From an uncultured Flavobacteriales bacterium (GTDB lineage: Bacteria > Bacteroidota > Bacteroidia > Flavobacteriales_D > Parvicellaceae), in assembly GCA_943788755.1 (NCBI GenBank), contig CALSRM010000003.1, positions 992,001 to 1,056,000 of the forward strand: a stretch of 64,000 bases of DNA. Direction: 5' to 3'. Under the pieces are notes generated by a model. It was not told the DNA's origin. It ran no database searches and saw only the letters and a program-made list of their open reading frames with translations. A program made the translations under genes and the position numbers. Shown piece by piece: positions 1 through 64,000 of the stretch (position 1 is its first letter; every line of letters begins with the position of its first letter).

Positions 1-420
1 GTTTATAACGCTGTATTACGAGTAAAAAAGGCAGCTACTAAACTACTAGTACCTGGAACTTATTTAAACGAATATCATGTTGCTGTAGGTAAATTGATGG
101 AGACAGAATTGATATCTTTAGGTTTAATTTCTCAGGAAGATGTTCAAAACGAAGATCCTGCTTGGCCAGCGTATAAAAAGTATTTTATGCACGGTACTTC
201 TCATTATATTGGTTTGGACACACATGATTTAGGATTGTGGACAAAGCCAATGAGATCTGGAATGGCTTTTACGGTAGAGCCTGGAATCTATATTCCAGAG
301 GAAAATTTAGGGGTCAGACTAGAAGATGATGTGGTTGTTCAAGAATCAGGAGAGCCAATTAACTTAATGGGAAATATTCCTATTGAAGCGGATGAAATAG
401 AAGCTTTGATGAATCAATAA
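1..420 (+). CDS. Xaa-Pro aminopeptidase (M24B), C-terminal part, cut by window edge
   Basis: This is the C-terminal 139 residues of an aminopeptidase P-like metallopeptidase, which removes N-terminal residues preceding proline. The frame is open from base 1, so the 5' part lies outside the window and the gene is not a pseudogene. Visible M24 pita-bread motifs are [22 protein letters not shown] and VRLEDDVVV, which carry the His and Glu ligands of the two metal ions. The protein ends in MNQ with a TAA stop. It lies 46 bp upstream of an acyl-CoA carboxylase gene on the same strand. The assignment to Xaa-Pro aminopeptidase, and not to methionine aminopeptidase, rests on the LDTHD and RLEDD spacing. 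Confidence 0.9.
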
Positions 421-466
421 GTGTGAAACGATATTACTTAACAGAAGTTTAAAAGAGAAGTATTAT

Positions 467-2011
467 ATGGAGTCAAAGGATAAAGTTTTAGATAAAAAGA
501 TTGCTGAGTCGAAAGTAGGAGGCGGAGAAGCTAGAATTGAAGCGCAACATAAAAAAGGAAAGCTAACTGCTCGAGAGCGCATTCACTTTTTATTTGACAA
601 AGGATCTTTTGAAGAAATAGGAGCAATGGTGATGCACCGTTCTGTAAATTTTGGTTTGGATAAGACTAAGTTTTTAGGAGATGGTGTGGTTACTGGTTAC
701 GGCACCATTAATGGACGGTTAACCTATGCTTTTTCTCAAGATTTTACGGTATTAGGAGGGTCATTGGCTGAAGCCCATGCTGAGAAAATTTGTAAAATAA
801 TGGACCTTGCTATAGAAAATGGAGCTCCTGTTATTGGCTTAAATGATTCAGGTGGTGCAAGAATCCAAGAAGGTGTAGTTTCTCTTGGAGGATATGCAGA
901 TATTTTTTATCGCAATACTTTATCCTCTGGAGTAATTCCGCAATTGTCGGCTATCATGGGGCCTTGCGCTGGAGGAGCGGTTTATTCTCCGGCCTTGACA
1001 GATTTTATATTAATGGTGGAGAATACTTCTTACATGTTTGTAACTGGTCCAAACGTTGTGAAAACGGTAACCAATGAAGTGGTTACAGCAGAAGAATTGG
1101 GAGGTGCGTCAACGCATTCTACTAAGTCTGGAGTTACGCATTTTTCATGTGAAAATGAAATTGAAGCAATTAATCATTTAAAGAGGTTACTTTCTTATGT
1201 TCCTCAAAATTGCGAAGAGAAACCTTCTGTTTTAGATTACGAGCATGGTAAAGATGAAACGAGAGCAGGTTTGGATAAAATTATTCCAGAAAGTTCAGGT
1301 ACTCCTTATGACATAAAAGAGGTTATTGAAGGAACGGTTGATGAAGGTTCTTTTATGGAAGTCCATAAAGATTATGCAGAAAACATTGTAGTTGGGTTTG
1401 CCCGGTTAGCCGGAAGATCAATCGGAATTGTAGCCAATCAACCTGCTTTTTTAGCAGGAGTGCTGGATGTTGAATCTTCCAAGAAAGCTGCACGTTTTGT
1501 GCGTTTTTGTGATTCATTTAACATTCCTTTATTGGTATTTGAAGATGTTCCCGGATTTCTACCAGGAACAGATCAAGAATGGAATGCAATTATCTCGAAT
1601 GGTGCAAAGTTATTATATGCATTTTGTGAAGCAACGGTTCCAAGAATTACGGTAATTACGCGTAAAGCTTATGGTGGTGCTTACGATGTGATGAACTCTA
1701 AACACATTGGTGCAGATATTAACTATGCTTGGCCTAACGCAGAAATTGCTGTTATGGGAGCAAAAGGAGCTGCAGAAATTATTTTTAAGAAGGATATAAA
1801 GGAAGCGAGTAACCCAGAGGAAAAGTGGAAAGAAAAAGAAGCGGAATACGCTGAAATGTTTGCCAATCCTTATAATGCAGCAGCCAGAGGATATGTTGAT
1901 GAGGTTATAAAGCCACATCAAACTAGGGAGAAGCTGATAAGAGCATTTAAAATGCTGGAGAATAAGGTCGCTACATTACCCAAAAAGAAACATGGTAATA
2001 TCCCGCTCTAA
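467..2011 (+). CDS. Acyl-CoA carboxylase carboxyltransferase subunit (propionyl-CoA carboxylase beta-like)
   Basis: A 514-residue biotin-dependent carboxyltransferase of the crotonase-fold AccD/PccB family, which moves CO2 from carboxybiotin to propionyl-CoA or a related acyl-CoA in the cytoplasm. The opening [20 protein letters not shown] is typical of the PccB family. Oxyanion-hole segments are visible as SGGARIQEG in the N domain, and as [12 protein letters not shown] with the later [13 protein letters not shown]. The length is full for the family. No zinc ribbon is present, which argues against acetyl-CoA-specific AccD. No biotin carboxylase or biotin carrier gene is visible within the window, so the partner subunit must be encoded elsewhere. 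Substrate is inferred from family only. Confidence 0.92.
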
Positions 2012-2224
2012 ACACAATAAGTTAATAAAATTGTTAAAGAGAAACATTCATTAATAAGCTTACGTTTGGATTATTTTGTTAACTCTTAAGGCTTAACAAT
2101 CTTTCTAGGTAGGTTGAAGACATAGATTTAGTTTTTCAGATGTTTGTAGGGTAAATGATAATACGAATTTTAATATTTTCTTAATCCGAAATAAGAGTTC
2201 TAAATTACTGTTAAATCAAATAAT

Positions 2225-2232
2225 TATGTTTG
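2225..2232 (+). promoter_or_regulatory. Bacteroidota -7 promoter element TATGTTTG
   Basis: TATGTTTG is an exact match to the Bacteroidota sigma-A -7 consensus TAnnTTTG. It ends one base before the ATG of the small ORF at 2234, so a transcript would begin at or inside the start codon. No clear TTTG -33 box is seen at the right distance, which lowers confidence. Confidence 0.3.
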
Positions 2233-2233
2233 T

Positions 2234-2428
2234 ATGGTTATAGTATTGAATCATCATACTCCCAAAGATGAATTAATTAAAATATTAAACAAATCGTTTA
2301 ATAGACAGTTAGAGCTAAAGAGTGTATTGAGTCAAAAAATTAATTCTACTAGAGGAGGAGAACAACTTTCTTGGATTAAAAAGTATAACAGTCTGTTTAT
2401 ACACCATTGGGGATATAAGAAGAAATAG
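2234..2428 (+). CDS. Small hypothetical protein (64 aa)
   Basis: A 64-residue ORF beginning with ATG. I do not recognise it. It is basic and polar, with a predicted N-terminal helix (PKDELIKILNKSF) and an aromatic/basic tail (FIHHWGYKKK). No signal peptide or membrane segment is visible. It stands alone between the carboxylase gene and the convergent DUF2752 gene, with a TAnnTTTG element abutting its start. It could be a genuine small protein or a chance ORF in AT-rich DNA. The codon-level appearance is not obviously random, but there is no homology I can name. Confidence 0.35.
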   Translation: MVIVLNHHTPKDELIKILNKSFNRQLELKSVLSQKINSTRGGEQLSWIKKYNSLFIHHWGYKKK

Positions 2429-2465
2429 ATCAAAGGTAGATAGTAGAAAAGTCGCATCCTCTAAT

Positions 2466-2744
2466 CTACTTAATTTTTTTATATGTACTCATAATTTCCC
2501 GGGCCCAATAGTATGTCGCTACTGGGAAAATCACAAATGATAATTTATTGAATTCCCAAGCTGTTTGAAAATCAAAGTGTCCTAGGTGTTGTAAGCCTCT
2601 TGTTAGTCCACATCCAGGGCATTCTTTTTCTAAAAGTAACTGCGATAGGCAAAGAGATTGTCCATTATCAAAAAAATCAGCAGGAAGTATTAACAATACT
2701 AGAGGTACTATTAATAAAACGACTAGTTTGATTTTAACTAGCAT
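2466..2744 (-). CDS. DUF2752 small membrane protein
   Basis: A 92-residue membrane protein of the DUF2752 family. The hallmark CPGCGLTRG motif lies at residues 42-50, with the cysteines at 42 and 45, flanked by a hydrophobic segment at about 5-21 and a second one at about 68-82. The function of the family is not established. The start codon overlaps the stop of the upstream lipoprotein gene by one base (TAATG), which implies translational coupling and co-transcription with it. In Bacteroidota DUF2752 genes are often found near TM2-domain genes, and a TM2 lipoprotein lies two genes upstream here. The CxxC could bind metal or form a disulphide; this is inference. Confidence 0.85.
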   Translation of the reverse strand: MLVKIKLVVLLIVPLVLLILPADFFDNGQSLCLSQLLLEKECPGCGLTRGLQHLGHFDFQTAWEFNKLSFVIFPVATYYWAREIMSTYKKIK

Positions 2745-3343
2745 TAATAATTGTCTCTTATCTTAATGAATGCATGAATAATACCAGGTATATAACATAA
2801 TATGCAAAGCAGCAGATTAATGATTACATCTGTTACGTCCCAGTCTGTTACAATTCCAACTGCTACAAATGGAATTAAAATGGCCAAAATATACAGCAAT
2901 AATAACATGTCATCGTCATTAGGATTATGACTTGTTGTGTTTGAATGATTCTTGAAATTAGTGTTCGCGATTTTTTTTATTCTATTGTTAACAAAGGGAT
3001 TCTCTTTGGTGTTTTGTTTCAAAACTTGAATCATTTCATTTTTAGTTACAACCTTTGTAGGTGGATTTTGGCTTTTCTTCGCAATACTAGAATCCGTTTT
3101 AAAAGTAGCAGGTAATCCCTCGCTAAGTTCAGTTTTGGAAGCAATAGCCTCAGTTAATTCCTGGTTTTTAAATAGTTCCAATTCGTCTGATTTTATGTTA
3201 TCCGAATTGTTAATTTTCTTATTCAATGAAAGGTGATACCCTTTCTGGTATTTTCTTTTTTGAATAAAACCATTATTTACGTTGCACGAGCTGATTGCAA
3301 CAACTAGCAGAATGAACAGTGAGAACCTATTAAATAATGTCAT
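2744..3343 (-). CDS. Lipoprotein with C-terminal YqaE/Pmp3-type membrane domain
   Basis: A 199-residue predicted lipoprotein. A hydrophobic signal ends in the lipobox ISSC with the lipidated cysteine at residue 20. Directly after it comes FIQKRKYQKGYHLS, a motif shared almost exactly with the lipoprotein encoded at 3691-4458. A polar, Asn/Lys/Thr-rich linker follows (about 40-140). The C-terminal 50 residues contain two hydrophobic helices with the DVIINLLLCILCYIPGIIHA signature of YqaE/Pmp3 (PF01679-type) proteins. The protein would therefore be anchored by lipid at one end and by membrane helices at the other. It is coupled to the DUF2752 gene downstream. Function is unknown. Confidence 0.82.
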   Translation of the reverse strand: MTLFNRFSLFILLVVAISSCNVNNGFIQKRKYQKGYHLSLNKKINNSDNIKSDELELFKNQELTEAIASKTELSEGLPATFKTDSSIAKKSQNPPTKVVTKNEMIQVLKQNTKENPFVNNRIKKIANTNFKNHSNTTSHNPNDDDMLLLLYILAILIPFVAVGIVTDWDVTDVIINLLLCILCYIPGIIHAFIKIRDNY

Positions 3344-3690
3344 AATTTGGGTTTATATTTCCAATTCAAATCTATGCAATTTAACCTGTGAGTAGCGTTT
3401 TAGATATTCAAATTACTAACAATTAAGTTTTAAAATGACAAAATAAACAACTAATATGAGATGGATAGAGCGTCTTCTTTTTGAAATCTTTTTCGATATA
3501 ATTTTTTCATTTCGTATCCACTATACTATCAGAATCACCAAAACCAAGGAGCTAAGTTATTTAATTCAGAGTTACTGTAATTTCGGCATGGATAACTTGT
3601 AAAACGAATAAAATAACTAGGCCAATTAGTGGTCCAATCCAATAAATTGTAAGCACAATAGTTTCAATAATCAAAACGTTAATTGATCTG
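3344..3690. other. Gene-poor gap between the two related lipoprotein genes
   Basis: This 347-bp stretch has no convincing gene. It contains two short competing ORFs: 48 codons on the plus strand (3456-3602, beginning MRWIERLLFEIFFDII) and a hydrophobic 37-codon stretch on the minus strand (3561-3674, from a TTG, reading IYWIGPLIGLVILF). They overlap each other and at most one can be real. The minus-strand one reads like a transmembrane helix and lies in the same orientation as its neighbours. It could be a relic of a membrane domain. Confidence 0.4.
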
Positions 3691-4458
3691 TTATATCACC
3701 TTATCGTAATATTTCCCATTTTTGGGTTTTAGGCCACCGGTTAAAAATAGTATTCCATCAATTATCCAACCAATGCCGCATAAACTTCCTGTAAGCAGAT
3801 AAAGTACTCCAATTCCAACATGTCCAAGATAAAAACGATGAAGACCAAGTATTCCTAAAAAAAACCAAAGCCCTATTGCAATGACTTGACTTTTATCTTG
3901 GGGGCCATGTTCATCTTCAGAACTTACATAGGAAGAATATTGATTAGCTGGTTCGTTAATCATTGTTTTAGTACCATTTGAATGTTTTATAGCAAATATT
4001 TTACTTTTACTAACTACTAATAGAGGTCCGTCCAGATTATTACATTTTCTATATTTTACTTCATTCTCATTTATTTCTAACACTTTTGCTTCTACTTCTT
4101 CTCCATTCTCAAAAATGATTACATCGCATGGTGTTGAAATAATCATTTTGGTTTGGATATCTTTTCTAGCCGCGTTGCTTCGAACTAAAGGAGTAGAATA
4201 CTCAATTTTATTTTCGATTGAAGCTGTCAAAATAAGATTTTCATCTATATTAATTAACTCATATTCAGTATTTTCAATAGACAATGAAGCGGTCCCTGTT
4301 TCCTTGTTTACTTTAGTTATTAAGTTATTTTTCCAAGAGACGTGATATCCTTTCTGGTATTTTCTTTTTTGTATAAAACCATTGTCTAAATTGCAAGAGC
4401 TGATTGCAACAATTACCAGGATAAGTAGGGAGAATCTATTAAGTAATTTCATTGTCAA
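3691..4458 (-). CDS. Lipoprotein with TM2 domain
   Basis: A 255-residue predicted lipoprotein with lipobox ISSC (Cys22), followed by the FIQKRKYQKGYH motif shared with the gene at 2744-3343. Residues of about 105-165 hold a small domain common in Bacteroidota TM2 proteins: CDVIIFENGEEVEAKVLEI, then VKYRKCNNLDGP and IKHSNGTK. The C-terminal 65 residues are a TM2 domain: two membrane helices separated by the GLHRFYLGHVGIG motif. TM2 domains occur widely in small membrane proteins but their biochemical role is unknown. Start at 4458 is taken, but an ATG two codons later gives MKLLNRF, equally possible. The signal peptide and motif suggest a duplicated N-terminus joined to different membrane modules. 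Confidence 0.85.
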   Translation of the reverse strand: MTMKLLNRFSLLILVIVAISSCNLDNGFIQKRKYQKGYHVSWKNNLITKVNKETGTASLSIENTEYELINIDENLILTASIENKIEYSTPLVRSNAARKDIQTKMIISTPCDVIIFENGEEVEAKVLEINENEVKYRKCNNLDGPLLVVSKSKIFAIKHSNGTKTMINEPANQYSSYVSSEDEHGPQDKSQVIAIGLWFFLGILGLHRFYLGHVGIGVLYLLTGSLCGIGWIIDGILFLTGGLKPKNGKYYDKVI

Positions 4459-4685
4459 GTGTTTAGTTTGGGTGCGAATGTAATTAAAAAGAAAGGTTCA
4501 TGAAAGGTCAATATTGTCCTACTTACTAACAATAGCAAATTCAAGAAATAGAATTGGAACTAATGCGGCTTTCACAATTAATCGTTTTTTTCAATTTTTT
4601 AATGGTGGTTATTATTGTTCGCGTCTTTCTCATTTTGAATATTTATACGCATATTTAGAACTAGTATCAATTTGTCTTCCTGAGA

Positions 4686-4710
4686 GTTAATCAGTGTTAA
4701 ATACTGTTAA
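4686..4710 (+). promoter_or_regulatory. Candidate operator: three GTTAA repeats at 10-bp spacing
   Basis: GTTAA occurs at 4686-4690, 4696-4700 and 4706-4710, exactly one helical turn apart. The array ends 27 bp before the -7 element TACATTTG, putting it around -40 to -65 from the likely transcription start. That is the usual position for an OmpR-family activator bound as tandem monomers. The gene downstream encodes a kinase paired with an OmpR-type regulator, so autoregulation is a reasonable inference. Confidence 0.4.
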
Positions 4711-4737
4711 ACAGAAAAATGATTGAAATACATCAAC

Positions 4738-4745
4738 TACATTTG
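4738..4745 (+). promoter_or_regulatory. -7 promoter element TACATTTG for the histidine kinase gene
   Basis: An exact TAnnTTTG match, 18 bp before the TTG start at 4764. No good TTTG -33 box is seen at 17-20 bp, as expected if the promoter depends on an activator bound at the GTTAA repeats. Confidence 0.45.
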
Positions 4746-4763
4746 TTTAAAGCGAATAAGTAG

Positions 4764-6359
4764 TTGTTAAATAAAAAATTTATATTAGGTATATCCTTCC
4801 TAAGCGGTATTGCGCTTATAGGTTTAGTTTTTATTCAAGTTTATTGGATACAGAGTGCTATTGAACAGCGAAAATCTCAATTTGAAGATAATGTTAAAAA
4901 ATCATTGGTAGAAGTTGTTTATGATGTAGATAGGTTTGAAGCAATTTCTCGTATGAATAAAAACTTAGATAGTAAAGACCTTCTTAATCAAATACTTCAA
5001 AAGGGAGGAAAAGTACTGCATAATCACGCTACTTATTTGGATGAATTAGATACAGTTTTTAACGCTATTCATGATAAATTTAATGTTCAAATATTTGAAA
5101 AACATATATTTAATAAAGAATCTGTATTTGAAACGAATCATAAAATTATTTCTCAAAAGTATGGGGGTGATACGGTTACAATTGAAATAATGGATAGCAC
5201 ACCGTCCAAGTTTAATGCTCTAAACAAAGGTTTATGGAATCAAAAAACGAATATAGTAGAAGAGTTGGTATCAGATATTTTTTCATTTGATTTCTTCGGG
5301 TCAACTGCAGAGAGAATAACTCAGCCAGATTTGGATAGTATAATAGAATCTGTGTTGAAGAAAAATGGGATTAATACAAAATATCAAATGGGTGTCTTTG
5401 ATATAATGAATCATTCTATTTATGAGGGTGATAGTGATAGTCAAAATGACTTGTATGAAAGCCCTTTTAAGATTTCCTTGTTTCCAAATGATATTTTTGG
5501 AAGTCCAGTATATTTGAGTATGTATTTTCCGAATGAAAATGCCTTCATATTAAAGTCAATGTGGATGATGTTGGCAATCTCTGCCATTTTTGTTCTAATT
5601 ATAATATTTGCTTTTTACTATTCCATATCTACAATATTTAAACAAAAGAAACTCTCTATTATTAAAAATGATTTTATTAATAATATGACACATGAACTGA
5701 AAACACCTATTTCTACTATATCATTAGCATGTGAAGCTTTAAATGATTCAGAAATTAAGAATTCGAAAGAAACTCAAGGTCGCTTCGTCAATATGATTAA
5801 CGAAGAGAACAAGCGGCTGGGTGTATTAGTAGAAAATGTATTGCAAAGTGCAGTTATTGACAAAGGCGAATTAAAACTCCAGGAAGAAATTTTTAATATT
5901 CATGAGGTTATTGATCGAGCAGTAAAGAATGTGAAAATACAAGTGGAGAAAAAAAATGGCCAAATTATAGTGTCTAAACTAGCCACAAAAGTGCAGGTTT
6001 ATGCAGATAATGTTCATATTACGAATGTGATTTATAATTTACTTGACAATGCGAATAAATATATTGCAATTCAGCCTTCGATAGAGATAACGACCGAGGA
6101 TATTGTTGGAGGAATCGTAATTAAAGTAAAGGATAATGGAGTTGGTATTAGTAAAGAAAATCAAAAGAAAATATTTGAAAAATTATACCGAGTACCAACC
6201 GGAAACGTGCATGATGTTAAAGGGTTTGGTCTGGGATTGAGTTATGTAAAAGCAATTGTAGAAAAACACGGTGGGACCATTAACGTTGAAAGCACATTAG
6301 GGAAAGGAAGTACTTTTGTGATGACATTACCTATTCAAAAAGAAAAAGAACATGAATAA
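4764..6359 (+). CDS. Membrane sensor histidine kinase (RprX-like)
   Basis: A 531-residue two-component sensor kinase in the inner membrane. TM1 spans about 7-29, a periplasmic sensor of about 235 residues follows, and TM2 is at about 266-287. There is no obvious HAMP domain: TM2 is followed almost directly by the HisKA domain, with the phosphorylatable His310 in NNMTHELKTP. The ATPase domain shows the N box (NLLDNANKY), the G1 box (DNGVGISKENQKKIFEKLYR) and the G2 box (GFGLGLSYVKA). The start must be TTG at 4764 or later, because a stop codon ends immediately before it and the first TM begins within a few residues. The next gene overlaps by 8 bp and encodes the cognate regulator. The layout resembles Bacteroidota RprX kinases. 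Confidence 0.93.
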   Translation: MLNKKFILGISFLSGIALIGLVFIQVYWIQSAIEQRKSQFEDNVKKSLVEVVYDVDRFEAISRMNKNLDSKDLLNQILQKGGKVLHNHATYLDELDTVFNAIHDKFNVQIFEKHIFNKESVFETNHKIISQKYGGDTVTIEIMDSTPSKFNALNKGLWNQKTNIVEELVSDIFSFDFFGSTAERITQPDLDSIIESVLKKNGINTKYQMGVFDIMNHSIYEGDSDSQNDLYESPFKISLFPNDIFGSPVYLSMYFPNENAFILKSMWMMLAISAIFVLIIIFAFYYSISTIFKQKKLSIIKNDFINNMTHELKTPISTISLACEALNDSEIKNSKETQGRFVNMINEENKRLGVLVENVLQSAVIDKGELKLQEEIFNIHEVIDRAVKNVKIQVEKKNGQIIVSKLATKVQVYADNVHITNVIYNLLDNANKYIAIQPSIEITTEDIVGGIVIKVKDNGVGISKENQKKIFEKLYRVPTGNVHDVKGFGLGLSYVKAIVEKHGGTINVESTLGKGSTFVMTLPIQKEKEHE

Positions 6360-7041
6360 AAAGACCAAAATATTACTCGTTGAAGACGATCCAAATTTAG
6401 GAACGTTGTTGTCAGAGTATCTTGTTGCTAAAGGTAACGAATGCACGCTAAGAACAAACGGACAAGAAGGTTTTGAAACATTTGTTAAAGGAACTTTCGA
6501 CTTTCTAATTCTAGACGTAATGATGCCAGTAAAAGATGGCTTTACAATGGCTAAGGAAATTAGAGGAATTGATAAGGATGTCCCAATTTTATTTTTAACC
6601 GCAAAATCCCTTAAAGAAGATACGCTTCAGGGGTTTAATGTTGGTGGTGATGACTATATGACCAAACCATTTAGTATGGAAGAGTTGTTAGTTCGAATGG
6701 GCGCAATTCTAAGACGAACTCAGGGGAATGAAGAGCAAGATCAAGGGACTTATAATGTTGGTAGGTATCAATTTGATTTTAATCAACGATTGTTGATCAA
6801 TGGAGGCGATGAACAAAAGTTAACGACTAAGGAAAATGCACTTCTTAAATTACTATGCAAGAATATCAATGGAGTTTTAGAGCGAAATCATGCACTAAAT
6901 GCTGTATGGGGTGATGATAATTATTTTAATGGAAGAAGCATGGATGTTTACATTGCAAAATTGAGAAAATACCTTAAAAAAGATGAAAATGTGGAAATAG
7001 TAAACGTTCATGGTAAGGGTTTTAAGCTATTTGTAAAATAA
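6352..7041 (+). CDS. OmpR-family response regulator (RprY-like)
   Basis: A 229-residue DNA-binding response regulator. The receiver domain shows the acidic pocket VEDDPN, the phosphorylated Asp55 in LILDVMMP and the conserved lysine in DYMTKPF. The C-terminal half is a winged helix with LTTKENALLKLLC and the recognition-helix region SMDVYIAKLRKYLKK. The start overlaps the kinase gene by 8 bp, so the pair is translated together. It likely binds tandem direct repeats as do other OmpR-type regulators; the phased GTTAA repeats at 4686-4710 are the obvious candidate. The name RprY-like is an inference from domain layout and phylum. Confidence 0.94.
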   Translation: MNKKTKILLVEDDPNLGTLLSEYLVAKGNECTLRTNGQEGFETFVKGTFDFLILDVMMPVKDGFTMAKEIRGIDKDVPILFLTAKSLKEDTLQGFNVGGDDYMTKPFSMEELLVRMGAILRRTQGNEEQDQGTYNVGRYQFDFNQRLLINGGDEQKLTTKENALLKLLCKNINGVLERNHALNAVWGDDNYFNGRSMDVYIAKLRKYLKKDENVEIVNVHGKGFKLFVK

Positions 7042-7167
7042 AGCATAGCCTGTTACTTAATATTTCTACCGTTACTACAATGTTTATTTACGTTAGGCAG
7101 TAAAACCCTTTAAATGTCAATAAAGGCAAGGTGTTTGTTTCTTTTTAGAAAACAAAAATCAAACGTC

Positions 7168-7869
7168 ATGACACCAAAAAAATCAAAAATAGCCAACCTT
7201 GAGAAGAAAAAAAGTACTTTTTTACAATTGGGTTTTATAGTTGCAATTTCATTTACATTAGTTGCATTCGAATGGCTAGATTCCGAACATCTCGGAACTG
7301 GTATAGAAAGCAATTTAAACGCAGAACTTGTCCCTGAGACCATTATTGAATTTGACATAATAAAGCCTAAGAAAAAGGTGATTATACCCCCAAAAAAGAC
7401 AAAGACTAATACAGTTGTAATTGTTAAAAAACCAATTGTTGTTGCAGGTCCTGTAATTATTGACCCTAGTGCAGGTAATGAGCCTCCAATTAATTGGGAT
7501 GTTTTTGATAAGGGAGATCCAGATGAACCTATTGTTATTGAAGCAATGGACTCTGTTTATATTTTCGTGCAAGAAATGCCAGAATTTCCAGGTGGATTAT
7601 CAGCAATGTATAAATTTATGGGAGATAATATTAACTATCCAACAGTTTCTGCTGAAGCTGGTTCTCAAGGTCAAGCGTATGTTAATTTTACAATTGAAAA
7701 AAATGGGAAGATTACAGATGTGAAAATTTTAGGAGGATCTGCAGATAAGAGATGTAAAAAGGAAGCTGCCAGAGTAGTAGAATCTATGCCTAAATGGAAA
7801 CCAGGAGAACAAGGAGGAAAACGAGTTCGCGTTAGTTATACGCTTCCAGTGCGATTTGTACTAGATTAA
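7168..7869 (+). CDS. Energy transducer TonB family protein
   Basis: A 233-residue TonB-type protein that couples the inner-membrane ExxB/ExbD proton-driven motor to outer-membrane transporters. From the ATG at 7168 it has the usual Bacteroidota N-terminus: a Lys-rich stretch (KIANLEKKKSTF), one TM helix at about 17-36, a Pro/Lys periplasmic spacer (KPKKKVIIPPKKTK), and a C-terminal TonB domain from about residue 137 with GKITDVKILGGS and YTLPVRF. An in-frame ATG at 7114 would add 18 residues of atypical sequence; I prefer 7168 because the family begins a few residues before LEKKK. No exbB or exbD genes are nearby. The C-terminal Cys in DKRCKKEA is also common in the family. Confidence 0.9.
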   Translation: MTPKKSKIANLEKKKSTFLQLGFIVAISFTLVAFEWLDSEHLGTGIESNLNAELVPETIIEFDIIKPKKKVIIPPKKTKTNTVVIVKKPIVVAGPVIIDPSAGNEPPINWDVFDKGDPDEPIVIEAMDSVYIFVQEMPEFPGGLSAMYKFMGDNINYPTVSAEAGSQGQAYVNFTIEKNGKITDVKILGGSADKRCKKEAARVVESMPKWKPGEQGGKRVRVSYTLPVRFVLD

Positions 7870-7927
7870 AATAACGTAATAATTACTGCTGATGAAAGAG
7901 GGCTCTCATTTATTTTCCTTTTTTAAT

Positions 7928-8716
7928 TTACAAGCTTTTTGTTCTTCCGCCATCTACAGGAACATTAATTCCATTAATATAACTTGCTGCAGGAGATGCT
8001 AAAAACGAAATTGCATTTGCTATTTCAGCCGCCTCAGCAAACCTCTTCATAGGAACTTGATTCGTCATTTCATTACTAATATCCTCAATGTTTCTTCCTG
8101 TTTTTGAAGCTTTAGTTTCAATAATCGATTGCAAGCGAACAGTATTGGTTGCTCCAGGTAAAACATTATTTACAGTTATATTAAACTCCCCTAGTTCATT
8201 TGCTAATGTTTTAGCCCAGCTTGCCACAGCTCCTCTTATAGTGTTTGATACTCCAAGGCCATTTAAGGGTTGTTTCACAGAAGTTGAAATTACATTTATT
8301 ATTCTTCCATAACCTTCAGACTTCATTCCTTCTACTACAGCTTGAGCTAAGCATTGATTACTAATAAGATGCATATTGAATGCGCTTGTATATTCATCCG
8401 TTTTTGCTCCTATGGCTGGACCACCAGGAGGTCCCCCAGTATTGTTTACCAAAATATGGGCAGGTCCATTTTCCTTTATAAAAGTTTCAACTCTCAATTT
8501 TAATTCTGCAGGCAAGGTAAAATCAGCTTTAATGTAGTTATGTTTTTGCCCGCTAGAGATGTCCAATTCATCCATAACCGAAGCAAGCTTAACATCATCT
8601 CTAGCAACTAGAACGATGTTTGCTCCCATTTTTGCAAGCTGCAGAGCCGTTGCTTTTCCTATGCCTTGTGTGCTACCGCAAACAATTGCTGTTTTCCCTG
8701 ATAAGTCTAAGTTCAT
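7928..8716 (-). CDS. SDR family oxidoreductase with atypical active site
   Basis: A 262-residue short-chain dehydrogenase/reductase-fold protein. The Rossmann cofactor motif is intact (CGSTQGIG, residues 13-20), as are NNTGG (91-95), the catalytic-position Ser144 in VISTS and the downstream NNVLPGAT. The catalytic YxxxK is replaced by SNTIR (Ser157, Arg161), exactly 13 residues after Ser144 where Tyr should be. Such VSNTIR members form a recurring SDR subgroup, so this is probably not an error. The divergent neighbour is 3-hydroxyanthranilate dioxygenase, and SDR genes of this kind accompany kynurenine-pathway genes in Bacteroidota, so a role on tryptophan-derived intermediates is plausible but unproven. 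The C-terminus GINVPVDGGRTKSL is standard for the family. Confidence 0.9.
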   Translation of the reverse strand: MNLDLSGKTAIVCGSTQGIGKATALQLAKMGANIVLVARDDVKLASVMDELDISSGQKHNYIKADFTLPAELKLRVETFIKENGPAHILVNNTGGPPGGPAIGAKTDEYTSAFNMHLISNQCLAQAVVEGMKSEGYGRIINVISTSVKQPLNGLGVSNTIRGAVASWAKTLANELGEFNITVNNVLPGATNTVRLQSIIETKASKTGRNIEDISNEMTNQVPMKRFAEAAEIANAISFLASPAASYINGINVPVDGGRTKSL

Positions 8717-8738
8717 TAAGATTAAATTTTATAAAAAT

Positions 8739-8746
8739 CAAATGTA
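8739..8746 (-). promoter_or_regulatory. -7 element TACATTTG for the SDR gene
   Basis: On the minus strand TACATTTG is an exact TAnnTTTG match, 22 bp before the SDR start codon. A clear -33 box is not seen. Confidence 0.4.
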
Positions 8747-8794
8747 GTAAACACTAGTCAATTTCATAGAATTAATATTAACTGATTTTTTTCG

Positions 8795-8826
8795 TTGTAA
8801 AAAGTGGCTTAGAGTTCGTACATTTA
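8795..8826 (+). promoter_or_regulatory. Probable promoter of 3-hydroxyanthranilate dioxygenase gene
   Basis: TTG at 8795-8797 followed after 21 bp by TACATTTA (8819-8826), a one-mismatch -7 element. It lies 24 bp before the ATG at 8851. Spacing is slightly long for the Bacteroidota consensus. Confidence 0.35.
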
Positions 8827-8850
8827 CAGCTTAATAATAAAAAAGCTGTT

Positions 8851-9384
8851 ATGTCATTAGGTATGCCTTTTAATTTCAATCAATGGATCGAAGACAATAA
8901 AGATAAATTGAAACCACCTGTTGCAAACAAAAGTATTTATCCATTATCTAAGGATTATATTGTTATGGTTGTTGGTGGTCCAAATGCCCGAAAAGATTTC
9001 CATTATAATGAAACAGAAGAGCTATTTTATCAGCTAAAAGGAGATATAGAAGTAACGGTTCAAACGGATGGGAAAGCTGTAAAAATTCCTATTAAAGAAG
9101 GAGACATGTTTTTGCTTCCGGCCAAAACTCCTCATTCTCCAGTTAGACCCGAAAATTCAATTGGACTGGTAATTGAAAGGGTTAGAAAGGGTACTGATTA
9201 TAGAGATGGTTTAATGTGGTTTTGTGATAAATGCAATCACAAATTATATGAAGAACGTTTTACTTTGGATGATATTGTTAATGACTTCCTAGAGGTGTTT
9301 AGAAAGTTCTATAATTCGGAAGAAAATAGAACTTGCGAAAAGTGCAATCATATTATGGAAACAGACCCAAAATTCACGAATTAA
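8851..9384 (+). CDS. nbaC: 3-hydroxyanthranilate 3,4-dioxygenase
   Basis: A 177-residue cupin dioxygenase that opens the ring of 3-hydroxyanthranilate to 2-amino-3-carboxymuconate semialdehyde in the kynurenine pathway, leading to quinolinate/NAD or to catabolism. The non-haem iron ligands are His51, Glu57 and His95, and the oxygen/substrate arginines are Arg47 and Arg99. These numbers are the same as in characterised bacterial family members. A C-terminal rubredoxin-like knuckle carries Cys125-x2-Cys128 and Cys162-x2-Cys165. Every expected catalytic residue is present. The neighbouring divergent SDR is probably functionally linked. The stop abuts the stop of the convergent T9SS protein gene with no gap. 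An alternative symbol for the same enzyme is haaO. Confidence 0.95.
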   Translation: MSLGMPFNFNQWIEDNKDKLKPPVANKSIYPLSKDYIVMVVGGPNARKDFHYNETEELFYQLKGDIEVTVQTDGKAVKIPIKEGDMFLLPAKTPHSPVRPENSIGLVIERVRKGTDYRDGLMWFCDKCNHKLYEERFTLDDIVNDFLEVFRKFYNSEENRTCEKCNHIMETDPKFTN

Positions 9385-12300
9385 TTATCGCAAAACATTC
9401 ACATGACCTATTAAATTAATAAGTTTATTTTGAGAGTCTTCATAGGTTACTTTCCATATGTAGGTGTCATTTTGAACTAATAAACCTTTGTGCCTTCCGT
9501 CCCAGTATTCGTCCATTTTTTCAGAAGTGTAAATTAATTGCCCCCACCGATTAAATACATATAACTGAAATGATTTTATTTCTTCACCTTTAATTACAAA
9601 GTAATCGTTTATCCCATCACTGTTTGGAGTAAATGTGTTAGGAATATACAAAGCACCGTCTAAAAAAACCATTACTGTATCCGAATTCTCACACCCATTT
9701 TGATCCATCGTATATAGAATGTATGAAGATGTTTCTATCGGACTAATTGAAGGGTTTAAACAGTATGTGCAGCTCAGGCTATCTTGAGAATCCCAAAAAT
9801 AATTCCCATAAGCTGTTCCATTTAAAGAAATCACATCACCAAACTCGATAAATATATCATCTCCAGCATCTGCCAAAGGGATAGGGTGAATATTAACTGT
9901 AACATCTAATGTTTTTATGCAACCCGCAAGGTTGGTAATGTCAACAAAGTATGTTGTATTGGATACTGGAGCAGCTGTTGTAGTGCTTTCTGAAGGGTTT
10001 GATAATGTACCTGCAGGATACCAATTGTAAAAATCACCTCCCGCTGCCCAGAGGTTTGCATAACCACCCGGGCATATTGACGTATCACTCACAATACTAG
10101 GGTTGATAATTATAACAGAAACCTGAATGGAGTCGATAACGGTGCCGCAAATGTTCGTTAAATTCACATATATTGTTGCATCTGAAGATAATTGAGCAGT
10201 AGTAATAGAATCTGTTGGGTCGGCAACCAGATTAGCAGGAGACCATAAAACAGTGGATGCTCCATAAGCATAAATCTCAAATAAATCACCTTGACAAACA
10301 GTTGTGTCCGGCGATACATTTGGCAGAGGGACTGAATTGACCGCTGTTACTAAAACAGAATCAGTAATTATACATCCTTCAGCTGTAGTGATATCTACGT
10401 AATAAGTTATGGATGAGAGCGGAGCAACATTTGGTGTTTGGGAAGAGGGGTTAATCATTGCTGTTGTTGGGTACCATGAATAACTTACTCCTCCAAAAGC
10501 TTCCAGAGTTGTAATTGCGCCACCACAAATTGTTGCATCTGGAATTGTTGAAGTAGAAGCGATATGAACAAAAATAGTGGCGGTTGCTGTATCTATTCCG
10601 CAATTGTCGGTTGCTATTACTTGGTACGTAGTAGCAACAGGAGGAAAGGCAAGGGGATTTGCAACAGTAGGGTCAGATAAATACATAGTAGGTGTCCAAG
10701 AATAAGATGTTCCACCTGAAGCTTCCAAAAGGATACTATCCCCTGGACAAATAGTGTCTATTTGCTGAATTACTGCATTGTCAACAGCAAAAACTTCTAT
10801 TGTTATTGTGGAGGTGTCTGATGACAAACACTCTAAAGAATCGGAAACAACCAGAGTAACATCGTATTCCCCAACATTAGTGTAAGTATGCGCTGGGGCA
10901 AAATCGTTGGAGAAGTTTCCGTCTCCAAAATTCCATTCGTAAATGTTTCCTCCAGATGAAAGATTGTCAAACTGGTATGAACTTGGAATACATACCCATG
11001 GTTGCGGAATACTTATAGCTGGTGTAATATTTCCTAAATCAAATTTAAATGCACCTAAATTACAGTTAGTACTATTGTTTGTGGTTGACCACACTCCTGT
11101 TGATGTTGGAAAGTCTGAACTTCCACCACAACCAGCACAAACCGCTTGGTAAACATTTCCGTTTTTGTCAAATCTACTTGTGCCACCATCTACATGTTCA
11201 GCGCTAATTCCTCCCCCAAAAAAGGTTCCATAAACTAAATTAGTAGCATCTGGATCAAAGACACCTAAATAAAAATCACTTCCATCTGTTGTGGATTGAA
11301 AAGCATCGCCTGTAAGAGGCATTCCAGTTGTACTCCCTCCAGCATAAAGTGCATTTGTATTTCCTCCCCACCCTGAAGTATATATTAAACCACAATCTGA
11401 TACAAGAAATGCAGAAGGAGAGATGTTAATACCATTACCTGAACCAAAAACAGTTGAAAAGATTGTAGTTTCTAAATTGGCATCAAACTTATGTATAAAC
11501 TGACCGCTTCCCGGATTTGAGAAAACGGTACTTGGAGTAATATTATATGTTCCTTGAGATTGCCCAAAAACATAGATGTCATCATTTAAATCTACTTGCA
11601 CGAAATAGCACTGGTCGTATGCTGAAGTTCCTACGTAAGTTGAGTTTATTAAAGTGCTTCCAGTAGTATTTAATTTAATGATAAAACCATCGGTATCCCC
11701 AAATTGATTCAAGTTTTGCCCAGAGGACATCGTTAAATCAGAACTTAAAGAACCTCCGGTAATGATGGGTTGGTTTAATGAATTCAATTGAATGGAATAC
11801 GCTGCATCATCGCTTGCTCCACCGTAATAGCTACTCCACAAAAGATTGGATAAATTAGAATTAAACTTAAATAATATAGCGTCATTACTGCCGCTATTTG
11901 TTGCCTGAAATGGGTTTATGACCGGAAAATCATTTGATGCTGTTGTACTAGCAATCCAACAATTATCATTCGTGTCAACTATTATTTCTCCACGAAATTC
12001 ATCTCCATAGTTTTTTATTAATAAGTCCGAATTGAGGGCATCATTTCCTGAGCCACCAATGTATGTTCCTCCAATTAAAGTTGTTCCTGAAGGGTTAAAT
12101 TTTGCCACGTAAGCGTCAGTGCCATCAACATAATTAAGTACTCCATTTTGAACATTAGTTCCTCCATTAAAACTATTGTCATAGGTTAAAGCGGAAGTTG
12201 GAAGGTCTAATGAGCTAGTAGATCCAAAAACATATAATTCGCCAGCGGTATTGCAGACAATACTATGCGGATTTTCATTTCCCGTTCCTCCGTAATAAGT

Positions 12301-13263
12301 TGAATAAATTAGGTTAGTTCCATCGGCTGAAAATTTTGAAATAGAAACATCCGTTCCAGGGTAATTAACTCCATTTCCACCATTGTAGGATGTCTGAAAT
12401 GCCCCAACTGAAAGAGGATACCCTATTGCAAAAGCAACACCAGCAATATACATGTTTTCATTTTCGTCATATGTGGCCGTATATCCCCAGTTATCTGCAG
12501 TTGATCCGGTATAAGTTGCAAATGTTAAGATAGGATCAATAATAAGCTCTATAGAACTATCATAACCTTCTGGAAAATCAAATAATAAATTATTTCCATC
12601 CAATTTGTAATTACATTTTACAGACGTTTCTATACCATCGATATGTTGAAATGCATAGGGACTTTGTTCAATGACATATCCAAGACTAGTAGGGATATAT
12701 AAATGGCCTTTTTTTATTTTTAAATTTTCAACTCCTTCATACTCAATTAATATGTCATTAGTATTACCTCCAGGTTCTACAATAAAATCATATTTTAATT
12801 GCCCATGGTATTCATAATATTTTAAATCAATCCCTTCGTAAAGATTGGAATATTGAACTTGCCCATAACCATAAACGTTTGAAGCCCATTTTGATTGATC
12901 ATTTCCGATATAATAATTATAGTATTCTTTTGATTTTAATTCTTTAACAATGCTTCCTTTGTTTGTATTAAGAAAATGAACCTTGTATGCATGACCTTCA
13001 AAAACAGCATCTTCAATTGTTGTTTTTTTATGGTGGATATCAGTAAAAAGGCTTTTGTCGTATAGGGAATATGTAATTGTAGAACCTTCTAGATAAATAT
13101 CACCCGCGTTCGTTTTAAGTTGAAAATCAGCTTTATTATTAAATTGACCTTTGTTCTCAATGAACCGTATAGTTGATTTATCTTGGCCCCATGAAACCAT
13201 AGATGACAAAATAACCGTAAAGAGTATAACTCCTTTAATGATATGCCGAATGCAATGTTGCAT
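9385..13263 (-). CDS. Large T9SS-secreted protein with SBBP beta-propeller, PKD and Ig-like repeats
   Basis: A 1292-residue exported protein. A signal peptide (about 1-26, ending SMVSWGQ) is followed by an N-terminal domain containing ENKGQF and the TNTNDIL-type strands typical of SBBP-repeat proteins. SBBP beta-propeller repeats (blocks such as STYYGGTGNENPHSI and SSYYGGASDDAAYSI) run to about residue 740. A PKD domain with YEWNFGDGNFS and HTYTNVGEYDVTLVV is next, then several Ig-like repeats with recurring SWTP or NWYPAGTLSNPSE units. The C-terminus has the type-B T9SS sorting signal (IPNTFTPNSDGINDYF, then VFNRWGQLIY). It is likely displayed on or released from the outer membrane. Ligand and role are unknown. 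A good promoter lies at 13318-13349. Confidence 0.92.
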   Translation of the reverse strand: MQHCIRHIIKGVILFTVILSSMVSWGQDKSTIRFIENKGQFNNKADFQLKTNAGDIYLEGSTITYSLYDKSLFTDIHHKKTTIEDAVFEGHAYKVHFLNTNKGSIVKELKSKEYYNYYIGNDQSKWASNVYGYGQVQYSNLYEGIDLKYYEYHGQLKYDFIVEPGGNTNDILIEYEGVENLKIKKGHLYIPTSLGYVIEQSPYAFQHIDGIETSVKCNYKLDGNNLLFDFPEGYDSSIELIIDPILTFATYTGSTADNWGYTATYDENENMYIAGVAFAIGYPLSVGAFQTSYNGGNGVNYPGTDVSISKFSADGTNLIYSTYYGGTGNENPHSIVCNTAGELYVFGSTSSLDLPTSALTYDNSFNGGTNVQNGVLNYVDGTDAYVAKFNPSGTTLIGGTYIGGSGNDALNSDLLIKNYGDEFRGEIIVDTNDNCWIASTTASNDFPVINPFQATNSGSNDAILFKFNSNLSNLLWSSYYGGASDDAAYSIQLNSLNQPIITGGSLSSDLTMSSGQNLNQFGDTDGFIIKLNTTGSTLINSTYVGTSAYDQCYFVQVDLNDDIYVFGQSQGTYNITPSTVFSNPGSGQFIHKFDANLETTIFSTVFGSGNGINISPSAFLVSDCGLIYTSGWGGNTNALYAGGSTTGMPLTGDAFQSTTDGSDFYLGVFDPDATNLVYGTFFGGGISAEHVDGGTSRFDKNGNVYQAVCAGCGGSSDFPTSTGVWSTTNNSTNCNLGAFKFDLGNITPAISIPQPWVCIPSSYQFDNLSSGGNIYEWNFGDGNFSNDFAPAHTYTNVGEYDVTLVVSDSLECLSSDTSTITIEVFAVDNAVIQQIDTICPGDSILLEASGGTSYSWTPTMYLSDPTVANPLAFPPVATTYQVIATDNCGIDTATATIFVHIASTSTIPDATICGGAITTLEAFGGVSYSWYPTTAMINPSSQTPNVAPLSSITYYVDITTAEGCIITDSVLVTAVNSVPLPNVSPDTTVCQGDLFEIYAYGASTVLWSPANLVADPTDSITTAQLSSDATIYVNLTNICGTVIDSIQVSVIIINPSIVSDTSICPGGYANLWAAGGDFYNWYPAGTLSNPSESTTTAAPVSNTTYFVDITNLAGCIKTLDVTVNIHPIPLADAGDDIFIEFGDVISLNGTAYGNYFWDSQDSLSCTYCLNPSISPIETSSYILYTMDQNGCENSDTVMVFLDGALYIPNTFTPNSDGINDYFVIKGEEIKSFQLYVFNRWGQLIYTSEKMDEYWDGRHKGLLVQNDTYIWKVTYEDSQNKLINLIGHVNVLR

Positions 13264-13317
13264 TTATTTTTTCACAATTCTAAAAATCACAAGGGACTAA
13301 AGACTTTTGCATGTTTA

Positions 13318-13349
13318 CAAAGTTACTCTATAACGATAAAATAGTCAAA
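13318..13349 (-). promoter_or_regulatory. Promoter of the T9SS cargo gene
   Basis: On the minus strand TTTG (13346-13349), a 20-bp spacer, and TAACTTTG (13318-13325), an exact -7 element. The leader would be about 50 nt to the start at 13263. Confidence 0.6.
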
Positions 13350-13450
13350 TGGTTGTATCTATTTTGGAACAAAAAACGAATAAAACAAATGTTGTTAATT
13401 TATTGGTCATTTGATTCTGTTAAATAAAGTGATTAATTAACTAATTAAAT

Positions 13451-13458
13451 TAACTTTG
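13451..13458 (+). promoter_or_regulatory. -7 element TAACTTTG immediately before purF-like start
   Basis: An exact TAnnTTTG element ending 5 bp before the ATG at 13464. The message would be leaderless or have only a few leader bases. No -33 TTTG is evident at 17-20 bp. Confidence 0.4.
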
Positions 13459-13463
13459 CAAAC

Positions 13464-15365
13464 ATGAGTGATGCCATACAACATGAATGCGGAATTGCCT
13501 TTTTAAGGTTAAAAAAACCGTTAGACTTTTACTTAAAAAAATATGGATCTGCCTTTTTTGGATTGAAGAAAATGTATCTCCTAATGGAGAAACAGCACAA
13601 TCGCGGGCAAGATGGTGCTGGTTTGGTAAATATTAAGTTGGACATGGAGCCAGGCATGCGGTATATTAGTAGATATCGAAGTGTTGAAGATAAACCAATT
13701 CAGGACTTATTTACTTATGTAAATAGTCGCTTTAAAACTTTAGAAGAAACTGATCCGGAGAAATTGAAGGATACTGAGTGGCTAAAACAAAATGAGGCTT
13801 TCACAGGAGAAGTGTTTTTAGGACATTTACGTTACGGAACATTTGGAAAGAATAGTATTGAAAATTGCCATCCTTTTTTACGTCAAAGTAACTGGATGAC
13901 AAGAAATCTTGCTGTTGCTGGCAATTTCAACATGACAAATGTTGATGAGTTATTTGATATACTGGTCAACATTGGTCAACACCCAAAAGAAAAATCGGAT
14001 ACGGTAACAATTCTTGAAAAAATTGGTCACTTTTTGGATGAGGAGAATCAACAGATATTTGATTATTGTAAAAGAAAAGGATTAAGTTACAAGGAAACAT
14101 CTAATGAAATAGCAGAAAATTTAGATTTACAAAAAATCCTGGTACAATCAGCTGAAGATTGGGATGGCGGTTATGTTATGGCAGGTGTTGTTGGTCATGG
14201 AGATGCTTTTGTTTTGAGAGATCCGAATGGGATTAGACCAGCTTTTTGGCATGAGAATGATGAGTTTGTTGTAGTCGCTTCAGAGCGACCTGTAATACAA
14301 ACAGCATTTGAATTGAAAGCAGAAGATATTCAGGAGATAAAACCTGGTCATGCTTTAATTATAAAGAAAGATGGTTCAGTTTCAGAAAAACAAATTAGAA
14401 AACCATTAGAAGAAAATAAGTGTTCGTTTGAAAGAATTTACTTTTCTCGAGGAACTGATGTAGATATCTATAATGAAAGATTGGAGTTAGGAAGAAAAGT
14501 AACGCCAAAAGTATTGGAAGCTATAGATTATGATTTACGAAATAGTGTTTTCTCGTTTATACCTAATACGGCTGAGACGGCTTATTATGGGTTGCTAAAA
14601 GGATGTGATGAGTATTTAAGTGATGTGAAGTTTCGCAAGATTAAAAAATTAGGAAATGACATCACTGAAGAAGAATTAAGTGACATACTTGCTATAAATG
14701 CACGAGCCGAAAAGATTATGGTAAAGGATGCAAAACTACGTACTTTCATTACGCAAGATGATGCTCGTGACGATATGGTAGCTCACGTGTATGACATTAC
14801 CTATGGAACTGTGAGAAGTGGAGTTGATAATTTAGTTGTTATTGATGATTCAATTGTACGGGGAACAACTCTGAAACAAAGTGTAATAAGAATTTTAGAC
14901 AGATTAGAGCCTAAGAAAATAGTTATTGTTTCATCTGCTCCACAAATTAGATACCCAGATTGTTATGGAATTGACATGGCTAAATTGGGAGATTTTATTG
15001 CCTTTCAAGCAGCAATTGAGTTGTTAAAGGATACCTGTAAAGAAAATGTAATTGATGATGTATATCAAAAGTGCCTTGTTCAGGAGGGTCTGCCAAAAGA
15101 GCAAATAAAAAATTACGTTACAGAGATATATGCTCCATTTACGGCTGAACAAATTTCAGATAAGATTTCTGAATTGCTAACGCATGAAAGTATAAAATCT
15201 GAAGTAAAAATTATCTATCAAAGTATAGAAGGGTTGCACGAAGCTTGTCCGGGTCATACTGGAGATTGGTACTTTACGGGAAGATATCCGACTCCCGGTG
15301 GCAATAAAGTGGTAAATAAAGCCTTCATTAATTATGTTGAAGGTAAAAATGTAAGAGCATATTGA
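13464..15365 (+). CDS. Long amidophosphoribosyltransferase-like protein (PurF family)
   Basis: A 633-residue protein joining a class-II glutamine amidotransferase domain to a phosphoribosyltransferase domain, as in glutamine PRPP amidotransferase, the first step of purine synthesis. Cys9 in HECGIAF would become the N-terminal nucleophile after removal of an eight-residue propeptide; HNRGQDGAG and GHLRYGTFG are the matching glutaminase motifs. The PRPP-binding loop is VVIDDSIVRGTTLKQ, and IFYSRGTD-like sequence (IYFSRGTDVD) is seen at the domain junction. Ordinary PurF is near 470-510 residues; the extra length comes from insertions around residues 65-110, 150-210 and 360-420. Bacteroidota often carry this long form beside a normal PurF, so it may be a paralogue. 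Confidence 0.85.
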   Translation: MSDAIQHECGIAFLRLKKPLDFYLKKYGSAFFGLKKMYLLMEKQHNRGQDGAGLVNIKLDMEPGMRYISRYRSVEDKPIQDLFTYVNSRFKTLEETDPEKLKDTEWLKQNEAFTGEVFLGHLRYGTFGKNSIENCHPFLRQSNWMTRNLAVAGNFNMTNVDELFDILVNIGQHPKEKSDTVTILEKIGHFLDEENQQIFDYCKRKGLSYKETSNEIAENLDLQKILVQSAEDWDGGYVMAGVVGHGDAFVLRDPNGIRPAFWHENDEFVVVASERPVIQTAFELKAEDIQEIKPGHALIIKKDGSVSEKQIRKPLEENKCSFERIYFSRGTDVDIYNERLELGRKVTPKVLEAIDYDLRNSVFSFIPNTAETAYYGLLKGCDEYLSDVKFRKIKKLGNDITEEELSDILAINARAEKIMVKDAKLRTFITQDDARDDMVAHVYDITYGTVRSGVDNLVVIDDSIVRGTTLKQSVIRILDRLEPKKIVIVSSAPQIRYPDCYGIDMAKLGDFIAFQAAIELLKDTCKENVIDDVYQKCLVQEGLPKEQIKNYVTEIYAPFTAEQISDKISELLTHESIKSEVKIIYQSIEGLHEACPGHTGDWYFTGRYPTPGGNKVVNKAFINYVEGKNVRAY

Positions 15366-15427
15366 TTAAGATAATGAGTTAATTTGAATCAAGCCAATTG
15401 AAGTATTGCTTCGTTTTTTCTGAAATT

Positions 15428-15937
15428 TTATTTTGCTTTTTTATATAAAGGCACGTTGGAGCATGCTTCTCCAAACATTAATGATTTGACCACGGGAATA
15501 AACTTTTCTGAGACATAAATAAACGCTGAATCTGGTATGTTTATGTCTCCACACCCTTTTACTAATACTCGCTTATCAGCTATTGAGTTAAGGTCAAAAC
15601 TGTTTATAGAATCAATGTATAATTCTCTTTCCAAATCTGAAAGATTTCCAAAAATTACTTTTTTCACGTAAGGTTGAAGGGCTATTCCGATTAGCATAAA
15701 TGCCCATGTAGGAACAATTGCATCAGCACTACAAGTAATTGCTACAAATTTATTTTGGTATTGGCTCCAGTCATTTTGTTTAATAAAAGCACGGAAATCC
15801 TTTTCTTTAAGAGCTAACTCCTGCCAAAGAAGAGGTTTTATGTCAAATAAAACTCTATCTCCTGTTTGATGGAAGTCTTCAAGGCTAATTGTAATTAAGC
15901 CACTATTGGCTACTTTATTTTCAATGTCTGCGCTCAT
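15428..15937 (-). CDS. DUF2480 family protein
   Basis: A 169-residue cytoplasmic protein of DUF2480, a family essentially confined to Bacteroidota. Recognisable parts are the start ENKVANSGLITISLEDF, the central ITCSADAIVPTWAFMLI, and the C-terminal VKGCGDINIPDSAFIY. Function is unknown. It follows the DUF59 gene with no intergenic space, and that gene follows sufE at 4 bp, so the three form one operon. Conserved linkage with sulfur-mobilisation genes suggests a part in Fe-S cluster assembly or delivery; this is context-based inference. The two conserved cysteines (ITCSAD and KGCGD) could be relevant. Confidence 0.85.
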   Translation of the reverse strand: MSADIENKVANSGLITISLEDFHQTGDRVLFDIKPLLWQELALKEKDFRAFIKQNDWSQYQNKFVAITCSADAIVPTWAFMLIGIALQPYVKKVIFGNLSDLERELYIDSINSFDLNSIADKRVLVKGCGDINIPDSAFIYVSEKFIPVVKSLMFGEACSNVPLYKKAK

Positions 15938-16306
15938 TTATAGAAACCCGAGTTCAAGCATTGCTTCTTCACTCATCATGTCTTTTTCCCATGGAGGATC
16001 AAAAACGATATTAACTTTAGATGTTGCAACCCCAAATACAGATCCTACTTTATTTTCTACATCAAGCGGCATAGATTCAGCTACAGGACAGTTTGGAGAA
16101 GTTAGTGTCATTTCAACTTCTACATTTAGTTTGTCATCTATTTTAATCTCGTAAATCAACCCTAATTCAAAAATATCTACAGGTATTTCTGGATCGTAAA
16201 TAGTTTTAATCACATTAATGATTTTCTCTTCCAGCACTTTTTTTGCTTCCCTAGTATCTGTGGGAAGCGCTTCCTGTTCTAGTTTGTCTTTTTCTTCTTC
16301 AGCCAT
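15938..16306 (-). CDS. DUF59/MIP18-family Fe-S assembly protein (SufT-like)
   Basis: A 122-residue protein of the MIP18/PaaD/SufT family. The first 20 residues are charged; the domain begins at IINVIKTIYDPEIPVDIFEL and carries the conserved DPEIPVDI motif and the reactive-cysteine segment LTSPNCPVAESMP, ending with VFDPPWEKDMMSEEA. Family members act in maturation or delivery of Fe-S clusters. It sits between sufE (4 bp upstream) and DUF2480 (immediately downstream), consistent with a SUF-accessory operon. It lacks the N-terminal SufT extension, so the generic SUF-system DUF59 name fits best. Confidence 0.9.
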   Translation of the reverse strand: MAEEEKDKLEQEALPTDTREAKKVLEEKIINVIKTIYDPEIPVDIFELGLIYEIKIDDKLNVEVEMTLTSPNCPVAESMPLDVENKVGSVFGVATSKVNIVFDPPWEKDMMSEEAMLELGFL

Positions 16307-16310
16307 TATC

Positions 16311-16730
16311 TTAACTTTTAGCCATATAAGTTAGTGCGTAGGTTTTAATCTGTTTCACCATTCCAACTAAACCATTTGCTCTTGTAGGAGAGAGGTGTTC
16401 TTGTAAACCTATCTCTTGAATAAAGTTCAATTTAGCCTTCAAAATATCTTCGGGCTTTTGCTTGTTTAATACGCGAATTAACAAAGCAATTATTCCTTTG
16501 GTTATAATTGCATCACTGTCTGCCGATAGTTGGATAATGTCATTTTTAAAATCAGCTTGAACCCATACTCTCGATTGACAACCCTTAATCAAATTGTCTT
16601 CAATTTTACACTGCTCTTCAATTAAAGGGAGTTCCTTTCCAATCTCTATGATGAACTCATATTTGTCCATCCAGTCATCAAACATGGAGAATTCTTCAAT
16701 AATCTCTTGCTCGTTTTCTTCGATGGTCAT
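16311..16730 (-). CDS. sufE: Cysteine desulfuration protein SufE
   Basis: A 139-residue sulfur-acceptor protein that takes persulfide sulfur from the desulfurase SufS and passes it to the SufBCD scaffold. The acceptor cysteine is Cys51 in GCQSRVWV, the same position as in E. coli SufE. Start: a TTG at 16760 would extend the frame by 10 residues, but that TTG lies inside the exact -7 promoter element at 16758-16765, so the ATG at 16730 (MTIEENEQ) is chosen. It leads the operon sufE-DUF59-DUF2480. Unusually, sufS is not next to it, and sufABCD are about 37 kb away in this window. Confidence 0.92.
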   Translation of the reverse strand: MTIEENEQEIIEEFSMFDDWMDKYEFIIEIGKELPLIEEQCKIEDNLIKGCQSRVWVQADFKNDIIQLSADSDAIITKGIIALLIRVLNKQKPEDILKAKLNFIQEIGLQEHLSPTRANGLVGMVKQIKTYALTYMAKS

Positions 16731-16757
16731 TTCCTTATTTAGGATTAATTCTAATTG

Positions 16758-16765
16758 CAAATATA
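16758..16765 (-). promoter_or_regulatory. -7 element TATATTTG for the sufE operon
   Basis: An exact TAnnTTTG match on the minus strand, 27 bp before the ATG at 16730. It overlaps an in-frame TTG, which excludes that codon as the start. Confidence 0.5.
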
Positions 16766-16927
16766 CGTCAGGAATACGTAGAAAAGAAATAAGACAAGCA
16801 GACTTTTGTCTTGAAAGGTTTGTAGTGAGTAGTTAAGGCTCACAAGAGCTATAAACATTATTGCAGACTATCCACTCAAAGGTTAACATCTAGTGGTGGC
16901 ACTAGTTCGTTTATAAATAGTTAGCGC

Positions 16928-17839
16928 CTAATCGAAAATAGAAAACCCATGTCTTTTCTCAAACCCTTTAATCCCTTGAAGTCCTCCGGTATGAATTACA
17001 ACAATTGTACTTCCTCTTTGGAAATAATCTTTTTTAGCTAAATCAACCAATGCGTAAAACAATTTTCCAGTATAAATAGGGTCGGTTTTAATATTGGTTT
17101 GTGTAAAGAAACCCCGCATAAATTCAATCAACTCGGGCTTGTATTTGGCGTACCCCCCAAAATGATAACCTGTTTCTAGTGAGTATTGGCTTTCAACCCC
17201 CGTATAAGTATCACTTAGCAATAGTCTCACTTCATCTTTAATAAATTCTCCTCCTTTTAAAACAGGTATCCCTATTGCTTTTTGGTTTACTTTAAGTACA
17301 TCACAAATTCCAGCCAATGTTGCTCCAGTGCCGCAATCCGTTAGTATGTAGTTAAAATCAATATCAATTTCATTGACAATGTCGTTGCACCCTTTTACTC
17401 CTAGCTTATTTCCACCTCCTTCCGGAATTACATAAAAATCTCCGAGCTCTTCTTTTAATTTATCAATGAATTCAGGTGTGTGTTTTTTGCGATAATCAGT
17501 TCTAGAAACGTATAAAAAACGCATCCCATCCTTCTCTGCTTGAAGGAGAGTAGGGTTTAGAGGAAGTGTTTCTTCCCCTCGAATAACACCTATTGTTTTA
17601 AAATCAATTTTTTTTCCAACAGCTGCCGTAGCTGATATGTGATTAGAATATGCACCACCAAAAGTCAAAATAGTATTTTTGTTTTGAGCTTTAGCTGCTA
17701 TTAGGTTGTATTTTAATTTACGCCATTTATTCCCAGATATTTCAGGGTGAATCAAATCATCTCTTTTGACATAAACATTAATTTGTTTTTCTCTAAATAG
17801 CGGATAATTTATTGACTCAAGCGGAGAGGGGATAAGCAT
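16928..17839 (-). CDS. PLP-dependent ACC deaminase/D-cysteine desulfhydrase family protein
   Basis: A 303-residue fold-type II pyridoxal-phosphate enzyme of the 1-aminocyclopropane-1-carboxylate deaminase/D-cysteine desulfhydrase family. The Schiff-base lysine lies in SGNKWRKLKYNL (Lys38 by family alignment); FGGAYSNHISA follows, the glycine loop binding the phosphate is seen as TDCGTGATLAG, and HTGGLQGIKGF closes the site. Family members release ammonia from ACC or break down D-cysteine to pyruvate, H2S and ammonia; sequence alone does not choose. It is the last gene of a minus-strand run, 2 bp after the DUF4286 gene. Confidence 0.88.
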   Translation of the reverse strand: MLIPSPLESINYPLFREKQINVYVKRDDLIHPEISGNKWRKLKYNLIAAKAQNKNTILTFGGAYSNHISATAAVGKKIDFKTIGVIRGEETLPLNPTLLQAEKDGMRFLYVSRTDYRKKHTPEFIDKLKEELGDFYVIPEGGGNKLGVKGCNDIVNEIDIDFNYILTDCGTGATLAGICDVLKVNQKAIGIPVLKGGEFIKDEVRLLLSDTYTGVESQYSLETGYHFGGYAKYKPELIEFMRGFFTQTNIKTDPIYTGKLFYALVDLAKKDYFQRGSTIVVIHTGGLQGIKGFEKRHGFSIFD

Positions 17840-17841
17840 AT

Positions 17842-18156
17842 TTACATCGTTTGATGATGTACTACTTCTAATATCGTTCTAAAAGCGGCAAATTTTCCTG
17901 AAAATCTAAGGGTGTGTTCTTGCTGTAATTTTAGAGCAAACATATCTTGATACTGGTTGTATTCATTCCAACTTTTTGCTAAGTATTGAATGCTATAAGA
18001 TTTTCCACCCTCTTCTTCCGCATGGATACGACAAATTTTATTGTCTATAAAAAGACCTGTATTCATAACATCTGGGATGTGAATTTCTTTCATCCATTGA
18101 AGCCACTCTTCCTCAACAGCAGCATCTATACTGATTGTAACATTGTAAAGTATCAT
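17842..18156 (-). CDS. DUF4286 family protein
   Basis: A 104-residue cytoplasmic protein of DUF4286, common in Bacteroidota. It begins MILYNVTISIDAAVEEEWLQ and has the conserved HIPDVMNTGLF segment, with alternating strands and helices suggesting a ferredoxin-like (dimeric alpha-beta barrel) fold. No enzymatic function is known. It lies with no gap behind the TPR protein gene and 2 bp before the PLP enzyme gene, so all are probably co-transcribed. No signal peptide is present. Confidence 0.85.
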   Translation of the reverse strand: MILYNVTISIDAAVEEEWLQWMKEIHIPDVMNTGLFIDNKICRIHAEEEGGKSYSIQYLAKSWNEYNQYQDMFALKLQQEHTLRFSGKFAAFRTILEVVHHQTM

Positions 18157-20031
18157 TTAATCTATCGATTCCATTTTAATTGTTTCCACATCATCACCGA
18201 ATTTCTGTGTTCCCTTTGTTAGCTCTCTAAATTTTTTACGTGCTTCTATCACAAATAAGCTATCCGTATGTTCGAAGAGTATTTTTTTGTAAAATTCCGC
18301 CGCTTTATCAGTGTCGTGAAGGTTTTTTTCGTAAATACCCGCTAAAGTATAAAGTGCGTTGTCGGCTAATAAATCATCTCCGTATGTTGTCACAATCTCT
18401 AACAGATAAATTACTGCTTTTTCATAATTTCCTTTTTTAATTTCAATTTCAGCCCGTTTTATAAGTATCTCATCGTTTAATGTGTGATATGCAAACTCTT
18501 TATTAATGGAGTCAAAAATCAAGTTTGCTTGGTCCGTTTTGTTCTGAAAAATAAGCAAATCCGCTCTCGCAAAACGTTGCATTGTTAACAGTGTAGTATC
18601 CATGTTGTAGTTGTCTGTAATTAACATAGATAATTCCATAGCGTCGTTTGCAATTAACTTTGAAGTAGAAGCTTTTAAAACATCTAACTCTCCTTGCGCC
18701 CAGTCAAAATCTCCAGTATAATAGAATATTTTTGTATTTTTAAACTTAGCCAAATGTCCAATCGGGTCATGCTTAAAACCTTTATCTACTTGCATATATA
18801 ATAATGAAGCATCCCAAATATCTCCCTTAATAACAAGTATGTCTGCTAATTCGATTTTTATTTCCGCAATTTTCTTTTTACGTAAACCACCAAAAGTTAA
18901 CGCATCCTCTAAAAGGTTTTGGGCTGCATCGATATCATGAATATAATAAGCATATAAACTAGCAAGGTCTCTAATACTGGATATTGCAAATTCATTCTTT
19001 CCAATTTGCTGAATAGATTCGATGTAATTATCTTTTAAGCTAGTAAGTTCATCGTTTGTGGGAGAGGCTCCACTTATAAGCTTTTGCTTCAGCGTGTTGA
19101 GTCTTCGTATTTTAGCTGTTCGATAGTTTGGCTGATTAGCTCCAAGGGAAATTACATAGTCGTAACACTTTATTGCGATATCAAATTTGCAATTATTGAT
19201 AGAGGTGTTTGCTAATTCAAGAACTCTTCTGCCTTTTTCGTTTTCTTTTTTATCAATTGATTTAATTTGAATAAAAGCACTGTTGAAATCACCTTTTTGT
19301 GTAAAAACCCATGCCAAAAGCTCATTGTAAACACTTTTATTAGGGTTTTTTTGACTTCTTTTTAAAAGTTCCATTTTTAATAAACCTACAGGTTTTTCAT
19401 CAAGGATAAAATCAATAGAATTAGCAATAGAGCTTTGTACAGAAACCAAGTAACCTTTGTTTGTGTGAACAAGGTCTAATAGTGTAGTAAACATCAGTTG
19501 CATTTTTCCTTGAACGCCATATATTTGAGCAATGTTCCTATTGTACATTAAATCACTAGTATTGGAAAACTTGTTGCCTTGTTGATAAACTCGAATGGAT
19601 CGGTCTAACATTCCTTCTAGCTGAAAAGCTTTCGCCAGGTTATTTATTGTGGTATGTCTTGTTTTGTCATTAATGCTATTAATGGCTTTGTCATATTCTT
19701 CTGCCATTTTAGCTTCTTTTTCTGTTTTGCCATAAACTTTAGCCAGATCAAGAAATAACCTTAGCTCATTAGGAGCAGCTTTCATTTGTTGTTTACAAAT
19801 TTTCTCAGCAATTTTAACTTCGTCTAGTTCCAAGAGAGTATTAAAATAGTAGGTGTAATTAGAATATGTTGGGGCTTCTTCATATATCTTATCAAGATAC
19901 ATCGCTGCCTTCTCGTAATCTCCATCACTGTAATACTGCATGGCTAATTTCTTATCCATATCATCCACTTGTGCAAAGGAGTTTCCGATACTAAAAAATC
20001 CAATAATCAGTATGTAAAGTTGTTTTCTCAA
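18157..20031 (-). CDS. Exported tetratricopeptide-repeat protein
   Basis: A 624-residue protein with a signal peptide (about 1-20, IIGFFSIGNSFAQ). Most of the rest is helical TPR-like repeat, with clear units such as YYSDGDYEKAAMYLDKIYEE near the N-terminus and GNYEKAVIYLLEIVTTYGDD and LADNALYTLAGIYEKNLHDT near the C-terminus. TPR arrays are protein-interaction scaffolds; its partner in the periplasm or outer membrane is unknown. It is immediately downstream of a small lipoprotein gene and in one operon that may start at serS. The sequence ends ETIKMESID without a membrane anchor. Confidence 0.88.
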   Translation of the reverse strand: MRKQLYILIIGFFSIGNSFAQVDDMDKKLAMQYYSDGDYEKAAMYLDKIYEEAPTYSNYTYYFNTLLELDEVKIAEKICKQQMKAAPNELRLFLDLAKVYGKTEKEAKMAEEYDKAINSINDKTRHTTINNLAKAFQLEGMLDRSIRVYQQGNKFSNTSDLMYNRNIAQIYGVQGKMQLMFTTLLDLVHTNKGYLVSVQSSIANSIDFILDEKPVGLLKMELLKRSQKNPNKSVYNELLAWVFTQKGDFNSAFIQIKSIDKKENEKGRRVLELANTSINNCKFDIAIKCYDYVISLGANQPNYRTAKIRRLNTLKQKLISGASPTNDELTSLKDNYIESIQQIGKNEFAISSIRDLASLYAYYIHDIDAAQNLLEDALTFGGLRKKKIAEIKIELADILVIKGDIWDASLLYMQVDKGFKHDPIGHLAKFKNTKIFYYTGDFDWAQGELDVLKASTSKLIANDAMELSMLITDNYNMDTTLLTMQRFARADLLIFQNKTDQANLIFDSINKEFAYHTLNDEILIKRAEIEIKKGNYEKAVIYLLEIVTTYGDDLLADNALYTLAGIYEKNLHDTDKAAEFYKKILFEHTDSLFVIEARKKFRELTKGTQKFGDDVETIKMESID

Positions 20032-20574
20032 TTAATTAAAAGCTACTGTATAACCTCTTACTTTTTCGGCATAGGTCTTATGAGTTTCAAGTATGTGCTC
20101 ACAATCTGTGACAAAAGTTCCAATATCATCACCCAGTTTAGTAATTTGTTTTGTTTCAAAATCAATGAAACCTTCAATAGAATCTGCTTGGATAGTATTA
20201 TTTTGAATATCTAACTTAAATTTTTCTAATTGATTGATTAGTAATTCAATGTTATGTTTATTGGTTCTGTAATTTTCCTTTAAGTTTTTCCCTTTCTTTT
20301 TTATCCCTTTATAGCGCTTTATAGTATGTGAAAATTCATGCTCAATAGAATCTGATTCATGATACTTTGATATTTTATCCATGTTTATCTTATATGTATT
20401 TATTGCAAACTTTACATCATCCATCTCGACAGATTCAAACGTAGATTGTAATAATTTAACTTTAATACTAAGCTCTTCTACCGATTTAATTTCTTTTTCA
20501 TTATTGGTTGAACAAGAACTTATATAGTTTATTGAGAAGAATAGAAAGATAAAATAAGATAGTTTTTTAAGCAT
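20032..20574 (-). CDS. Predicted coiled-coil lipoprotein
   Basis: A 180-residue protein whose N-terminal signal ends at SSCSTNN, a plausible lipobox with Cys21. The mature part is almost entirely helical and charged, for example IKRYKGIKKKGKNLKENY, and is likely a coiled coil. I do not recognise the family. Its stop abuts the start of the TPR gene downstream, and it begins 2 bp after serS, so a functional pairing with the exported TPR protein is plausible. Confidence 0.75.
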   Translation of the reverse strand: MLKKLSYFIFLFFSINYISSCSTNNEKEIKSVEELSIKVKLLQSTFESVEMDDVKFAINTYKINMDKISKYHESDSIEHEFSHTIKRYKGIKKKGKNLKENYRTNKHNIELLINQLEKFKLDIQNNTIQADSIEGFIDFETKQITKLGDDIGTFVTDCEHILETHKTYAEKVRGYTVAFN

Positions 20575-20576
20575 AA

Positions 20577-21848
20577 TTAGTTGATAATATCGAATCCGGT
20601 ATAATTTCTTAAGGCTTCAGGAATTACAATTCCTTCAGGCGTTTGATTGTTTTCTAATAAAGCTGCAACAATTCTCGGCAAGGCCAAAGCACTTCCATTT
20701 AATGTATGCGCTAATTGAGGTTTTTCGTTACCTTCCCTAAAGCGAAGTTTTAATCGGTTAGCCTGAAAAGACTCAAAGTTCGATATAGAACTAACTTCTA
20801 GCCACTTTTGTTGTGCTGTAGAGTAAACTTCTAGGTCAAATGTAAGTGCCGCTGTAAAACCTAAATCTCCACCACAGAGTTTAGCAACTCGAAAAGGAAG
20901 CTCTAACTTTCTAAGTAGTCCTTTGACATGTTCCACCATTTCATCCAATATTTCGTAACTCTTGTCTGGGTGTGCAACCTGGACAATTTCTACTTTATCA
21001 AATTGGTGTAGTCTATTTAATCCTCTAACATCTGATCCATAAGAACCTGCTTCTCTTCGAAAACAAGGAGTATGCCCAGCCTTTTTAACTGGAAGGTCAG
21101 AAGCTTGGATAATTACATCTCTAAAGATATTTGTAATTGGAACTTCACCAGTGGGAATTAAATAAAAATCATCTACTTCACAATGGTACATTTGTCCTTC
21201 CTTATCTGGTAATTGTCCTGTGCCTATTGCTGAAGATTCGTTCACTAATAAAGGAGCGATTACTTCTTCAAATCCATTTTTATCAGCCTCATCAATAAAG
21301 AAATTGATGAGAGCACGTTGAAGACGAGCTCCCTTACCTGTATAGACAGGGAAACCTGCCCCGGTAATTTTCACTCCTAATTCAAAGTCAATTAAATTGT
21401 ATTTTTTTGCTAATTCCCAATGAGGAATTGCATTGGCAAGCAAAGTCGGAATAGTACCTTCTTCCAATATTATTTCATTGTCCTCATCTGAATTTCCGCT
21501 AGGAACAATTGCATTTGGTACATTAGGTATCTGGTACAATTCGTTTTTTATTTCGTCTTCTAATTCAGCTAATTTGCTTTTTAAATCCTGACTGGAACCT
21601 TTCAAACTAGAAGCTTTTGCTTTCATGGCATTTGCCTCCTCTTGTTTTCCTTCTTTAAAAAGTTGTCCTACGGTTTTAGCAATTTTATTAGCTTCTGCGA
21701 GATCATTATCTAAAGCCATTTGAGTGCTTCTTCTTTCTTCGTCTAACTTAATAACTTTATTCAGGTGTGCTTCAGCATCAAATTTCCTCACTTTCATCTT
21801 TTCGATGATGTCCTCTTTCTGCTCTCTGATTCTGCTTAGTTCTAGCAT
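20577..21848 (-). CDS. serS: Serine--tRNA ligase
   Basis: A 423-residue class II aminoacyl-tRNA synthetase that charges tRNA-Ser (and the Sec tRNA where present). The N-terminal 110 residues form the antiparallel coiled-coil arm that grips the tRNA long variable arm. The catalytic domain has motif 2 in CFRREAGSYGSDVRGLNRLH and motif 3 in LALPRIVAALLENNQ, with TGEVPITN for serine/ATP binding. Length is usual. It is separated from rplU-rpmA by a terminator and heads the downstream lipoprotein-TPR run with a 2-bp gap. Confidence 0.97.
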   Translation of the reverse strand: MLELSRIREQKEDIIEKMKVRKFDAEAHLNKVIKLDEERRSTQMALDNDLAEANKIAKTVGQLFKEGKQEEANAMKAKASSLKGSSQDLKSKLAELEDEIKNELYQIPNVPNAIVPSGNSDEDNEIILEEGTIPTLLANAIPHWELAKKYNLIDFELGVKITGAGFPVYTGKGARLQRALINFFIDEADKNGFEEVIAPLLVNESSAIGTGQLPDKEGQMYHCEVDDFYLIPTGEVPITNIFRDVIIQASDLPVKKAGHTPCFRREAGSYGSDVRGLNRLHQFDKVEIVQVAHPDKSYEILDEMVEHVKGLLRKLELPFRVAKLCGGDLGFTAALTFDLEVYSTAQQKWLEVSSISNFESFQANRLKLRFREGNEKPQLAHTLNGSALALPRIVAALLENNQTPEGIVIPEALRNYTGFDIIN

Positions 21849-21875
21849 TTTAATATTGAATTTGGTATAAAGGTA

Positions 21876-21919
21876 AAAAAAAACTCTCTCAATCCCGATA
21901 TTGTCGGAACGAGAGAGTT
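21876..21919 (-). terminator. Rho-independent terminator after rplU-rpmA
   Basis: A 9-bp stem (21882-21890 pairs with 21911-21919, arms AACTCTCTC and GAGAGAGTT) with a small inner CCGA/TCGG helix. On the minus strand it is followed by a run of T (complement of the A run 21875-21883). It lies 24 bp after the rpmA stop. Confidence 0.85.
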
Positions 21920-21942
21920 CAATATTTTAAGTCAAATAAAAA

Positions 21943-22212
21943 CTATGCTTCAGCTCCCGTAAACGGTACTACTGAGACATATGATTTATTTTTTGCTTTC
22001 TTTTTAAATTTTACTGTACCGTCAATAAGAGCAAATAATGTATGGTCTTTTCCCATTCCTACATTTTCTCCTGGATTATGTGTTGTTCCTCTTTGACGAA
22101 CGATAATATTCCCAGCAATTGCAAGTTGATCACCAAATATCTTAACTCCTAGACGTTTCGATTCTGATTCTCTTCCGTTTTTCGAACTACCGGCTCCTTT
22201 CTTATGTGCCAT
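21943..22212 (-). CDS. rpmA: 50S ribosomal protein L27
   Basis: An 89-residue ribosomal protein of the large subunit near the peptidyl transferase centre. It begins [20 protein letters not shown], the universal bL27 opening, with the Asn-Gly-Arg core and [19 protein letters not shown]. There is no N-terminal cleavable extension of the kind seen in Firmicutes. It follows rplU by 44 bp in the standard rplU-rpmA operon and is followed by a strong terminator. Confidence 0.98.
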
Positions 22213-22256
22213 TTTATAAAGTTTTTAACGTTATACTATAATATAAGTAACTAAAA

Positions 22257-22724
22257 TTAAGCCTTAGGCTCTTCTTTTTTAGCTGCTGGTTTCTTTGCTG
22301 CTGGTTTTTTAGCAGTTGTTGATTTCTTTGCTGCTGGTTTCGTTGCTACTGCTTTTTTAGGAGCTTCCTTTACCGGAGCTTCTTCTTTTTTAGCCGCAGG
22401 CTTTTTAGCCCCTTTAGCAGTTATACCATCAATAGCTATTTTTGTAAATTTCTGGCGGTGACCATTCTTTACAGCATAACCTTTTCTTCTTTTCTTTTTA
22501 AAGACGATAACTTTATCACCTTTTGCGTGCTCAACGATTTTCGCCGTTACTTTTGCACCTTCTACAGCCGGGGCGCCAACAGCGATTTTTCCTCCATCAT
22601 CAATTAAAAGAACGTCAGAAAACTCTACTTTGTCTCCTGCTTTTCCTTCTAATTGGTGAACAAAAATCTGTTGATCTTTTTCAACTTTGAATTGTTGCCC
22701 TGCTATCTCTACGATTGCGTACAT
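22257..22724 (-). CDS. rplU: 50S ribosomal protein L21 with lysine/alanine-rich tail
   Basis: A 155-residue bL21. Residues 1-102 are the conserved domain, from YAIVEIAGQQFKVEKDQ to the rRNA-binding KKRRKGYAVKNGHRQKFTKI. The last 50 residues form a low-complexity tail of AAKK and KKPAAKK units; ordinary bL21 ends near residue 103. Such tails are frequent in Bacteroidota and probably bind rRNA or are disordered. It is first in the rplU-rpmA operon, with an exact -7 element at 22764-22771. Confidence 0.97.
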   Translation of the reverse strand: MYAIVEIAGQQFKVEKDQQIFVHQLEGKAGDKVEFSDVLLIDDGGKIAVGAPAVEGAKVTAKIVEHAKGDKVIVFKKKRRKGYAVKNGHRQKFTKIAIDGITAKGAKKPAAKKEEAPVKEAPKKAVATKPAAKKSTTAKKPAAKKPAAKKEEPKA

Positions 22725-22763
22725 TTAATTTGTTTTTTTGTTATACAAAATTTATTTGGGCTG

Positions 22764-22771
22764 CAAATGTA
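22764..22771 (-). promoter_or_regulatory. -7 element TACATTTG for rplU-rpmA
   Basis: An exact TAnnTTTG match on the minus strand, 39 bp before the rplU start. The following GC after TTTG is also common in Bacteroidota promoters. No convincing -33 box. Confidence 0.45.
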
Positions 22772-22839
22772 AATAAACTTTCCTAATTATCTTATTTTAT
22801 TAATGATTTAATCACTATACAATATTTAATGGTAGATAA

Positions 22840-23796
22840 ATGTTATCTTTAACAAAAAAAAGAAAGGTGAAATTAAAAGCTTCCATAACACTAAAAAAAG
22901 CATCAGAAATACTGGGTTGTTCTTTTGTAGGGAATGAAAACCACGAAATTTTGGGTTTTAATGAAATTCATGTAGTTGAACCTGGTGACTTAGTTTTTGT
23001 GGATCATCCAAAGTATTATGATAAAGCATTAAATTCTGCTGCAACTACTATTTTAATTGATAAAGAAGTTGAATGTCCAGGTGGAAAAGGATTACTTGTT
23101 TCTGAAAACCCTTTTGACGATTTTAATAAGTTAACTAAGTTATTTATGCCTTTTGCAATTTGGAACAGCACCACCGGAACAGATGTAATAATAGGAATGG
23201 GAAGTGTGGTTCACTCAAGTGTTGTTATAGGTAATAATGTTGTTATCGGGGATAATTCAATTATACATGCCGGGGTAAATTTAATGGATAACGTAACCAT
23301 TGGGAATAATGCAGTGGTGCAAGCAAATACGGTTTTAGGCTCTCATGCTTTTTATTATAAAAATACATCAAACGGGTTTGATAAAATGCATACTTGTGGT
23401 GGAGTGATATTAGAGAACAATGTAGAAATAGGTGCTTTATGTACTATTGATGCAGGCGTAACCGGAACAACGGTTATTGGAGAAGGGACCAAAATGGATA
23501 ACCAGGTTCATGTAGGGCATGATTGCTTAATTGGCAAAAACTGTTTGTTCGCAGCGCAAGTTGGAATTGCAGGGTGTGTTATTATCGAAGATGAGGTTAC
23601 TCTTTGGGGACAAGTAGGTGTGGCCTCTGATTTAACTATCGGTAAAGGAGCTGTTGTTCTTGGTCAGTCCGGGTTGAGTAAATCTATAGAAGGAAATAAA
23701 ACGTATTTAGGCAGTCCTGTTGGAGAGGCAAGAATGAAGTTTAGAGAGTTAGCTGCAGTGCGAAAGCTACCTGTTGTTATGGAAAAATTAAACTAG
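22840..23796 (+). CDS. LpxD-like acyltransferase (UDP-3-O-acylglucosamine N-acyltransferase family)
   Basis: A 318-residue left-handed parallel beta-helix protein. An LpxD-type N-terminal domain (INEIHVV-type FNEIHVVEPGDLVFVDHPKYY) is followed by about ten hexapeptide turns such as VVIGNNVVIGDNSIIHAGV, VIGEGTKMDNQVHVGHDCLI and a short C-terminal helix. Catalytic-type histidine occurs in VHVGHDC. LpxD adds the second acyl chain in lipid A synthesis; Bacteroidota typically also have the LpxD proper, so this could be a paralogue. Start: ATG at 22840 is used, but GTG at 22867 agrees better with the usual family N-terminus. It overlaps the next gene by one base. Confidence 0.85.
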   Translation: MLSLTKKRKVKLKASITLKKASEILGCSFVGNENHEILGFNEIHVVEPGDLVFVDHPKYYDKALNSAATTILIDKEVECPGGKGLLVSENPFDDFNKLTKLFMPFAIWNSTTGTDVIIGMGSVVHSSVVIGNNVVIGDNSIIHAGVNLMDNVTIGNNAVVQANTVLGSHAFYYKNTSNGFDKMHTCGGVILENNVEIGALCTIDAGVTGTTVIGEGTKMDNQVHVGHDCLIGKNCLFAAQVGIAGCVIIEDEVTLWGQVGVASDLTIGKGAVVLGQSGLSKSIEGNKTYLGSPVGEARMKFRELAAVRKLPVVMEKLN

Positions 23797-25037
23797 TGGG
23801 AGAAGTTAAAGTAAATAAGCTACTTGAAAAACTTCAGTTGAAGGAGTTTAAACTTTCATCTTTATTAGAAGTAACGAAAGCGATAAATGAAAACTTTAAA
23901 ACGGATAAACTTTTAAATCTTTACGAATATATTTTACATGAGCAATTGGGCATATCTAAATTAGTATTGTACCATTACGATAATATTGAATGGACTTGCT
24001 TATTAAGATATGGAGCAAAAGGAAAGGCGAAAAAAGTAAATGTTAAAAGAGATTTATATCATATTACTGAGATTACCGTAATAGAATCTTCTTCAAGTGA
24101 TTCATTAAATTCATTTGATCTTGTTGTTCCTATTATGCATAAAGAGTTGCCTTTGGCATATCTCCTTATAGGTGATTTAAACGAAGATGAATTAATCATT
24201 AGTCCAACGATTAAACACATGCCTTTCGTTCAAACGCTAACCAATATTATTATAGTAGCGATTGAGAATAAGCGATTTGCTAACGAAAGTATTATTCAAG
24301 AAAGAGCAAACCGTGAAATGGAATTAGCTGCTGAAATGCAGAAATTGTTGTTTCCAGCAAAATTGCCTTCTAATAACAGAATGGAAGTTGCAGCGCATTA
24401 TGAATCACTCCATCTAATAGGTGGAGATTATTATGATTTTATACAACTGAACAATGAAGAGTATGTTTTGTGCATTGCAGATGTCTCTGGGAAAGGAGTA
24501 CCAGCGGCTTTATTAATGAGTAATTTCCAAGCAAATTTACGAGCCAACATTAAATACAACCATGCAGGACTATCGATAGAAAATTTGATTCGTGAATTGA
24601 ATAAAAATGTAAACGATTCTGCTAACGGTGAAAAATTCATAACATTCTTTTTAGCTTATTATAACTGTACAAATCGTGTTTTAAAATACATTAATGCTGG
24701 TCATAACCATCCGATTTTAACTGATGGTAAAACAGCAAAACATTTAAACAAGGGCTGTATTGGTTTAGGAATGTTTGAAGAACTTCCTTTTATTGAAGTA
24801 GAAGAGATTGTGCTAAAACCAAATGATACCCTCGTTTGTTTTACAGATGGCTTAGTAGAGTTAGAAAACGAAGAAGGCGAGCAGTTTGAAACGGAAAGAC
24901 TAATTAATACGATTCACGATAATTTTCATTTGAGAATGAAGGACTTGAATAAACTTATTTTTTTCCAATTGGAAAAATATAAAGGTGATGCTGAGTATGA
25001 AGATGATACAGCTGCTATGAGTTGCCGGTTTTTCTAG
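23796..25037 (+). CDS. PP2C/SpoIIE-type serine phosphatase with GAF-like sensor domain
   Basis: A 413-residue protein. The N-terminal part (about 30-180) looks like a GAF-type sensory domain; a short helical linker with ERANREMELAAEMQKLLFP leads into a SpoIIE/RsbU phosphatase domain with metal-binding acidic motifs GGDYYDFI, ADVSGKGVPAALLM and FTDGLVELENEEGE. RsbU-like enzymes dephosphorylate anti-sigma antagonists in partner-switching control of stress responses. No RsbV or RsbW homologue is adjacent. The GTG start shares one base with the LpxD-like stop, so the genes are coupled. Its 3' end overlaps the convergent Wzy gene by 4 bp. Confidence 0.88.
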   Translation: MGEVKVNKLLEKLQLKEFKLSSLLEVTKAINENFKTDKLLNLYEYILHEQLGISKLVLYHYDNIEWTCLLRYGAKGKAKKVNVKRDLYHITEITVIESSSSDSLNSFDLVVPIMHKELPLAYLLIGDLNEDELIISPTIKHMPFVQTLTNIIIVAIENKRFANESIIQERANREMELAAEMQKLLFPAKLPSNNRMEVAAHYESLHLIGGDYYDFIQLNNEEYVLCIADVSGKGVPAALLMSNFQANLRANIKYNHAGLSIENLIRELNKNVNDSANGEKFITFFLAYYNCTNRVLKYINAGHNHPILTDGKTAKHLNKGCIGLGMFEELPFIEVEEIVLKPNDTLVCFTDGLVELENEEGEQFETERLINTIHDNFHLRMKDLNKLIFFQLEKYKGDAEYEDDTAAMSCRFF

Positions 25038-26497
25038 GGTAGGTGCTTTTCTACTTTTTCTTTTTCCTTACTATTGGGAGCGAAATATATATCTATGGCA
25101 ACAATTATGGCAATAAAGCCCCATATTGGAACTGACGCTTTATCGGTATCTAGATAATTGTTTAAAACACCATGCGTAAAATAGGTGACAAGTCCGAGCA
25201 TGAGCATCATAACCAATCTTTTTAATTTGTTATCTTCTAATCGAATGTATAATACGGAGGCACGGTAAAAAACAATTATCACCAAAACAATTATAGATAA
25301 CCCACCAAGAATTCCTTGCTCTGCTAATGGGCCAAGGTATTCAGAATGTGCGTTTCCTCCGGTTCCAAAGTTGGTGCTAATTATGGTTAAGTCTGCAGGG
25401 TCTTGAAATGGGGCATAATAGAAAGAGTAAACTCCAGCCCCCCATCCCATAAGCGGTCTTTCATTAAACATTCGTATAGCACAATTCCATCTGTTTAATC
25501 GTTCCAAGTTAGATGCATCGCTGCTGACATTGCTCATTGACTCTAATTTTTCAGAGAAATTTTCTGTCGTATGCTCTGCGTCGTTTTTGTTCAATATGTA
25601 GCTGATCTCCGTAAAATTTGCAGCAATAAAACTGCCAATTAAAAGACCCGAAATAAATAAGTATTTAAACTTAATTTTAAACATAAAGAGAAGATAAACC
25701 ATACCAGCTCCAACCACACTTGCCCATGCAGCGCGGGTAGAACTATAGAATAAGGCAATTGAAAATATAATTAGGATAACAAAAATAATAGATCGCGTAA
25801 TAGGTGTTTTTTCTTTATCGAAAGCCATACTAACCACAATTGGAACGAATAACGCAATAACAGCTCCATAGGACGTATGGTCCTTAAAAAAAGGAGACAT
25901 TATCCAGTGTCCAACTTCCTCGCTGAATCCATATGACGCATGTTTTACAAGGGTTACAAGTAGCACTAGAGTTAATGGTATAATGTACATCCACAAAAAC
26001 GTATACATATTTTTAACCCCTTTCCTGAAAAACCATATTCCAAAAAAGTAGATAGGTACAATAAACCACATCCTAGAAAGTAAAAACTTAAAGGATATTA
26101 AAGGGTCTTCACTTGTTAGGCTAGTAATAAATGTCCAGCTTAAATTAAAGAGTATTGCCAATGTAATAGGGTGATTTACGATTCTTGTATCCCTTTTAAT
26201 ATTGCCAAAAAACTGTTTATACAGAAACAGAAGCATTATGCCAAATAGTATAGGTTCTGTTGGTAAATACATGCCAATTCCTCCTATATTAAGCTGCTCT
26301 AGATTTAGTGATAGAGGAGTGCAGAAAACAACAAATAGAAAAAGTTTGTCCAACGCAAAAAAAGCTGCAAATACTACCAATAAGGCAATTGGCAATAAAT
26401 TTAAAAAGTAAAAATCTTTATAAGTAAATAAGAGATTGACAAGTAGAAAAAGAATTCCTATCAAATATATCCAGTTATTTCTAAGTGATTTTACCAA
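25034..26497 (-). CDS. O-antigen ligase/polymerase family membrane protein (Wzy-type)
   Basis: A 487-residue inner-membrane protein with about 10-12 hydrophobic helices and a large periplasmic loop near residues 290-370. The loop is followed by the Wzy_C pattern: RLNRWNCAIRMFNERPLMGWG, then GGNAHSEYLGPLAEQGILGG. These proteins polymerise or ligate surface polysaccharides. It is downstream of a Wzz-like gene (9-bp gap) and a Wzx-like flippase gene, so all three likely serve one polysaccharide, although no glycosyltransferases are present here. The 3' ends of this gene and the phosphatase gene overlap. Confidence 0.87.
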   Translation of the reverse strand: MVKSLRNNWIYLIGILFLLVNLLFTYKDFYFLNLLPIALLVVFAAFFALDKLFLFVVFCTPLSLNLEQLNIGGIGMYLPTEPILFGIMLLFLYKQFFGNIKRDTRIVNHPITLAILFNLSWTFITSLTSEDPLISFKFLLSRMWFIVPIYFFGIWFFRKGVKNMYTFLWMYIIPLTLVLLVTLVKHASYGFSEEVGHWIMSPFFKDHTSYGAVIALFVPIVVSMAFDKEKTPITRSIIFVILIIFSIALFYSSTRAAWASVVGAGMVYLLFMFKIKFKYLFISGLLIGSFIAANFTEISYILNKNDAEHTTENFSEKLESMSNVSSDASNLERLNRWNCAIRMFNERPLMGWGAGVYSFYYAPFQDPADLTIISTNFGTGGNAHSEYLGPLAEQGILGGLSIIVLVIIVFYRASVLYIRLEDNKLKRLVMMLMLGLVTYFTHGVLNNYLDTDKASVPIWGFIAIIVAIDIYFAPNSKEKEKVEKHLP

Positions 26498-26506
26498 GGT
26501 AAATCG

Positions 26507-27499
26507 CTATTTATAGTTTGCTTTTAGCTCTTTTATTTTTGCGACAAACAATAATAAAATTAGTGCAAAGAAAACCGTAGCAAAAGTCGATACTGCTACA
26601 ATTAACCAACGAATAGGATATGCTTTTTTCTCTGCTGGACTTGCCAATTCAACAACAAATTTGTGCGATATGTTTGACTGCGCATCTGATTCTGATTGTT
26701 CATATGAAGTTTCCATTGTCGCCATTCTTTCTGACAAAAATTCTGCCCGTACTTGAAATGATTGTAATACACTTCCATATTTTTCTGTCATTTCAAGTTT
26801 TTTCTCGTACTTGGTTCTAGTTATATCGTCCTTGGCAGAGTTCATAGCTAAGGTTAAACCTTGATATGCTTGGTTTGTAACAACTCCTAAAGTAGTTAGT
26901 TTCGACATGGTGTCTCTCAATACATTCATCTCGTCTTGAAGCTTTTGAAGTTTCATTTTTTTTACCTCAAATTCCAATAATGCCCGTTCATGAATAATTG
27001 AATTTTTTGTGCTATCAAATAAATTCGAGATATGATTTGCAATAAGTGCAGCAGTATCTTTGTCGTGGTCAAGCACATTGATTATTACCGCGCCCTTATT
27101 ATTTCTTTGAAAAGTAATATTGTCACTATAAGTTTCTGCAAGTTCGGTGTATTTTAATTTACCTGCAGTATCGATATCATAATGTTTCATTAAGTCGAAT
27201 CGAGTAATTATTTTTTCTCTTACCAATGCAGACTCAAGAATTTGTAGCATTTGTTCAGCCTCTTCCTCTTCACCAAATTTTGTAACACTTTGGTCTTCTG
27301 TTATTACCTCAGAAAAAGTAATGGAACTAGACTTTGTCGGAAACAAGGTCACAGTTGAAAGAAATTTTTCTTGCATCATCAATGAAGCAATTGAGGAAAT
27401 AACAGCTGCTACTATACCTAAAATTATAAGTACTTTTCTTGATTTCCAGAGAAATGATATTAAGTCAATGGAGTCGAATTCGTTAGATTTATTACTCAT
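26507..27499 (-). CDS. Wzz-type polysaccharide chain-length/co-polymerase protein
   Basis: A 330-residue inner-membrane protein with TM helices at about 19-39 and 295-317 and a long periplasmic helical region between, the PCP (Wzz/WzzE) architecture. The N-terminal SIDLISFLWKSRKVLIILG and the proline-containing C-terminal AYPIRWLIVAVSTF are typical. It regulates the length of polysaccharide made by a Wzy polymerase, and the Wzy-like gene follows 9 bp downstream. The protein has no cytoplasmic tyrosine-kinase domain. Confidence 0.85.
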   Translation of the reverse strand: MSNKSNEFDSIDLISFLWKSRKVLIILGIVAAVISSIASLMMQEKFLSTVTLFPTKSSSITFSEVITEDQSVTKFGEEEEAEQMLQILESALVREKIITRFDLMKHYDIDTAGKLKYTELAETYSDNITFQRNNKGAVIINVLDHDKDTAALIANHISNLFDSTKNSIIHERALLEFEVKKMKLQKLQDEMNVLRDTMSKLTTLGVVTNQAYQGLTLAMNSAKDDITRTKYEKKLEMTEKYGSVLQSFQVRAEFLSERMATMETSYEQSESDAQSNISHKFVVELASPAEKKAYPIRWLIVAVSTFATVFFALILLLFVAKIKELKANYK

Positions 27500-27604
27500 G
27501 AAGTGGTTTTTTTAATGTTGCCAAAGATAATTAATAATTTAGATTATAAAATATCCTGTTTTCAAATTTGAAAGGTTCGATTCAAAAATAAATAAACGAT
27601 TTTT

Positions 27605-29065
27605 TTATTGCCTTTCTTTTAAGATATTCATTAGATTTTTAATGCTAAACATTCCAGTTATTAAAGATAGGGTTATCCCGCTTGAAATAAATATTACCAG
27701 GTTCCAAGGCCAAAAATAACTTTCATAAGGCCAAAAGTAGACAATGCAAACGAAAATGCTAACAAAAGAAAAAGTCTGTAAAACACTTTTCCATTCAATT
27801 TTAAGGCATAAAATCTTGAAACTTAATATCACTTGAATTGCCGCTGTACCTACTTGGGTTATCATACTTGCAATTGCGGCACCATATGCACCATGTGTAG
27901 GAATTAAGTATAGGTTCAAAGAGATGTTTAGGATAACCCCTCCAAAAGCCATGTAGTTAAGCGATCTTAGACTCCCATTGGCTGTTAGGAGAGTCCCAAA
28001 GATATATGTCGTACAAATTGAAATGAAACAGAGCATTAACATCCCAAATGTATTTGAAGCTTGGGTTAGTTCGACTTCAGAAGTTTGATACCGCCATTCG
28101 ATTATTTCCTTGCTAAGTGCGAAACAGGTTAACCCTATTACAATTGCCCCTGAGAATAAGATTTTAAATGATAAATAAACCATTTTTTCAACCGGTTCTT
28201 TCGCTTTTAGCATTTTAGAAAATATAGGCAATAGCAATCCGGCGAACAAGAAACCTATCATATTAATAGCTTCAAAAAAACGAAACCCTTGGGCGTATAT
28301 AGCAGATTCTCTGGCCCCATTTGGCAGCATTCTTTCAATCATAACACTGTCTGATCGGTAATAAATCATCATTAATAAAATAAGTAATGCATATGGAAGA
28401 CTTTGCTTTAATATAGTAATAGAAAAAGCCATTTCAAATTTTGGCCTTACTATGCCTGTTTGTCTTAAAACAAGTAATCCCGCAACAATAGCGGTCAAAA
28501 GATAAGCTACGGTTTGTGCATATATAAACCACTCTATCTGGAATGGTTGACATGTAACGCCTCCCCAAAGGAGAATTGAGCATATCCCAATTAGTAGGGT
28601 TCTGTCCATTACTGAAATAATGCTGTCTTGTTTGAATAGTAATAACCCAGAAAGATTGGAACGGAAGTAAAGGATAAAGGCAACCAATATTTGATTAATA
28701 CCTAAAATTAAAAGCAATTTTAATTGAAAAGAGGAATAGCCAAGGATAAACCCACTCAAAAGAATAATTACTATATATCCAACCGAAAGTACTCCTCTAA
28801 GTGTAATTATCCCTGCAAAATGTTTTTTGAGTAATTGCTTGTTTTGAGCAATGTTTCTAGTGTTGTAATTAATAACTCCTAAGTCAAGGAAAATATTTAG
28901 AATAAAAGTAAATCCAATTAGAGCAAAATATTCCCCATATCTTCCCGGAGTCGTTTCTTCCACTTTTTTAAGCACTTCAGCATCTATTCCTAAAATGTAA
29001 AAAGGTTTAACCAATAAGTTAAGCAACAAGATAAGTGCAAGATTGGTAATGAATTTTTTTTGCAT
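27605..29065 (-). CDS. Polysaccharide flippase (Wzx/RfbX-type)
   Basis: A 486-residue, 12-14 TM helix protein of the MATE-like polysaccharide transport superfamily that flips lipid-linked repeat units across the inner membrane. Characteristic pieces are GRYGEYFALIGFTFILN, NTRNIAQNKQLLKKHF and YGAAIASMITQVGTAAIQ. Start: an upstream frame extends to 29146 but its first 27 residues are unlike the family; the ATG at 29065 (MQKKFITNLALI) is chosen. It heads the run flippase-Wzz-Wzy. No glycosyltransferase is adjacent. Confidence 0.86.
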   Translation of the reverse strand: MQKKFITNLALILLLNLLVKPFYILGIDAEVLKKVEETTPGRYGEYFALIGFTFILNIFLDLGVINYNTRNIAQNKQLLKKHFAGIITLRGVLSVGYIVIILLSGFILGYSSFQLKLLLILGINQILVAFILYFRSNLSGLLLFKQDSIISVMDRTLLIGICSILLWGGVTCQPFQIEWFIYAQTVAYLLTAIVAGLLVLRQTGIVRPKFEMAFSITILKQSLPYALLILLMMIYYRSDSVMIERMLPNGARESAIYAQGFRFFEAINMIGFLFAGLLLPIFSKMLKAKEPVEKMVYLSFKILFSGAIVIGLTCFALSKEIIEWRYQTSEVELTQASNTFGMLMLCFISICTTYIFGTLLTANGSLRSLNYMAFGGVILNISLNLYLIPTHGAYGAAIASMITQVGTAAIQVILSFKILCLKIEWKSVLQTFSFVSIFVCIVYFWPYESYFWPWNLVIFISSGITLSLITGMFSIKNLMNILKERQ

Positions 29066-29217
29066 AGTTGAACTACCGATGTGATTTGTCAAAAATAGAA
29101 AAAAGAACGTATAAACCACTGACTTTATTCTCTTATGGAGGAGCATTGTATCTTGTGTAACATATATTACTCTTTAATTGGAATGAAGAATTTATCTTTA
29201 CAAGAAATTAAAACAAT

Positions 29218-29526
29218 ATGGGGTTATTAGGGTTATTAAGCAGGAAATCTAAAGTGAATTATAAAGAGATTTATGAGATTGGAGCAATAATTATTGATGT
29301 TAGAACAAAAGGAGAGTTCAGTCAAGGAAACTTTAAAGGTTCTGTTAATGTTCCTTTGGATAAGATAAATGATACAATCAATAAAATAAAGAGTAAAAAC
29401 AAGCCAGTTATAACTGTTTGTAAGAGCGGAATGAGAAGTGGACAAGCAGCATCAGTATTGAATCGAAATGGTGTTGAAGCCTATAATGGTGGTTCATGGA
29501 CAAGCTTAGATTCAAAATTAAGTTAA
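29218..29526 (+). CDS. Rhodanese-like domain protein, cytoplasmic
   Basis: A 102-residue single rhodanese domain. It has IIDVRTKGEFSQGNFKGSVN and the active-site loop VCKSGMRSGQAAS with the persulfide-carrying cysteine, then the closing YNGGSWTSLDSKL. No signal peptide is present, so it acts in the cytoplasm, in contrast to its tandem neighbour. Such proteins carry sulfane sulfur. The next two genes on the same strand are another rhodanese and a small membrane protein. Confidence 0.9.
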   Translation: MGLLGLLSRKSKVNYKEIYEIGAIIIDVRTKGEFSQGNFKGSVNVPLDKINDTINKIKSKNKPVITVCKSGMRSGQAASVLNRNGVEAYNGGSWTSLDSKLS

Positions 29527-29528
29527 AC

Positions 29529-29554
29529 CCTTTTTACAAAAAAAAGCAAAAAGG
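29529..29554 (+). terminator. Weak A/T-rich hairpin between the rhodanese genes
   Basis: A 7-bp CCTTTTT/AAAAAGG stem with a 12-nt loop just after the first rhodanese stop. It is not followed by a T run, so its role as a terminator is doubtful. Confidence 0.2.
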
Positions 29555-29558
29555 ATAT

Positions 29559-29566
29559 TATATTTG
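29559..29566 (+). promoter_or_regulatory. -7 element TATATTTG for the exported rhodanese
   Basis: An exact TAnnTTTG match 26 bp before the ATG at 29593, suggesting that the second rhodanese gene has its own promoter. The nearest T-rich -33 candidate is 23 bp upstream, which is too far. Confidence 0.4.
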
Positions 29567-29592
29567 CTTTATCATATAGCAAAACACACACT

Positions 29593-29973
29593 ATGAAAAA
29601 TTGGATAAAAATAACCGCAATTGTATTTGCTTTGTTTGTAAGTGCAACATCATTCGCTCAAACTCCTGGATTTCACGACGTGCAAGTTGCTGAATTTGAA
29701 AAATTAACAAATGCAGGAAAAGGAACCACTTTGGATGTAAGAACTCCTAAAGAATATGTTGAAGGACATTTGAAAGGTTCTATAAATATGAATTATTTCG
29801 ACAAAGATTTTAAAGATCAACTTGGGAAGTTAGATAAAGCTAAGCCTGTTTATGTTTATTGTCATTCTGGAGGAAGAAGTTCAAAAGCAATGAGTATAAT
29901 GAAAAGTCAAGGGTTTACGGCAGTATACAATTTGACTGGTGGGTATGCCGGATGGAAGAATTTACATGAGTAA
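29593..29973 (+). CDS. Exported rhodanese-like protein
   Basis: A 126-residue protein with a cleavable signal peptide (about 1-22, FALFVSATSFAQ) and one rhodanese domain: TLDVRTPKEYVEGHLKGSIN, then the active site YCHSGGRSSKAM with its cysteine. It is therefore a periplasmic sulfurtransferase-like protein. The tandem cytoplasmic rhodanese and the cysteine-bearing membrane protein downstream point to sulfur handling across the inner membrane. Substrate unknown. Confidence 0.9.
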   Translation: MKNWIKITAIVFALFVSATSFAQTPGFHDVQVAEFEKLTNAGKGTTLDVRTPKEYVEGHLKGSINMNYFDKDFKDQLGKLDKAKPVYVYCHSGGRSSKAMSIMKSQGFTAVYNLTGGYAGWKNLHE

Positions 29974-29985
29974 TAAAAAATTCGA

Positions 29986-30201
29986 ATGCCTAAAATTAAA
30001 TTACCAAAATTAACCTTGTTAAGAATAGTTCGATTTCTATTAGGTATTTCATTTGTCGGAGAAGCTATTGCCAGCAAGCAATGGCTTCTTCTTATTTTAG
30101 GAGGTTTTTTTCTTTATCAATCGGTGATGAATGTTGGCTGTGTCACTTGTGAAGAAGACTGTCAATTAACTAAAGAACCTAATCTCCAAGATAAACTCTA
30201 A
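29986..30201 (+). CDS. Small membrane protein with Cys-rich tail (DUF2892-like)
   Basis: A 71-residue protein. A basic N-terminus leads into two short hydrophobic helices (LLRIVRFLLGISFVGEAI and LLLILGGFFLYQSVMNV), then VGCVTCEEDCQL with three cysteines. The hydrophobic part resembles DUF2892/YgaP-type membrane hairpins that occur fused to rhodaneses in other bacteria, and here it follows two rhodanese genes by 12 bp. The 3' end overlaps the MurF-Alr gene on the other strand by 23 bp. Confidence 0.75.
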   Translation: MPKIKLPKLTLLRIVRFLLGISFVGEAIASKQWLLLILGGFFLYQSVMNVGCVTCEEDCQLTKEPNLQDKL

Positions 30202-32599
30202 CAACTCTTTGAGAAATAGAAGTCATCACTTCGTAAGAGATTGTGCCCATTTCTTTAGCTAAATCTTCAATAGGTCTTTCTATTCCAAAAATTATTACCT
30301 CATCCCCTTCTTCACATTGAATGTCGGTAACATTAATCAGTGTCATATCCATACAAACATTGCCAATAACTGGGGCTAATTTTCCGTTTACCAATACATG
30401 CCCCTTACCGTTACTCAATTTGCGAGAAAATCCATCTGCATAACCAATAGGGATTATCGCAATTATTAAATCTTCATCGGCAAACTCACTTCTGCTATAT
30501 CCTATCGAAGAGCCTTTAGGCGTTTTTTTTATTTGGGTAATAATTGTTTTTAACCTTCCAAAGGGTTCCAGGTTCTTTAAAGAAGGTGATGTACCATAAA
30601 CACCAATTCCCAGCCTGACCATATCAAGCTGATGTTCGGGAAAGTTTTCTATGCCAGCTGAATTAAGGATGTGCTTTTGAACCAAATAACCCAAGCCTTT
30701 CTCTAGTTTGTTTGCGCAGGCTTTAAACAATTTTATTTGCTGATTGGTAAAGTGGTTGTGTTTTGATTTATCACTAGCTGCTAAATGACTAAATATACTT
30801 TTTACACGAACCTCAGGCTGACTCATGATGATAGAAATGATATTGTCAATTTCTTCTTCAATAAACCCGAGCCGATTCATTCCAGTGTCGAGTTTAAGAT
30901 GAATAGGGTAATTTCTCTCCCCTAAATCAATTAGTTTTCTTATAAAGCTATCAAGTTGCTTAAAACTAAAGATAGATGGTTCTAAATTATTTTTTATAAT
31001 ATCGTTAAAAGAACTTCTTTCAGCATTCATAACTAGTATTGGCAGTGCGATTCCTTCATTTCGTAAATCTAACCCTTCATCAGTATAAGCTACACCTAGA
31101 TAGTCAACATTGTTGCGCTGTAGAACCTGACCTATCTCTTTACTGCCAGCTCCATACCCAAAAGCTTTAACCATTACTAATAATTTAGTTGCTGGATTCA
31201 ATAAACTTTTGTAGGTTTTAATATTATGGCTAATAGCATTAAGGTTAATCTCGAGTACTGTTTCATGCGTTTTAGCTTCTAGTAAATGGCTAATTTCTTC
31301 AAATCGAAATCCTGATGAGCCTTTTATTAAAATAACGGTATTCTTTACACTGTTTATTTCTAAATCTTTAATGCACTGGTTGGTGCTTTCATAAAAATAT
31401 CCTTTATTAAAAAGACTTCTATGTTTCATTATTTCCTTTCCAATCCCAATAAAATTGTCAATATTTCTCTGGTTAACCAATTCAGCGATATGATTGTATA
31501 AATCCATAGATTTCGTTCTATCTTGTTTGATGTCAGAAAGAATCAGGTGCCTTTTCTTAGATTTATCATGACGATCTAGGTAGTCTAGAACAATTCTTAG
31601 TGAGGCGATATCAGAATTGTAATTATCTAAAATAAGAATATTACCGTCTTTTCCTTTTCTGGTCTCTAGCCTAAACGCGATTTGTGGTAACGTTAAAGTA
31701 TTGGAGGTGATAAAGTTAATTTCAATACCAAATTTTATTAGTAAAGCAACACATGATAATGAGTTTTGAATTGCAGCTTGGTCGAAAAAGGGTATTTGAT
31801 ATCTAACGTTTAAACCATTCCAATTGGCATTTATCTCACTGAGATTACCTTGCTTTTCAATATGAAGGTCCGTAAATTCATCCTTATCATCGATATGAAT
31901 ATATTGACAATTTTTAAATAGCGTTTGCTTTTCATTAATAAGTGAATTCGTGCTTTCAAAATTCTCTAGATGCGCAGTTCCAATATTTGTAAGTAAGCCT
32001 AATGTTGGCATAATCATATCTTCTAATGCTTCCATTTCTCCAGGTAGAGATATTCCCGCTTCAAATATAGCAAGGGTATGATGCTTATTCATTTGTAATA
32101 TCGAAAGCGGAACACCAACCTGTGAATTATAGCTTTTAGGGCTACGGATAATATTAAACTGACTTCTTAATATGTGATATAGCCATTCTTTTACTATAGT
32201 TTTTCCATTGCTTCCGGTTATGCCAATAACTGGAATGTCAAATTTTCTGCGATGATGAGCTGCTATTTTTTGTAAAGCAATAACAGCATTTTCAACGACG
32301 ATAATGTTTGCCTCAATAAATTGAAGGTTTTTGTTTTTTTTAAAAAACCGGACTTTGTTTATTAATTTCTCTCTTGCTTTGCGTTCAATAATAAAGTTTC
32401 TTAATCCCTTTTCATATAGTTCAACTAAATATTCATGCCCGTCATTAAAGTCACCTTTAACAGCAAGAAATAAGGCGTTTTTTTCATTGAAATGGTTTCG
32501 GCTGTCAATAAAAAGAGAATTTACAATTGCTTTTGAATCTCCTCTAGTAGTCCCATTTGTGATTGATGTAATCTCTTCTATTGTATAATTAAGGTTCAT
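30179..32599 (-). CDS. MurF-alanine racemase fusion
   Basis: An 806-residue bifunctional protein. Residues 1-440 are a UDP-N-acetylmuramoyl-tripeptide--D-alanyl-D-alanine ligase (MurF), with the ATP loop [15 protein letters not shown] and substrate region [12 protein letters not shown]. Residues of about 445-806 are a PLP-dependent alanine racemase: the Schiff-base lysine in [13 protein letters not shown], the C-terminal active-site region [11 protein letters not shown] and GVYGTSP. One protein thus makes D-Ala and adds D-Ala-D-Ala to the precursor. This fusion is a known Bacteroidota trait. The start overlaps the thymidine kinase stop by 4 bp (ATGA). Confidence 0.95.
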
Positions 32600-33174
32600 C
32601 TTTTGGGAACGAGATTAAAACACTTTCTACATAATGGTTCGTATTCATCAATTTCCCCTAATAAAACAAGTGCTTCATCCTGTGTTTTTCGGTGGGAGTA
32701 TTGAGCTAAATCTCCACATTGCATGCAGATAGCATGAACTTTAGTGACAAATTCAGCTTTTGATAACAGCGCAGGAATAGGGCCAAATGGTTTTCCAGTA
32801 AAGTCCATGTCTAATCCAGCTATTATTACCCTTATCCCTGAATTAGCCAACTTTTCGCACACTTCAGGAAGTTCATCGTCGAAGAATTGGGCCTCATCTA
32901 TACCTACTACATCAACATCATTAGCTAATAGAAGTATGTTCCCAGATGAAGGGACTGGAGTCGAACGAATTGAAGTGCCTACATGGCTTACTACATTTTC
33001 GTCATCATATCTTATGTCAATTGCAGGCTTGAAAATTTCAACTTTCTGTTTGGCAAATTCAGCTCTTTTTAATCTTCGAATTAATTCTTCTGTTTTACCG
33101 GAAAACATAGATCCACAGACAACTTCTATCCATCCTTTTTTTTGAATTTTATTTCCTTTTTGCTCTAAGAACAC
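32596..33174 (-). CDS. tdk: Thymidine kinase
   Basis: A 192-residue type II thymidine kinase that phosphorylates thymidine using ATP in the salvage pathway. It has the P-loop [16 protein letters not shown], the Walker B/DEAQ motif [12 protein letters not shown] and a structural zinc site from CMQCG and CRKC, plus the thymidine-binding lasso [12 protein letters not shown]. The start is a GTG at 33174; the MFLEQ opening fits relatives in the phylum. It overlaps the downstream murF-alr fusion gene by 4 bp. Confidence 0.95.
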
Positions 33175-33293
33175 TTTGAAATGATATTTTTTTATAGTGA
33201 AATACTAATCTTAGTGTTAATAAGTTAATATGTGATTAGTATCAAGTTTGACAAATTTATTCAATTTTGTGTAGTAAATCAATTAAAAAAGAA

Positions 33294-34031
33294 ATGAGTC
33301 CGAGTAGCGATTACAAAAACCTCAAAGATCTAACAAAATCTTTGTCAAATGGGATTAATAAATTGGAGTCTGGCAAATTAGATTCAAATGAATTGACTTC
33401 TTTGTTAGAAGATGCAAGAACACTCCATGAAAGAATTACAGTGCTCCAATATTTAGCGTTTGAGAAAGAAGTGAAAGTAAAAGAGGTAAAAAAGCAAAAA
33501 AAAGAACCAAAGAAGCAGCAAGGTAGCTTTGAGTTAAACTTTGGTGCTCCAGAAATAATTGAAGAGACAAGTATCGAAGATGAAGATGAATCAAAAACAG
33601 ATGAATTAGATGATAACACCCCTCGTAATCAAACAAGCTTGCTGGATGCGATTGAAGAGCATGTAGAGGATGTTGATGCAGAAGAGGCCAGCAAAAATAT
33701 AAGCGAGAAGACGAACCTGGATAACTCAACATCAATTAATGATACATTTGCAGGTGATGCACCTAAGAAAACTGTAGCTGACAAATTGAGTCGGCAACCT
33801 ATTAAAGACTTGAAATCTGCTATTGGGTTAAATCAGAAGTTTTTATTTATGAATGACCTATTTGAAGGGGAGAATGAACTATTTAACAACGCAATAAATA
33901 AGATTAACTCATTTAACTCACTGCCAGAAGCGATAGCATTTATAGATAGCAACCTCTCTTCTGCTTGGGATAAAGAAAATAGTTCAGTCCTAAATTTTAT
34001 GGATCTAGTAGAAAGGCGTTTTATGGCATAA
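33294..34031 (+). CDS. Conserved hypothetical protein
   Basis: A 245-residue soluble protein with no signal peptide. Three regions are visible: a helical N-terminus (1-60), a low-complexity middle with a basic patch (VKKQKKEPKKQ) and an acidic stretch up to about residue 160, and a helical C-terminal domain (about 165-245) with QPIKDLKSAIGLNQKF and FMNDLFEGE. The C-terminal domain is conserved in Bacteroidota proteins of unknown role. Start: a TTG at 33267 extends the frame by 9 residues; the ATG at 33294 is preferred. It is followed after 20 bp by the M28 peptidase gene, perhaps co-transcribed. Confidence 0.75.
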   Translation: MSPSSDYKNLKDLTKSLSNGINKLESGKLDSNELTSLLEDARTLHERITVLQYLAFEKEVKVKEVKKQKKEPKKQQGSFELNFGAPEIIEETSIEDEDESKTDELDDNTPRNQTSLLDAIEEHVEDVDAEEASKNISEKTNLDNSTSINDTFAGDAPKKTVADKLSRQPIKDLKSAIGLNQKFLFMNDLFEGENELFNNAINKINSFNSLPEAIAFIDSNLSSAWDKENSSVLNFMDLVERRFMA

Positions 34032-34051
34032 CAATTGGGAAATCATACTAT

Positions 34052-35305
34052 ATGAGACAAGTCCTTTATTTATTTTTATTTGGAATTCCTTCTATCTTAT
34101 ATTCCCAACAGGATTTTGGATTGAAAGTGGTAAAAGAACTCTGCTCCAAAGAATACTGCGGTAGAGGATATGTAAATGATGGGCATGTAAAAGCGGCAAA
34201 TTATATTAATAAGCGTTTCGAAGAGTTTGGACTATCAAAATTTAATAATAATTACTTTCAGTATTTTAATATTCAAGCGAATACGTTTCCAGATTCGGTA
34301 AGCCTTTACGTTGAGGAAAATAAGTTAGAAACAGGAATAGATTACTTGATTAGCTCGGTTTCAGGTTCTGCAAAAGGTGCGTTTAATTTGCGGTTTATAA
34401 ATCGAAACAATATTATTCAGTTTTTAGAAGATTTACAAAACAACAATGTTCAGTTTGATGAGAATGCATATGTTTTAGATGATGCAGGAATTCAAGACAA
34501 TGATACACTGCAGTTGTTTAGAAATTTAGGACGGTTTATTGCACAAAAATCTCCTGTATTTAAAATAAATGATTCTAAATTTACTTGGACCGTTGGTAAA
34601 GAACAAGTGCCTTTTCCAATTGTGGAAATCAAATCAAAAACACTTCCGAAATCAACAAAAAAAGTTAGCTTAAATATACATAACGTGTTTAAATCAAATA
34701 TTAAAACACAAAATTTAATTGCTTATGTTGAGGGGAAAAAAAAGAATAAGTTTATCGTTATTTCAGCTCATTATGATCATTTAGGTCAGATGGGTCATGA
34801 TGTTTATTTCCCAGGGGCAAATGATAATGCTAGCGGTGTAGCAATGCTTCTTTACATGGCAAAATATTTTTCGGAAAATCAACCAAAATATAGCATTGTT
34901 TTTATGGCTTTTGGTGCAGAAGAAGCTGGGATTCTTGGGTCTAAATATTATGTTGAGCATCCCTTGTTTCCATTAAAGGATATACGATTTGTTGTTAATT
35001 GTGATATTATGGGTACCGGAGATCAAGGAGTAACCGTGGTTAACGGGACGGTTCATAAGAAGGAATTTAAAAAATTAGCAGTTCTTAATTTGGAAAATAA
35101 ATACGTTGAAAAAGTCCAGGTGAGGGGGAGAGCTTCAAACAGCGATCATTATTGGTTTTCTCAAAGACAGATTCCAGCGGTGTTTATTTACACCATGGGA
35201 GGCATTACTGCTTATCATGATGTATTTGACAAATCGGAGACATTGCCATTAACAGATTTTAGCGATTTATCAAAGCTGCTAATAGGCTTTATAAAGAGCT
35301 TTTAG
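34052..35305 (+). CDS. Exported M28-family zinc peptidase
   Basis: A 417-residue protein with a signal peptide (about 1-18, FGIPSILYS) and an M28 aminopeptidase domain in the C-terminal half. Zinc ligands and catalytic residues are seen in VISAHYDHLG, GANDNASGVAMLL, FGAEEAGILGSKYY, VNCDIMG and SDHYWFSQ. M28 enzymes release N-terminal residues from peptides; the secreted location suggests nutrient peptide degradation. The N-terminal 200 residues are a less conserved accessory region, PA-like. There is no T9SS sorting domain, so it is likely periplasmic. Confidence 0.9.
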   Translation: MRQVLYLFLFGIPSILYSQQDFGLKVVKELCSKEYCGRGYVNDGHVKAANYINKRFEEFGLSKFNNNYFQYFNIQANTFPDSVSLYVEENKLETGIDYLISSVSGSAKGAFNLRFINRNNIIQFLEDLQNNNVQFDENAYVLDDAGIQDNDTLQLFRNLGRFIAQKSPVFKINDSKFTWTVGKEQVPFPIVEIKSKTLPKSTKKVSLNIHNVFKSNIKTQNLIAYVEGKKKNKFIVISAHYDHLGQMGHDVYFPGANDNASGVAMLLYMAKYFSENQPKYSIVFMAFGAEEAGILGSKYYVEHPLFPLKDIRFVVNCDIMGTGDQGVTVVNGTVHKKEFKKLAVLNLENKYVEKVQVRGRASNSDHYWFSQRQIPAVFIYTMGGITAYHDVFDKSETLPLTDFSDLSKLLIGFIKSF

Positions 35306-35400
35306 TCCATTTAGTAAACAAAATGTTGTTGTAGTGCACTATTTGAATTATTTTTGATCCATTACGGATTAAATTTTATGATAATAAATGATGTTAATTT

Positions 35401-37071
35401 ATGAAAATGTGTAAAGCTGTATCCATTTTAATAATTGTGTTTTCGGTTGGGGTTTTAAATGCACAAATAAATCATGAAATTTTAAAAGAGCTTAAAGAAG
35501 AAGGTTCGTTTAAAATGAAATTTAAAAAAGCTTACACTTTGATGGATAAAGGGAATTTTGAATTCGCTATTGAAATATGGAAAATGCTAGTGATAGAACA
35601 GCCTCAAAATTACAATATTAACTATCAATTAGGCGAGTGCTATATCCAATTGGGGAAGGACAAATTAAACGCACTCAAGTATTTGGATAAAGCAGAGCAA
35701 AAAATATCGAAGGATTTTCAAGATGGAGAATCTGATGAAAACGAAGCTCCTATAGAAACGAAATTTTATCTAGGGATTGCTTACCATTTGAATTCCGAGT
35801 TTGATAAAGCGATTGAAAGGTTCCAATCTTTCAGGCGCAAAGGAGGTAAGTATAATAAGTTGTACGATGCCGCTGGATTAGCTTTGGCTCAATCAGAAAA
35901 AGCCAAAGTTTTGATGAAGGAAAAAAGAAATTATTTGATTACAAATATTGGCGAACCAGTAAATAGCGAGTTTTCTGATTATAACCCAGCTGTTACGGCT
36001 GATGGAAATATGATTTTTTTCACTTCTAAAAGAGACCATTTTGAACTACCAGCATTTTCCAATAAGGGAATAACGAATCCAGAAGATGGTAAACATTTTG
36101 AAAATGTATTTGTTTCGTATAGAAATTTGCATTCTGGGGATTGGAGTAAACCAGAAATAATGAGTTTTTGTAGCCCTAATTCAAACCAAGCATCGATCAG
36201 TACTTCTCCAGATGGACAGTTTCTATTTATTAAAATGGAAGTGAAAAATATTGCCAATTTATACCTCTCTGAAAGAGATGGTCAGAAATATTCTGATCCT
36301 GTTTTAATGGTTGAAAATATAAACTCAAAATCTTGGGAGACGGGAGCAACCATTTCAGCTGACGGAGAAACATTTTATTTTGTGTCAGATCGGCCCGAAG
36401 GATACGGAGGTGGAGATATTTATAGATGTAAACAACTTCCAAATGGAGAATGGGCTTTACCAACCAATTTAGGTTCTTCTATTAATTCTGAATATGACGA
36501 AATTTGTCCTTTTATTCATCCCGATGGAAAAACCTTGTTTTTTAGTTCAAACAATAGGGAAAGTATGGGTGGGTTTGATGTGTTTCAATCCATTAGAGAA
36601 TCTGATACTATATGGAGTAAGCCAGGTAATTTAGGGTACCCCCTAAATACAGTTGATCATGATGTTTCTTTTTCTACAATGGCTGATGGTAAAACAGGAT
36701 ATTTTTCATCCGAAATGGGCGTTAATGGACTAGGTCATCAAGATATTTATAAAGTAGATTTAGACACTGTTGTAATAGAACAAGTATCTATACTTAAGGG
36801 TTACATAGAAATGGAGGATAAGAAGAAATTGCCAGCAGGTATATTAATTACTGTTTCTGATGTAAATTTAGATGGAGATTATCAAGAGTTTAAACCCAAC
36901 AAACGAACTGGGTCTTATATATTCACACTAGCTCCATGTAATGAATATCTTGTTCAGTACACATTGAAGGATGCTGTGTTTAATGAATATCAGATAAAAG
37001 TACCTTGTAATTCTGGATACCAGGAAATCCAAAAAGTAATAAATCTAAAAGGGGTTAAACTAGATAAATAA
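35401..37071 (+). CDS. PD40 beta-propeller protein with TPR repeats (PorE-like, lacking OmpA domain)
   Basis: A 556-residue exported protein with a signal peptide (1-20, GVLNAQ). TPR-like helices run to about 180 (DKGNFEFAIEIWKMLVIEQP, LGIAYHLNSEFDKAIERF). A PD40/WD40-like propeller follows, with blades such as ADGNMIFFTSKRDHFELP, ADGETFYFVSDRPEGYGG and PDGKTLFFSSNNRESMGG. A C-terminal beta-sandwich-like domain starts near 455. This matches the T9SS peptidoglycan-linked protein PorE up to its last domain, but the OmpA-like peptidoglycan-binding domain is missing. It may therefore be a paralogue with a different anchor. The adjacent rng gene is convergent, 1 bp away. Confidence 0.8.
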   Translation: MKMCKAVSILIIVFSVGVLNAQINHEILKELKEEGSFKMKFKKAYTLMDKGNFEFAIEIWKMLVIEQPQNYNINYQLGECYIQLGKDKLNALKYLDKAEQKISKDFQDGESDENEAPIETKFYLGIAYHLNSEFDKAIERFQSFRRKGGKYNKLYDAAGLALAQSEKAKVLMKEKRNYLITNIGEPVNSEFSDYNPAVTADGNMIFFTSKRDHFELPAFSNKGITNPEDGKHFENVFVSYRNLHSGDWSKPEIMSFCSPNSNQASISTSPDGQFLFIKMEVKNIANLYLSERDGQKYSDPVLMVENINSKSWETGATISADGETFYFVSDRPEGYGGGDIYRCKQLPNGEWALPTNLGSSINSEYDEICPFIHPDGKTLFFSSNNRESMGGFDVFQSIRESDTIWSKPGNLGYPLNTVDHDVSFSTMADGKTGYFSSEMGVNGLGHQDIYKVDLDTVVIEQVSILKGYIEMEDKKKLPAGILITVSDVNLDGDYQEFKPNKRTGSYIFTLAPCNEYLVQYTLKDAVFNEYQIKVPCNSGYQEIQKVINLKGVKLDK

Positions 37072-37072
37072 G

Positions 37073-38626
37073 TTATAGCTGTATCTTCTCGTTACTATTA
37101 TTAACGAATTGGTATTCTAAAAATTGGAATTTTGTTATACCTCGAACAGTAATCTTTTTCTTATATTTTAACCACCACTGTCTACTAAGACTCTTGATTC
37201 CCTTTTTAAGATAAGATTCAACGAACGGATGAACGTGTAGTTCAAAGTCTTTATGTTTCCCTGACTCAATTAAATAACGAAGATTGTTTTCTATTTCATC
37301 GATTAAGAGAATAGAAGCTTGAACTTCTCCCGAACCATTGCATGAAGGACATGTTTCAGCTGTTTTAATATCGGTTTCAGGTCGAACCCTTTGACGTGTT
37401 AACTCAACAACACCAAACTTACTCGGAGGAGCAACATTGTGCTTCGCGCGATCTTCTTTCATTGCATTTCTCAAGGCTTCAACAAGATTCTTATTGTTTA
37501 CCTTTTCATGCATGTCGATAAAATCAATAGCAATAATTCCACCCATATCTCTGAGGCGAAGAATTCGAGCTATTTCATTTACTACTTCCATGTTCGTTTC
37601 CCTGGCATTATGTTCCTGGCTTTGACCAGTTGATTTTCTATTGCCACTATTAACGTCAATAACATGCATAGCCTCAGTATGCTCAATAATTAGATAAGCG
37701 CCAGATGGTAGTGATACCTTTTTACCGAAAGAGGCTTTAATCTGCTTATTAATCCCAAACTGTTCAAAAATCCCATCTTTTCCTTTATAGTGTTTAACTA
37801 TAGATTCTTTTTCTGGAGAGATAGTTTTTACATAATCACGAATCTCGTCATATACAGCTTCGTCATTAACATGAATGTTTGTGAATTTTGAAGAAAGCAT
37901 ATCTCTCAATACAGTCGAAGTACGATTTAACTCTCCAAGAACCTTTTTAGGAGGTGTTACACCACCCTTTAAATTATTGTAAAGTTTATCCCATTTAGAA
38001 ACCAAGTCTCTTAAGTCCTGGTCTAATTCAGCGACTTTTTTATTTTGGGCAACGGTTCTAATAATTACGCCAAAATTCTTTGGGCGAATACTAGAAAGCA
38101 ATCTTTTTAATCGATCTCTTTCTTCAGGATCTTTAATTTTTTGAGAAATTGAAATTTTGTTTGAAAAAGGTACCAAAACAACAAATCTTCCAGCTAAGGT
38201 TACTTCGGCAGTAAGCCTAGGGCCTTTTGATGAAATTGGTTCTTTAGCAATTTGAACAGCTATTAATTGACTTGAAGATAGTATGTCTTTAATTTTACCG
38301 TGCTTGTCTATGTCAGCTTCAATTTTACTAGAGGCTAAACTTGCACTTGGCTGTTTCCCTTTTAACGTTTTTTGAATATAGCCATTCATAGACCTGTATT
38401 GAGGTCCTAAGTCAAGGTAGTGTAAAAACGCATCCTTTTCATAGCCTACGTTTATAAACGCAGCGTTCAGACTAGGAATAATTTTACGCACTTTTCCTAC
38501 GTACACATCTCCAACACTAAAGTCATTATCGTGCTTTTCTTTGTGAAGTTCAATTAATTGTTTGTCCTTCAAAAGCGCAAGAACAACCTCAGTGGAAGTA
38601 GAATTTATTATTAATTCGTAATTCAC
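37073..38626 (-). CDS. rng: Ribonuclease E/G family protein
   Basis: A 517-residue endoribonuclease of the RNase E/G family involved in rRNA and mRNA processing. An S1 domain (GDVYVGKVRKIIPSLNAAFI) is followed by the RNase H-like and catalytic parts with IIAIDFIDM and the zinc-link CPSCNGSG. Start: the frame continues upstream to 38737, but those 37 residues are not family-like (they are hydrophobic and Cys-rich). The GTG at 38626 gives VNYELIINSTSTEV, matching the usual family N-terminus. It lies downstream of the 30-residue ribosomal protein gene and HU on the same strand. Confidence 0.92.
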   Translation of the reverse strand: MNYELIINSTSTEVVLALLKDKQLIELHKEKHDNDFSVGDVYVGKVRKIIPSLNAAFINVGYEKDAFLHYLDLGPQYRSMNGYIQKTLKGKQPSASLASSKIEADIDKHGKIKDILSSSQLIAVQIAKEPISSKGPRLTAEVTLAGRFVVLVPFSNKISISQKIKDPEERDRLKRLLSSIRPKNFGVIIRTVAQNKKVAELDQDLRDLVSKWDKLYNNLKGGVTPPKKVLGELNRTSTVLRDMLSSKFTNIHVNDEAVYDEIRDYVKTISPEKESIVKHYKGKDGIFEQFGINKQIKASFGKKVSLPSGAYLIIEHTEAMHVIDVNSGNRKSTGQSQEHNARETNMEVVNEIARILRLRDMGGIIAIDFIDMHEKVNNKNLVEALRNAMKEDRAKHNVAPPSKFGVVELTRQRVRPETDIKTAETCPSCNGSGEVQASILLIDEIENNLRYLIESGKHKDFELHVHPFVESYLKKGIKSLSRQWWLKYKKKITVRGITKFQFLEYQFVNNSNEKIQL

Positions 38627-38768
38627 TAAGGTTCTTTTTCCTGTAAAAATCTGATTGTCAAAATTCGAATGTAAAACACAAACATGAAGTATGTATATAC
38701 ACAAAAACATACTGCCAAAATTATGTAAACTCAGCAATATGTATAAACCAACAAATTTTAATTGTTAA

Positions 38769-38861
38769 TTATTTTTTCTTCTTGTGACGATTCTTTCGAA
38801 GACGCTTTTTACGCTTGTGAGTCGACATCTTATGTCTTTTTCTTTTTTTACCGCTTGGCAT
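38769..38861 (-). CDS. AURKAIP1/COX24-domain ribosomal small protein
   Basis: A 30-codon gene too short for most ORF searches. The product begins MPSGKKRKRHKMS and continues THKRKKRLRKNRHKKKK, extremely basic (17 or more Lys/Arg of 30). It matches the AURKAIP1/COX24 family (mitochondrial mS38, mycobacterial bS22-type), which binds the small ribosomal subunit. It begins 32 bp after the HU gene stop and shares its strand; rng lies beyond it. The residue pattern and the fixed MPSGKKRKRHK opening argue strongly against chance. Function in translation is inferred from the family. Confidence 0.88.
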   Translation of the reverse strand: MPSGKKRKRHKMSTHKRKKRLRKNRHKKKK

Positions 38862-38893
38862 AATCTATATTGTTTAATGTATTAATACTCTCA

Positions 38894-39184
38894 TTACTTG
38901 ATAGCAACCTTAGATTTCACACTCTCAACAAAAGTTTTAGCAGGTTTAAAAGCTGGTATGTTATGCGCTGGAATAATAATCGTAGTGTTTTTCGATATGT
39001 TTCTTCCTGTTTTTTCTGCTCTTTCTTTTACAATAAAGCTTCCAAACCCTCTTAAATAGACATTTTCTCCTGCCTCTAAAGAAGTTTTTATAGTTGTCAT
39101 AAATGCTTCTACAGCTGCCTGAACTGCAATTTTTTCAACTCCTGTTTTGTCCGAAATATCAGTTACAATATCTGCTTTGGTCAT
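38894..39184 (-). CDS. HU/IHF-family DNA-binding protein
   Basis: A 96-residue nucleoid protein. It begins MTKADIVTDISDKTGVEK and has the DNA-bending beta arm with RNISKNTTIIIPAHNIPAFKPAK, and the conserved GFGSFIVKERAEKTGRN core. Such proteins bend DNA as dimers in nucleoid structure and replication. Whether it is HU or an IHF subunit cannot be settled from one subunit. Its promoter region contains a striking 9-bp inverted repeat at 39232-39255 that may be an operator. Confidence 0.95.
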   Translation of the reverse strand: MTKADIVTDISDKTGVEKIAVQAAVEAFMTTIKTSLEAGENVYLRGFGSFIVKERAEKTGRNISKNTTIIIPAHNIPAFKPAKTFVESVKSKVAIK

Positions 39185-39231
39185 TGCTCTTATTTTAGGT
39201 TAATTAAGTTAATTAGATTTTTAAAATCAAG

Positions 39232-39255
39232 GCGCAAATATAATTGTATTTGCGC
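39232..39255. promoter_or_regulatory. Palindromic operator candidate between HU and mutY genes
   Basis: A perfect inverted repeat: GCGCAAATA (39232-39240), six bases, TATTTGCGC (39247-39255). The minus-strand arm contains an exact -7 element, TATATTTG at 39235-39242, for the HU gene. The symmetry suggests that a dimeric regulator could cover this promoter. Confidence 0.45.
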
Positions 39256-39311
39256 AACTCTAAAACAAATATCAGTTTTTTTCCTTTATTTGTGTTCAAT
39301 TTTTCGACCAA

Positions 39312-40337
39312 ATGCACTTTTCTGACATATTAATCAGCTGGTATTCAAAATATAAACGCGAATTACCTTGGAGAAATACAATCTCTCCATACCACGTTTG
39401 GTTGTCTGAAATAATACTGCAACAAACTAGAGTAGCCCAAGGATTAAGTTATTACAATACGTTTGTCAAGAGTTACCCAGGTATTGAAGATTTGGCAAAT
39501 GACAGTGAAGATAATGTTTTGAAGTTATGGCAAGGCTTAGGTTATTATTCGCGAGCTCGAAACCTTCACGCTACTGCAAAAATTGTTTCGTCTGAATTTA
39601 ATGGTGTGTTTCCTGCAACCTATGATGAAATTATAAAACTGAAAGGTGTTGGAGCATACACAGCTGCCGCAATCTCGTCTTTTTGTTATGGAGAGAAGAA
39701 GGCAGTTGTTGATGGCAATGTTTATAGAGTGCTATCTCGGTATTTTGGTATTAGTACCCCAATAGATTCTTCTATTGGAAAAAAAGAATTTCAAGAATTA
39801 GCGCAAGAATGTTTAAGTAGTGAAAATCCCGGAGAACACAATCAAGCAATTATGGAATTTGGGGCTTTACAGTGCACTCCAAACCCAAATTGTGAAACTT
39901 GTCCATTGCAAACATCTTGCATTGCCTATGCAAATTCTGCGGTTAAAGCTTTCCCTGTCAAAGCGAAAAAGATACAAGTAAGGGATAGATATTTTAATTT
40001 TATTGTAATAGGTGATAACGATAGTTTTTATATTCAAAAACGAGTTTCCAAGGATATTTGGCAAAACTTATATCAATTCCCACTTCAGGAGTCTGAAAAG
40101 GAAATTATATCCCCTTTAGAACTAGAAGAATCACTCGTGAATAAGTCAGTGTTTCTAAAAGTAAGTGAGCAGTATAAACATGTTCTAAGTCACCAACGGA
40201 TTTATGCAAAATTTTGGGAGTTTCATGTCGGTGAATTACCAAGTTTGAATGGATGCAAAAAGATAAAGAAAAGTGATATTGCCGAGTTCGCTATCCCCAG
40301 ATTAATAGAAAAGTATTTAGAATCTATTAAAAATTAA
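39312..40337 (+). CDS. mutY: A/G-specific adenine glycosylase
   Basis: A 341-residue DNA repair glycosylase that removes adenine mispaired with 8-oxoguanine. The N-terminal domain has the catalytic glutamate in WLSEIILQQTR, the helix-hairpin-helix LKGVGAYTA and the catalytic aspartate in VVDGNVYRV. The 4Fe-4S ligands are C-x5-C-x2-C-x5-C (CTPNPNCETCPLQTSC), where the first gap is one residue shorter than the usual six. A C-terminal NUDIX-like domain recognises the 8-oxoG strand. The gene precedes ssb-gldE-gldD, a common flavobacterial order. Confidence 0.94.
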   Translation: MHFSDILISWYSKYKRELPWRNTISPYHVWLSEIILQQTRVAQGLSYYNTFVKSYPGIEDLANDSEDNVLKLWQGLGYYSRARNLHATAKIVSSEFNGVFPATYDEIIKLKGVGAYTAAAISSFCYGEKKAVVDGNVYRVLSRYFGISTPIDSSIGKKEFQELAQECLSSENPGEHNQAIMEFGALQCTPNPNCETCPLQTSCIAYANSAVKAFPVKAKKIQVRDRYFNFIVIGDNDSFYIQKRVSKDIWQNLYQFPLQESEKEIISPLELEESLVNKSVFLKVSEQYKHVLSHQRIYAKFWEFHVGELPSLNGCKKIKKSDIAEFAIPRLIEKYLESIKN

Positions 40338-40347
40338 AGCTGTTGAC

Positions 40348-40377
40348 TTTGAGTAAGCAGGAAAATAACTATCTTTA
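40348..40377 (+). promoter_or_regulatory. Promoter of ssb
   Basis: TTTG (40348-40351), an 18-bp spacer and TATCTTTA (40370-40377), one base off TAnnTTTG. This is a near-ideal Bacteroidota promoter 42 bp before the ssb start. Confidence 0.55.
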
Positions 40378-40418
40378 CTTTGTAACTTAAAATTCATTAA
40401 ATAAATTAAGATTGTCTT

Positions 40419-40877
40419 ATGGCAGGAAGTATCAATAAAGTAATTTTAATTGGGAATTTGGGGAAGGATCCGGAGGTTAGACATCTAGAAAGTGGTGTCG
40501 CAGTTTGTAATTTCTCAATTGCTACAGGAGAGACATATAAAGATAAGAATTCGGGTGAAAAAGTAACGCATACAGAATGGCATAATATTGTGCTTTGGAG
40601 AGGATTGGCAGAGGTTGCTGAAAAGTATTTAAAGAAAGGAGCAAAAATTTATATTGAAGGTAAATTAAGAACGCGTTCTTGGCAAGATCAAGAGGGTAAT
40701 ACTCGATATACTACTGAAATATTAGGGGATAATATGACAATGTTAGGGAAGGCAGTTGAATCGAATTCTACACCTGCATCTCCTTCTCAACCCACGAAAG
40801 CTCCTAAAAATAAAGAAGAACCGTTAGGGAGTGAATTTTCTAAGCCAGACTCTGAAAATGACGATTTACCTTTTTAA
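40419..40877 (+). CDS. ssb: Single-stranded DNA-binding protein
   Basis: A 152-residue SSB. Residues 1-105 are the OB fold, starting [20 protein letters not shown]. The disordered tail ([14 protein letters not shown]) ends in the acidic DDLPF tip that recruits replication and repair partners. The protein works as a tetramer on single-stranded DNA in replication and recombination. gldE starts 16 bp downstream, so at least some transcripts may cover both. Confidence 0.96.
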
Positions 40878-40893
40878 TTTTAAATAGAAAGAA

Positions 40894-42243
40894 TTGGAAC
40901 CTGAGCAGATAATGCCTGAAAAGGCCATTGTATTATTGACGGAAGCACCACCTATTAGCATTTTAATAGTACTTTCTGTTGTGATGTTAGTGCTCATTGT
41001 TTTTTCAGCACTTATTTCTGGATCTGAAGTAGCGTATTTCTCTTTAGACGCCAAGAAAAGAGATGCGTTGAGTTCGGAAAAAACAACTAGCGGAAATCGT
41101 GTAATTAATTTACTAGGAACACCTAAAAAATTATTAGCAACAATACTAATTGCCAATAATTTTATTAATGTCTCTATTGTGATGGTTTCATATTATTTTA
41201 CGAAAGGGGTGTTTGCTAATTCGGAACTTCCTGATACGGCTTTGTTTTTAATTAACGTTGTTGGAGCAACTTTTGTAATCCTGCTTTTTGGAGAAGTAAT
41301 ACCAAAAGTATACGCAACTAAACATAGTCTCTCGTTTTCTAAATTCATGAGTTCTCCAATTTCATTGTTATCAATGATTTTTGCACCTTTCAGTAACTTA
41401 TTGGTTTCGAGTACAAGTATAATTGATAAACGGTTTAAGAAAAAAGTAGACAATATCTCTGTTGATGATTTAGAGCATGCTTATGACCTCACGAAAGAAT
41501 CAGTTGAAACAACAGAGGAGAAGAAAATTTTGGAGGGGATTGTGAAATTTGGTCAAACGGATGCTAAGCAAATTATGACTCCTAGACTTGATATGATTGC
41601 TTTAGATCAAGAGATGCCTTTTCAGGAGTTAAAAGAAACTATTATAGAAGGCAGTTATTCGCGGTTACCTGTTTATTCTGAAAGTTTGGATAGCATTGAA
41701 GGTGTTCTCTATGTAAAAGATTTATTAGTTTATTTAGATTCTGAAGAGGAATTTGATTGGGTCAAATTGATTAGAGAGCCTAAATTTATCCCGGAAAATA
41801 AAAAACTAGACGATCTATTAAAAGAATTTCAAACAGAAAAAACACATATAGCAGTCGTGGTAGATGAGTATGGTGGAACTTCTGGTATTGTTACCTTAGA
41901 AGATGTTCTTGAAGAAATCGTTGGAGATATTACCGATGAGTTTGATGATGATAATTTAGTCTATTCGAAATTAGATGAAAATAACTATGTTTTTGAAGGC
42001 AAAACTCCTTTAATGGATATGTATCGGGTTATGGGGATTTATGGAGATGAATTTGAAGACCAAAAAGGTGAATCTGATACCATTGCGGGGTTTTGTCTTG
42101 AGCTAGCTGGCAAGATATTATTAAAAAATGAAAAAATAAGTTTTGAGAATTATACGTTTACAATAGAAGCTGCTGATAAAAGAAGAATAAAACAGGTGAA
42201 AGTGACTATAACCAAAGATGGTAAATTAGAAGAGAACGGATGA
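40894..42243 (+). CDS. gldE: Gliding motility-associated protein GldE (CNNM/CBS/CorC family)
   Basis: A 449-residue membrane protein. Three or four TM helices form the DUF21/CNNM domain (to about 190), then two CBS domains (about 205-330, with IMTPRLDMIAL and VVDEYGGTSGIVTLEDVLEE), and a C-terminal CorC_HlyC domain. In Flavobacterium, GldE supports the lipoprotein GldD and gliding/T9SS. The neighbouring gldD overlaps by 4 bp. The start appears to be the TTG at 40894 (reading MEPEQ); an ATG at 40912 would shorten it by six residues. Identification as GldE rests on the ssb-gldE-gldD order. Confidence 0.9.
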   Translation: MEPEQIMPEKAIVLLTEAPPISILIVLSVVMLVLIVFSALISGSEVAYFSLDAKKRDALSSEKTTSGNRVINLLGTPKKLLATILIANNFINVSIVMVSYYFTKGVFANSELPDTALFLINVVGATFVILLFGEVIPKVYATKHSLSFSKFMSSPISLLSMIFAPFSNLLVSSTSIIDKRFKKKVDNISVDDLEHAYDLTKESVETTEEKKILEGIVKFGQTDAKQIMTPRLDMIALDQEMPFQELKETIIEGSYSRLPVYSESLDSIEGVLYVKDLLVYLDSEEEFDWVKLIREPKFIPENKKLDDLLKEFQTEKTHIAVVVDEYGGTSGIVTLEDVLEEIVGDITDEFDDDNLVYSKLDENNYVFEGKTPLMDMYRVMGIYGDEFEDQKGESDTIAGFCLELAGKILLKNEKISFENYTFTIEAADKRRIKQVKVTITKDGKLEENG

Positions 42244-42830
42244 AAAGGCTATTAGTATATATACTTGTTTTACTGACGGTTTCGGTAGGTTGCAGTGATG
42301 ATGGAAATGTTATTCCAAAACCAAAAAGTTATTTTAGAATTGATTTCCCAGCGAAGTCTTATCAGGGAAATCAAGAAAAGTGCAATTCAAGTTTTGAAAT
42401 TCCGACATATGCTTATGTTCAAAATAAAAAAGGACCACGTGAAGGTGTATGCTTTCAAAATGTTGTGTTTCCTTATTACAAAGCTTCCATCTATTGCACT
42501 TATTTAAAGTTAGATTCTAACTTATTCGAGCATACGGAGGAGTATCGTAATAAAGCATTTGAACACCAATCTAGAGCACAGGCCATTGATGAGAAATTAT
42601 ATATTAACGGAGAAAAAAGAGTTTTCGGGACTACATTTGATATTAAAGGAGATGTGGCCTGTAATTATATATTTTACTTGACAGACAGTACAGATAATTT
42701 TTTTGCTGGTTCTGTCTTTTTTGAAGTCGTTCCAAATTATGACTCATTACAACCTGTTCTTGAATTTGTAAAAGAAGATATTCAACACCTAATTGAGACT
42801 TTTGAATGGGATAATAAACCATACGAATAG
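42240..42830 (+). CDS. gldD: Gliding motility lipoprotein GldD
   Basis: A 196-residue lipoprotein with signal peptide and lipobox ending at Cys18 (SVGCSDDG). The mature protein opens with PKPKSYFRIDFPAKSYQGN, a characteristic GldD sequence, and has conserved FEIPTYA and CNYIFYLTDSTDNFF. GldD is needed for gliding motility and type IX secretion in Flavobacterium, together with GldE. The start overlaps gldE by ATGA, confirming the coupling. The T9SS cargo gene at 9385-13263 shows that the organism uses this secretion system. Confidence 0.92.
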   Translation: MKRLLVYILVLLTVSVGCSDDGNVIPKPKSYFRIDFPAKSYQGNQEKCNSSFEIPTYAYVQNKKGPREGVCFQNVVFPYYKASIYCTYLKLDSNLFEHTEEYRNKAFEHQSRAQAIDEKLYINGEKRVFGTTFDIKGDVACNYIFYLTDSTDNFFAGSVFFEVVPNYDSLQPVLEFVKEDIQHLIETFEWDNKPYE

Positions 42831-42856
42831 TTCTTTATAATTAAATTTCGAAAATA

Positions 42857-43234
42857 ATGAGTGAGCAAAAAAAAGGAGATTTAACAATTAGGGTTTTAGC
42901 AATGCCAAGGGATACAAATCCTTCAGGAGATGTTTTTGGAGGTTGGTTGTTGTCTCAAATGGATATTGCTGGGGGTGTATTTTGCAGGAAAATTGCAAAA
43001 GGCAGGGTGGTTACTGTTGCCATTGATTCTACCACGTTTAAATTACCTGTTTTTGTGGGTGATACCTTATGTTGTTATGTTTACCTAATAAAAAAAGGAA
43101 GAACATCGCTAACAGTTGGAATTGAGGCTTGGGTGAATCGAGAATTTGGAGAAGAGGGTTCCAGTATAAAAGTAACAGAAGGTCAATATACCTATGTAAA
43201 AGTTGATGAGAATCGAAACCCTATTCCTATTTAA
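42857..43234 (+). CDS. Acyl-CoA thioesterase (YciA-like hotdog)
   Basis: A 125-residue hotdog-fold thioesterase that hydrolyses acyl-CoA. The signature PRDTNPSGDVFGGWLLSQMD carries the catalytic Asp and the motif of the YciA/BACH group. VVTVAIDSTTFKLPVFVGD continues the fold. It is cytoplasmic and 26 bp downstream of gldD, perhaps in the same transcript. The substrate is not determined by sequence. Confidence 0.92.
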   Translation: MSEQKKGDLTIRVLAMPRDTNPSGDVFGGWLLSQMDIAGGVFCRKIAKGRVVTVAIDSTTFKLPVFVGDTLCCYVYLIKKGRTSLTVGIEAWVNREFGEEGSSIKVTEGQYTYVKVDENRNPIPI

Positions 43235-43462
43235 GAATAAGACAAGGTTAACGTGTTGTTAAATTTGACCGCAAGTATTCATACCACTGAATTTACTGGC
43301 TAGTCCATCTTTCGGCCTTTTTTGATTGATTGAAGCATCTAGTAAAAGATTTAGTAAGACCGAAAAGCTTCGAGGCACGATAAGATTATTCGGTGGCACT
43401 TAAGCTTTACGCTGATAATGATTGAAAATCAAAAGCAGCCGCATAGTAAGCGTCTTTTTCTG

Positions 43463-43494
43463 CATACTTTTTTTGACGCAGGAAAAAAAGTATG
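43463..43494. repeat. Perfect 12-bp inverted repeat
   Basis: CATACTTTTTTT (43463-43474), eight-base spacer GACGCAGG, then AAAAAAAGTATG (43483-43494). The arms are exact complements. It could be a hairpin at the 3' end of the gldD/thioesterase transcript, or one copy of a dispersed repeat. Confidence 0.7.
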
Positions 43495-43532
43495 AAACGA
43501 TCATATTTTATATATAAAAATATTTATGATTC

Positions 43533-43576
43533 AAAAAAAAAAGCGCCCTTTCCGATAGTTATCGGAATAAGAACGC
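43533..43576 (-). terminator. Rho-independent terminator of the acyl-CoA dehydrogenase gene
   Basis: On the minus strand, GCGTTCT pairs with AGGGCGC with two G-U pairs, enclosing a perfect TTCCGAT/ATCGGAA helix, followed by ten T. It starts 27 bp after the stop at 43603. Confidence 0.85.
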
Positions 43577-43602
43577 CTTTTAAAAAGTAAATATAAAAGT
43601 GC

Positions 43603-44781
43603 TTAGTTAAAAGCAGGAATACCGGTTACATCCAAGCCAGTAATTAACAAGTGGATGTCATGTGTTCCTTCGTAAGTAATAACAGACTCTAGGTTGGCCA
43701 TATGTCGCATAATAGAATATTCGTTGGTAATTCCCATTGCACCATGTATTTGACGAGCTTCTCTCGCAACTTTCAAGGCCATCTCAACATTGTTCCTTTT
43801 TGCCATAGAAATTTGAGCTGAAGTCGCTTTTCCATCATTTCTTAATTGACCTAAACGGAAAGTTAATAATTGAGCCTTCGTAATTTCAGTGATCATTTCA
43901 GCTAGTTTTTTCTGAATTAATTGGAAACTGGCAATCGGTTTGTCAAATTGGATTCTTTCTTTTGAATATCTTAAAGCTGAATCGTAACAATCCAATGCAG
44001 ATCCAATTGCGCCCCAAGCAATGCCATAACGAGCACTATCTAAACACAGTAGTGGAGCCCCAAGCCCATCTTTTCCCGGTAAAATATTTTCTTTAGGAAT
44101 TTTTACATTGTTAAAAATTAACTCTCCGGTTGTGGAGGCTCTTAAAGAATGTTTCCCATGCATCGTAGGAGTTTCAAATCCTTCCATTTCACGTTCTACA
44201 ATAACTCCTTTAATTCTTCCTTCTTCATTTTTCGCCCAAACAACTGCAAGGTGAGCAAAAGGCGCATTTGAAATCCACATTTTAGCTCCATTTAATATAT
44301 AGTGGTCTCCAGCATCCTTAATATTAGACAACATTCCTCCTGGATTAGAACCATGATCTGGTTCTGTTAATCCAAAACATCCAATGTATTCCCCTGTAGC
44401 CAATTTTGGTAAATATTTTTGTCTTTGTTCTTCGCTCCCAAATTTCCAGATAGGATACATTACCAAAGAACTTTGTACAGAAGATGTGGAACGCAATCCA
44501 GAATCACATCTTTCTAATTCTTGCATAATTAGACCGTAAGAAATTTGGTCTAAACCAGCTCCTCCATATTCTACCGGGATATAAGGCCCGAAACCACCTA
44601 TTTCACCCAAGCCAGGTACTATTTGACTTGGAAACTCAGCTCTTTCATAATAATCCTCTATAATTGGGCTTACTTCTTTCTTTACCCATGCTCTAGCAGC
44701 ATCACGAATTAATTTGTGCTCTTCAGTAAGCAAATCATCCATGTTATAGTAGTCATGTGCTTCGTATCTATCTGTACTCAT
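43603..44781 (-). CDS. Acyl-CoA dehydrogenase family protein (glutaryl-CoA dehydrogenase-like)
   Basis: A 392-residue flavoprotein dehydrogenase. Conserved parts are GCFGLTEPDHGSNPGGM (FAD/substrate loop), WISNAPFAHLAVVWAK, and near the C-terminus the catalytic glutamate in VITYEGTHDIHLL. The glutaryl-CoA dehydrogenase clade uses YEGTxDIH here and a YGGAGLDQISYG N-terminal segment, fitting this protein. Start: a TTG at 44805 overlaps the -7 element at 44803-44810; the ATG at 44781 (MSTDRYEAHDYYN) is chosen. It stands alone with its own terminator. Exact substrate not certain. Confidence 0.9.
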   Translation of the reverse strand: MSTDRYEAHDYYNMDDLLTEEHKLIRDAARAWVKKEVSPIIEDYYERAEFPSQIVPGLGEIGGFGPYIPVEYGGAGLDQISYGLIMQELERCDSGLRSTSSVQSSLVMYPIWKFGSEEQRQKYLPKLATGEYIGCFGLTEPDHGSNPGGMLSNIKDAGDHYILNGAKMWISNAPFAHLAVVWAKNEEGRIKGVIVEREMEGFETPTMHGKHSLRASTTGELIFNNVKIPKENILPGKDGLGAPLLCLDSARYGIAWGAIGSALDCYDSALRYSKERIQFDKPIASFQLIQKKLAEMITEITKAQLLTFRLGQLRNDGKATSAQISMAKRNNVEMALKVAREARQIHGAMGITNEYSIMRHMANLESVITYEGTHDIHLLITGLDVTGIPAFN

Positions 44782-44802
44782 AATCTTTTCGTTTTGTGGG
44801 TA

Positions 44803-44810
44803 CAAAGATA
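44803..44810 (-). promoter_or_regulatory. -7 element TATCTTTG for the acyl-CoA dehydrogenase gene
   Basis: An exact TAnnTTTG match on the minus strand, 21 bp before the ATG at 44781. It overlaps an upstream in-frame TTG and thereby decides the start. Confidence 0.45.
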
Positions 44811-44995
44811 ATCAATAGAACGGTACAAGACATGATTTTTTTCAACAGTATTTCAAAGAGACTGTTACAAACTTAACAAGCAGTTAATGTTAATAAGTAA
44901 GTGTGTATATTCAGAATGATTTCGAGGATACAATGAAATTACAACCTAACCGCTAAAAGAATTCTCTATTCTCTTTGAAATGACATTGCAGAATG

Positions 44996-45027
44996 TTTGA
45001 GCAGCTAGACTATTATTCCGATATTTG
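44996..45027 (+). promoter_or_regulatory. Candidate promoter of dnaG
   Basis: TTTG (44996-44999), a 20-bp spacer and GATATTTG (45020-45027), one base off TAnnTTTG. It lies 20 bp before the ATG at 45048. Confidence 0.45.
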
Positions 45028-45047
45028 TTTTCCTCTGAAAAGAAATA

Positions 45048-47003
45048 ATGATTCCAAAAGAAACCATAGAGAAAATATTTGATGCAGCTGATATAGTTGA
45101 TGTTATTAATGATTTCGTAAATCTAAAAAAAGCGGGTTCAAACTATAAGGGTAATAGCCCTTTCTCTGATGATAAAACACCATCGTTTATGGTTTCTCCT
45201 GCTAAAGGTATCTTCAAAGATTTTAGTTCTGGAGAGGGAGGTACGGTTGTTTCTTTTTTAATGAAACATGAGCACTTTACCTATCCAGAAGCTCTTCGTT
45301 GGTTAGCTAAAAGATACAATATTGAAATCCAAGAGGAGGAGCAATCGCCTGAGCAAATAGCCGCTCAAGGTGCTCGAGAAAGCTTGTATCTGGTCAATCA
45401 ATTTGCAAGAGATTATTTTGTGAAGCAAATGCTTGAATCACAAGAAGGAAAGGCTATCGGGTTAAGTTATTTTAAAGAAAGAGGTTATAACGATGCCATC
45501 ATTAAGAAGTTCGAATTAGGATATTCTCCTGATAATAGTGGTGCTTTCACAAAAGCGGCACTTAGCGCGGGGTATAAGTTAGCGTATTTAGAGAAAACTG
45601 GATTGTCAAAAACGAATGAAAAAGGGAGTTTTGATTTTTTCAGAGGTAGAGTAATCTTTCCTATACATAACCTTACGGGCAGGATTTTAGGGTTTGGAGG
45701 CAGAACGCTAAAAACAGATAAAAAAATAGCAAAATATTTCAATTCTCCGGAAAGCGAAATATACCAGAAGAGTAATGTTTTGTATGGTCTTTATCAAGCA
45801 AAAGGAGCTATAATAAAACAAGATACCTGTTACTTGGTTGAAGGTTACACTGATGTTGTAAGTATAAATCAAGCAGGAATTGAAAATGTTGTTGCCTCCA
45901 GTGGCACTGCTCTTACGGGAGGTCAAATAAAACTAATAAAAAGATATACAAACAATATTACCATTCTCTATGATGGTGATAGTGCAGGGATAAAAGCTTC
46001 TTTTAGAGGAATTGATTTGATTCTTGAACAAGGAATGAACGTAAAAGTCGTTTTGTTTCCGGATGGGGAAGATCCAGATAGCTATTCTAAAAAAGTTGGA
46101 ATAACAGAGCTCGAGGACTATTTGCGGAAAGAATCAAAAGATTTTATTCGTTTTAAAGCGTCTGTATTGTTAAGTGATGCAAAAGACGATCCTTTAAAAA
46201 GAGCTGAGACAATTAAAGATATCGTTAAGTCCATAGCTATTATTCCAGACCAGATTATAAGGTCTGTATATATTAGAGAAACAAGCCAACTTTTTGATAT
46301 TAGTGAAAAGGCTCTTTTAAGTGAGGTTAATAAAATTTTTGCCAAAAAAAAGTCGTCTCCTTCTCAACATCAGCGACAAGAAATAGAAGTTTTTCAGCCA
46401 ACGGCACCCTTGCAAAAAAGAGAATCAAGTGACGGAAGTCATGGTTTGGATGATCAGGAAAAAGATTTAATCCGATTGATGCTTACATATGGGTCAATAG
46501 GTATCGAAATAGAGATTGAGGCTCAAGAAAGTGAAGAAATCCAAAAAGAAGAAATTCCATTAGCTCAATATATCATAGAAGAACTTCTAACCGATGAATT
46601 GAAATATGTCAATGAGACCTATCAAAGTATTTTTGATGAGTTTTTGGAAGGTATTGAAAATGGATTGATTGTTAATGATCAACACTTTTTTCAAAAAGAA
46701 GAAGCTACGCTGAGTACTATGGTTGTTGATTTAACAATGCCTAAAGATTCGGTGAGTGAAAACTGGGAAAAAAAGCATCGTATTTTCCCCCAAGAAGAAA
46801 AGCATAAACTGAAACAAGCTGCCGTAGAATCAATTTATATGTACAAACTTCGTGTTACTGAGAATATGATTAACGGAAAACAACTTGGGCTAAAAACTGA
46901 GAAAGAGGAGAATGAAATATATAGTCTTTTGGAACAAATCAAACAACTTAACCAAATAAGAAATACCTTTGCATCAAAACTAGGAATCATTATTACAAGA
47001 TGA
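45048..47003 (+). CDS. dnaG: DNA primase without zinc-binding residues
   Basis: A 651-residue DnaG that makes RNA primers for replication. The N-terminal CHC2-type domain aligns cleanly (MIPKETIEKIFDAADIVDVI), but its four zinc ligands are replaced: Ser37, Ser40, Asp58 and Ser61 stand where Cys, His, Cys and Cys belong (SPFS and DFSS, with conserved spacing). The TOPRIM core is intact: VEGYTDVVSINQAGI and LYDGDSAGIKASFRG. The C-terminal DnaB-interaction region, about 190 residues, is highly charged. I recall the same substitution in flavobacterial primases, so it is probably a clade trait. The next gene overlaps by 4 bp. Confidence 0.94.
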   Translation: MIPKETIEKIFDAADIVDVINDFVNLKKAGSNYKGNSPFSDDKTPSFMVSPAKGIFKDFSSGEGGTVVSFLMKHEHFTYPEALRWLAKRYNIEIQEEEQSPEQIAAQGARESLYLVNQFARDYFVKQMLESQEGKAIGLSYFKERGYNDAIIKKFELGYSPDNSGAFTKAALSAGYKLAYLEKTGLSKTNEKGSFDFFRGRVIFPIHNLTGRILGFGGRTLKTDKKIAKYFNSPESEIYQKSNVLYGLYQAKGAIIKQDTCYLVEGYTDVVSINQAGIENVVASSGTALTGGQIKLIKRYTNNITILYDGDSAGIKASFRGIDLILEQGMNVKVVLFPDGEDPDSYSKKVGITELEDYLRKESKDFIRFKASVLLSDAKDDPLKRAETIKDIVKSIAIIPDQIIRSVYIRETSQLFDISEKALLSEVNKIFAKKKSSPSQHQRQEIEVFQPTAPLQKRESSDGSHGLDDQEKDLIRLMLTYGSIGIEIEIEAQESEEIQKEEIPLAQYIIEELLTDELKYVNETYQSIFDEFLEGIENGLIVNDQHFFQKEEATLSTMVVDLTMPKDSVSENWEKKHRIFPQEEKHKLKQAAVESIYMYKLRVTENMINGKQLGLKTEKEENEIYSLLEQIKQLNQIRNTFASKLGIIITR

Positions 47004-48121
47004 GCGCTTTCTTTGATTATAGATTGTTCAGCTACTTTGAGCAAAACTTTACTATTTCCAACCTAATATTGGTTTGTCTAGTTATTACTTCAATTTTCTT
47101 TTTTAGAAAATACATAAGCAAAAGACTAGGAAGGATCTTAGTAAAAAGAGATTGGAAATTCGGTAATGGTAGGGAGAAAATAGTACATATACTTCTTGGT
47201 CAATCCATCTTTATAATCGGTGCTTTATTGTTAATTAGCGCACTGGGGTATGGAAATAATGATTTTTCATTAAATAGTATTCTTGATCTTTATCTTCTAG
47301 AAATCGGCGATTTCAAATTATCATTAGGGCAGTTAATTGCCCTTATTGTTTTAACCTTTCTTTCAAAAGTTGTTCTGAATGTATCTAAGATTGTCATTTT
47401 CAAAGCAACAAAAGGAAAAGATTGGATAGATGAAGGTAGACGATTTACCATAGTGCAGTTAACAAAGTATTTTGTTTACATCATCTTCGCTATACTAGTG
47501 CTTCGAAGTCTCGGTTTTGAATTGGGTTCATTATTTTGGGCTAGTTCTGGACTTTTATTGGGTCTTGGTATGGGCTTGAAGGATATGTTTACCGATGTTG
47601 TTTCTGGATTTATATTGTTGTTTGACGGTAGTGTGAAAGTTGGTGACATTGTGGAAATGGACAAGGTAATTGCTCGCGTGGAGAAAATCAACATCCGTAC
47701 TTCACATGTTAAAACCATGGATGGTAAAATTATTGTCCTTCCCAATTCTAAGTTAACTGAAGAAAGTGTTATAAATTGGACTATTAGCGATAAAGTCACT
47801 CGTTTCCATATTACAGTTTCTGTTGCATATGGAAGTGACACTCAAAAAGTCAGAGAACTTCTTTATCAATGTGCGTTAAACCATAAGTTGGTGCATAAAC
47901 GCAGCGAAATTACTGTCATGTTTAATGATTTTGGAGATAGTGGATTGAAATTCGAATTGTATTTTTGGGCTGCTCAAACATGGGAAATAATGGTGATTAA
48001 AAGTGATTTACGTTTTTCTATTGACAAGTTATTTAGAGAAAACGGAATTACTATTCCTTTTCCACAAAGAGATTTGCATATTGTTTCAGATAGCCGGAAC
48101 AAAGAAACTACATCCTTTTAA
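47000..48121 (+). CDS. Mechanosensitive ion channel (MscS family)
   Basis: A 373-residue inner-membrane channel that opens under membrane tension. About four TM helices precede the pore helix region ASSGLLLGLGMGLKDMFTDVVSGF, and the beta domain has GSVKVGDIVEMDKVIARVEKI with the conserved ITVLPNS-type strand IIVLPNSKLTEESVIN. The start overlaps dnaG by ATGA. Its 3' end overlaps recJ on the opposite strand by 14 bp. A cytoplasmic C-terminal domain completes the normal length. Confidence 0.92.
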   Translation: MSAFFDYRLFSYFEQNFTISNLILVCLVITSIFFFRKYISKRLGRILVKRDWKFGNGREKIVHILLGQSIFIIGALLLISALGYGNNDFSLNSILDLYLLEIGDFKLSLGQLIALIVLTFLSKVVLNVSKIVIFKATKGKDWIDEGRRFTIVQLTKYFVYIIFAILVLRSLGFELGSLFWASSGLLLGLGMGLKDMFTDVVSGFILLFDGSVKVGDIVEMDKVIARVEKINIRTSHVKTMDGKIIVLPNSKLTEESVINWTISDKVTRFHITVSVAYGSDTQKVRELLYQCALNHKLVHKRSEITVMFNDFGDSGLKFELYFWAAQTWEIMVIKSDLRFSIDKLFRENGITIPFPQRDLHIVSDSRNKETTSF

Positions 48122-49826
48122 TGTCTTTAATCATTAACTGAAGAGTGTATCTACCGTTATAATAATTCTTATCTAAGGAAAATGCCGCTTGAAACGGTTT
48201 TTCATTTTCAGTAATCGTTAGTTTTTCTCCTAATCCAAACGCAATTCCGTTTAGAGGAAGGTTTTCTCCTCTTTGTTTTGCACTGATTTTTAAGTGTGTT
48301 TCTCCAACAATTCGACTCCATCCTTTGTTGTCATAAAGATCCTTCATGATAAAGATAGGTTTCATGTTTCCAGGTCCAAAAGGAGCAAATTGCTCTATTA
48401 ATCGGTATAGTTTAGGAAAAACATCTCCTTGTTTAGAAGGTTTAATATCTTCTGTAGTAAGTGTGCCGTCAATCCCAATTTCTCTTGTCTGTTGCTCTTT
48501 AGTTATTGTACTAGAAACCACCTCTTCAAACCGTTTTCGGAAAGCTTCCACATTTTCAATTTTTAAGGAAAGTCCTGCAGCGTATTTATGGCCTCCAAAC
48601 CGTTCTAATAAATCGGAACATTGGGCTATAGCATCATGAACATCAAAGCCTTTTACCGAGCGTGCAGAACCAGTTGCTATACCGTCGTTTCCACACAGAA
48701 CAATGGTTGGCTTGTAATAGGACTCAATTAGCCTGGATGCTACTATTCCAACAACTCCTTTGTGCCAGTCTTTTTGAAAAACGACAGTAGATTTTTTTGA
48801 ATCAGCATCTTCGCTAATCATTTTAAGAGCTTCTTCGGTTATTACGGAATCAAGTTCTCTTCTTTCATCATTATGTGCATTAATGGTTTTTGACCATTCT
48901 TTAGAGCTAGCTTCATCTTTTGACAACAGTAATTCTACCGCTTTTGTTGCAGAAGCAATCCTTCCTGCGGCGTTTATTCTTGGGGATAATTTAAAAACCA
49001 AATCATTAATGGTTAGGTCAACTTTTTTGCCCGCTAATTCTAGGATTGTTGCAATTCCTATTCTTGGGTTTTCATTAACTCTTTTTAATCCGTGATAAGC
49101 TAAGATTCTATTTTCTCCTGTCATTGGAACAATGTCTGCCGCAATTGCAATTGCAACTAAATCTAATAGTTCTTTCCAGATTTCTTCATCTTCGTCTCTA
49201 GTAATAGCAATTGCTTGTGCTAATTTTAATCCAATTCCACAGCCGCATAATTCGTCATAAGGGTATGAACACGTTGTTTTTTTAGGGTTTAATATTGCCA
49301 ATGCTTCTGGAATTACCTTAGCTGGTCGGTGGTGATCACAAATGATGAAATCAATCCCATATTCGTTTGCTTTCTCAACTTTATCGACGGCTTTAATCCC
49401 GCAATCTAAAGCTATGATTAGGTCAGTTTTCTTTTCGTGCGCATATTCAATACTTTTCAACGAAACGCCATAACCTTCTGTGTATCTGTCAGGTTGATAA
49501 AACTCAATGTTGTCTGTAAAACGATTTAAAAAAGAATACATCAAAGCTACCGAGGTAGTTCCATCTACATCGTAATCTCCATAAATTAAGATACGCTGAC
49601 CTTTGTCTAGTGCTTCATTGACACGGTCAACAGCTTTTTCCATATCCTCCATTAAGAATGGATTATGCAAGGATTCTATTGAAGGTCGAAAGAAGTTCTT
49701 AGCTGCATCAAAAGTAGTGATGCCTCTTTCTACAAGCAATTTTGCAATGATTTCAGGTATTAATAATTCCTTTTTTAATTGAGCAATTTGCTCCTTGTTT
49801 CCATCTTCTTTTATCTTCCAGCGCAT
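48108..49826 (-). CDS. recJ: Single-stranded-DNA-specific exonuclease RecJ
   Basis: A 572-residue 5'-3' exonuclease for recombination and mismatch repair. The DHH phosphoesterase motifs are visible: ILIYGDYDVDGTTSVALMY, DLIIALDCG and IICDHHRPA. DHHA1 and OB-like C-terminal regions follow (VARSV-type TGSARSVKGFDVHDAI, FGGHKYAAGL). Start: TTG at 49850 would add eight residues; the ATG at 49826 (MRWKIKEDGN) is preferred and matches the usual opening. It is convergent with the MscS gene, overlapping by 14 bp. Confidence 0.95.
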   Translation of the reverse strand: MRWKIKEDGNKEQIAQLKKELLIPEIIAKLLVERGITTFDAAKNFFRPSIESLHNPFLMEDMEKAVDRVNEALDKGQRILIYGDYDVDGTTSVALMYSFLNRFTDNIEFYQPDRYTEGYGVSLKSIEYAHEKKTDLIIALDCGIKAVDKVEKANEYGIDFIICDHHRPAKVIPEALAILNPKKTTCSYPYDELCGCGIGLKLAQAIAITRDEDEEIWKELLDLVAIAIAADIVPMTGENRILAYHGLKRVNENPRIGIATILELAGKKVDLTINDLVFKLSPRINAAGRIASATKAVELLLSKDEASSKEWSKTINAHNDERRELDSVITEEALKMISEDADSKKSTVVFQKDWHKGVVGIVASRLIESYYKPTIVLCGNDGIATGSARSVKGFDVHDAIAQCSDLLERFGGHKYAAGLSLKIENVEAFRKRFEEVVSSTITKEQQTREIGIDGTLTTEDIKPSKQGDVFPKLYRLIEQFAPFGPGNMKPIFIMKDLYDNKGWSRIVGETHLKISAKQRGENLPLNGIAFGLGEKLTITENEKPFQAAFSLDKNYYNGRYTLQLMIKDIKRM

Positions 49827-49919
49827 ATAAGGGGTTTGTTTATGTAACAAATTGAACCTTTTAGCATATAAAGGTAATTATTAGTACCTGGGTATGCTAA
49901 AACAATTAAAAACTTTGTC

Positions 49920-49927
49920 TATTTTCG
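49920..49927 (+). promoter_or_regulatory. -7-like element TATTTTCG before 49933
   Basis: TATTTTCG is one base off TAnnTTTG and lies 5 bp before the ATG at 49933, inside the upstream extension of the frame. It supports the later start. Confidence 0.3.
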
Positions 49928-49932
49928 AACCA

Positions 49933-50601
49933 ATGAAGGTTACAATTACAATATTACTGGTTTTGAACGTATTTTTATTACGTGCCCAAGAAGAAGTGAC
50001 TTCATTTTATTTTTCTGAGCCCCAGCCTAGTTCAATTACTCCATTGGAAAAATTTGATGACGCCATTTGCGGGCGTTACCTTTATGAAGAAGATACCTTA
50101 ACAAGTTTGATTATTACTCCCGATAGCATATATACGCACTTTGGGACTTTTACATATCTGTCCTCAAAAGAAATAGAAGCGTCCGATAAATTCAGTTTAA
50201 AGAATGATTTGTTATTTGGGATTAAAGATGGGCAAGGAATTCCATACACAGAGAGAAATGATACAATTTTTACATATGTAACCCAAAACGATTTATTTTT
50301 TAAACCAACCCAAACCCATAAATTAAATAAAAGTGGTGATAAATTTTACCTAAACACCAAGGAGGATAATGGGTTTTATTCAACGGAAGTTTTTTCATTG
50401 GAGGAGAAAAAGTTAATTATTTACTCCATTGATCATGAGCAGGTGTTGGAGGAAATTCTGCAGTTTAAGTCCACTAGGACTGAGCAGGTGGGTGGTTTTA
50501 AAACCTATTTATCGGCTCCAACAAAGAGTGAATTCATTACTTTTGTTGAGAATAAAGGCTTTAGAGATAAAACAGTTTATCTAGATTCGGAGAAACTGTA
50601 A
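49933..50601 (+). CDS. Exported hypothetical protein
   Basis: A 222-residue protein with a signal peptide (MKVTITILLVLNVFLLRAQE) and a predicted beta-rich mature domain with no membrane anchor. I do not recognise the family. An upstream ATG at 49894 adds 13 residues, but a signal peptide fits the ATG at 49933 and a promoter-like element lies between. The next gene (50642) starts after its own promoter-like element, so it may not be part of the same operon. Confidence 0.65.
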   Translation: MKVTITILLVLNVFLLRAQEEVTSFYFSEPQPSSITPLEKFDDAICGRYLYEEDTLTSLIITPDSIYTHFGTFTYLSSKEIEASDKFSLKNDLLFGIKDGQGIPYTERNDTIFTYVTQNDLFFKPTQTHKLNKSGDKFYLNTKEDNGFYSTEVFSLEEKKLIIYSIDHEQVLEEILQFKSTRTEQVGGFKTYLSAPTKSEFITFVENKGFRDKTVYLDSEKL

Positions 50602-50606
50602 ATTAC

Positions 50607-50637
50607 TTGTCATTTTGTTTAAACTCAACTATCTTCG
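50607..50637 (+). promoter_or_regulatory. Promoter of the 50642 gene
   Basis: TTG (50607-50609), a 20-bp spacer and TATCTTCG (50630-50637), one base off consensus. It ends 4 bp before the ATG at 50642, so the mRNA may be leaderless. It also rules out the upstream TTG at 50615 as start. Confidence 0.5.
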
Positions 50638-50641
50638 CTAT

Positions 50642-50863
50642 ATGAGTGAAGAAATAGAAGCTTTAACAGAGGCTATTCAATTAGAAAAAGAAAATCTGCT
50701 TAATTTAATTTTAGAAAGGTTAGGTTATACTGAAGTAGGTGAAGATTTATTTCAAGAATTGTTGCAAATGATAGAGGCCGCGGATGCTAAAAGGTTTAAA
50801 TATTCAAAAGCACTTGAAGGGCAACAAGTTGTGGAAAAAGTTCTTAAAGATAGATTGGTTTGA
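50642..50863 (+). CDS. Small hypothetical helical protein
   Basis: A 73-residue soluble protein, mostly helical (EIEALTEAIQLEKENLLNLI and EDLFQELLQMIEAADAKRF), acidic, without signal peptide. I do not recognise it. The ATG at 50642 is preferred over a TTG at 50615, which lies in the promoter. The next gene begins with a TTG overlapping this stop by 4 bp (TTGA), so the two are translationally coupled. Confidence 0.7.
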   Translation: MSEEIEALTEAIQLEKENLLNLILERLGYTEVGEDLFQELLQMIEAADAKRFKYSKALEGQQVVEKVLKDRLV

Positions 50864-51321
50864 GTTTTAGAAAGTTAACAGAAGATGAGTTGGAAGAGCT
50901 CAAAGAAGAGTTTGTCCAGTATTTAGTAGCGAATGGTGTTGACGCTGAGTTGTGGGAGCGGCTTAAAAAGGAAGAGCCTGAAAAATCTGATCTTTTTGTT
51001 CAGCAATTTAGTAACGTAGTCCTTCAGAAATCATTAGAAAAGATTGAATATTTAGAACATCGTACTCCTTCAGATGTAAAGCTGTTTCATTGCGGAAAAG
51101 AGACCATTGATTTAATTGCATTAAAATCTTCTGTCGTTGATTTAACCAATATGGCAGAATTTAATGCTGAAGATTTTAAGAATATTGAAATTTTCAAAGC
51201 AACTAAGCCCTATAGCAAAAATAGGGAAGTTGAACTTTTTGAAATGACTGAGAAAGGTTGTCAAATTACAAGTCATATGCTTTATGATTTGTTAAAACAG
51301 ATGGTTAAAAAAAAAAGTTAA
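50860..51321 (+). CDS. DUF6495-like hypothetical protein
   Basis: A 153-residue cytoplasmic protein. It begins MSFRKLTEDELEELKEEFVQ (TTG start) and has the central segment YLEHRTPSDVKLFHCGKETIDL, recalling the Bacteroidota family DUF6495. The family match is from memory and moderate. It has one conserved cysteine (FHCGKE) and a helical C-terminus ending in KKKS. It overlaps the upstream small gene by 4 bp. Function unknown. Confidence 0.7.
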   Translation: MSFRKLTEDELEELKEEFVQYLVANGVDAELWERLKKEEPEKSDLFVQQFSNVVLQKSLEKIEYLEHRTPSDVKLFHCGKETIDLIALKSSVVDLTNMAEFNAEDFKNIEIFKATKPYSKNREVELFEMTEKGCQITSHMLYDLLKQMVKKKS

Positions 51322-51331
51322 AATTCATTTT

Positions 51332-51361
51332 TTTATATTAACAAACTTCTAATTATATTCG
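51332..51361 (+). promoter_or_regulatory. Candidate promoter before the IF2-N-like gene
   Basis: TTTA (51332-51335), an 18-bp spacer and TATATTCG (51354-51361), one base off consensus, 30 bp before the ATG at 51392. Confidence 0.35.
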
Positions 51362-51391
51362 CAGTTCGAAAAGCGGAAAATAAATTAGATT

Positions 51392-52219
51392 ATGAGATTA
51401 GGGCAATTAGCAAGAGAATTAAAAATTAAGCCATCAGAGATAGTAAAGTTTCTGAAGGAAGAAGCTAAAGTTGAAATTGAAAATGGCCCAAATACAAGGT
51501 TGGAAGATGAGCACGTGTCTTTGGTTACTGGTAAATTTGTACCTGTAGTAATTGAAGAGGTAAAGAAAGAAACGGATAAAAAGGAAGAAAAACCTGTTGA
51601 GAAGAAAGTTGAAATACCTTCTCCTAAAAAGCCTGTAGCAAAAGAGTCGAGAATTTCTGATAAGGAAGAAGTGTTTCCAGACCCTAAAACAATTGCTGTA
51701 GATCCGAATGCCGAGTTAATTAAAGCAAGGAAACCTAACTTTCAAGAGTTTAAGGTTGTAGATAAAATAGATTTACCTGAAACTAATGAAAAAACAGTAA
51801 TAGAGGTTGATGGTGTAATGTTAAGTCCAGAAGAGGTTGAGCAAAGAGAAGCGAAGGAAAAAGAGGAGAGAGAGGCAGCAATTGAAGCTGAAAGAGAAAG
51901 AAAAGCGGAAATTAAAGCTGAAAAGGATAAGGAAAGAGCTCTTGCTGAAGAAAAGAGATTAGAAAAGCTTGCGGTTGATAAGGAGAGGAAAAGAAAAAGA
52001 GAGGAAGAGGCCGAAAAGAAAAGAAAAGCAGCAATAGCGAAAAAAATAAAAGCAGAACGTACAGCATTTTACAAAACCCACCATGCGTCTAAAGTTCAGA
52101 AATCTGTTAAAAAATCGAAAAAGAAAGCTGTTGTTGAGGAAGTTGCTGCTAAACAAAAAGGTGCTCCAGAAAAACCTAAGACTGGTCTTGCTAAATTATG
52201 GCAATGGTTTAATACGTAG
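51392..52219 (+). CDS. Stand-alone IF2-N-like domain protein with long charged helix
   Basis: A 275-residue protein. Residues 1-50 match the initiation-factor-2 N-terminal subdomain (RLGQLARELKIKPSEIVKFL), yet no GTPase or later IF2 domains follow. A Lys/Glu/Pro-rich linker and a long, highly charged, probable single-helix stretch (about 155-230, for example EAERERKAEIKAEKDKERAL) lead to a basic C-terminus and the short GLAKLWQWF motif. It could bind ribosome or RNA, or be a truncated IF2 relative. True InfB must be encoded elsewhere. I do not know a function. Confidence 0.7.
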   Translation: MRLGQLARELKIKPSEIVKFLKEEAKVEIENGPNTRLEDEHVSLVTGKFVPVVIEEVKKETDKKEEKPVEKKVEIPSPKKPVAKESRISDKEEVFPDPKTIAVDPNAELIKARKPNFQEFKVVDKIDLPETNEKTVIEVDGVMLSPEEVEQREAKEKEEREAAIEAERERKAEIKAEKDKERALAEEKRLEKLAVDKERKRKREEEAEKKRKAAIAKKIKAERTAFYKTHHASKVQKSVKKSKKKAVVEEVAAKQKGAPEKPKTGLAKLWQWFNT

Positions 52220-52254
52220 TTGTTAAACCTTGTTCTAAGAAGCTTAGCTGTTAA

Positions 52255-53310
52255 CTAGCTTTCCTCATTCGTTTTCCCAAAGCTATCCCATCCTTGTGCG
52301 GTTAAAGGCATTACAGATCCACCTGTAGAGATAAAATTCGTTCCACTTTCTATATTAGTCATGTGTCCAATAACGGTCAAATGAGGATTGCCCTTTATCT
52401 TATCGTAATCAGCTTGCGGCACGGTAAATAGTAGCTCATAGTCTTCACCTCCATTTAGTGCACACACTGTTGGGTCGAGATTAAAATCTCTAGCTGTTTG
52501 ATAGGTTTGCGGATCAATGGGGAGTTTCTCTTCATACAAGTTGCATCCCGTTCCTGAAGCTTTACATAAATGTTTCACTTCAGAAGCTATTCCATCGGAA
52601 ACATCAATCATACTCGATGGAGTTAATTCCATTTTTATTAATAGCTCAATAATATCTTTTCTTGCCTCAGGCTTTAGTTGACGACTCAGTATATAGTCGT
52701 TTCCATCTAAATCGGGTTGTATAGTAGGAGAAGTTTTCCACACTTCTTTTTCTCTTTGAAGAAGCATTAATCCAATATATGCTCCTCCTAAATCCCCTGA
52801 AACTACAATTAAATCACCATCTTTTGCTCCAGACCTATAAACTGCTTTGTTTTCTTCGATTTCGCCAATTGCAGTAACACTAATCACAAGTCCGGATAAG
52901 CTCGAAGTTGTGTCACCTCCAACTAAATCTACACCGTAATAGTTACATGCCAATTCCATTCCTTCGTAAATTTCTTTGATTGCCTCTACAGAATATTTAC
53001 TGGATATGGCTATAGATACCGTTACTTGACGAGGTTGGGCATTCATTGCATATATATCACTTAAGTTAACCACGATTGACTTATATCCTAAGTGCTTAAG
53101 AGGCGTGAAAATCATATCGAAATGAATTCCCTCAACTAACATGTCTGTGGTTACAACGATATCTCTATCACCATAGTTTAAGATAGCAGCATCATCACCA
53201 ATCCCTTTCTTGGTAGATGAATTATTTGGTTTTATCTTATCAGTAAGATGACTAATCAATCCGAACTCTCCCAAATCATTAAGTTCTGTTCTTTTTTCGT
53301 TTTCCTGCAT
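52255..53310 (-). CDS. thiL: Thiamine-phosphate kinase
   Basis: A 351-residue ATP-dependent kinase that makes thiamine diphosphate from thiamine phosphate. ThiL/PurM-type motifs are GIGDDAAILNYGDRD, VVTTDMLVEGIHFD, GDTTSSLSGLVIS and MIDVSDGIASEVKHL, with ALNGGEDYELLFTV near the C-terminus. Length is usual. An exact -7 element at 53316-53323 lies 5 bp before the start. A ThiE/TenI homologue occurs at 58577-59221 but not in the same operon. Confidence 0.95.
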   Translation of the reverse strand: MQENEKRTELNDLGEFGLISHLTDKIKPNNSSTKKGIGDDAAILNYGDRDIVVTTDMLVEGIHFDMIFTPLKHLGYKSIVVNLSDIYAMNAQPRQVTVSIAISSKYSVEAIKEIYEGMELACNYYGVDLVGGDTTSSLSGLVISVTAIGEIEENKAVYRSGAKDGDLIVVSGDLGGAYIGLMLLQREKEVWKTSPTIQPDLDGNDYILSRQLKPEARKDIIELLIKMELTPSSMIDVSDGIASEVKHLCKASGTGCNLYEEKLPIDPQTYQTARDFNLDPTVCALNGGEDYELLFTVPQADYDKIKGNPHLTVIGHMTNIESGTNFISTGGSVMPLTAQGWDSFGKTNEES

Positions 53311-53315
53311 GGCTG

Positions 53316-53323
53316 CAAAAGTA
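53316..53323 (-). promoter_or_regulatory. -7 element TACTTTTG for thiL
   Basis: An exact TAnnTTTG match on the minus strand, ending 5 bp before the thiL ATG. A TTTG lies 21 bp further upstream. A leaderless or very short leader transcript is implied. Confidence 0.45.
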
Positions 53324-53422
53324 GAAAAACAAATTTTAAGAATTCAAATTTTGTTGAGTGTTTACCTCCTCCGTTAATTACTTAAACTCCTCTCAATCTT
53401 TAAAATAATGACGATTATGAGC

Positions 53423-53451
53423 TTTTTAGACCAATAAAAAGACTAAATTTG
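53423..53451 (+). promoter_or_regulatory. Promoter of the sufABCD operon
   Basis: TAAATTTG (53444-53451) is an exact -7 element, with a T-rich TTTTT stretch (53423-53427) 16 bp before it. It lies 42 bp before the ATG at 53494 and overlaps the TTG at 53449, excluding that start. Confidence 0.5.
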
Positions 53452-53493
53452 TCATTAGATATAAGCTTATTTGTAATTAATCTAAATAAGAAA

Positions 53494-53817
53494 ATGATAG
53501 AAGTAACCGATTTAGCAAAAAATACTGCCAACCGAATGATGAGTGAAGAAGGAAAAGACAACTTTTTTATTCGTGTAGGTGTTGAAGGTGGAGGGTGTTC
53601 AGGTCTTATGTATCAACTTACTTTTGATAGTGATATTAAAGAAACAGATAAGGAGTTTGAGAGCAACGGGGTAAAAGTGGTTGTCGATAAGAAAAGCTTT
53701 TTGTATTTAGTTGGCACTACGCTAGACTATTCAGGAGGTTTGAATGGTAAGGGCTTTATTTTTAAAAATCCAAACGCAGAAAGAACCTGTGGCTGCGGAG
53801 AGAGTTTTTCACTTTAA
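53494..53817 (+). CDS. A-type Fe-S carrier protein (SufA/IscA/HesB family)
   Basis: A 107-residue A-type carrier. The three conserved cysteines are in GGGCSGLMYQ and, near the C-terminus, CGCGESF. These proteins bind Fe-S clusters and pass them to apo-proteins. Start: the frame extends to a TTG at 53449, but that codon overlaps the promoter -7 element, so the ATG at 53494 (MIEVTDLAKN) is used. It is the first gene of sufA-B-C-D, with 9 bp to sufB. SufA is the natural name by context. Confidence 0.93.
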   Translation: MIEVTDLAKNTANRMMSEEGKDNFFIRVGVEGGGCSGLMYQLTFDSDIKETDKEFESNGVKVVVDKKSFLYLVGTTLDYSGGLNGKGFIFKNPNAERTCGCGESFSL

Positions 53818-53826
53818 TATAATAAG

Positions 53827-55272
53827 ATGGCGTATAGTGAAGATGACTTAAAACAGGACTTAGTAGATCAAGAATATGAATTTGGTTTTACCACAGATGT
53901 TGATTCTGAAAAAATCCCAAAAGGATTAACGGAAGAAACCGTTCGTATAATATCATCTAAGAAAGAAGAGCCTGAATGGCTTTTAGAGTATAGGTTAAAT
54001 GCTCTTAGAGTGTTTCAAGGGATGACTGAACCGGATTGGGCGCACGTTACTTACGAAAAACCAAACCTTCAAGATATAGTGTTTTATTCTGCTCCTAAAC
54101 CTAAAAAGGAATTGGCGAGTTTGGACGAGGTGGATCCAGAGATTTTAAAAACAATGGAGCGCTTGGGGATTTCTTTGGAAGAACAAAAGAAGCTAACAGG
54201 TGTAGCCGTCGATTTTGTTATGGATTCGGTTTCAGTAGCAACTTCATTCAAGGAAAAACTAGGTGAGCTAGGTGTTATTTTCTGTTCATTTAGTGAGGCA
54301 GTTAAAGAGCATCCAGAATTAGTAAAGAAATACTTAGGGACAGTTGTTCCTTCGACGGATAATTATTATGCTGCATTAAATTCTGCCGTATTTTCTGATG
54401 GTTCATTTTGTTACATTCCAAAAGGAACGAAGTGTCCGATGGAATTGTCTACATATTTCAGAATAAATGAATCAGGAACAGGTCAGTTCGAAAGAACACT
54501 ATTAATTGCCGATGAAGGCAGTTACGTTAGTTACTTGGAAGGGTGTACGGCCCCTCAAAGAGATGAAAATCAATTGCATGCAGCTGTTGTGGAATTGATA
54601 GCATTAGATGATGCTGAAATAAAATATTCAACAGTTCAAAACTGGTACCCTGGTGATAAAAATGGATTAGGTGGAGTTTTCAACTTTGTGACTAAAAGAG
54701 GTATTTGCCAACGAAATGCAAAGATTTCTTGGACACAAGTAGAAACAGGTTCTGCTATAACCTGGAAGTATCCATCTTGTATTTTGAAAGGAGATAACTC
54801 GGTTGGAGAATTTTATTCAGTAGCAGTTACTAATAATCACCAAATGGCGGATACAGGTACTAAAATGCTGCATATTGGTAAAAATACTAAGAGTACAATT
54901 ATATCTAAAGGGATTTCTGCAGGTATGAGTCATAACTCTTATAGAGGTTTAGTTAAAATTGGGAAAGGAGCCGATAATGCGCGTAATTTTTCACAATGTG
55001 ACTCACTTCTAATGACAGATACATGTGGAGCACATACATACCCATATATCGAATGCGAAAACTCATCAGCTCACTTGGAACATGAAGCTACTACAAGTAA
55101 AATTGGAGAAGATCAGAAATTTTATTGTATGCAAAGAGGTATTGGAGAGGAAAAAGCAATTAGCTTAATTGTAAACGGATATGCAAAGGAAGTATTGAAT
55201 AAACTTCCAATGGAATTTGCCGTTGAAGCTCAAAAATTATTAGAAATTAGCTTGGAAGGAAGTGTAGGTTAG
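53827..55272 (+). CDS. sufB: Fe-S cluster scaffold protein SufB
   Basis: A 481-residue SufB, the scaffold subunit of SufBCD on which Fe-S clusters are built. It has the N-terminal region [12 protein letters not shown] and the beta-helix core, with conserved [30 protein letters not shown]-like [16 protein letters not shown] and the C-terminal [18 protein letters not shown]. Length is usual. It lies 9 bp after sufA; sufC starts 119 bp downstream after a short A-rich spacer. Confidence 0.97.
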
Positions 55273-55391
55273 GCGCCATGCAAAAAGATTAAAAAAAAGA
55301 AGGAAACGAATTAAGATGATAGGTTAAAGCAGAGGTTCTAAAAAAAGGAACCGAATGTCTTTTGTCTAGTATCTTAAAATTTAAAATAAAG

Positions 55392-56141
55392 ATGTTAAAA
55401 GTAAAGAATTTACATGCCTCAGTTGGCGATAAAGAGATTTTAAAAGGATTGAATATAGAGGTTAAAGCAGGGGAAGTACATGCTGTAATGGGACCTAACG
55501 GTTCTGGAAAAAGTACGTTATCTGCTGTTTTAGCAGGTCGTGATGAATATGAAGTTACTGCTGGTGAGGTGGACTATTTGGGGAAAGAGTTATTAGAGCT
55601 TAATCCAGAAGAAAGGTCTTGGGAGGGAGTGTTTTTGGCTTTTCAATACCCGGTTGAAATTCCAGGGGTGAGTAATATTAATTTTTTAAAAACAGCAATT
55701 AACGAACGACGAAAGTATTTTGAGCAAGACCCGATTGCAGCGAAAGATTTCCTTAAAATGGTAAAAGAGAAATCAGCGTTAGTAGAGTTGAGTGATAAAT
55801 TGAAAAATCGTTCAGTTAATGTAGGGTTTTCTGGAGGAGAGAAAAAACGAAATGAAATTTTTCAAATGGCAATGTTGGAGCCAAAATTGTCAATTTTAGA
55901 TGAAACAGATTCTGGCCTTGATATTGATGCGTTAAGAATAGTTGCGCATGGTGTAAATACATTGAAGAGTAAGGATAATGCTACAATCGTTATAACGCAC
56001 TACCAAAGGTTGTTGGATTATATTATTCCTGATTTTGTACATGTTTTATATGATGGAAGAATCATTAAAACAGGAGGGAAAGAGTTGGCTCTAGAGTTAG
56101 AAGAAAAGGGATACGACTGGTTGACTAAAGAGGAAGCTTAG
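55392..56141 (+). CDS. sufC: Fe-S cluster assembly ATPase SufC
   Basis: A 249-residue ABC ATPase powering the SufBCD complex. Walker A is MGPNGSGKSTL, the signature motif is VGFSGGEKKRNEI, and Walker B is LSILDETDSGLD, with the SufC-specific FLAFQYPVEIPG. Start: a TTG at 55362 would add 10 residues; the ATG at 55392 (MLKVKNLHASVG) matches the family. The stop abuts the sufD ATG. Confidence 0.97.
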   Translation: MLKVKNLHASVGDKEILKGLNIEVKAGEVHAVMGPNGSGKSTLSAVLAGRDEYEVTAGEVDYLGKELLELNPEERSWEGVFLAFQYPVEIPGVSNINFLKTAINERRKYFEQDPIAAKDFLKMVKEKSALVELSDKLKNRSVNVGFSGGEKKRNEIFQMAMLEPKLSILDETDSGLDIDALRIVAHGVNTLKSKDNATIVITHYQRLLDYIIPDFVHVLYDGRIIKTGGKELALELEEKGYDWLTKEEA

Positions 56142-57392
56142 ATGGTAGTTATGAAAGAAAATAATTTACTGAGTTCACTGTCTCAAATGGGGGTTGGATT
56201 AGGTGCTAAAAATCAAGCTTTCGAATTATTGAAAGGATTGGAATTTCCTACTCGTAAAACGGAGGATTGGCGGTATACTTCTGTTAAGAAAATATTAAAA
56301 AAGAAATATGTTCAATTTAATGAGGCTGAAAAAGTAGGTCTTTCGAATGAAATAGTGCCGTCTTTAGATGCGTATAATGTAGTATTGGTAAATGGTGTTT
56401 ATTCTAAGGAATTGTCAGATTTGAATTTCCCTGATGAGATTGTATTAGATACTTTTCCAAAAGCGCTGGAAGAGCATGTCTCTTTGATTCATAGTACGTT
56501 TAATGGAATTGCAAAGAATAATGAAGAGGTTTTCACAGCTTTAAATACAAGCTACTTCCATGAAGGTGTTTTTATTCATATTCCTAAGAAAGTTAAGCTG
56601 GAAAAATCGATTCATGTTATTCATGTAAACACAAAATGTAATGTGGTAAGTAATGTGCGCTTACTTATCGTCGCTGATGAATTTTCAGAGGTTGGTGTGG
56701 TGCAGTCGTTTGCGTCTGTAAATGCTATGGAATGCTTAACAAATAGTGTGACTGAAGTTTTTGTAAAAGAAAATGCTAAGGTAGTTATAGATAAAGTTCA
56801 ATCAGAAGAGCCTAAAAATAACCTAATTTGTACGGTACAGGTCAATCAAAAAGCTAACAGTACTTTCAAAATAAATACGGCTACAGTTTCTGGTGATTTT
56901 GTAAGGAATGGAGTTAATATCGAAGTTGATGGTGAAAACTGTACTTCTGAAATGAATGGGTTGTACATGCAAAAAGGAATTCAACACGTTGACAATCATA
57001 CTAAGATTGGTCATTTGAAACCTAATTGTACATCTTTCGAATTATACAAAGGTGTATTAAGCGATAAATCAACAGGAGTCTTTAATGGGAAGGTAATTGT
57101 TGCGGTAGACGCCCAAAAGATTGAAGCTTATCAACAGAATAAAAATATTTTACTGTCCAGAGAAGCTACTATGAATGCAAAACCTGAACTTGAAATATTT
57201 GCTGATGATGTAAAATGTAGCCATGGCACTACCACCGGTCAATTTGATGATGAAGCCATATTTTATTTGCAAACTAGAGGTATAAGCAAGGAATCAGCTA
57301 AAAAGCTATTAATAGAGGCATTTGCCGATGAGGTAATAGATAAAGTGGATTCCGAGGAATTGAGAATATGGATCAAAGAAAAGTTGGATTAA
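56142..57392 (+). CDS. sufD: Fe-S cluster assembly protein SufD
   Basis: A 416-residue SufD, the partner of SufB in the SufBC2D scaffold, thought to help iron acquisition. The TRKTEDWRYTSVKKIL opening and the C-terminal CSHGTTTGQFDDEAIFYLQT, including the conserved His near DVKCSHG, identify it. It starts immediately after sufC. Unusually, it is followed by a terminator rather than sufS, which normally comes next in this phylum. Confidence 0.96.
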   Translation: MVVMKENNLLSSLSQMGVGLGAKNQAFELLKGLEFPTRKTEDWRYTSVKKILKKKYVQFNEAEKVGLSNEIVPSLDAYNVVLVNGVYSKELSDLNFPDEIVLDTFPKALEEHVSLIHSTFNGIAKNNEEVFTALNTSYFHEGVFIHIPKKVKLEKSIHVIHVNTKCNVVSNVRLLIVADEFSEVGVVQSFASVNAMECLTNSVTEVFVKENAKVVIDKVQSEEPKNNLICTVQVNQKANSTFKINTATVSGDFVRNGVNIEVDGENCTSEMNGLYMQKGIQHVDNHTKIGHLKPNCTSFELYKGVLSDKSTGVFNGKVIVAVDAQKIEAYQQNKNILLSREATMNAKPELEIFADDVKCSHGTTTGQFDDEAIFYLQTRGISKESAKKLLIEAFADEVIDKVDSEELRIWIKEKLD

Positions 57393-57500
57393 GACTGTAA
57401 ACAATGTTATTTTTTCTTTGAGCATTGTGGCTGATTATCTGGGAAAATAACAGAGCATGTAAATTCGTTTTTACTCTGAAGGGTGAGCAATAAAGAAAAA

Positions 57501-57536
57501 AAAAGGCCTGAATACCGAAGTATCAAAGGGCCTTTT
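57501..57536. terminator. Bidirectional terminator between sufD and the glucosaminidase gene
   Basis: AAAAGGCC (57501-57508) pairs with GGCCTTTT (57529-57536), with A-run to the left and T-run to the right, so it can act on both strands. It ends the suf operon and, on the other strand, the LysM gene that stops at 57589. Confidence 0.8.
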
Positions 57537-57588
57537 CACAACAAACGCATTAATCAATTTTTTGTTATCTCTTGTTTTTTGTCCGGTT

Positions 57589-58509
57589 TTATCTGAGTTT
57601 AAGTATTTGACCTTGTTGTAATATTGTTCCTAGTTCAAGTTTGTTTTTTTTATAAATGGATTTTAGCTTGATTCCATATAGCTGTGAAATGTCTTGTAAG
57701 GTTTCGTTTTCCTTTACTTTGTGCGATTCAACTTTAGCCTTTTTCCTTTTAGGTTGTAGGTATATGATGTCTCCTTCTTTAATGAAATCATTGTCAGATA
57801 AGTCATTGTACTTATAGATTTGCCCTAAATGCATTCCAAACTCTTTCGATATTTTGTAAAATGTATCTCCTGATTTTACTTTGATGTATTTAATATTGTT
57901 GTTATGAATGTAAATGGAGTGTTTACTTGCTTTAGGTTTGCTTAAGTTAGCTATTGAAAAATCATTTTTAGTGTTTGAAGAGTTGTTTGATGCAAGTATC
58001 ATATTATCGTATTGTTGCAAGTTATTTTTTTCGATAAGTGCTATCAATAAGCTTGAGTATTTTGGGTTGGTAGCATATCCGGCTGTTTTTAAACCTTTAG
58101 CCCATCCTTTATAGTCGCTAGGTTTTAAGTCAAAAAGAAATGAATAGCGCCCTCTTTTAGAAAGAAATTCAGAATGATCTTGAAAGGATTGTCGCGCACT
58201 GCTGTATTTTCGGAAACACTCATTTTTCTTGTCATCATCTTTATGAATAGTTTTACCTGTCCAAGTGTGACATTTAATCCCAAAATGATTGTTCCCTTGC
58301 TTTGCTAGACGAGAATTACCATCTCCACTTTCCAGGATTCCTTGCGCTAAAGTGATACTTGCTGGTATACCATATTTCGCCATTTGATTAATAGCTTCCT
58401 CCTTCCATGTGTCAATATATTGATTTCTTGAAATTTTGTCGTCAGCAGCTCCTGCTAAATTAAAGTAGGTAAACGCTAGTATTAAAAGTATGCATTTGTT
58501 TGTCGTCAT
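57589..58509 (-). CDS. Exported glucosaminidase with two LysM domains
   Basis: A 306-residue protein with a signal peptide (about 1-21, AFTYFNLAGA), a GH73-type endo-beta-N-acetylglucosaminidase domain (about 25-165) with YGIPASITLAQGILESG carrying the catalytic Glu, and GNNHFGIKCHTW, and two C-terminal LysM motifs (about 212-255 and 262-306; IKVKSGDTFYKISKEFGM and HKVKENETLQDISQLYGI). It binds and cuts peptidoglycan in the periplasm, probably in cell separation or turnover. It stands as a single gene. Confidence 0.92.
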   Translation of the reverse strand: MTTNKCILLILAFTYFNLAGAADDKISRNQYIDTWKEEAINQMAKYGIPASITLAQGILESGDGNSRLAKQGNNHFGIKCHTWTGKTIHKDDDKKNECFRKYSSARQSFQDHSEFLSKRGRYSFLFDLKPSDYKGWAKGLKTAGYATNPKYSSLLIALIEKNNLQQYDNMILASNNSSNTKNDFSIANLSKPKASKHSIYIHNNNIKYIKVKSGDTFYKISKEFGMHLGQIYKYNDLSDNDFIKEGDIIYLQPKRKKAKVESHKVKENETLQDISQLYGIKLKSIYKKNKLELGTILQQGQILKLR

Positions 58510-58576
58510 GATTTCCTTATTTTATGGAAAGCACAACTTTTTACGTAGGTTATTAATAATGGTTACGATAAGAACT

Positions 58577-59221
58577 TTAATAAACGAGAGTTTGTTCTCT
58601 CTCTAAGTCCTTAATGGCTTCTACCGCAGATAAATATGCATTAAAAGGTTCCTTGTCTGTGTTCCAGATAGCTCCCAGAAGAGCTGCTCCTTCAAACCCT
58701 AAGTCATAAAGGTCTTTAAATTTCGACTCATCAATCCCGCCTAATGCGTAGACTTTATTTTTTGTGGTCGCTAACGCTTTTTTAATATGGCGTTCGTTGA
58801 ATAATCCGCTATGAGATTTTTTGGATATGGTTTCGAACATTGGGCTTAAAAAAACATACGCATACCGATCGATATTTTCTTGTAATTTATAGATTTTATG
58901 ACAAGACCTTGTGATTAAAATATTGCCGAATCTAAGTCTAAAACTTAAGTACTTTAATTTGGTGTTGTAGCTTTTTTCCCTATGCACTTTACTAAAGTGC
59001 ACACCCTTTAAATTGAATTTTTTTGCCAATTTGTGATGAGAATGAATGACAATTCTATTGTGATATTCTGAAGGGATTAACTTTAGGTATTCTACAAGAT
59101 CTTTTAAAGAGGAATTAGGCTTTCTCAAATGCAGAGTCTCTAGACCATGTTCAAACATTCTTACAACTTGCTTAGGTTCAGAGTGAATATTACTATGGCT
59201 TGAAAAAACAATTAACTTCAT
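58577..59221 (-). CDS. ThiE/TenI family protein
   Basis: A 214-residue TIM-barrel protein of the thiamine phosphate synthase/TenI family. Visible motifs are LHLRKPNSSLKDL, GVHFSKVHRE, SCHKI, YVFLSPMFETISKKSHSG and YALGGIDESKF. The SPMFET..KK pattern resembles TenI thiazole tautomerase more than canonical ThiE (which has a PTxTK phosphate loop), so the reaction is uncertain. It is translated from the same run as GGGPS-like and PPTase genes, overlapping the upstream one by 4 bp. Confidence 0.8.
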   Translation of the reverse strand: MKLIVFSSHSNIHSEPKQVVRMFEHGLETLHLRKPNSSLKDLVEYLKLIPSEYHNRIVIHSHHKLAKKFNLKGVHFSKVHREKSYNTKLKYLSFRLRFGNILITRSCHKIYKLQENIDRYAYVFLSPMFETISKKSHSGLFNERHIKKALATTKNKVYALGGIDESKFKDLYDLGFEGAALLGAIWNTDKEPFNAYLSAVEAIKDLEREQTLVY

Positions 59222-59979
59222 TTATTTACAGTTCTTAATAGAGAAATTTCTAGAGCTAATGTGGGGTTTTTTTCAATTGCATTACCAATGACAATGATGT
59301 CAGCTCCACTATTCCATGCAGCAATAGCTTGTTCTTTATTTCGGATTCCTCCACCAATTATTAAGGGAGTGTTAACGGTTTGTCGAACACCCTTAATCAT
59401 ATCTTTAGAAATGGGCGTTTGAGCTCCAGAGCCACCATCCATGTAAATGAACTTGAGTCCAAGCTGTTCGCCAGCTAATGCAGTTGCGATTGCTATGTCA
59501 GTTTTATTGTAGGGGATAGGCTGCGTGTTGCTCATATATTGAGCAGAAGTGGATGGCCCGCTTTCAATTAGCATATAGCCGGTTGGAATAACTTCAAGGT
59601 TTGCATTTTTAATGTCAAATGCAGAAACAACATGCTGGCCTATTAAAAGTTCAGCATTTCTTCCAGAGATTAAAGAAAGTAATAAAATGGCATCCGCGTT
59701 GGCTGAAACTTGTTTGTTGTTTCCTGGAAAGAGAATAACAGGAGCAATTTTTAAGCTAGATAGTTCGTTAATTACTAACTCAAAATTACCATTATTAATC
59801 AAACTTCCACCGATTAGAATTATATCTGGCAAGGCTAATTTGAGGTTGTAAATTAACTCTTGTAAATCTTTAGGCGCATCATATTTGTCAGGATCTACCA
59901 AAATAGCAAACATTTTTTCTTTCGCTTGGCATCTTTTTAATATGGTGTTGTATGCGTTCAAAGGTCTAGGTATTATCAA
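59218..59979 (-). CDS. Geranylgeranylglyceryl/heptaprenylglyceryl phosphate synthase-like protein
   Basis: A 253-residue TIM-barrel prenyltransferase of the GGGPS/PcrB family, known from archaeal ether-lipid synthesis, with bacterial members in Firmicutes and Bacteroidota. Conserved parts: AILVDPDKYD, IILIGGSLI, VILFPGNNKQVSANADAILL, YMDGGSGAQTPI, IIGGGIRNKEQA and IVIGNAIEK, the last two forming the phosphate grip. It may join a prenyl chain to glycerol-1-phosphate, but substrate and product in this organism are unknown. It overlaps the PPTase gene by 14 bp and the ThiE/TenI gene by 4 bp. Confidence 0.88.
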   Translation of the reverse strand: MIIPRPLNAYNTILKRCQAKEKMFAILVDPDKYDAPKDLQELIYNLKLALPDIILIGGSLINNGNFELVINELSSLKIAPVILFPGNNKQVSANADAILLLSLISGRNAELLIGQHVVSAFDIKNANLEVIPTGYMLIESGPSTSAQYMSNTQPIPYNKTDIAIATALAGEQLGLKFIYMDGGSGAQTPISKDMIKGVRQTVNTPLIIGGGIRNKEQAIAAWNSGADIIVIGNAIEKNPTLALEISLLRTVNK

Positions 59980-60583
59980 AAGTGTAAACTAAGCAAAAAT
60001 TTTCGATAATATGAACTTTCAATTTATAATCTTTTCGAAATTCAGGATGAATAATTTTCCCAATAAGGATATTTTCTTGGTTTGATTTTTCAATTATCAT
60101 GTGTTCTTTAAAGAATATATTTGGATCACCATTGATTTTGTAAAGCGTTTCTTTTGCACACCATACAACAGTCAAATCCTTCTCTTTTTCACTTTGAAAA
60201 TGAAAGTCATTTTCATTAATGAACTTACTTTTTACTCGAATTACTTTAGGCGTTATTTCTTGTATGTCAATTCCGCAAGGGGTAGTGCTCTTAATTAGAC
60301 CAACAATTCCCCGGTCATGCGTGATTGATATTTCTGATGAATTGTTTATTGGGTGGGGTTTCCCATTAGGGTTATGGTGTGTTTTCCAATTGCCGAATTC
60401 AACTTTTAATAAGAGTCTGGAAGCTAAAAATTGTTTTATTTTGGATTCGCTTTTAAAGCTCTGAATGACTGTATTTATTTCAGCTTCATTTTCAAATAAT
60501 TCAAATAATTCAGAACACGATTCGGTAATTTCCCATAGCGAAACGTTGCTTTGTATTGAAGTGTCTTTGTCTAAAATTGGCAT
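59966..60583 (-). CDS. 4'-phosphopantetheinyl transferase superfamily protein
   Basis: A 205-residue Sfp-like transferase that attaches the 4'-phosphopantetheine arm to a carrier protein. The motifs ITHDRGIVGLI, CGIDIQEITPKVIRVKSKF (metal-binding Asp) and VVWCAKETLYKI are present. It is the first gene of a three-gene run with the GGGPS-like and ThiE/TenI genes, overlapping the former by 14 bp. Which carrier protein it acts on is unknown. Confidence 0.9.
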   Translation of the reverse strand: MPILDKDTSIQSNVSLWEITESCSELFELFENEAEINTVIQSFKSESKIKQFLASRLLLKVEFGNWKTHHNPNGKPHPINNSSEISITHDRGIVGLIKSTTPCGIDIQEITPKVIRVKSKFINENDFHFQSEKEKDLTVVWCAKETLYKINGDPNIFFKEHMIIEKSNQENILIGKIIHPEFRKDYKLKVHIIENFCLVYTFDNT

Positions 60584-60665
60584 GTTTTATGGAAATATAC
60601 ATTGAAGGTAAAATTTATTTATTTAATTTAGGCAGAATTATAATAAATCATAAAAAAGAAGCAGA

Positions 60666-61661
60666 ATGAGATGGAGTTTGTTACTAATGTGCAGTGTTAT
60701 TTCAAGTAGTTTATTTGCTCAAGATTTGTATAAGATAAGGGTGGAAAGAAAAGAGGGGTTTATTAATAAAAAGGGTGCAGTCGTAATTCCTAGTTCTTTT
60801 GATAAAGCATATAATTTTAAAGAAGATTTAGCAAAGATTAAAAATGGATCTAGATATGGGTTTATCAATAAATCAGGTAAAACAGTAGTTCCAGCGCAAT
60901 ATGCTAAGGTAAGTGGTTTTAGTGAGGGTTTATCGGCCGTAAAAAATGATGGAAAATGGTTTTATATTGATAAAACAGGAGCTAAGACAATTGACGTTGT
61001 GTGTAATTTTGCTTATCCATTTCATGAAGGATTAGCTAGAATTCAGGTTGGGACTCTTTTTGGGTTTATTAATACATCCGGTATAATTGTAATCAAACCA
61101 CAATTTGAAGGTGCATATGATTTTTCTGAAGGAAAAGCAAGAGTGAAAAAAGGTGATAAATGGGGATTTATTGATTTAAAAGGAGCTCTTGTTATTAAGC
61201 CTACTTATGATTTTGTACGAGATTTTAGCGAAGGATTAGCTGTTTTTAGAGTTGGCAATGAAAGAACGGGTAAATGGGGCTTCATTGATAACACGGGCAA
61301 GGTTATCGTTAAAGCTCAATTTGATAAAATATTTCCATTTAGTGAAGGAAGGGCTTTAGTTAGGGTTGGAGATTTTAAAAATGGAAAGTTTGGCTATGTG
61401 AATAAGCTGGGAAAAATTGTAGTTAAGCCTCAATTCGACAGTGCATATCATTTTAGTGATGGTTTAGCAAATGTTGCTGTTGGAACAGGTAGCGACAGGA
61501 AATGGGGATATGTGGATGTTGTCGGAAAGGTGGTGGTTGCCAAACAATTTTCAAAACCTTCTGATTTTATAAATGGATTAGCATTGGTTAGAATAGGAGA
61601 TCTTAAAACAGGAACAGAAGGTTATATTGACAAGACGGGTAAGTTTGTTTGGAAGAAATAA
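60666..61661 (+). CDS. Exported WG-repeat protein
   Basis: A 331-residue protein with a signal peptide (about 1-19, VISSSLFAQ) and eight full plus one partial WG repeats, each about 35-40 residues, such as GFINKSGKTVVPAQYAKVSG, GFIDLKGALVIKPTYDFVRD and GYVDVVGKVVVAKQFSKPSD. The repeats form beta strands of unknown fold and occur in secreted or surface proteins. There is no T9SS sorting domain, so it is probably periplasmic. Function unknown. Confidence 0.88.
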   Translation: MRWSLLLMCSVISSSLFAQDLYKIRVERKEGFINKKGAVVIPSSFDKAYNFKEDLAKIKNGSRYGFINKSGKTVVPAQYAKVSGFSEGLSAVKNDGKWFYIDKTGAKTIDVVCNFAYPFHEGLARIQVGTLFGFINTSGIIVIKPQFEGAYDFSEGKARVKKGDKWGFIDLKGALVIKPTYDFVRDFSEGLAVFRVGNERTGKWGFIDNTGKVIVKAQFDKIFPFSEGRALVRVGDFKNGKFGYVNKLGKIVVKPQFDSAYHFSDGLANVAVGTGSDRKWGYVDVVGKVVVAKQFSKPSDFINGLALVRIGDLKTGTEGYIDKTGKFVWKK

Positions 61662-61738
61662 TTTTATTTCTTTGCAGCATTTGAATACTCGGTAGTTTTC
61701 TATTTTATATGCTAACGATAAAATAAATCATACAAATT

Positions 61739-62410
61739 TTGAAAGAAAAAGTAAACGAAAATATTGGAGAAGATCACGTTTTGACATCGATTAATACGCC
61801 TTTAGTTAAAGGTGCATTTGATAAATCAGATGCGGAAAAAATAGAAATAATTAAAGGTCATTTTGAGAAAATAATGGAAACATTGGGCCTCGATTTGAAG
61901 GATGATAGTCTTGCAGGGTCTCCAGCAAGAGTTGCTAAAATGTATGTTACCGAAATATTTAGTGGGTTGAACCCAGTAAATGAACCGGAAGTATCTTTGT
62001 TTGAAAACAGCTATAAATATAAAGGCATGTTAGTTGAAAAAGACATTGAATTATATTCTGTATGTGAACACCATTTTGTTCCAATTGTAGGAAAAGTTCA
62101 TGTAGCATATTTTGCAAATGAGAATGTAATTGGGCTGTCTAAAATTAATAGAATAGTTCAGCACTTTGCCAAAAGACCACAAGTTCAAGAAAGACTCACT
62201 GTTCAAATTGTAGAAAAACTAAAAGAGGTTTTAAAAACAGATAATGTTGCGTGTGTGGTTGATGCTAAGCATTTATGCGTTAATATGAGAGGGGTCAGAG
62301 ATACTAAAAGTAGTACCATTACTTCTCGTTATTCCGGTTTGTTTAATCAAAACGATAATAAATCTGAATTTTTAAAACACATTAGCTTAGATTCTAAGTT
62401 AGATATCTGA
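61739..62410 (+). CDS. folE: GTP cyclohydrolase I
   Basis: A 223-residue enzyme that converts GTP to dihydroneopterin triphosphate at the start of folate and biopterin synthesis. The zinc ligands are in [19 protein letters not shown] and [14 protein letters not shown]. The N-terminal part before SDAEKIEII is a variable extension. No in-frame ATG precedes the conserved domain; the TTG at 61739 ([13 protein letters not shown]) matches the usual family opening and is used. cysS starts by sharing one base with its stop (TGATG). Confidence 0.95.
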
Positions 62411-63909
62411 TGAGTAAGTTTGAACAAAACGAAATATTTATTTACAACTCTTTAAAGGGTGTTAAAGAAAAGTTTGAACCAATAAACGCTCAAAATTTGG
62501 GTATTTATGTTTGTGGGCCTACTGTATATAGCTATGTTCATTTGGGTAATTGCAGAACTTTTCTGTCATTTGATACCATAGTTAGATATTTTAAATTTCT
62601 AGGGTATAATGTTCGGTATGTAAGAAATATTACTGATGCAGGACATTTAGAAAACGATTTAGACGAAGGAGAAGATAAAATATCAAAGAAAGCTAGGCTA
62701 GAACAGGTTGAGCCGATGGAGATAGTTCAGAAATATACCGTAGATTTTCGTAAGGTAATGCAAAGCTTTAATGCTCTGCCTCCCAGTATTGAGCCAACTG
62801 CCACTGGTCACATTGTTGAGCAAATTGAAATGGTCCAAATAATTTTAGATAAAGGGTTGGCTTATGAGTCGAACGGGTCGATATATTTTGATGTTCTTAA
62901 ATACAAAGAAGAAGGGGGGGGGTATGGAGAGTTGTCCGGTAGAGATGTCGATGAGTTATTGTCAGGTACAAGAGAATTAGAAGGTCAGGGTGAAAAAAAG
63001 AATTCGTTTGATTTTGCGCTATGGAAAAAAGCATCGCCGGAACATATAATGAGATGGCCTTCGCCCTGGAGTGTTGGATTTCCAGGATGGCATTTAGAAT
63101 GTTCTGTTATGGGAACGAAATACCTTGGGGAGCAATTCGATATACATGGAGGTGGAATGGACTTGAAATTTCCCCATCATGAATGTGAAATTGCACAAGG
63201 AAAAGCAGCGAATGGCAAAGCTCCTGTCAACTATTGGATGCACGGCAATATGCTTACGCTCAATGGTCAGCGAATGAGTAAAACCACAGGGAACACATTA
63301 TTGCCGGCTGAATTGTTTTCTGGAGATAATGAATTATTGGATAAAGCATACTCACCTACAGTGGTTCGTTTTTTCATGCAACAGGCTCATTACAGAAGTA
63401 CATTGGATTTTTCGAGTGCTGCACTAAGTGCGTCTGAAAAAGGGTTCAATAAATTAATGGCTGCGTTAAAGCTGTTAGGCGGGGTTGAATATAAAGTAGG
63501 GACTTTAGATGAGAGTGAAGATTCAAAAGTTAATGCGTTGTGCCAGATGTGCTACAAGCATATGAACGACGATTTTAATTCTCCCAAAACTATTGCAACA
63601 CTCTTTGAATTAGTGTCAAAAATAAATACGTATTCTACCAATAATACAATTGGTAAAATATCGGAGAAAACGTTTAAATATTTAAAAGATACATTTGAAG
63701 GTTTCATTATTGATGTGTTTGGATTGGTACCGCTCATGGAAAATGATTCCGACAAACTAGATGGAACCGTTAACTTGTTGGTTCAAATGAGAGTCGAGGC
63801 CAAACAAAATAAAGATTATGCTTTGTCAGATAAAATTAGAGACAACCTAAGTGAAATAGGGATAAAATTAAAAGACAGTAAAGAAGGAACAACTTATATA
63901 ATAAAATAA
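62410..63909 (+). CDS. cysS: Cysteine--tRNA ligase
   Basis: A 499-residue class I aminoacyl-tRNA synthetase for cysteine. The HIGH-type motif is VHLGNCRTF, with the zinc cysteine in [14 protein letters not shown] and HHECEIAQ provide further zinc ligands. The KMSKS-type loop is [13 protein letters not shown]-type helical domain ends the protein. It is coupled to folE by TGATG. The HLGN variant of HIGH is common in Bacteroidota. Confidence 0.97.
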
Positions 63910-63912
63910 AAG

Positions 63913-64000
63913 ATGAATAAAATGATAAAATCAGGAATAACGATTGTGTTAGTGGCAGCTAGTATGTTCAATTTTGCGCAAGAAGATACGTTTTCGAATA
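63913..64000 (+). CDS. N-terminal part of an exported protein, cut by window edge
   Basis: The first 29 codons from ATG at 63913 read MNKMIKSGITIVLVAASMF and then NFAQEDTFSN, a clear signal peptide with a cleavage site after FAQ. An ATG at 63922 would also serve. The rest lies outside the window and no family can be named. It starts 3 bp after the cysS stop, so it may be in the same transcript. Confidence 0.7.
   Translation, partial: MNKMIKSGITIVLVAASMFNFAQEDTFSN

Follow-up and report, generated by a model that had tools for sequence, protein, structure and literature searches.

The DNA primase (DnaG) of an uncultured bacterium of the order Flavobacteriales, family Parvicellaceae, has an N-terminal zinc-ribbon domain from which all four zinc ligands are gone. 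In place of the Cys-His-Cys-Cys (CHCC) set that defines CHC2-type domains, this protein has Ser37, Ser40, Asp58 and Ser61. Patterns of conservation, together with a predicted structure, suggest that the domain is probably a functional, metal-free ribbon, folded and in use in an ordinary housekeeping DnaG, rather than a lost domain. Within the phylum Bacteroidota, several branches of the DnaG tree, separate from one another, are in the zinc-less state.

A primase gene with its ribbon ligands replaced

The gene lies in the stretch of 64,000 nucleotides that was analysed here (the window); its features are collected in Table 1. In profile searches of the genome, an assembly of 3.17 Mb that is 97.4% complete, it was the only match to PF01807 and TIGR01391. 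The protein passes both the TIGR01391 dnaG equivalog model (426.6 bits, versus a cut-off of 283.6) and the PF01807 (CHC2) profile (96.8 bits, versus 24.9). Its C-terminal region matches Pfam DnaB_bind (24.3 bits, cut-off 20.6) and is a predicted helicase-binding region. The TOPRIM/RNA polymerase motifs, namely EGYTD (residues 265-269), DGD (309-311) and DPD (342-344), are all intact, in agreement with the first-pass annotation, which had described them as normal.

Table 1. Features of the dnaG gene, in window coordinates
Feature	Position	Strand	Basis
dnaG, DNA primase, 651 aa	45048..47003	+	translation; profile matches; sole copy found in genome
N-terminal CHC2-type domain, zinc ligands absent	45048..45341 (aa 1-98)	+	PF01807 match aa 3-98; predicted fold
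DNAG_N catalytic core	45420..45803 (aa 125-252)	+	Pfam match
TOPRIM domain with EGYTD, DGD, DPD	45831..46085 (aa 262-346)	+	Pfam match; motif reading
DnaB_bind match	46185..46307 (aa 380-420)	+	Pfam match
Lys34	45147..45149	+	Lys/Arg in 101/110 zinc-less genomes; Lys in 2/86 CHCC
Ser37, in place of ligand Cys 1	45156..45158	+	translation, alignments
Ser40, in place of ligand His	45165..45167	+	translation, alignments
Met48	45189..45191	+	bulky (M/Y/F/V/I) in 101/110 zinc-less genomes; in 3/86 CHCC (2 V, 1 Y)
Lys57, adjoins third ligand position	45216..45218	+	invariant in a 43-row alignment (5 CHCC rows); Lys in Aquifex
Asp58, in place of ligand Cys 3	45219..45221	+	translation, alignments
Ser60	45225..45227	+	Ser in 110/110 zinc-less genomes; in 5/86 CHCC (otherwise Gly 80, Ala 1)
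Ser61, in place of ligand Cys 4	45228..45230	+	translation, alignments

The ribbon stretch, translated from 45048-47003, reads ...NYKGNSPFSDDKTPSFMVSPAKGIFKDFSSGEGG... The ligand columns were fixed by alignment with CHCC relatives and with two experimental structures, 1D0Q and 2AU3. It had been proposed from the sequence that all four ligands are replaced while the usual C-x2-H ... C-x2-C spacing is kept; both statements hold, to the nucleotide.

A sequencing error, which the first-pass annotation had named as a possible refutation, is excluded, because the same-genus genomes share these residues and the ribbon differs among them by no nonsynonymous change. Specifically, the four residues recur in three same-genus genomes (G001, G002 and G003) and in two MAGs at 91-92% identity. 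Across three same-genus comparisons, the ribbon (aa 30-65) shows 0 nonsynonymous versus 12, 12 and 9 synonymous changes, aa 1-98 show 2 versus 25, and the catalytic part (aa 120-430) shows 21.5-23.5 versus 74.5-75.5; two of the three sequences, L033 and L020, give identical counts and may be one organism. We found no support for an error of sequencing or assembly, and as the zinc-less state is common to independent assemblies over many families, we give this explanation practically no credence.

The ribbon is under strong purifying selection. Its core (residues 30-65) is the most conserved of three stretches compared, with a mean pairwise identity of 0.756 among 47 zinc-less rows and 0.719 among 28 zinc-type rows. 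The corresponding values are 0.679 and 0.630 for the catalytic stretch (196-345), and 0.626 and 0.572 for the whole domain (4-98), which is thus below the catalytic stretch.

Distribution and history of the zinc-less state

We read the ligand positions in 196 distinct genomes of the phylum, and classed a primase as zinc-less where at most one of the four CHCC ligands is kept. By this definition 86 genomes are CHCC and 110 are zinc-less, a ratio that is not a prevalence, because family membership and, in part, low profile scores guided the choice of genomes, which was not random. The counts include only sequences whose residues were read, with no score-based calls. The PF01807 bit score was considered as a proxy for zinc state and rejected, since the two classes overlap: G117, at 119.7 bits, reads STCS, and lower scores are found in several CHCC genomes, such as G052 (116 bits). 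Eleven loci (L176, L190, L205-L210, L265, L270 and L281), comprising second copies, primases of mobile type, fragments and a variant contig, were dropped before the count of 196, and loci with fewer than 75 aligned columns (L288, L030, L170, L206-L208 and L210) were also dropped.

Arranged by kinship, the zinc-less state is found in 18/18 genomes of the organism's own family (its own genome and genus included), in 36/43 of the rest of the order, in 41/69 of the rest of the class and in 15/66 of the rest of the phylum. The CHCC set is kept in three families of the organism's own order (f7, f10 and f54). Zinc-less forms occur in other orders, and outside the class in f25, f27, f38 and one of the three genomes read in f42. 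Some families are mixed, namely f13 (9 zinc-less, 9 CHCC), f18 (20 and 7) and f42 (1 and 2). Among the best 80 named loci of the scan, 74 are zinc-less and 6 are CHCC, which bears out the statement in the first-pass annotation that other flavobacteria have similar sequences; the zinc-less ones include Flavobacteriaceae (Psychroserpens, Psychroflexus, Sinomicrobium) and Crocinitomicaceae (Brumimicrobium, Fluviicola, Crocinitomix).

Two or three ligands are kept in none of the 196 counted genomes. The closest approach to an intermediate is a single remaining ligand, which is His40 in two f15 genomes and Cys58 in 38 zinc-less genomes. Partial sets occur among the dropped loci: CHCS, SRDC and CHCG in L205, L206 and L208, respectively, which are second copies or fragments. 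One MAG of f10 (G281) contains two dnaG contigs, with CHCC in L175 and CHWC, i.e., with Trp as the third ligand, in L176.

Some dropped loci deserve a separate description. L190 (f9), L265 and L270 (both f18) are second primase-like open reading frames of about 980-1120 aa with TOPRIM motifs, whose ribbons are zinc-less (SICT, TGCT and SGDS, respectively); they are possibly primases of mobile elements. In L209 (f1, G012:C322), on a contig of 3 kb, the first ~240 residues of a zinc-less DnaG run on into unrelated sequence; the product is without TOPRIM motifs, and may be a MAG chimera or a real fusion.

The history of the switch was assessed on a tree of 75 rows, built from 541 columns after the domain and thinned at 60% identity from 194 rows of the class, with 4 outgroups added. 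Five long or mobile-type rows were excluded (L166, L190, L209, L265 and L270), of which L166 is the zinc-less f42 genome. On this tree the zinc state must change 12 times, and well-supported branches force at least 6 of these changes; the counts do not distinguish gain from loss. When all 47 zinc-less rows are constrained to one clade, the likelihood over columns outside the domain worsens by 414 log units (p-AU 1.7e-76). Within f13 alone, a single zinc-less clade is likewise rejected, at a cost of 86 log units (p 1.8e-7). A wider tree, with 117 rows, gives 11 changes, at least 5 of them forced, and places f25, f27 and f38 in a well-supported zinc-less clade outside the class. The first-pass annotation had suggested a clade-wide loss, to be dated by aligning DnaG across Bacteroidota. 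That alignment confirms the zinc-less state in relatives and contradicts a single event: the state does not derive from one flavobacterial loss, because a single zinc-less clade is rejected in trees built from the remainder of DnaG, and CHCC primases persist in the organism's own order while zinc-less ones occur outside the class.

The repeats may, however, reflect exchange rather than convergence, if the zinc-less domain moved between lineages by recombination. This account of the origin, which is compatible with a working metal-free ribbon, seems to us only slightly short of an even bet. A tree of the domain only (98 N-terminal columns, with the switching positions removed) requires 4 changes, versus 12 for the rest of the protein, and does not reject a single zinc-less clade (p-AU 0.50). 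Of the eight zinc-type domains of f13, seven group together (99/98), separate from the nine zinc-less ones. The absence of chromosomal dnaG genes with two or three ligands among the counted genomes also leans towards exchange. On the other hand, the domain provides only 98 columns, and f18 (p 0.71) and f13 (p 0.42; 0.165 in a smaller set) are likewise not rejected as single clades. The eighth zinc-type domain of f13 (L283) falls among the zinc-less ones, and the CHWC variant in one MAG does retain three ligands. The zinc-less domains of f13, moreover, keep the zinc-type residues Arg29, Val/Ile34 and Thr48, which fits, and leans towards, local loss.

Fold and function of the ribbon

An AlphaFold2 model of residues 1-106 (mean pLDDT 84) superimposes on 1D0Q from Geobacillus over 98 residues at 1.1 A (Z 17.1), and on 2AU3 from Aquifex over 95 residues at 1.8 A (Z 16.0). 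The ribbon fold is thus kept in the predicted model. AlphaFold2 tends towards the fold of the family, whether or not a metal is needed, and 5 of the 43 alignment rows were of the CHCC type. Weaker matches, to T4 primase (Z 6.7) and TWINKLE (Z 5.9), may reflect a common arrangement only. In a model of the full-length protein (mean pLDDT 83), the placement of domains is untrustworthy, because the pTM is 0.53.

The case for a working ribbon comes from the ligands having gone together, from strong purifying selection on the ribbon in the only DnaG found in the genome, from the separate branches on which the state lies, and from replacements that are stereotyped in 110/110 zinc-less genomes at positions 37, 58, 60 and 61. 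Position 37 is Ser in all of them, position 58 is Asp in 72 and Cys in 38, and position 61 is Ser or Thr throughout. The two knuckles once pinned by zinc would be held by the small polar residues Ser37, Ser60 and Ser/Thr61 with Asp58 or Cys58, the Ser and Asp side chains filling the zinc site. Better packing through a bulky residue at 48 would help to hold the knuckles, and a new basic residue at 34 would usually accompany the replacements. The domain would still present the template to the catalytic core, so that initiation would remain template-dependent in the absence of zinc.

Several observations count against this explanation. The whole zinc-less domain (4-98) is less conserved than the catalytic stretch, and Lys/Arg34 and the bulky residue 48 are absent from all nine zinc-less f13 genomes, which have Val/Ile34 and Thr48 and account for all 9 exceptions at these positions. 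In the structure alignment, Aquifex DnaG has Arg34 and Tyr48 although its zinc ligands are present; Lys34 and a bulky residue 48 are therefore no proof of compensation, and the idea that they compensate strictly is weakened by Aquifex and f13 alike. In an analysis of independent pairs on the first tree, Lys/Arg34 and bulky 48 track zinc loss in about 4/5 pairs and Ser60 in about 4.8/5, with none opposite, versus about 0.4-0.5/5 for catalytic positions 138 and 197 and about 0.5/5 for Lys57, among the positions listed; with 5 pairs on well-supported branches, a sign test cannot reach 0.05.

Loss of function has precedents in other systems, which also counts against a working ribbon: the zinc motif of T7 primase is required for template recognition, as summarised in the available part of a review (PMC6163395), and human TWINKLE, in which three of the four Cys are missing, has lost priming, according to the portion of the report at hand (PMC7231222). 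The domain might be a relic, in which zinc and site recognition were lost together, and which serves as scaffolding while the core, guided by the helicase, primes with little sequence choice. The total loss of ligands in this DnaG and the priming-dead domain of TWINKLE would fit such a relic, as would TtDnaG2, which is described, in the accessible text, as priming with low specificity with its zinc domain facing away from the core (PMC5634424). Relics drift, however, whereas here the replacements are fixed across families and the ribbon has no nonsynonymous change in the three same-genus comparisons. We consider a relic unlikely. It is more improbable still, to the point of being a marginal concern, that the site holds a different metal, or that other ligands keep zinc in place. 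A divalent ion could be bound by Asp58, but in 38/110 zinc-less genomes the site has no soft ligand other than Cys58, and no new conserved Cys or His appears in the 28 columns that give the best separation of zinc-less from zinc-type sequences.

The conclusion of the first-pass annotation, that this primase must find its initiation sites in another way, goes further than the evidence: the ribbon core is the best-conserved stretch, its predicted fold is unchanged and Lys57 is invariant in the 43-row alignment. Zinc loss need not mean loss of template reading. A residue beside the zinc motif, Lys in Clostridioides difficile and Aquifex and His in Geobacillus, affects the preference for CCC, according to the part of the study available (PMC5204125). 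Lys57 aligns with the Lys that precedes the third ligand of Aquifex, and with the His of 1D0Q; it may be the counterpart of the C. difficile lysine that tunes trinucleotide choice. A CCC-like preference of this primase would be a guess.

What would be gained by losing zinc is likewise a matter of guesswork; in the simplest accounts, the primase might no longer depend on the zinc supply, or might escape oxidation at a labile Cys3-His site. Avoidance of zinc throughout the genome is not supported as a full account. By simple motif patterns, the zinc sites of RecR and of four window proteins named from sequence, i.e., thymidine kinase, FolE, CysRS and a dioxygenase, look intact, and thus the genome has not abandoned zinc. 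No match to Zn_ribbon_Top1 (PF01396) was found in this genome; the domain is present in 8/14 control genomes.

Ribosomal protein L36 of the same genome (L291, C4:192866-192979, - strand) is missing most of its zinc ligands, with Ser, Cys, Asn and Lys at what we take, by comparison with zinc-binding L36, to be the ligand places. In this phylum, L36 proteins without zinc are common. Together with DnaG, this makes at least two zinc-ribbon proteins of the genome that have lost ligands, L36 being a different protein that lacks most of them.

Relation to known ribbons and implications

In domain order, predicted N-terminal fold and catalytic motifs, this protein is like the DnaG of Geobacillus (Bacillus) stearothermophilus (1D0Q) and Aquifex (2AU3); unlike these, it has none of the four zinc ligands. 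Ribbons that have lost zinc ligands are already known, in topoisomerase I and TWINKLE. The N-terminal domain of human mitochondrial TWINKLE, which is T7 gp4-like, is likewise a primase-type ribbon, to which the fold match is weak. It has lost priming too, as stated in the same partial source (PMC7231222), whereas the DnaG described here retains its catalytic motifs, and no second DnaG was found in the genome. In E. coli topoisomerase I, domains D8 and D9 retain the zinc ribbon fold after loss of the cysteines, according to the available part of PMC10969213; these are, however, extra repeats beside zinc-bound copies, and DnaG has a single primase ribbon.

Sequence databases may already flag the missing finger. 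A search of the open-access literature by titles and the beginnings of abstracts, with subscription journals and preprints outside its scope, found no paper on a zinc-free DnaG. In the accessible portion of a 2014 paper that drew on flavobacterial DnaG as a phylogenetic marker, there is no mention of zinc in this protein.

Overall, we put at about even the chances that Bacteroidota primases switch in an all-or-none manner between a zinc ribbon and a metal-free one, by repeated convergence or by N-terminal domain swap, and that the metal-free form reads the template without zinc. The annotation of such DnaG proteins as zinc proteins is likely wrong, and primase inhibitors directed against the zinc site would probably not act on these bacteria. 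If the proposal is true, chromosome priming proceeds without this zinc in many lineages of the phylum, some of which share families f13 and f18 with zinc users, so that the role of zinc could be tested with natural pairs; the structural and recognition roles of primase zinc would then be separable, with sister genera as natural mutants.
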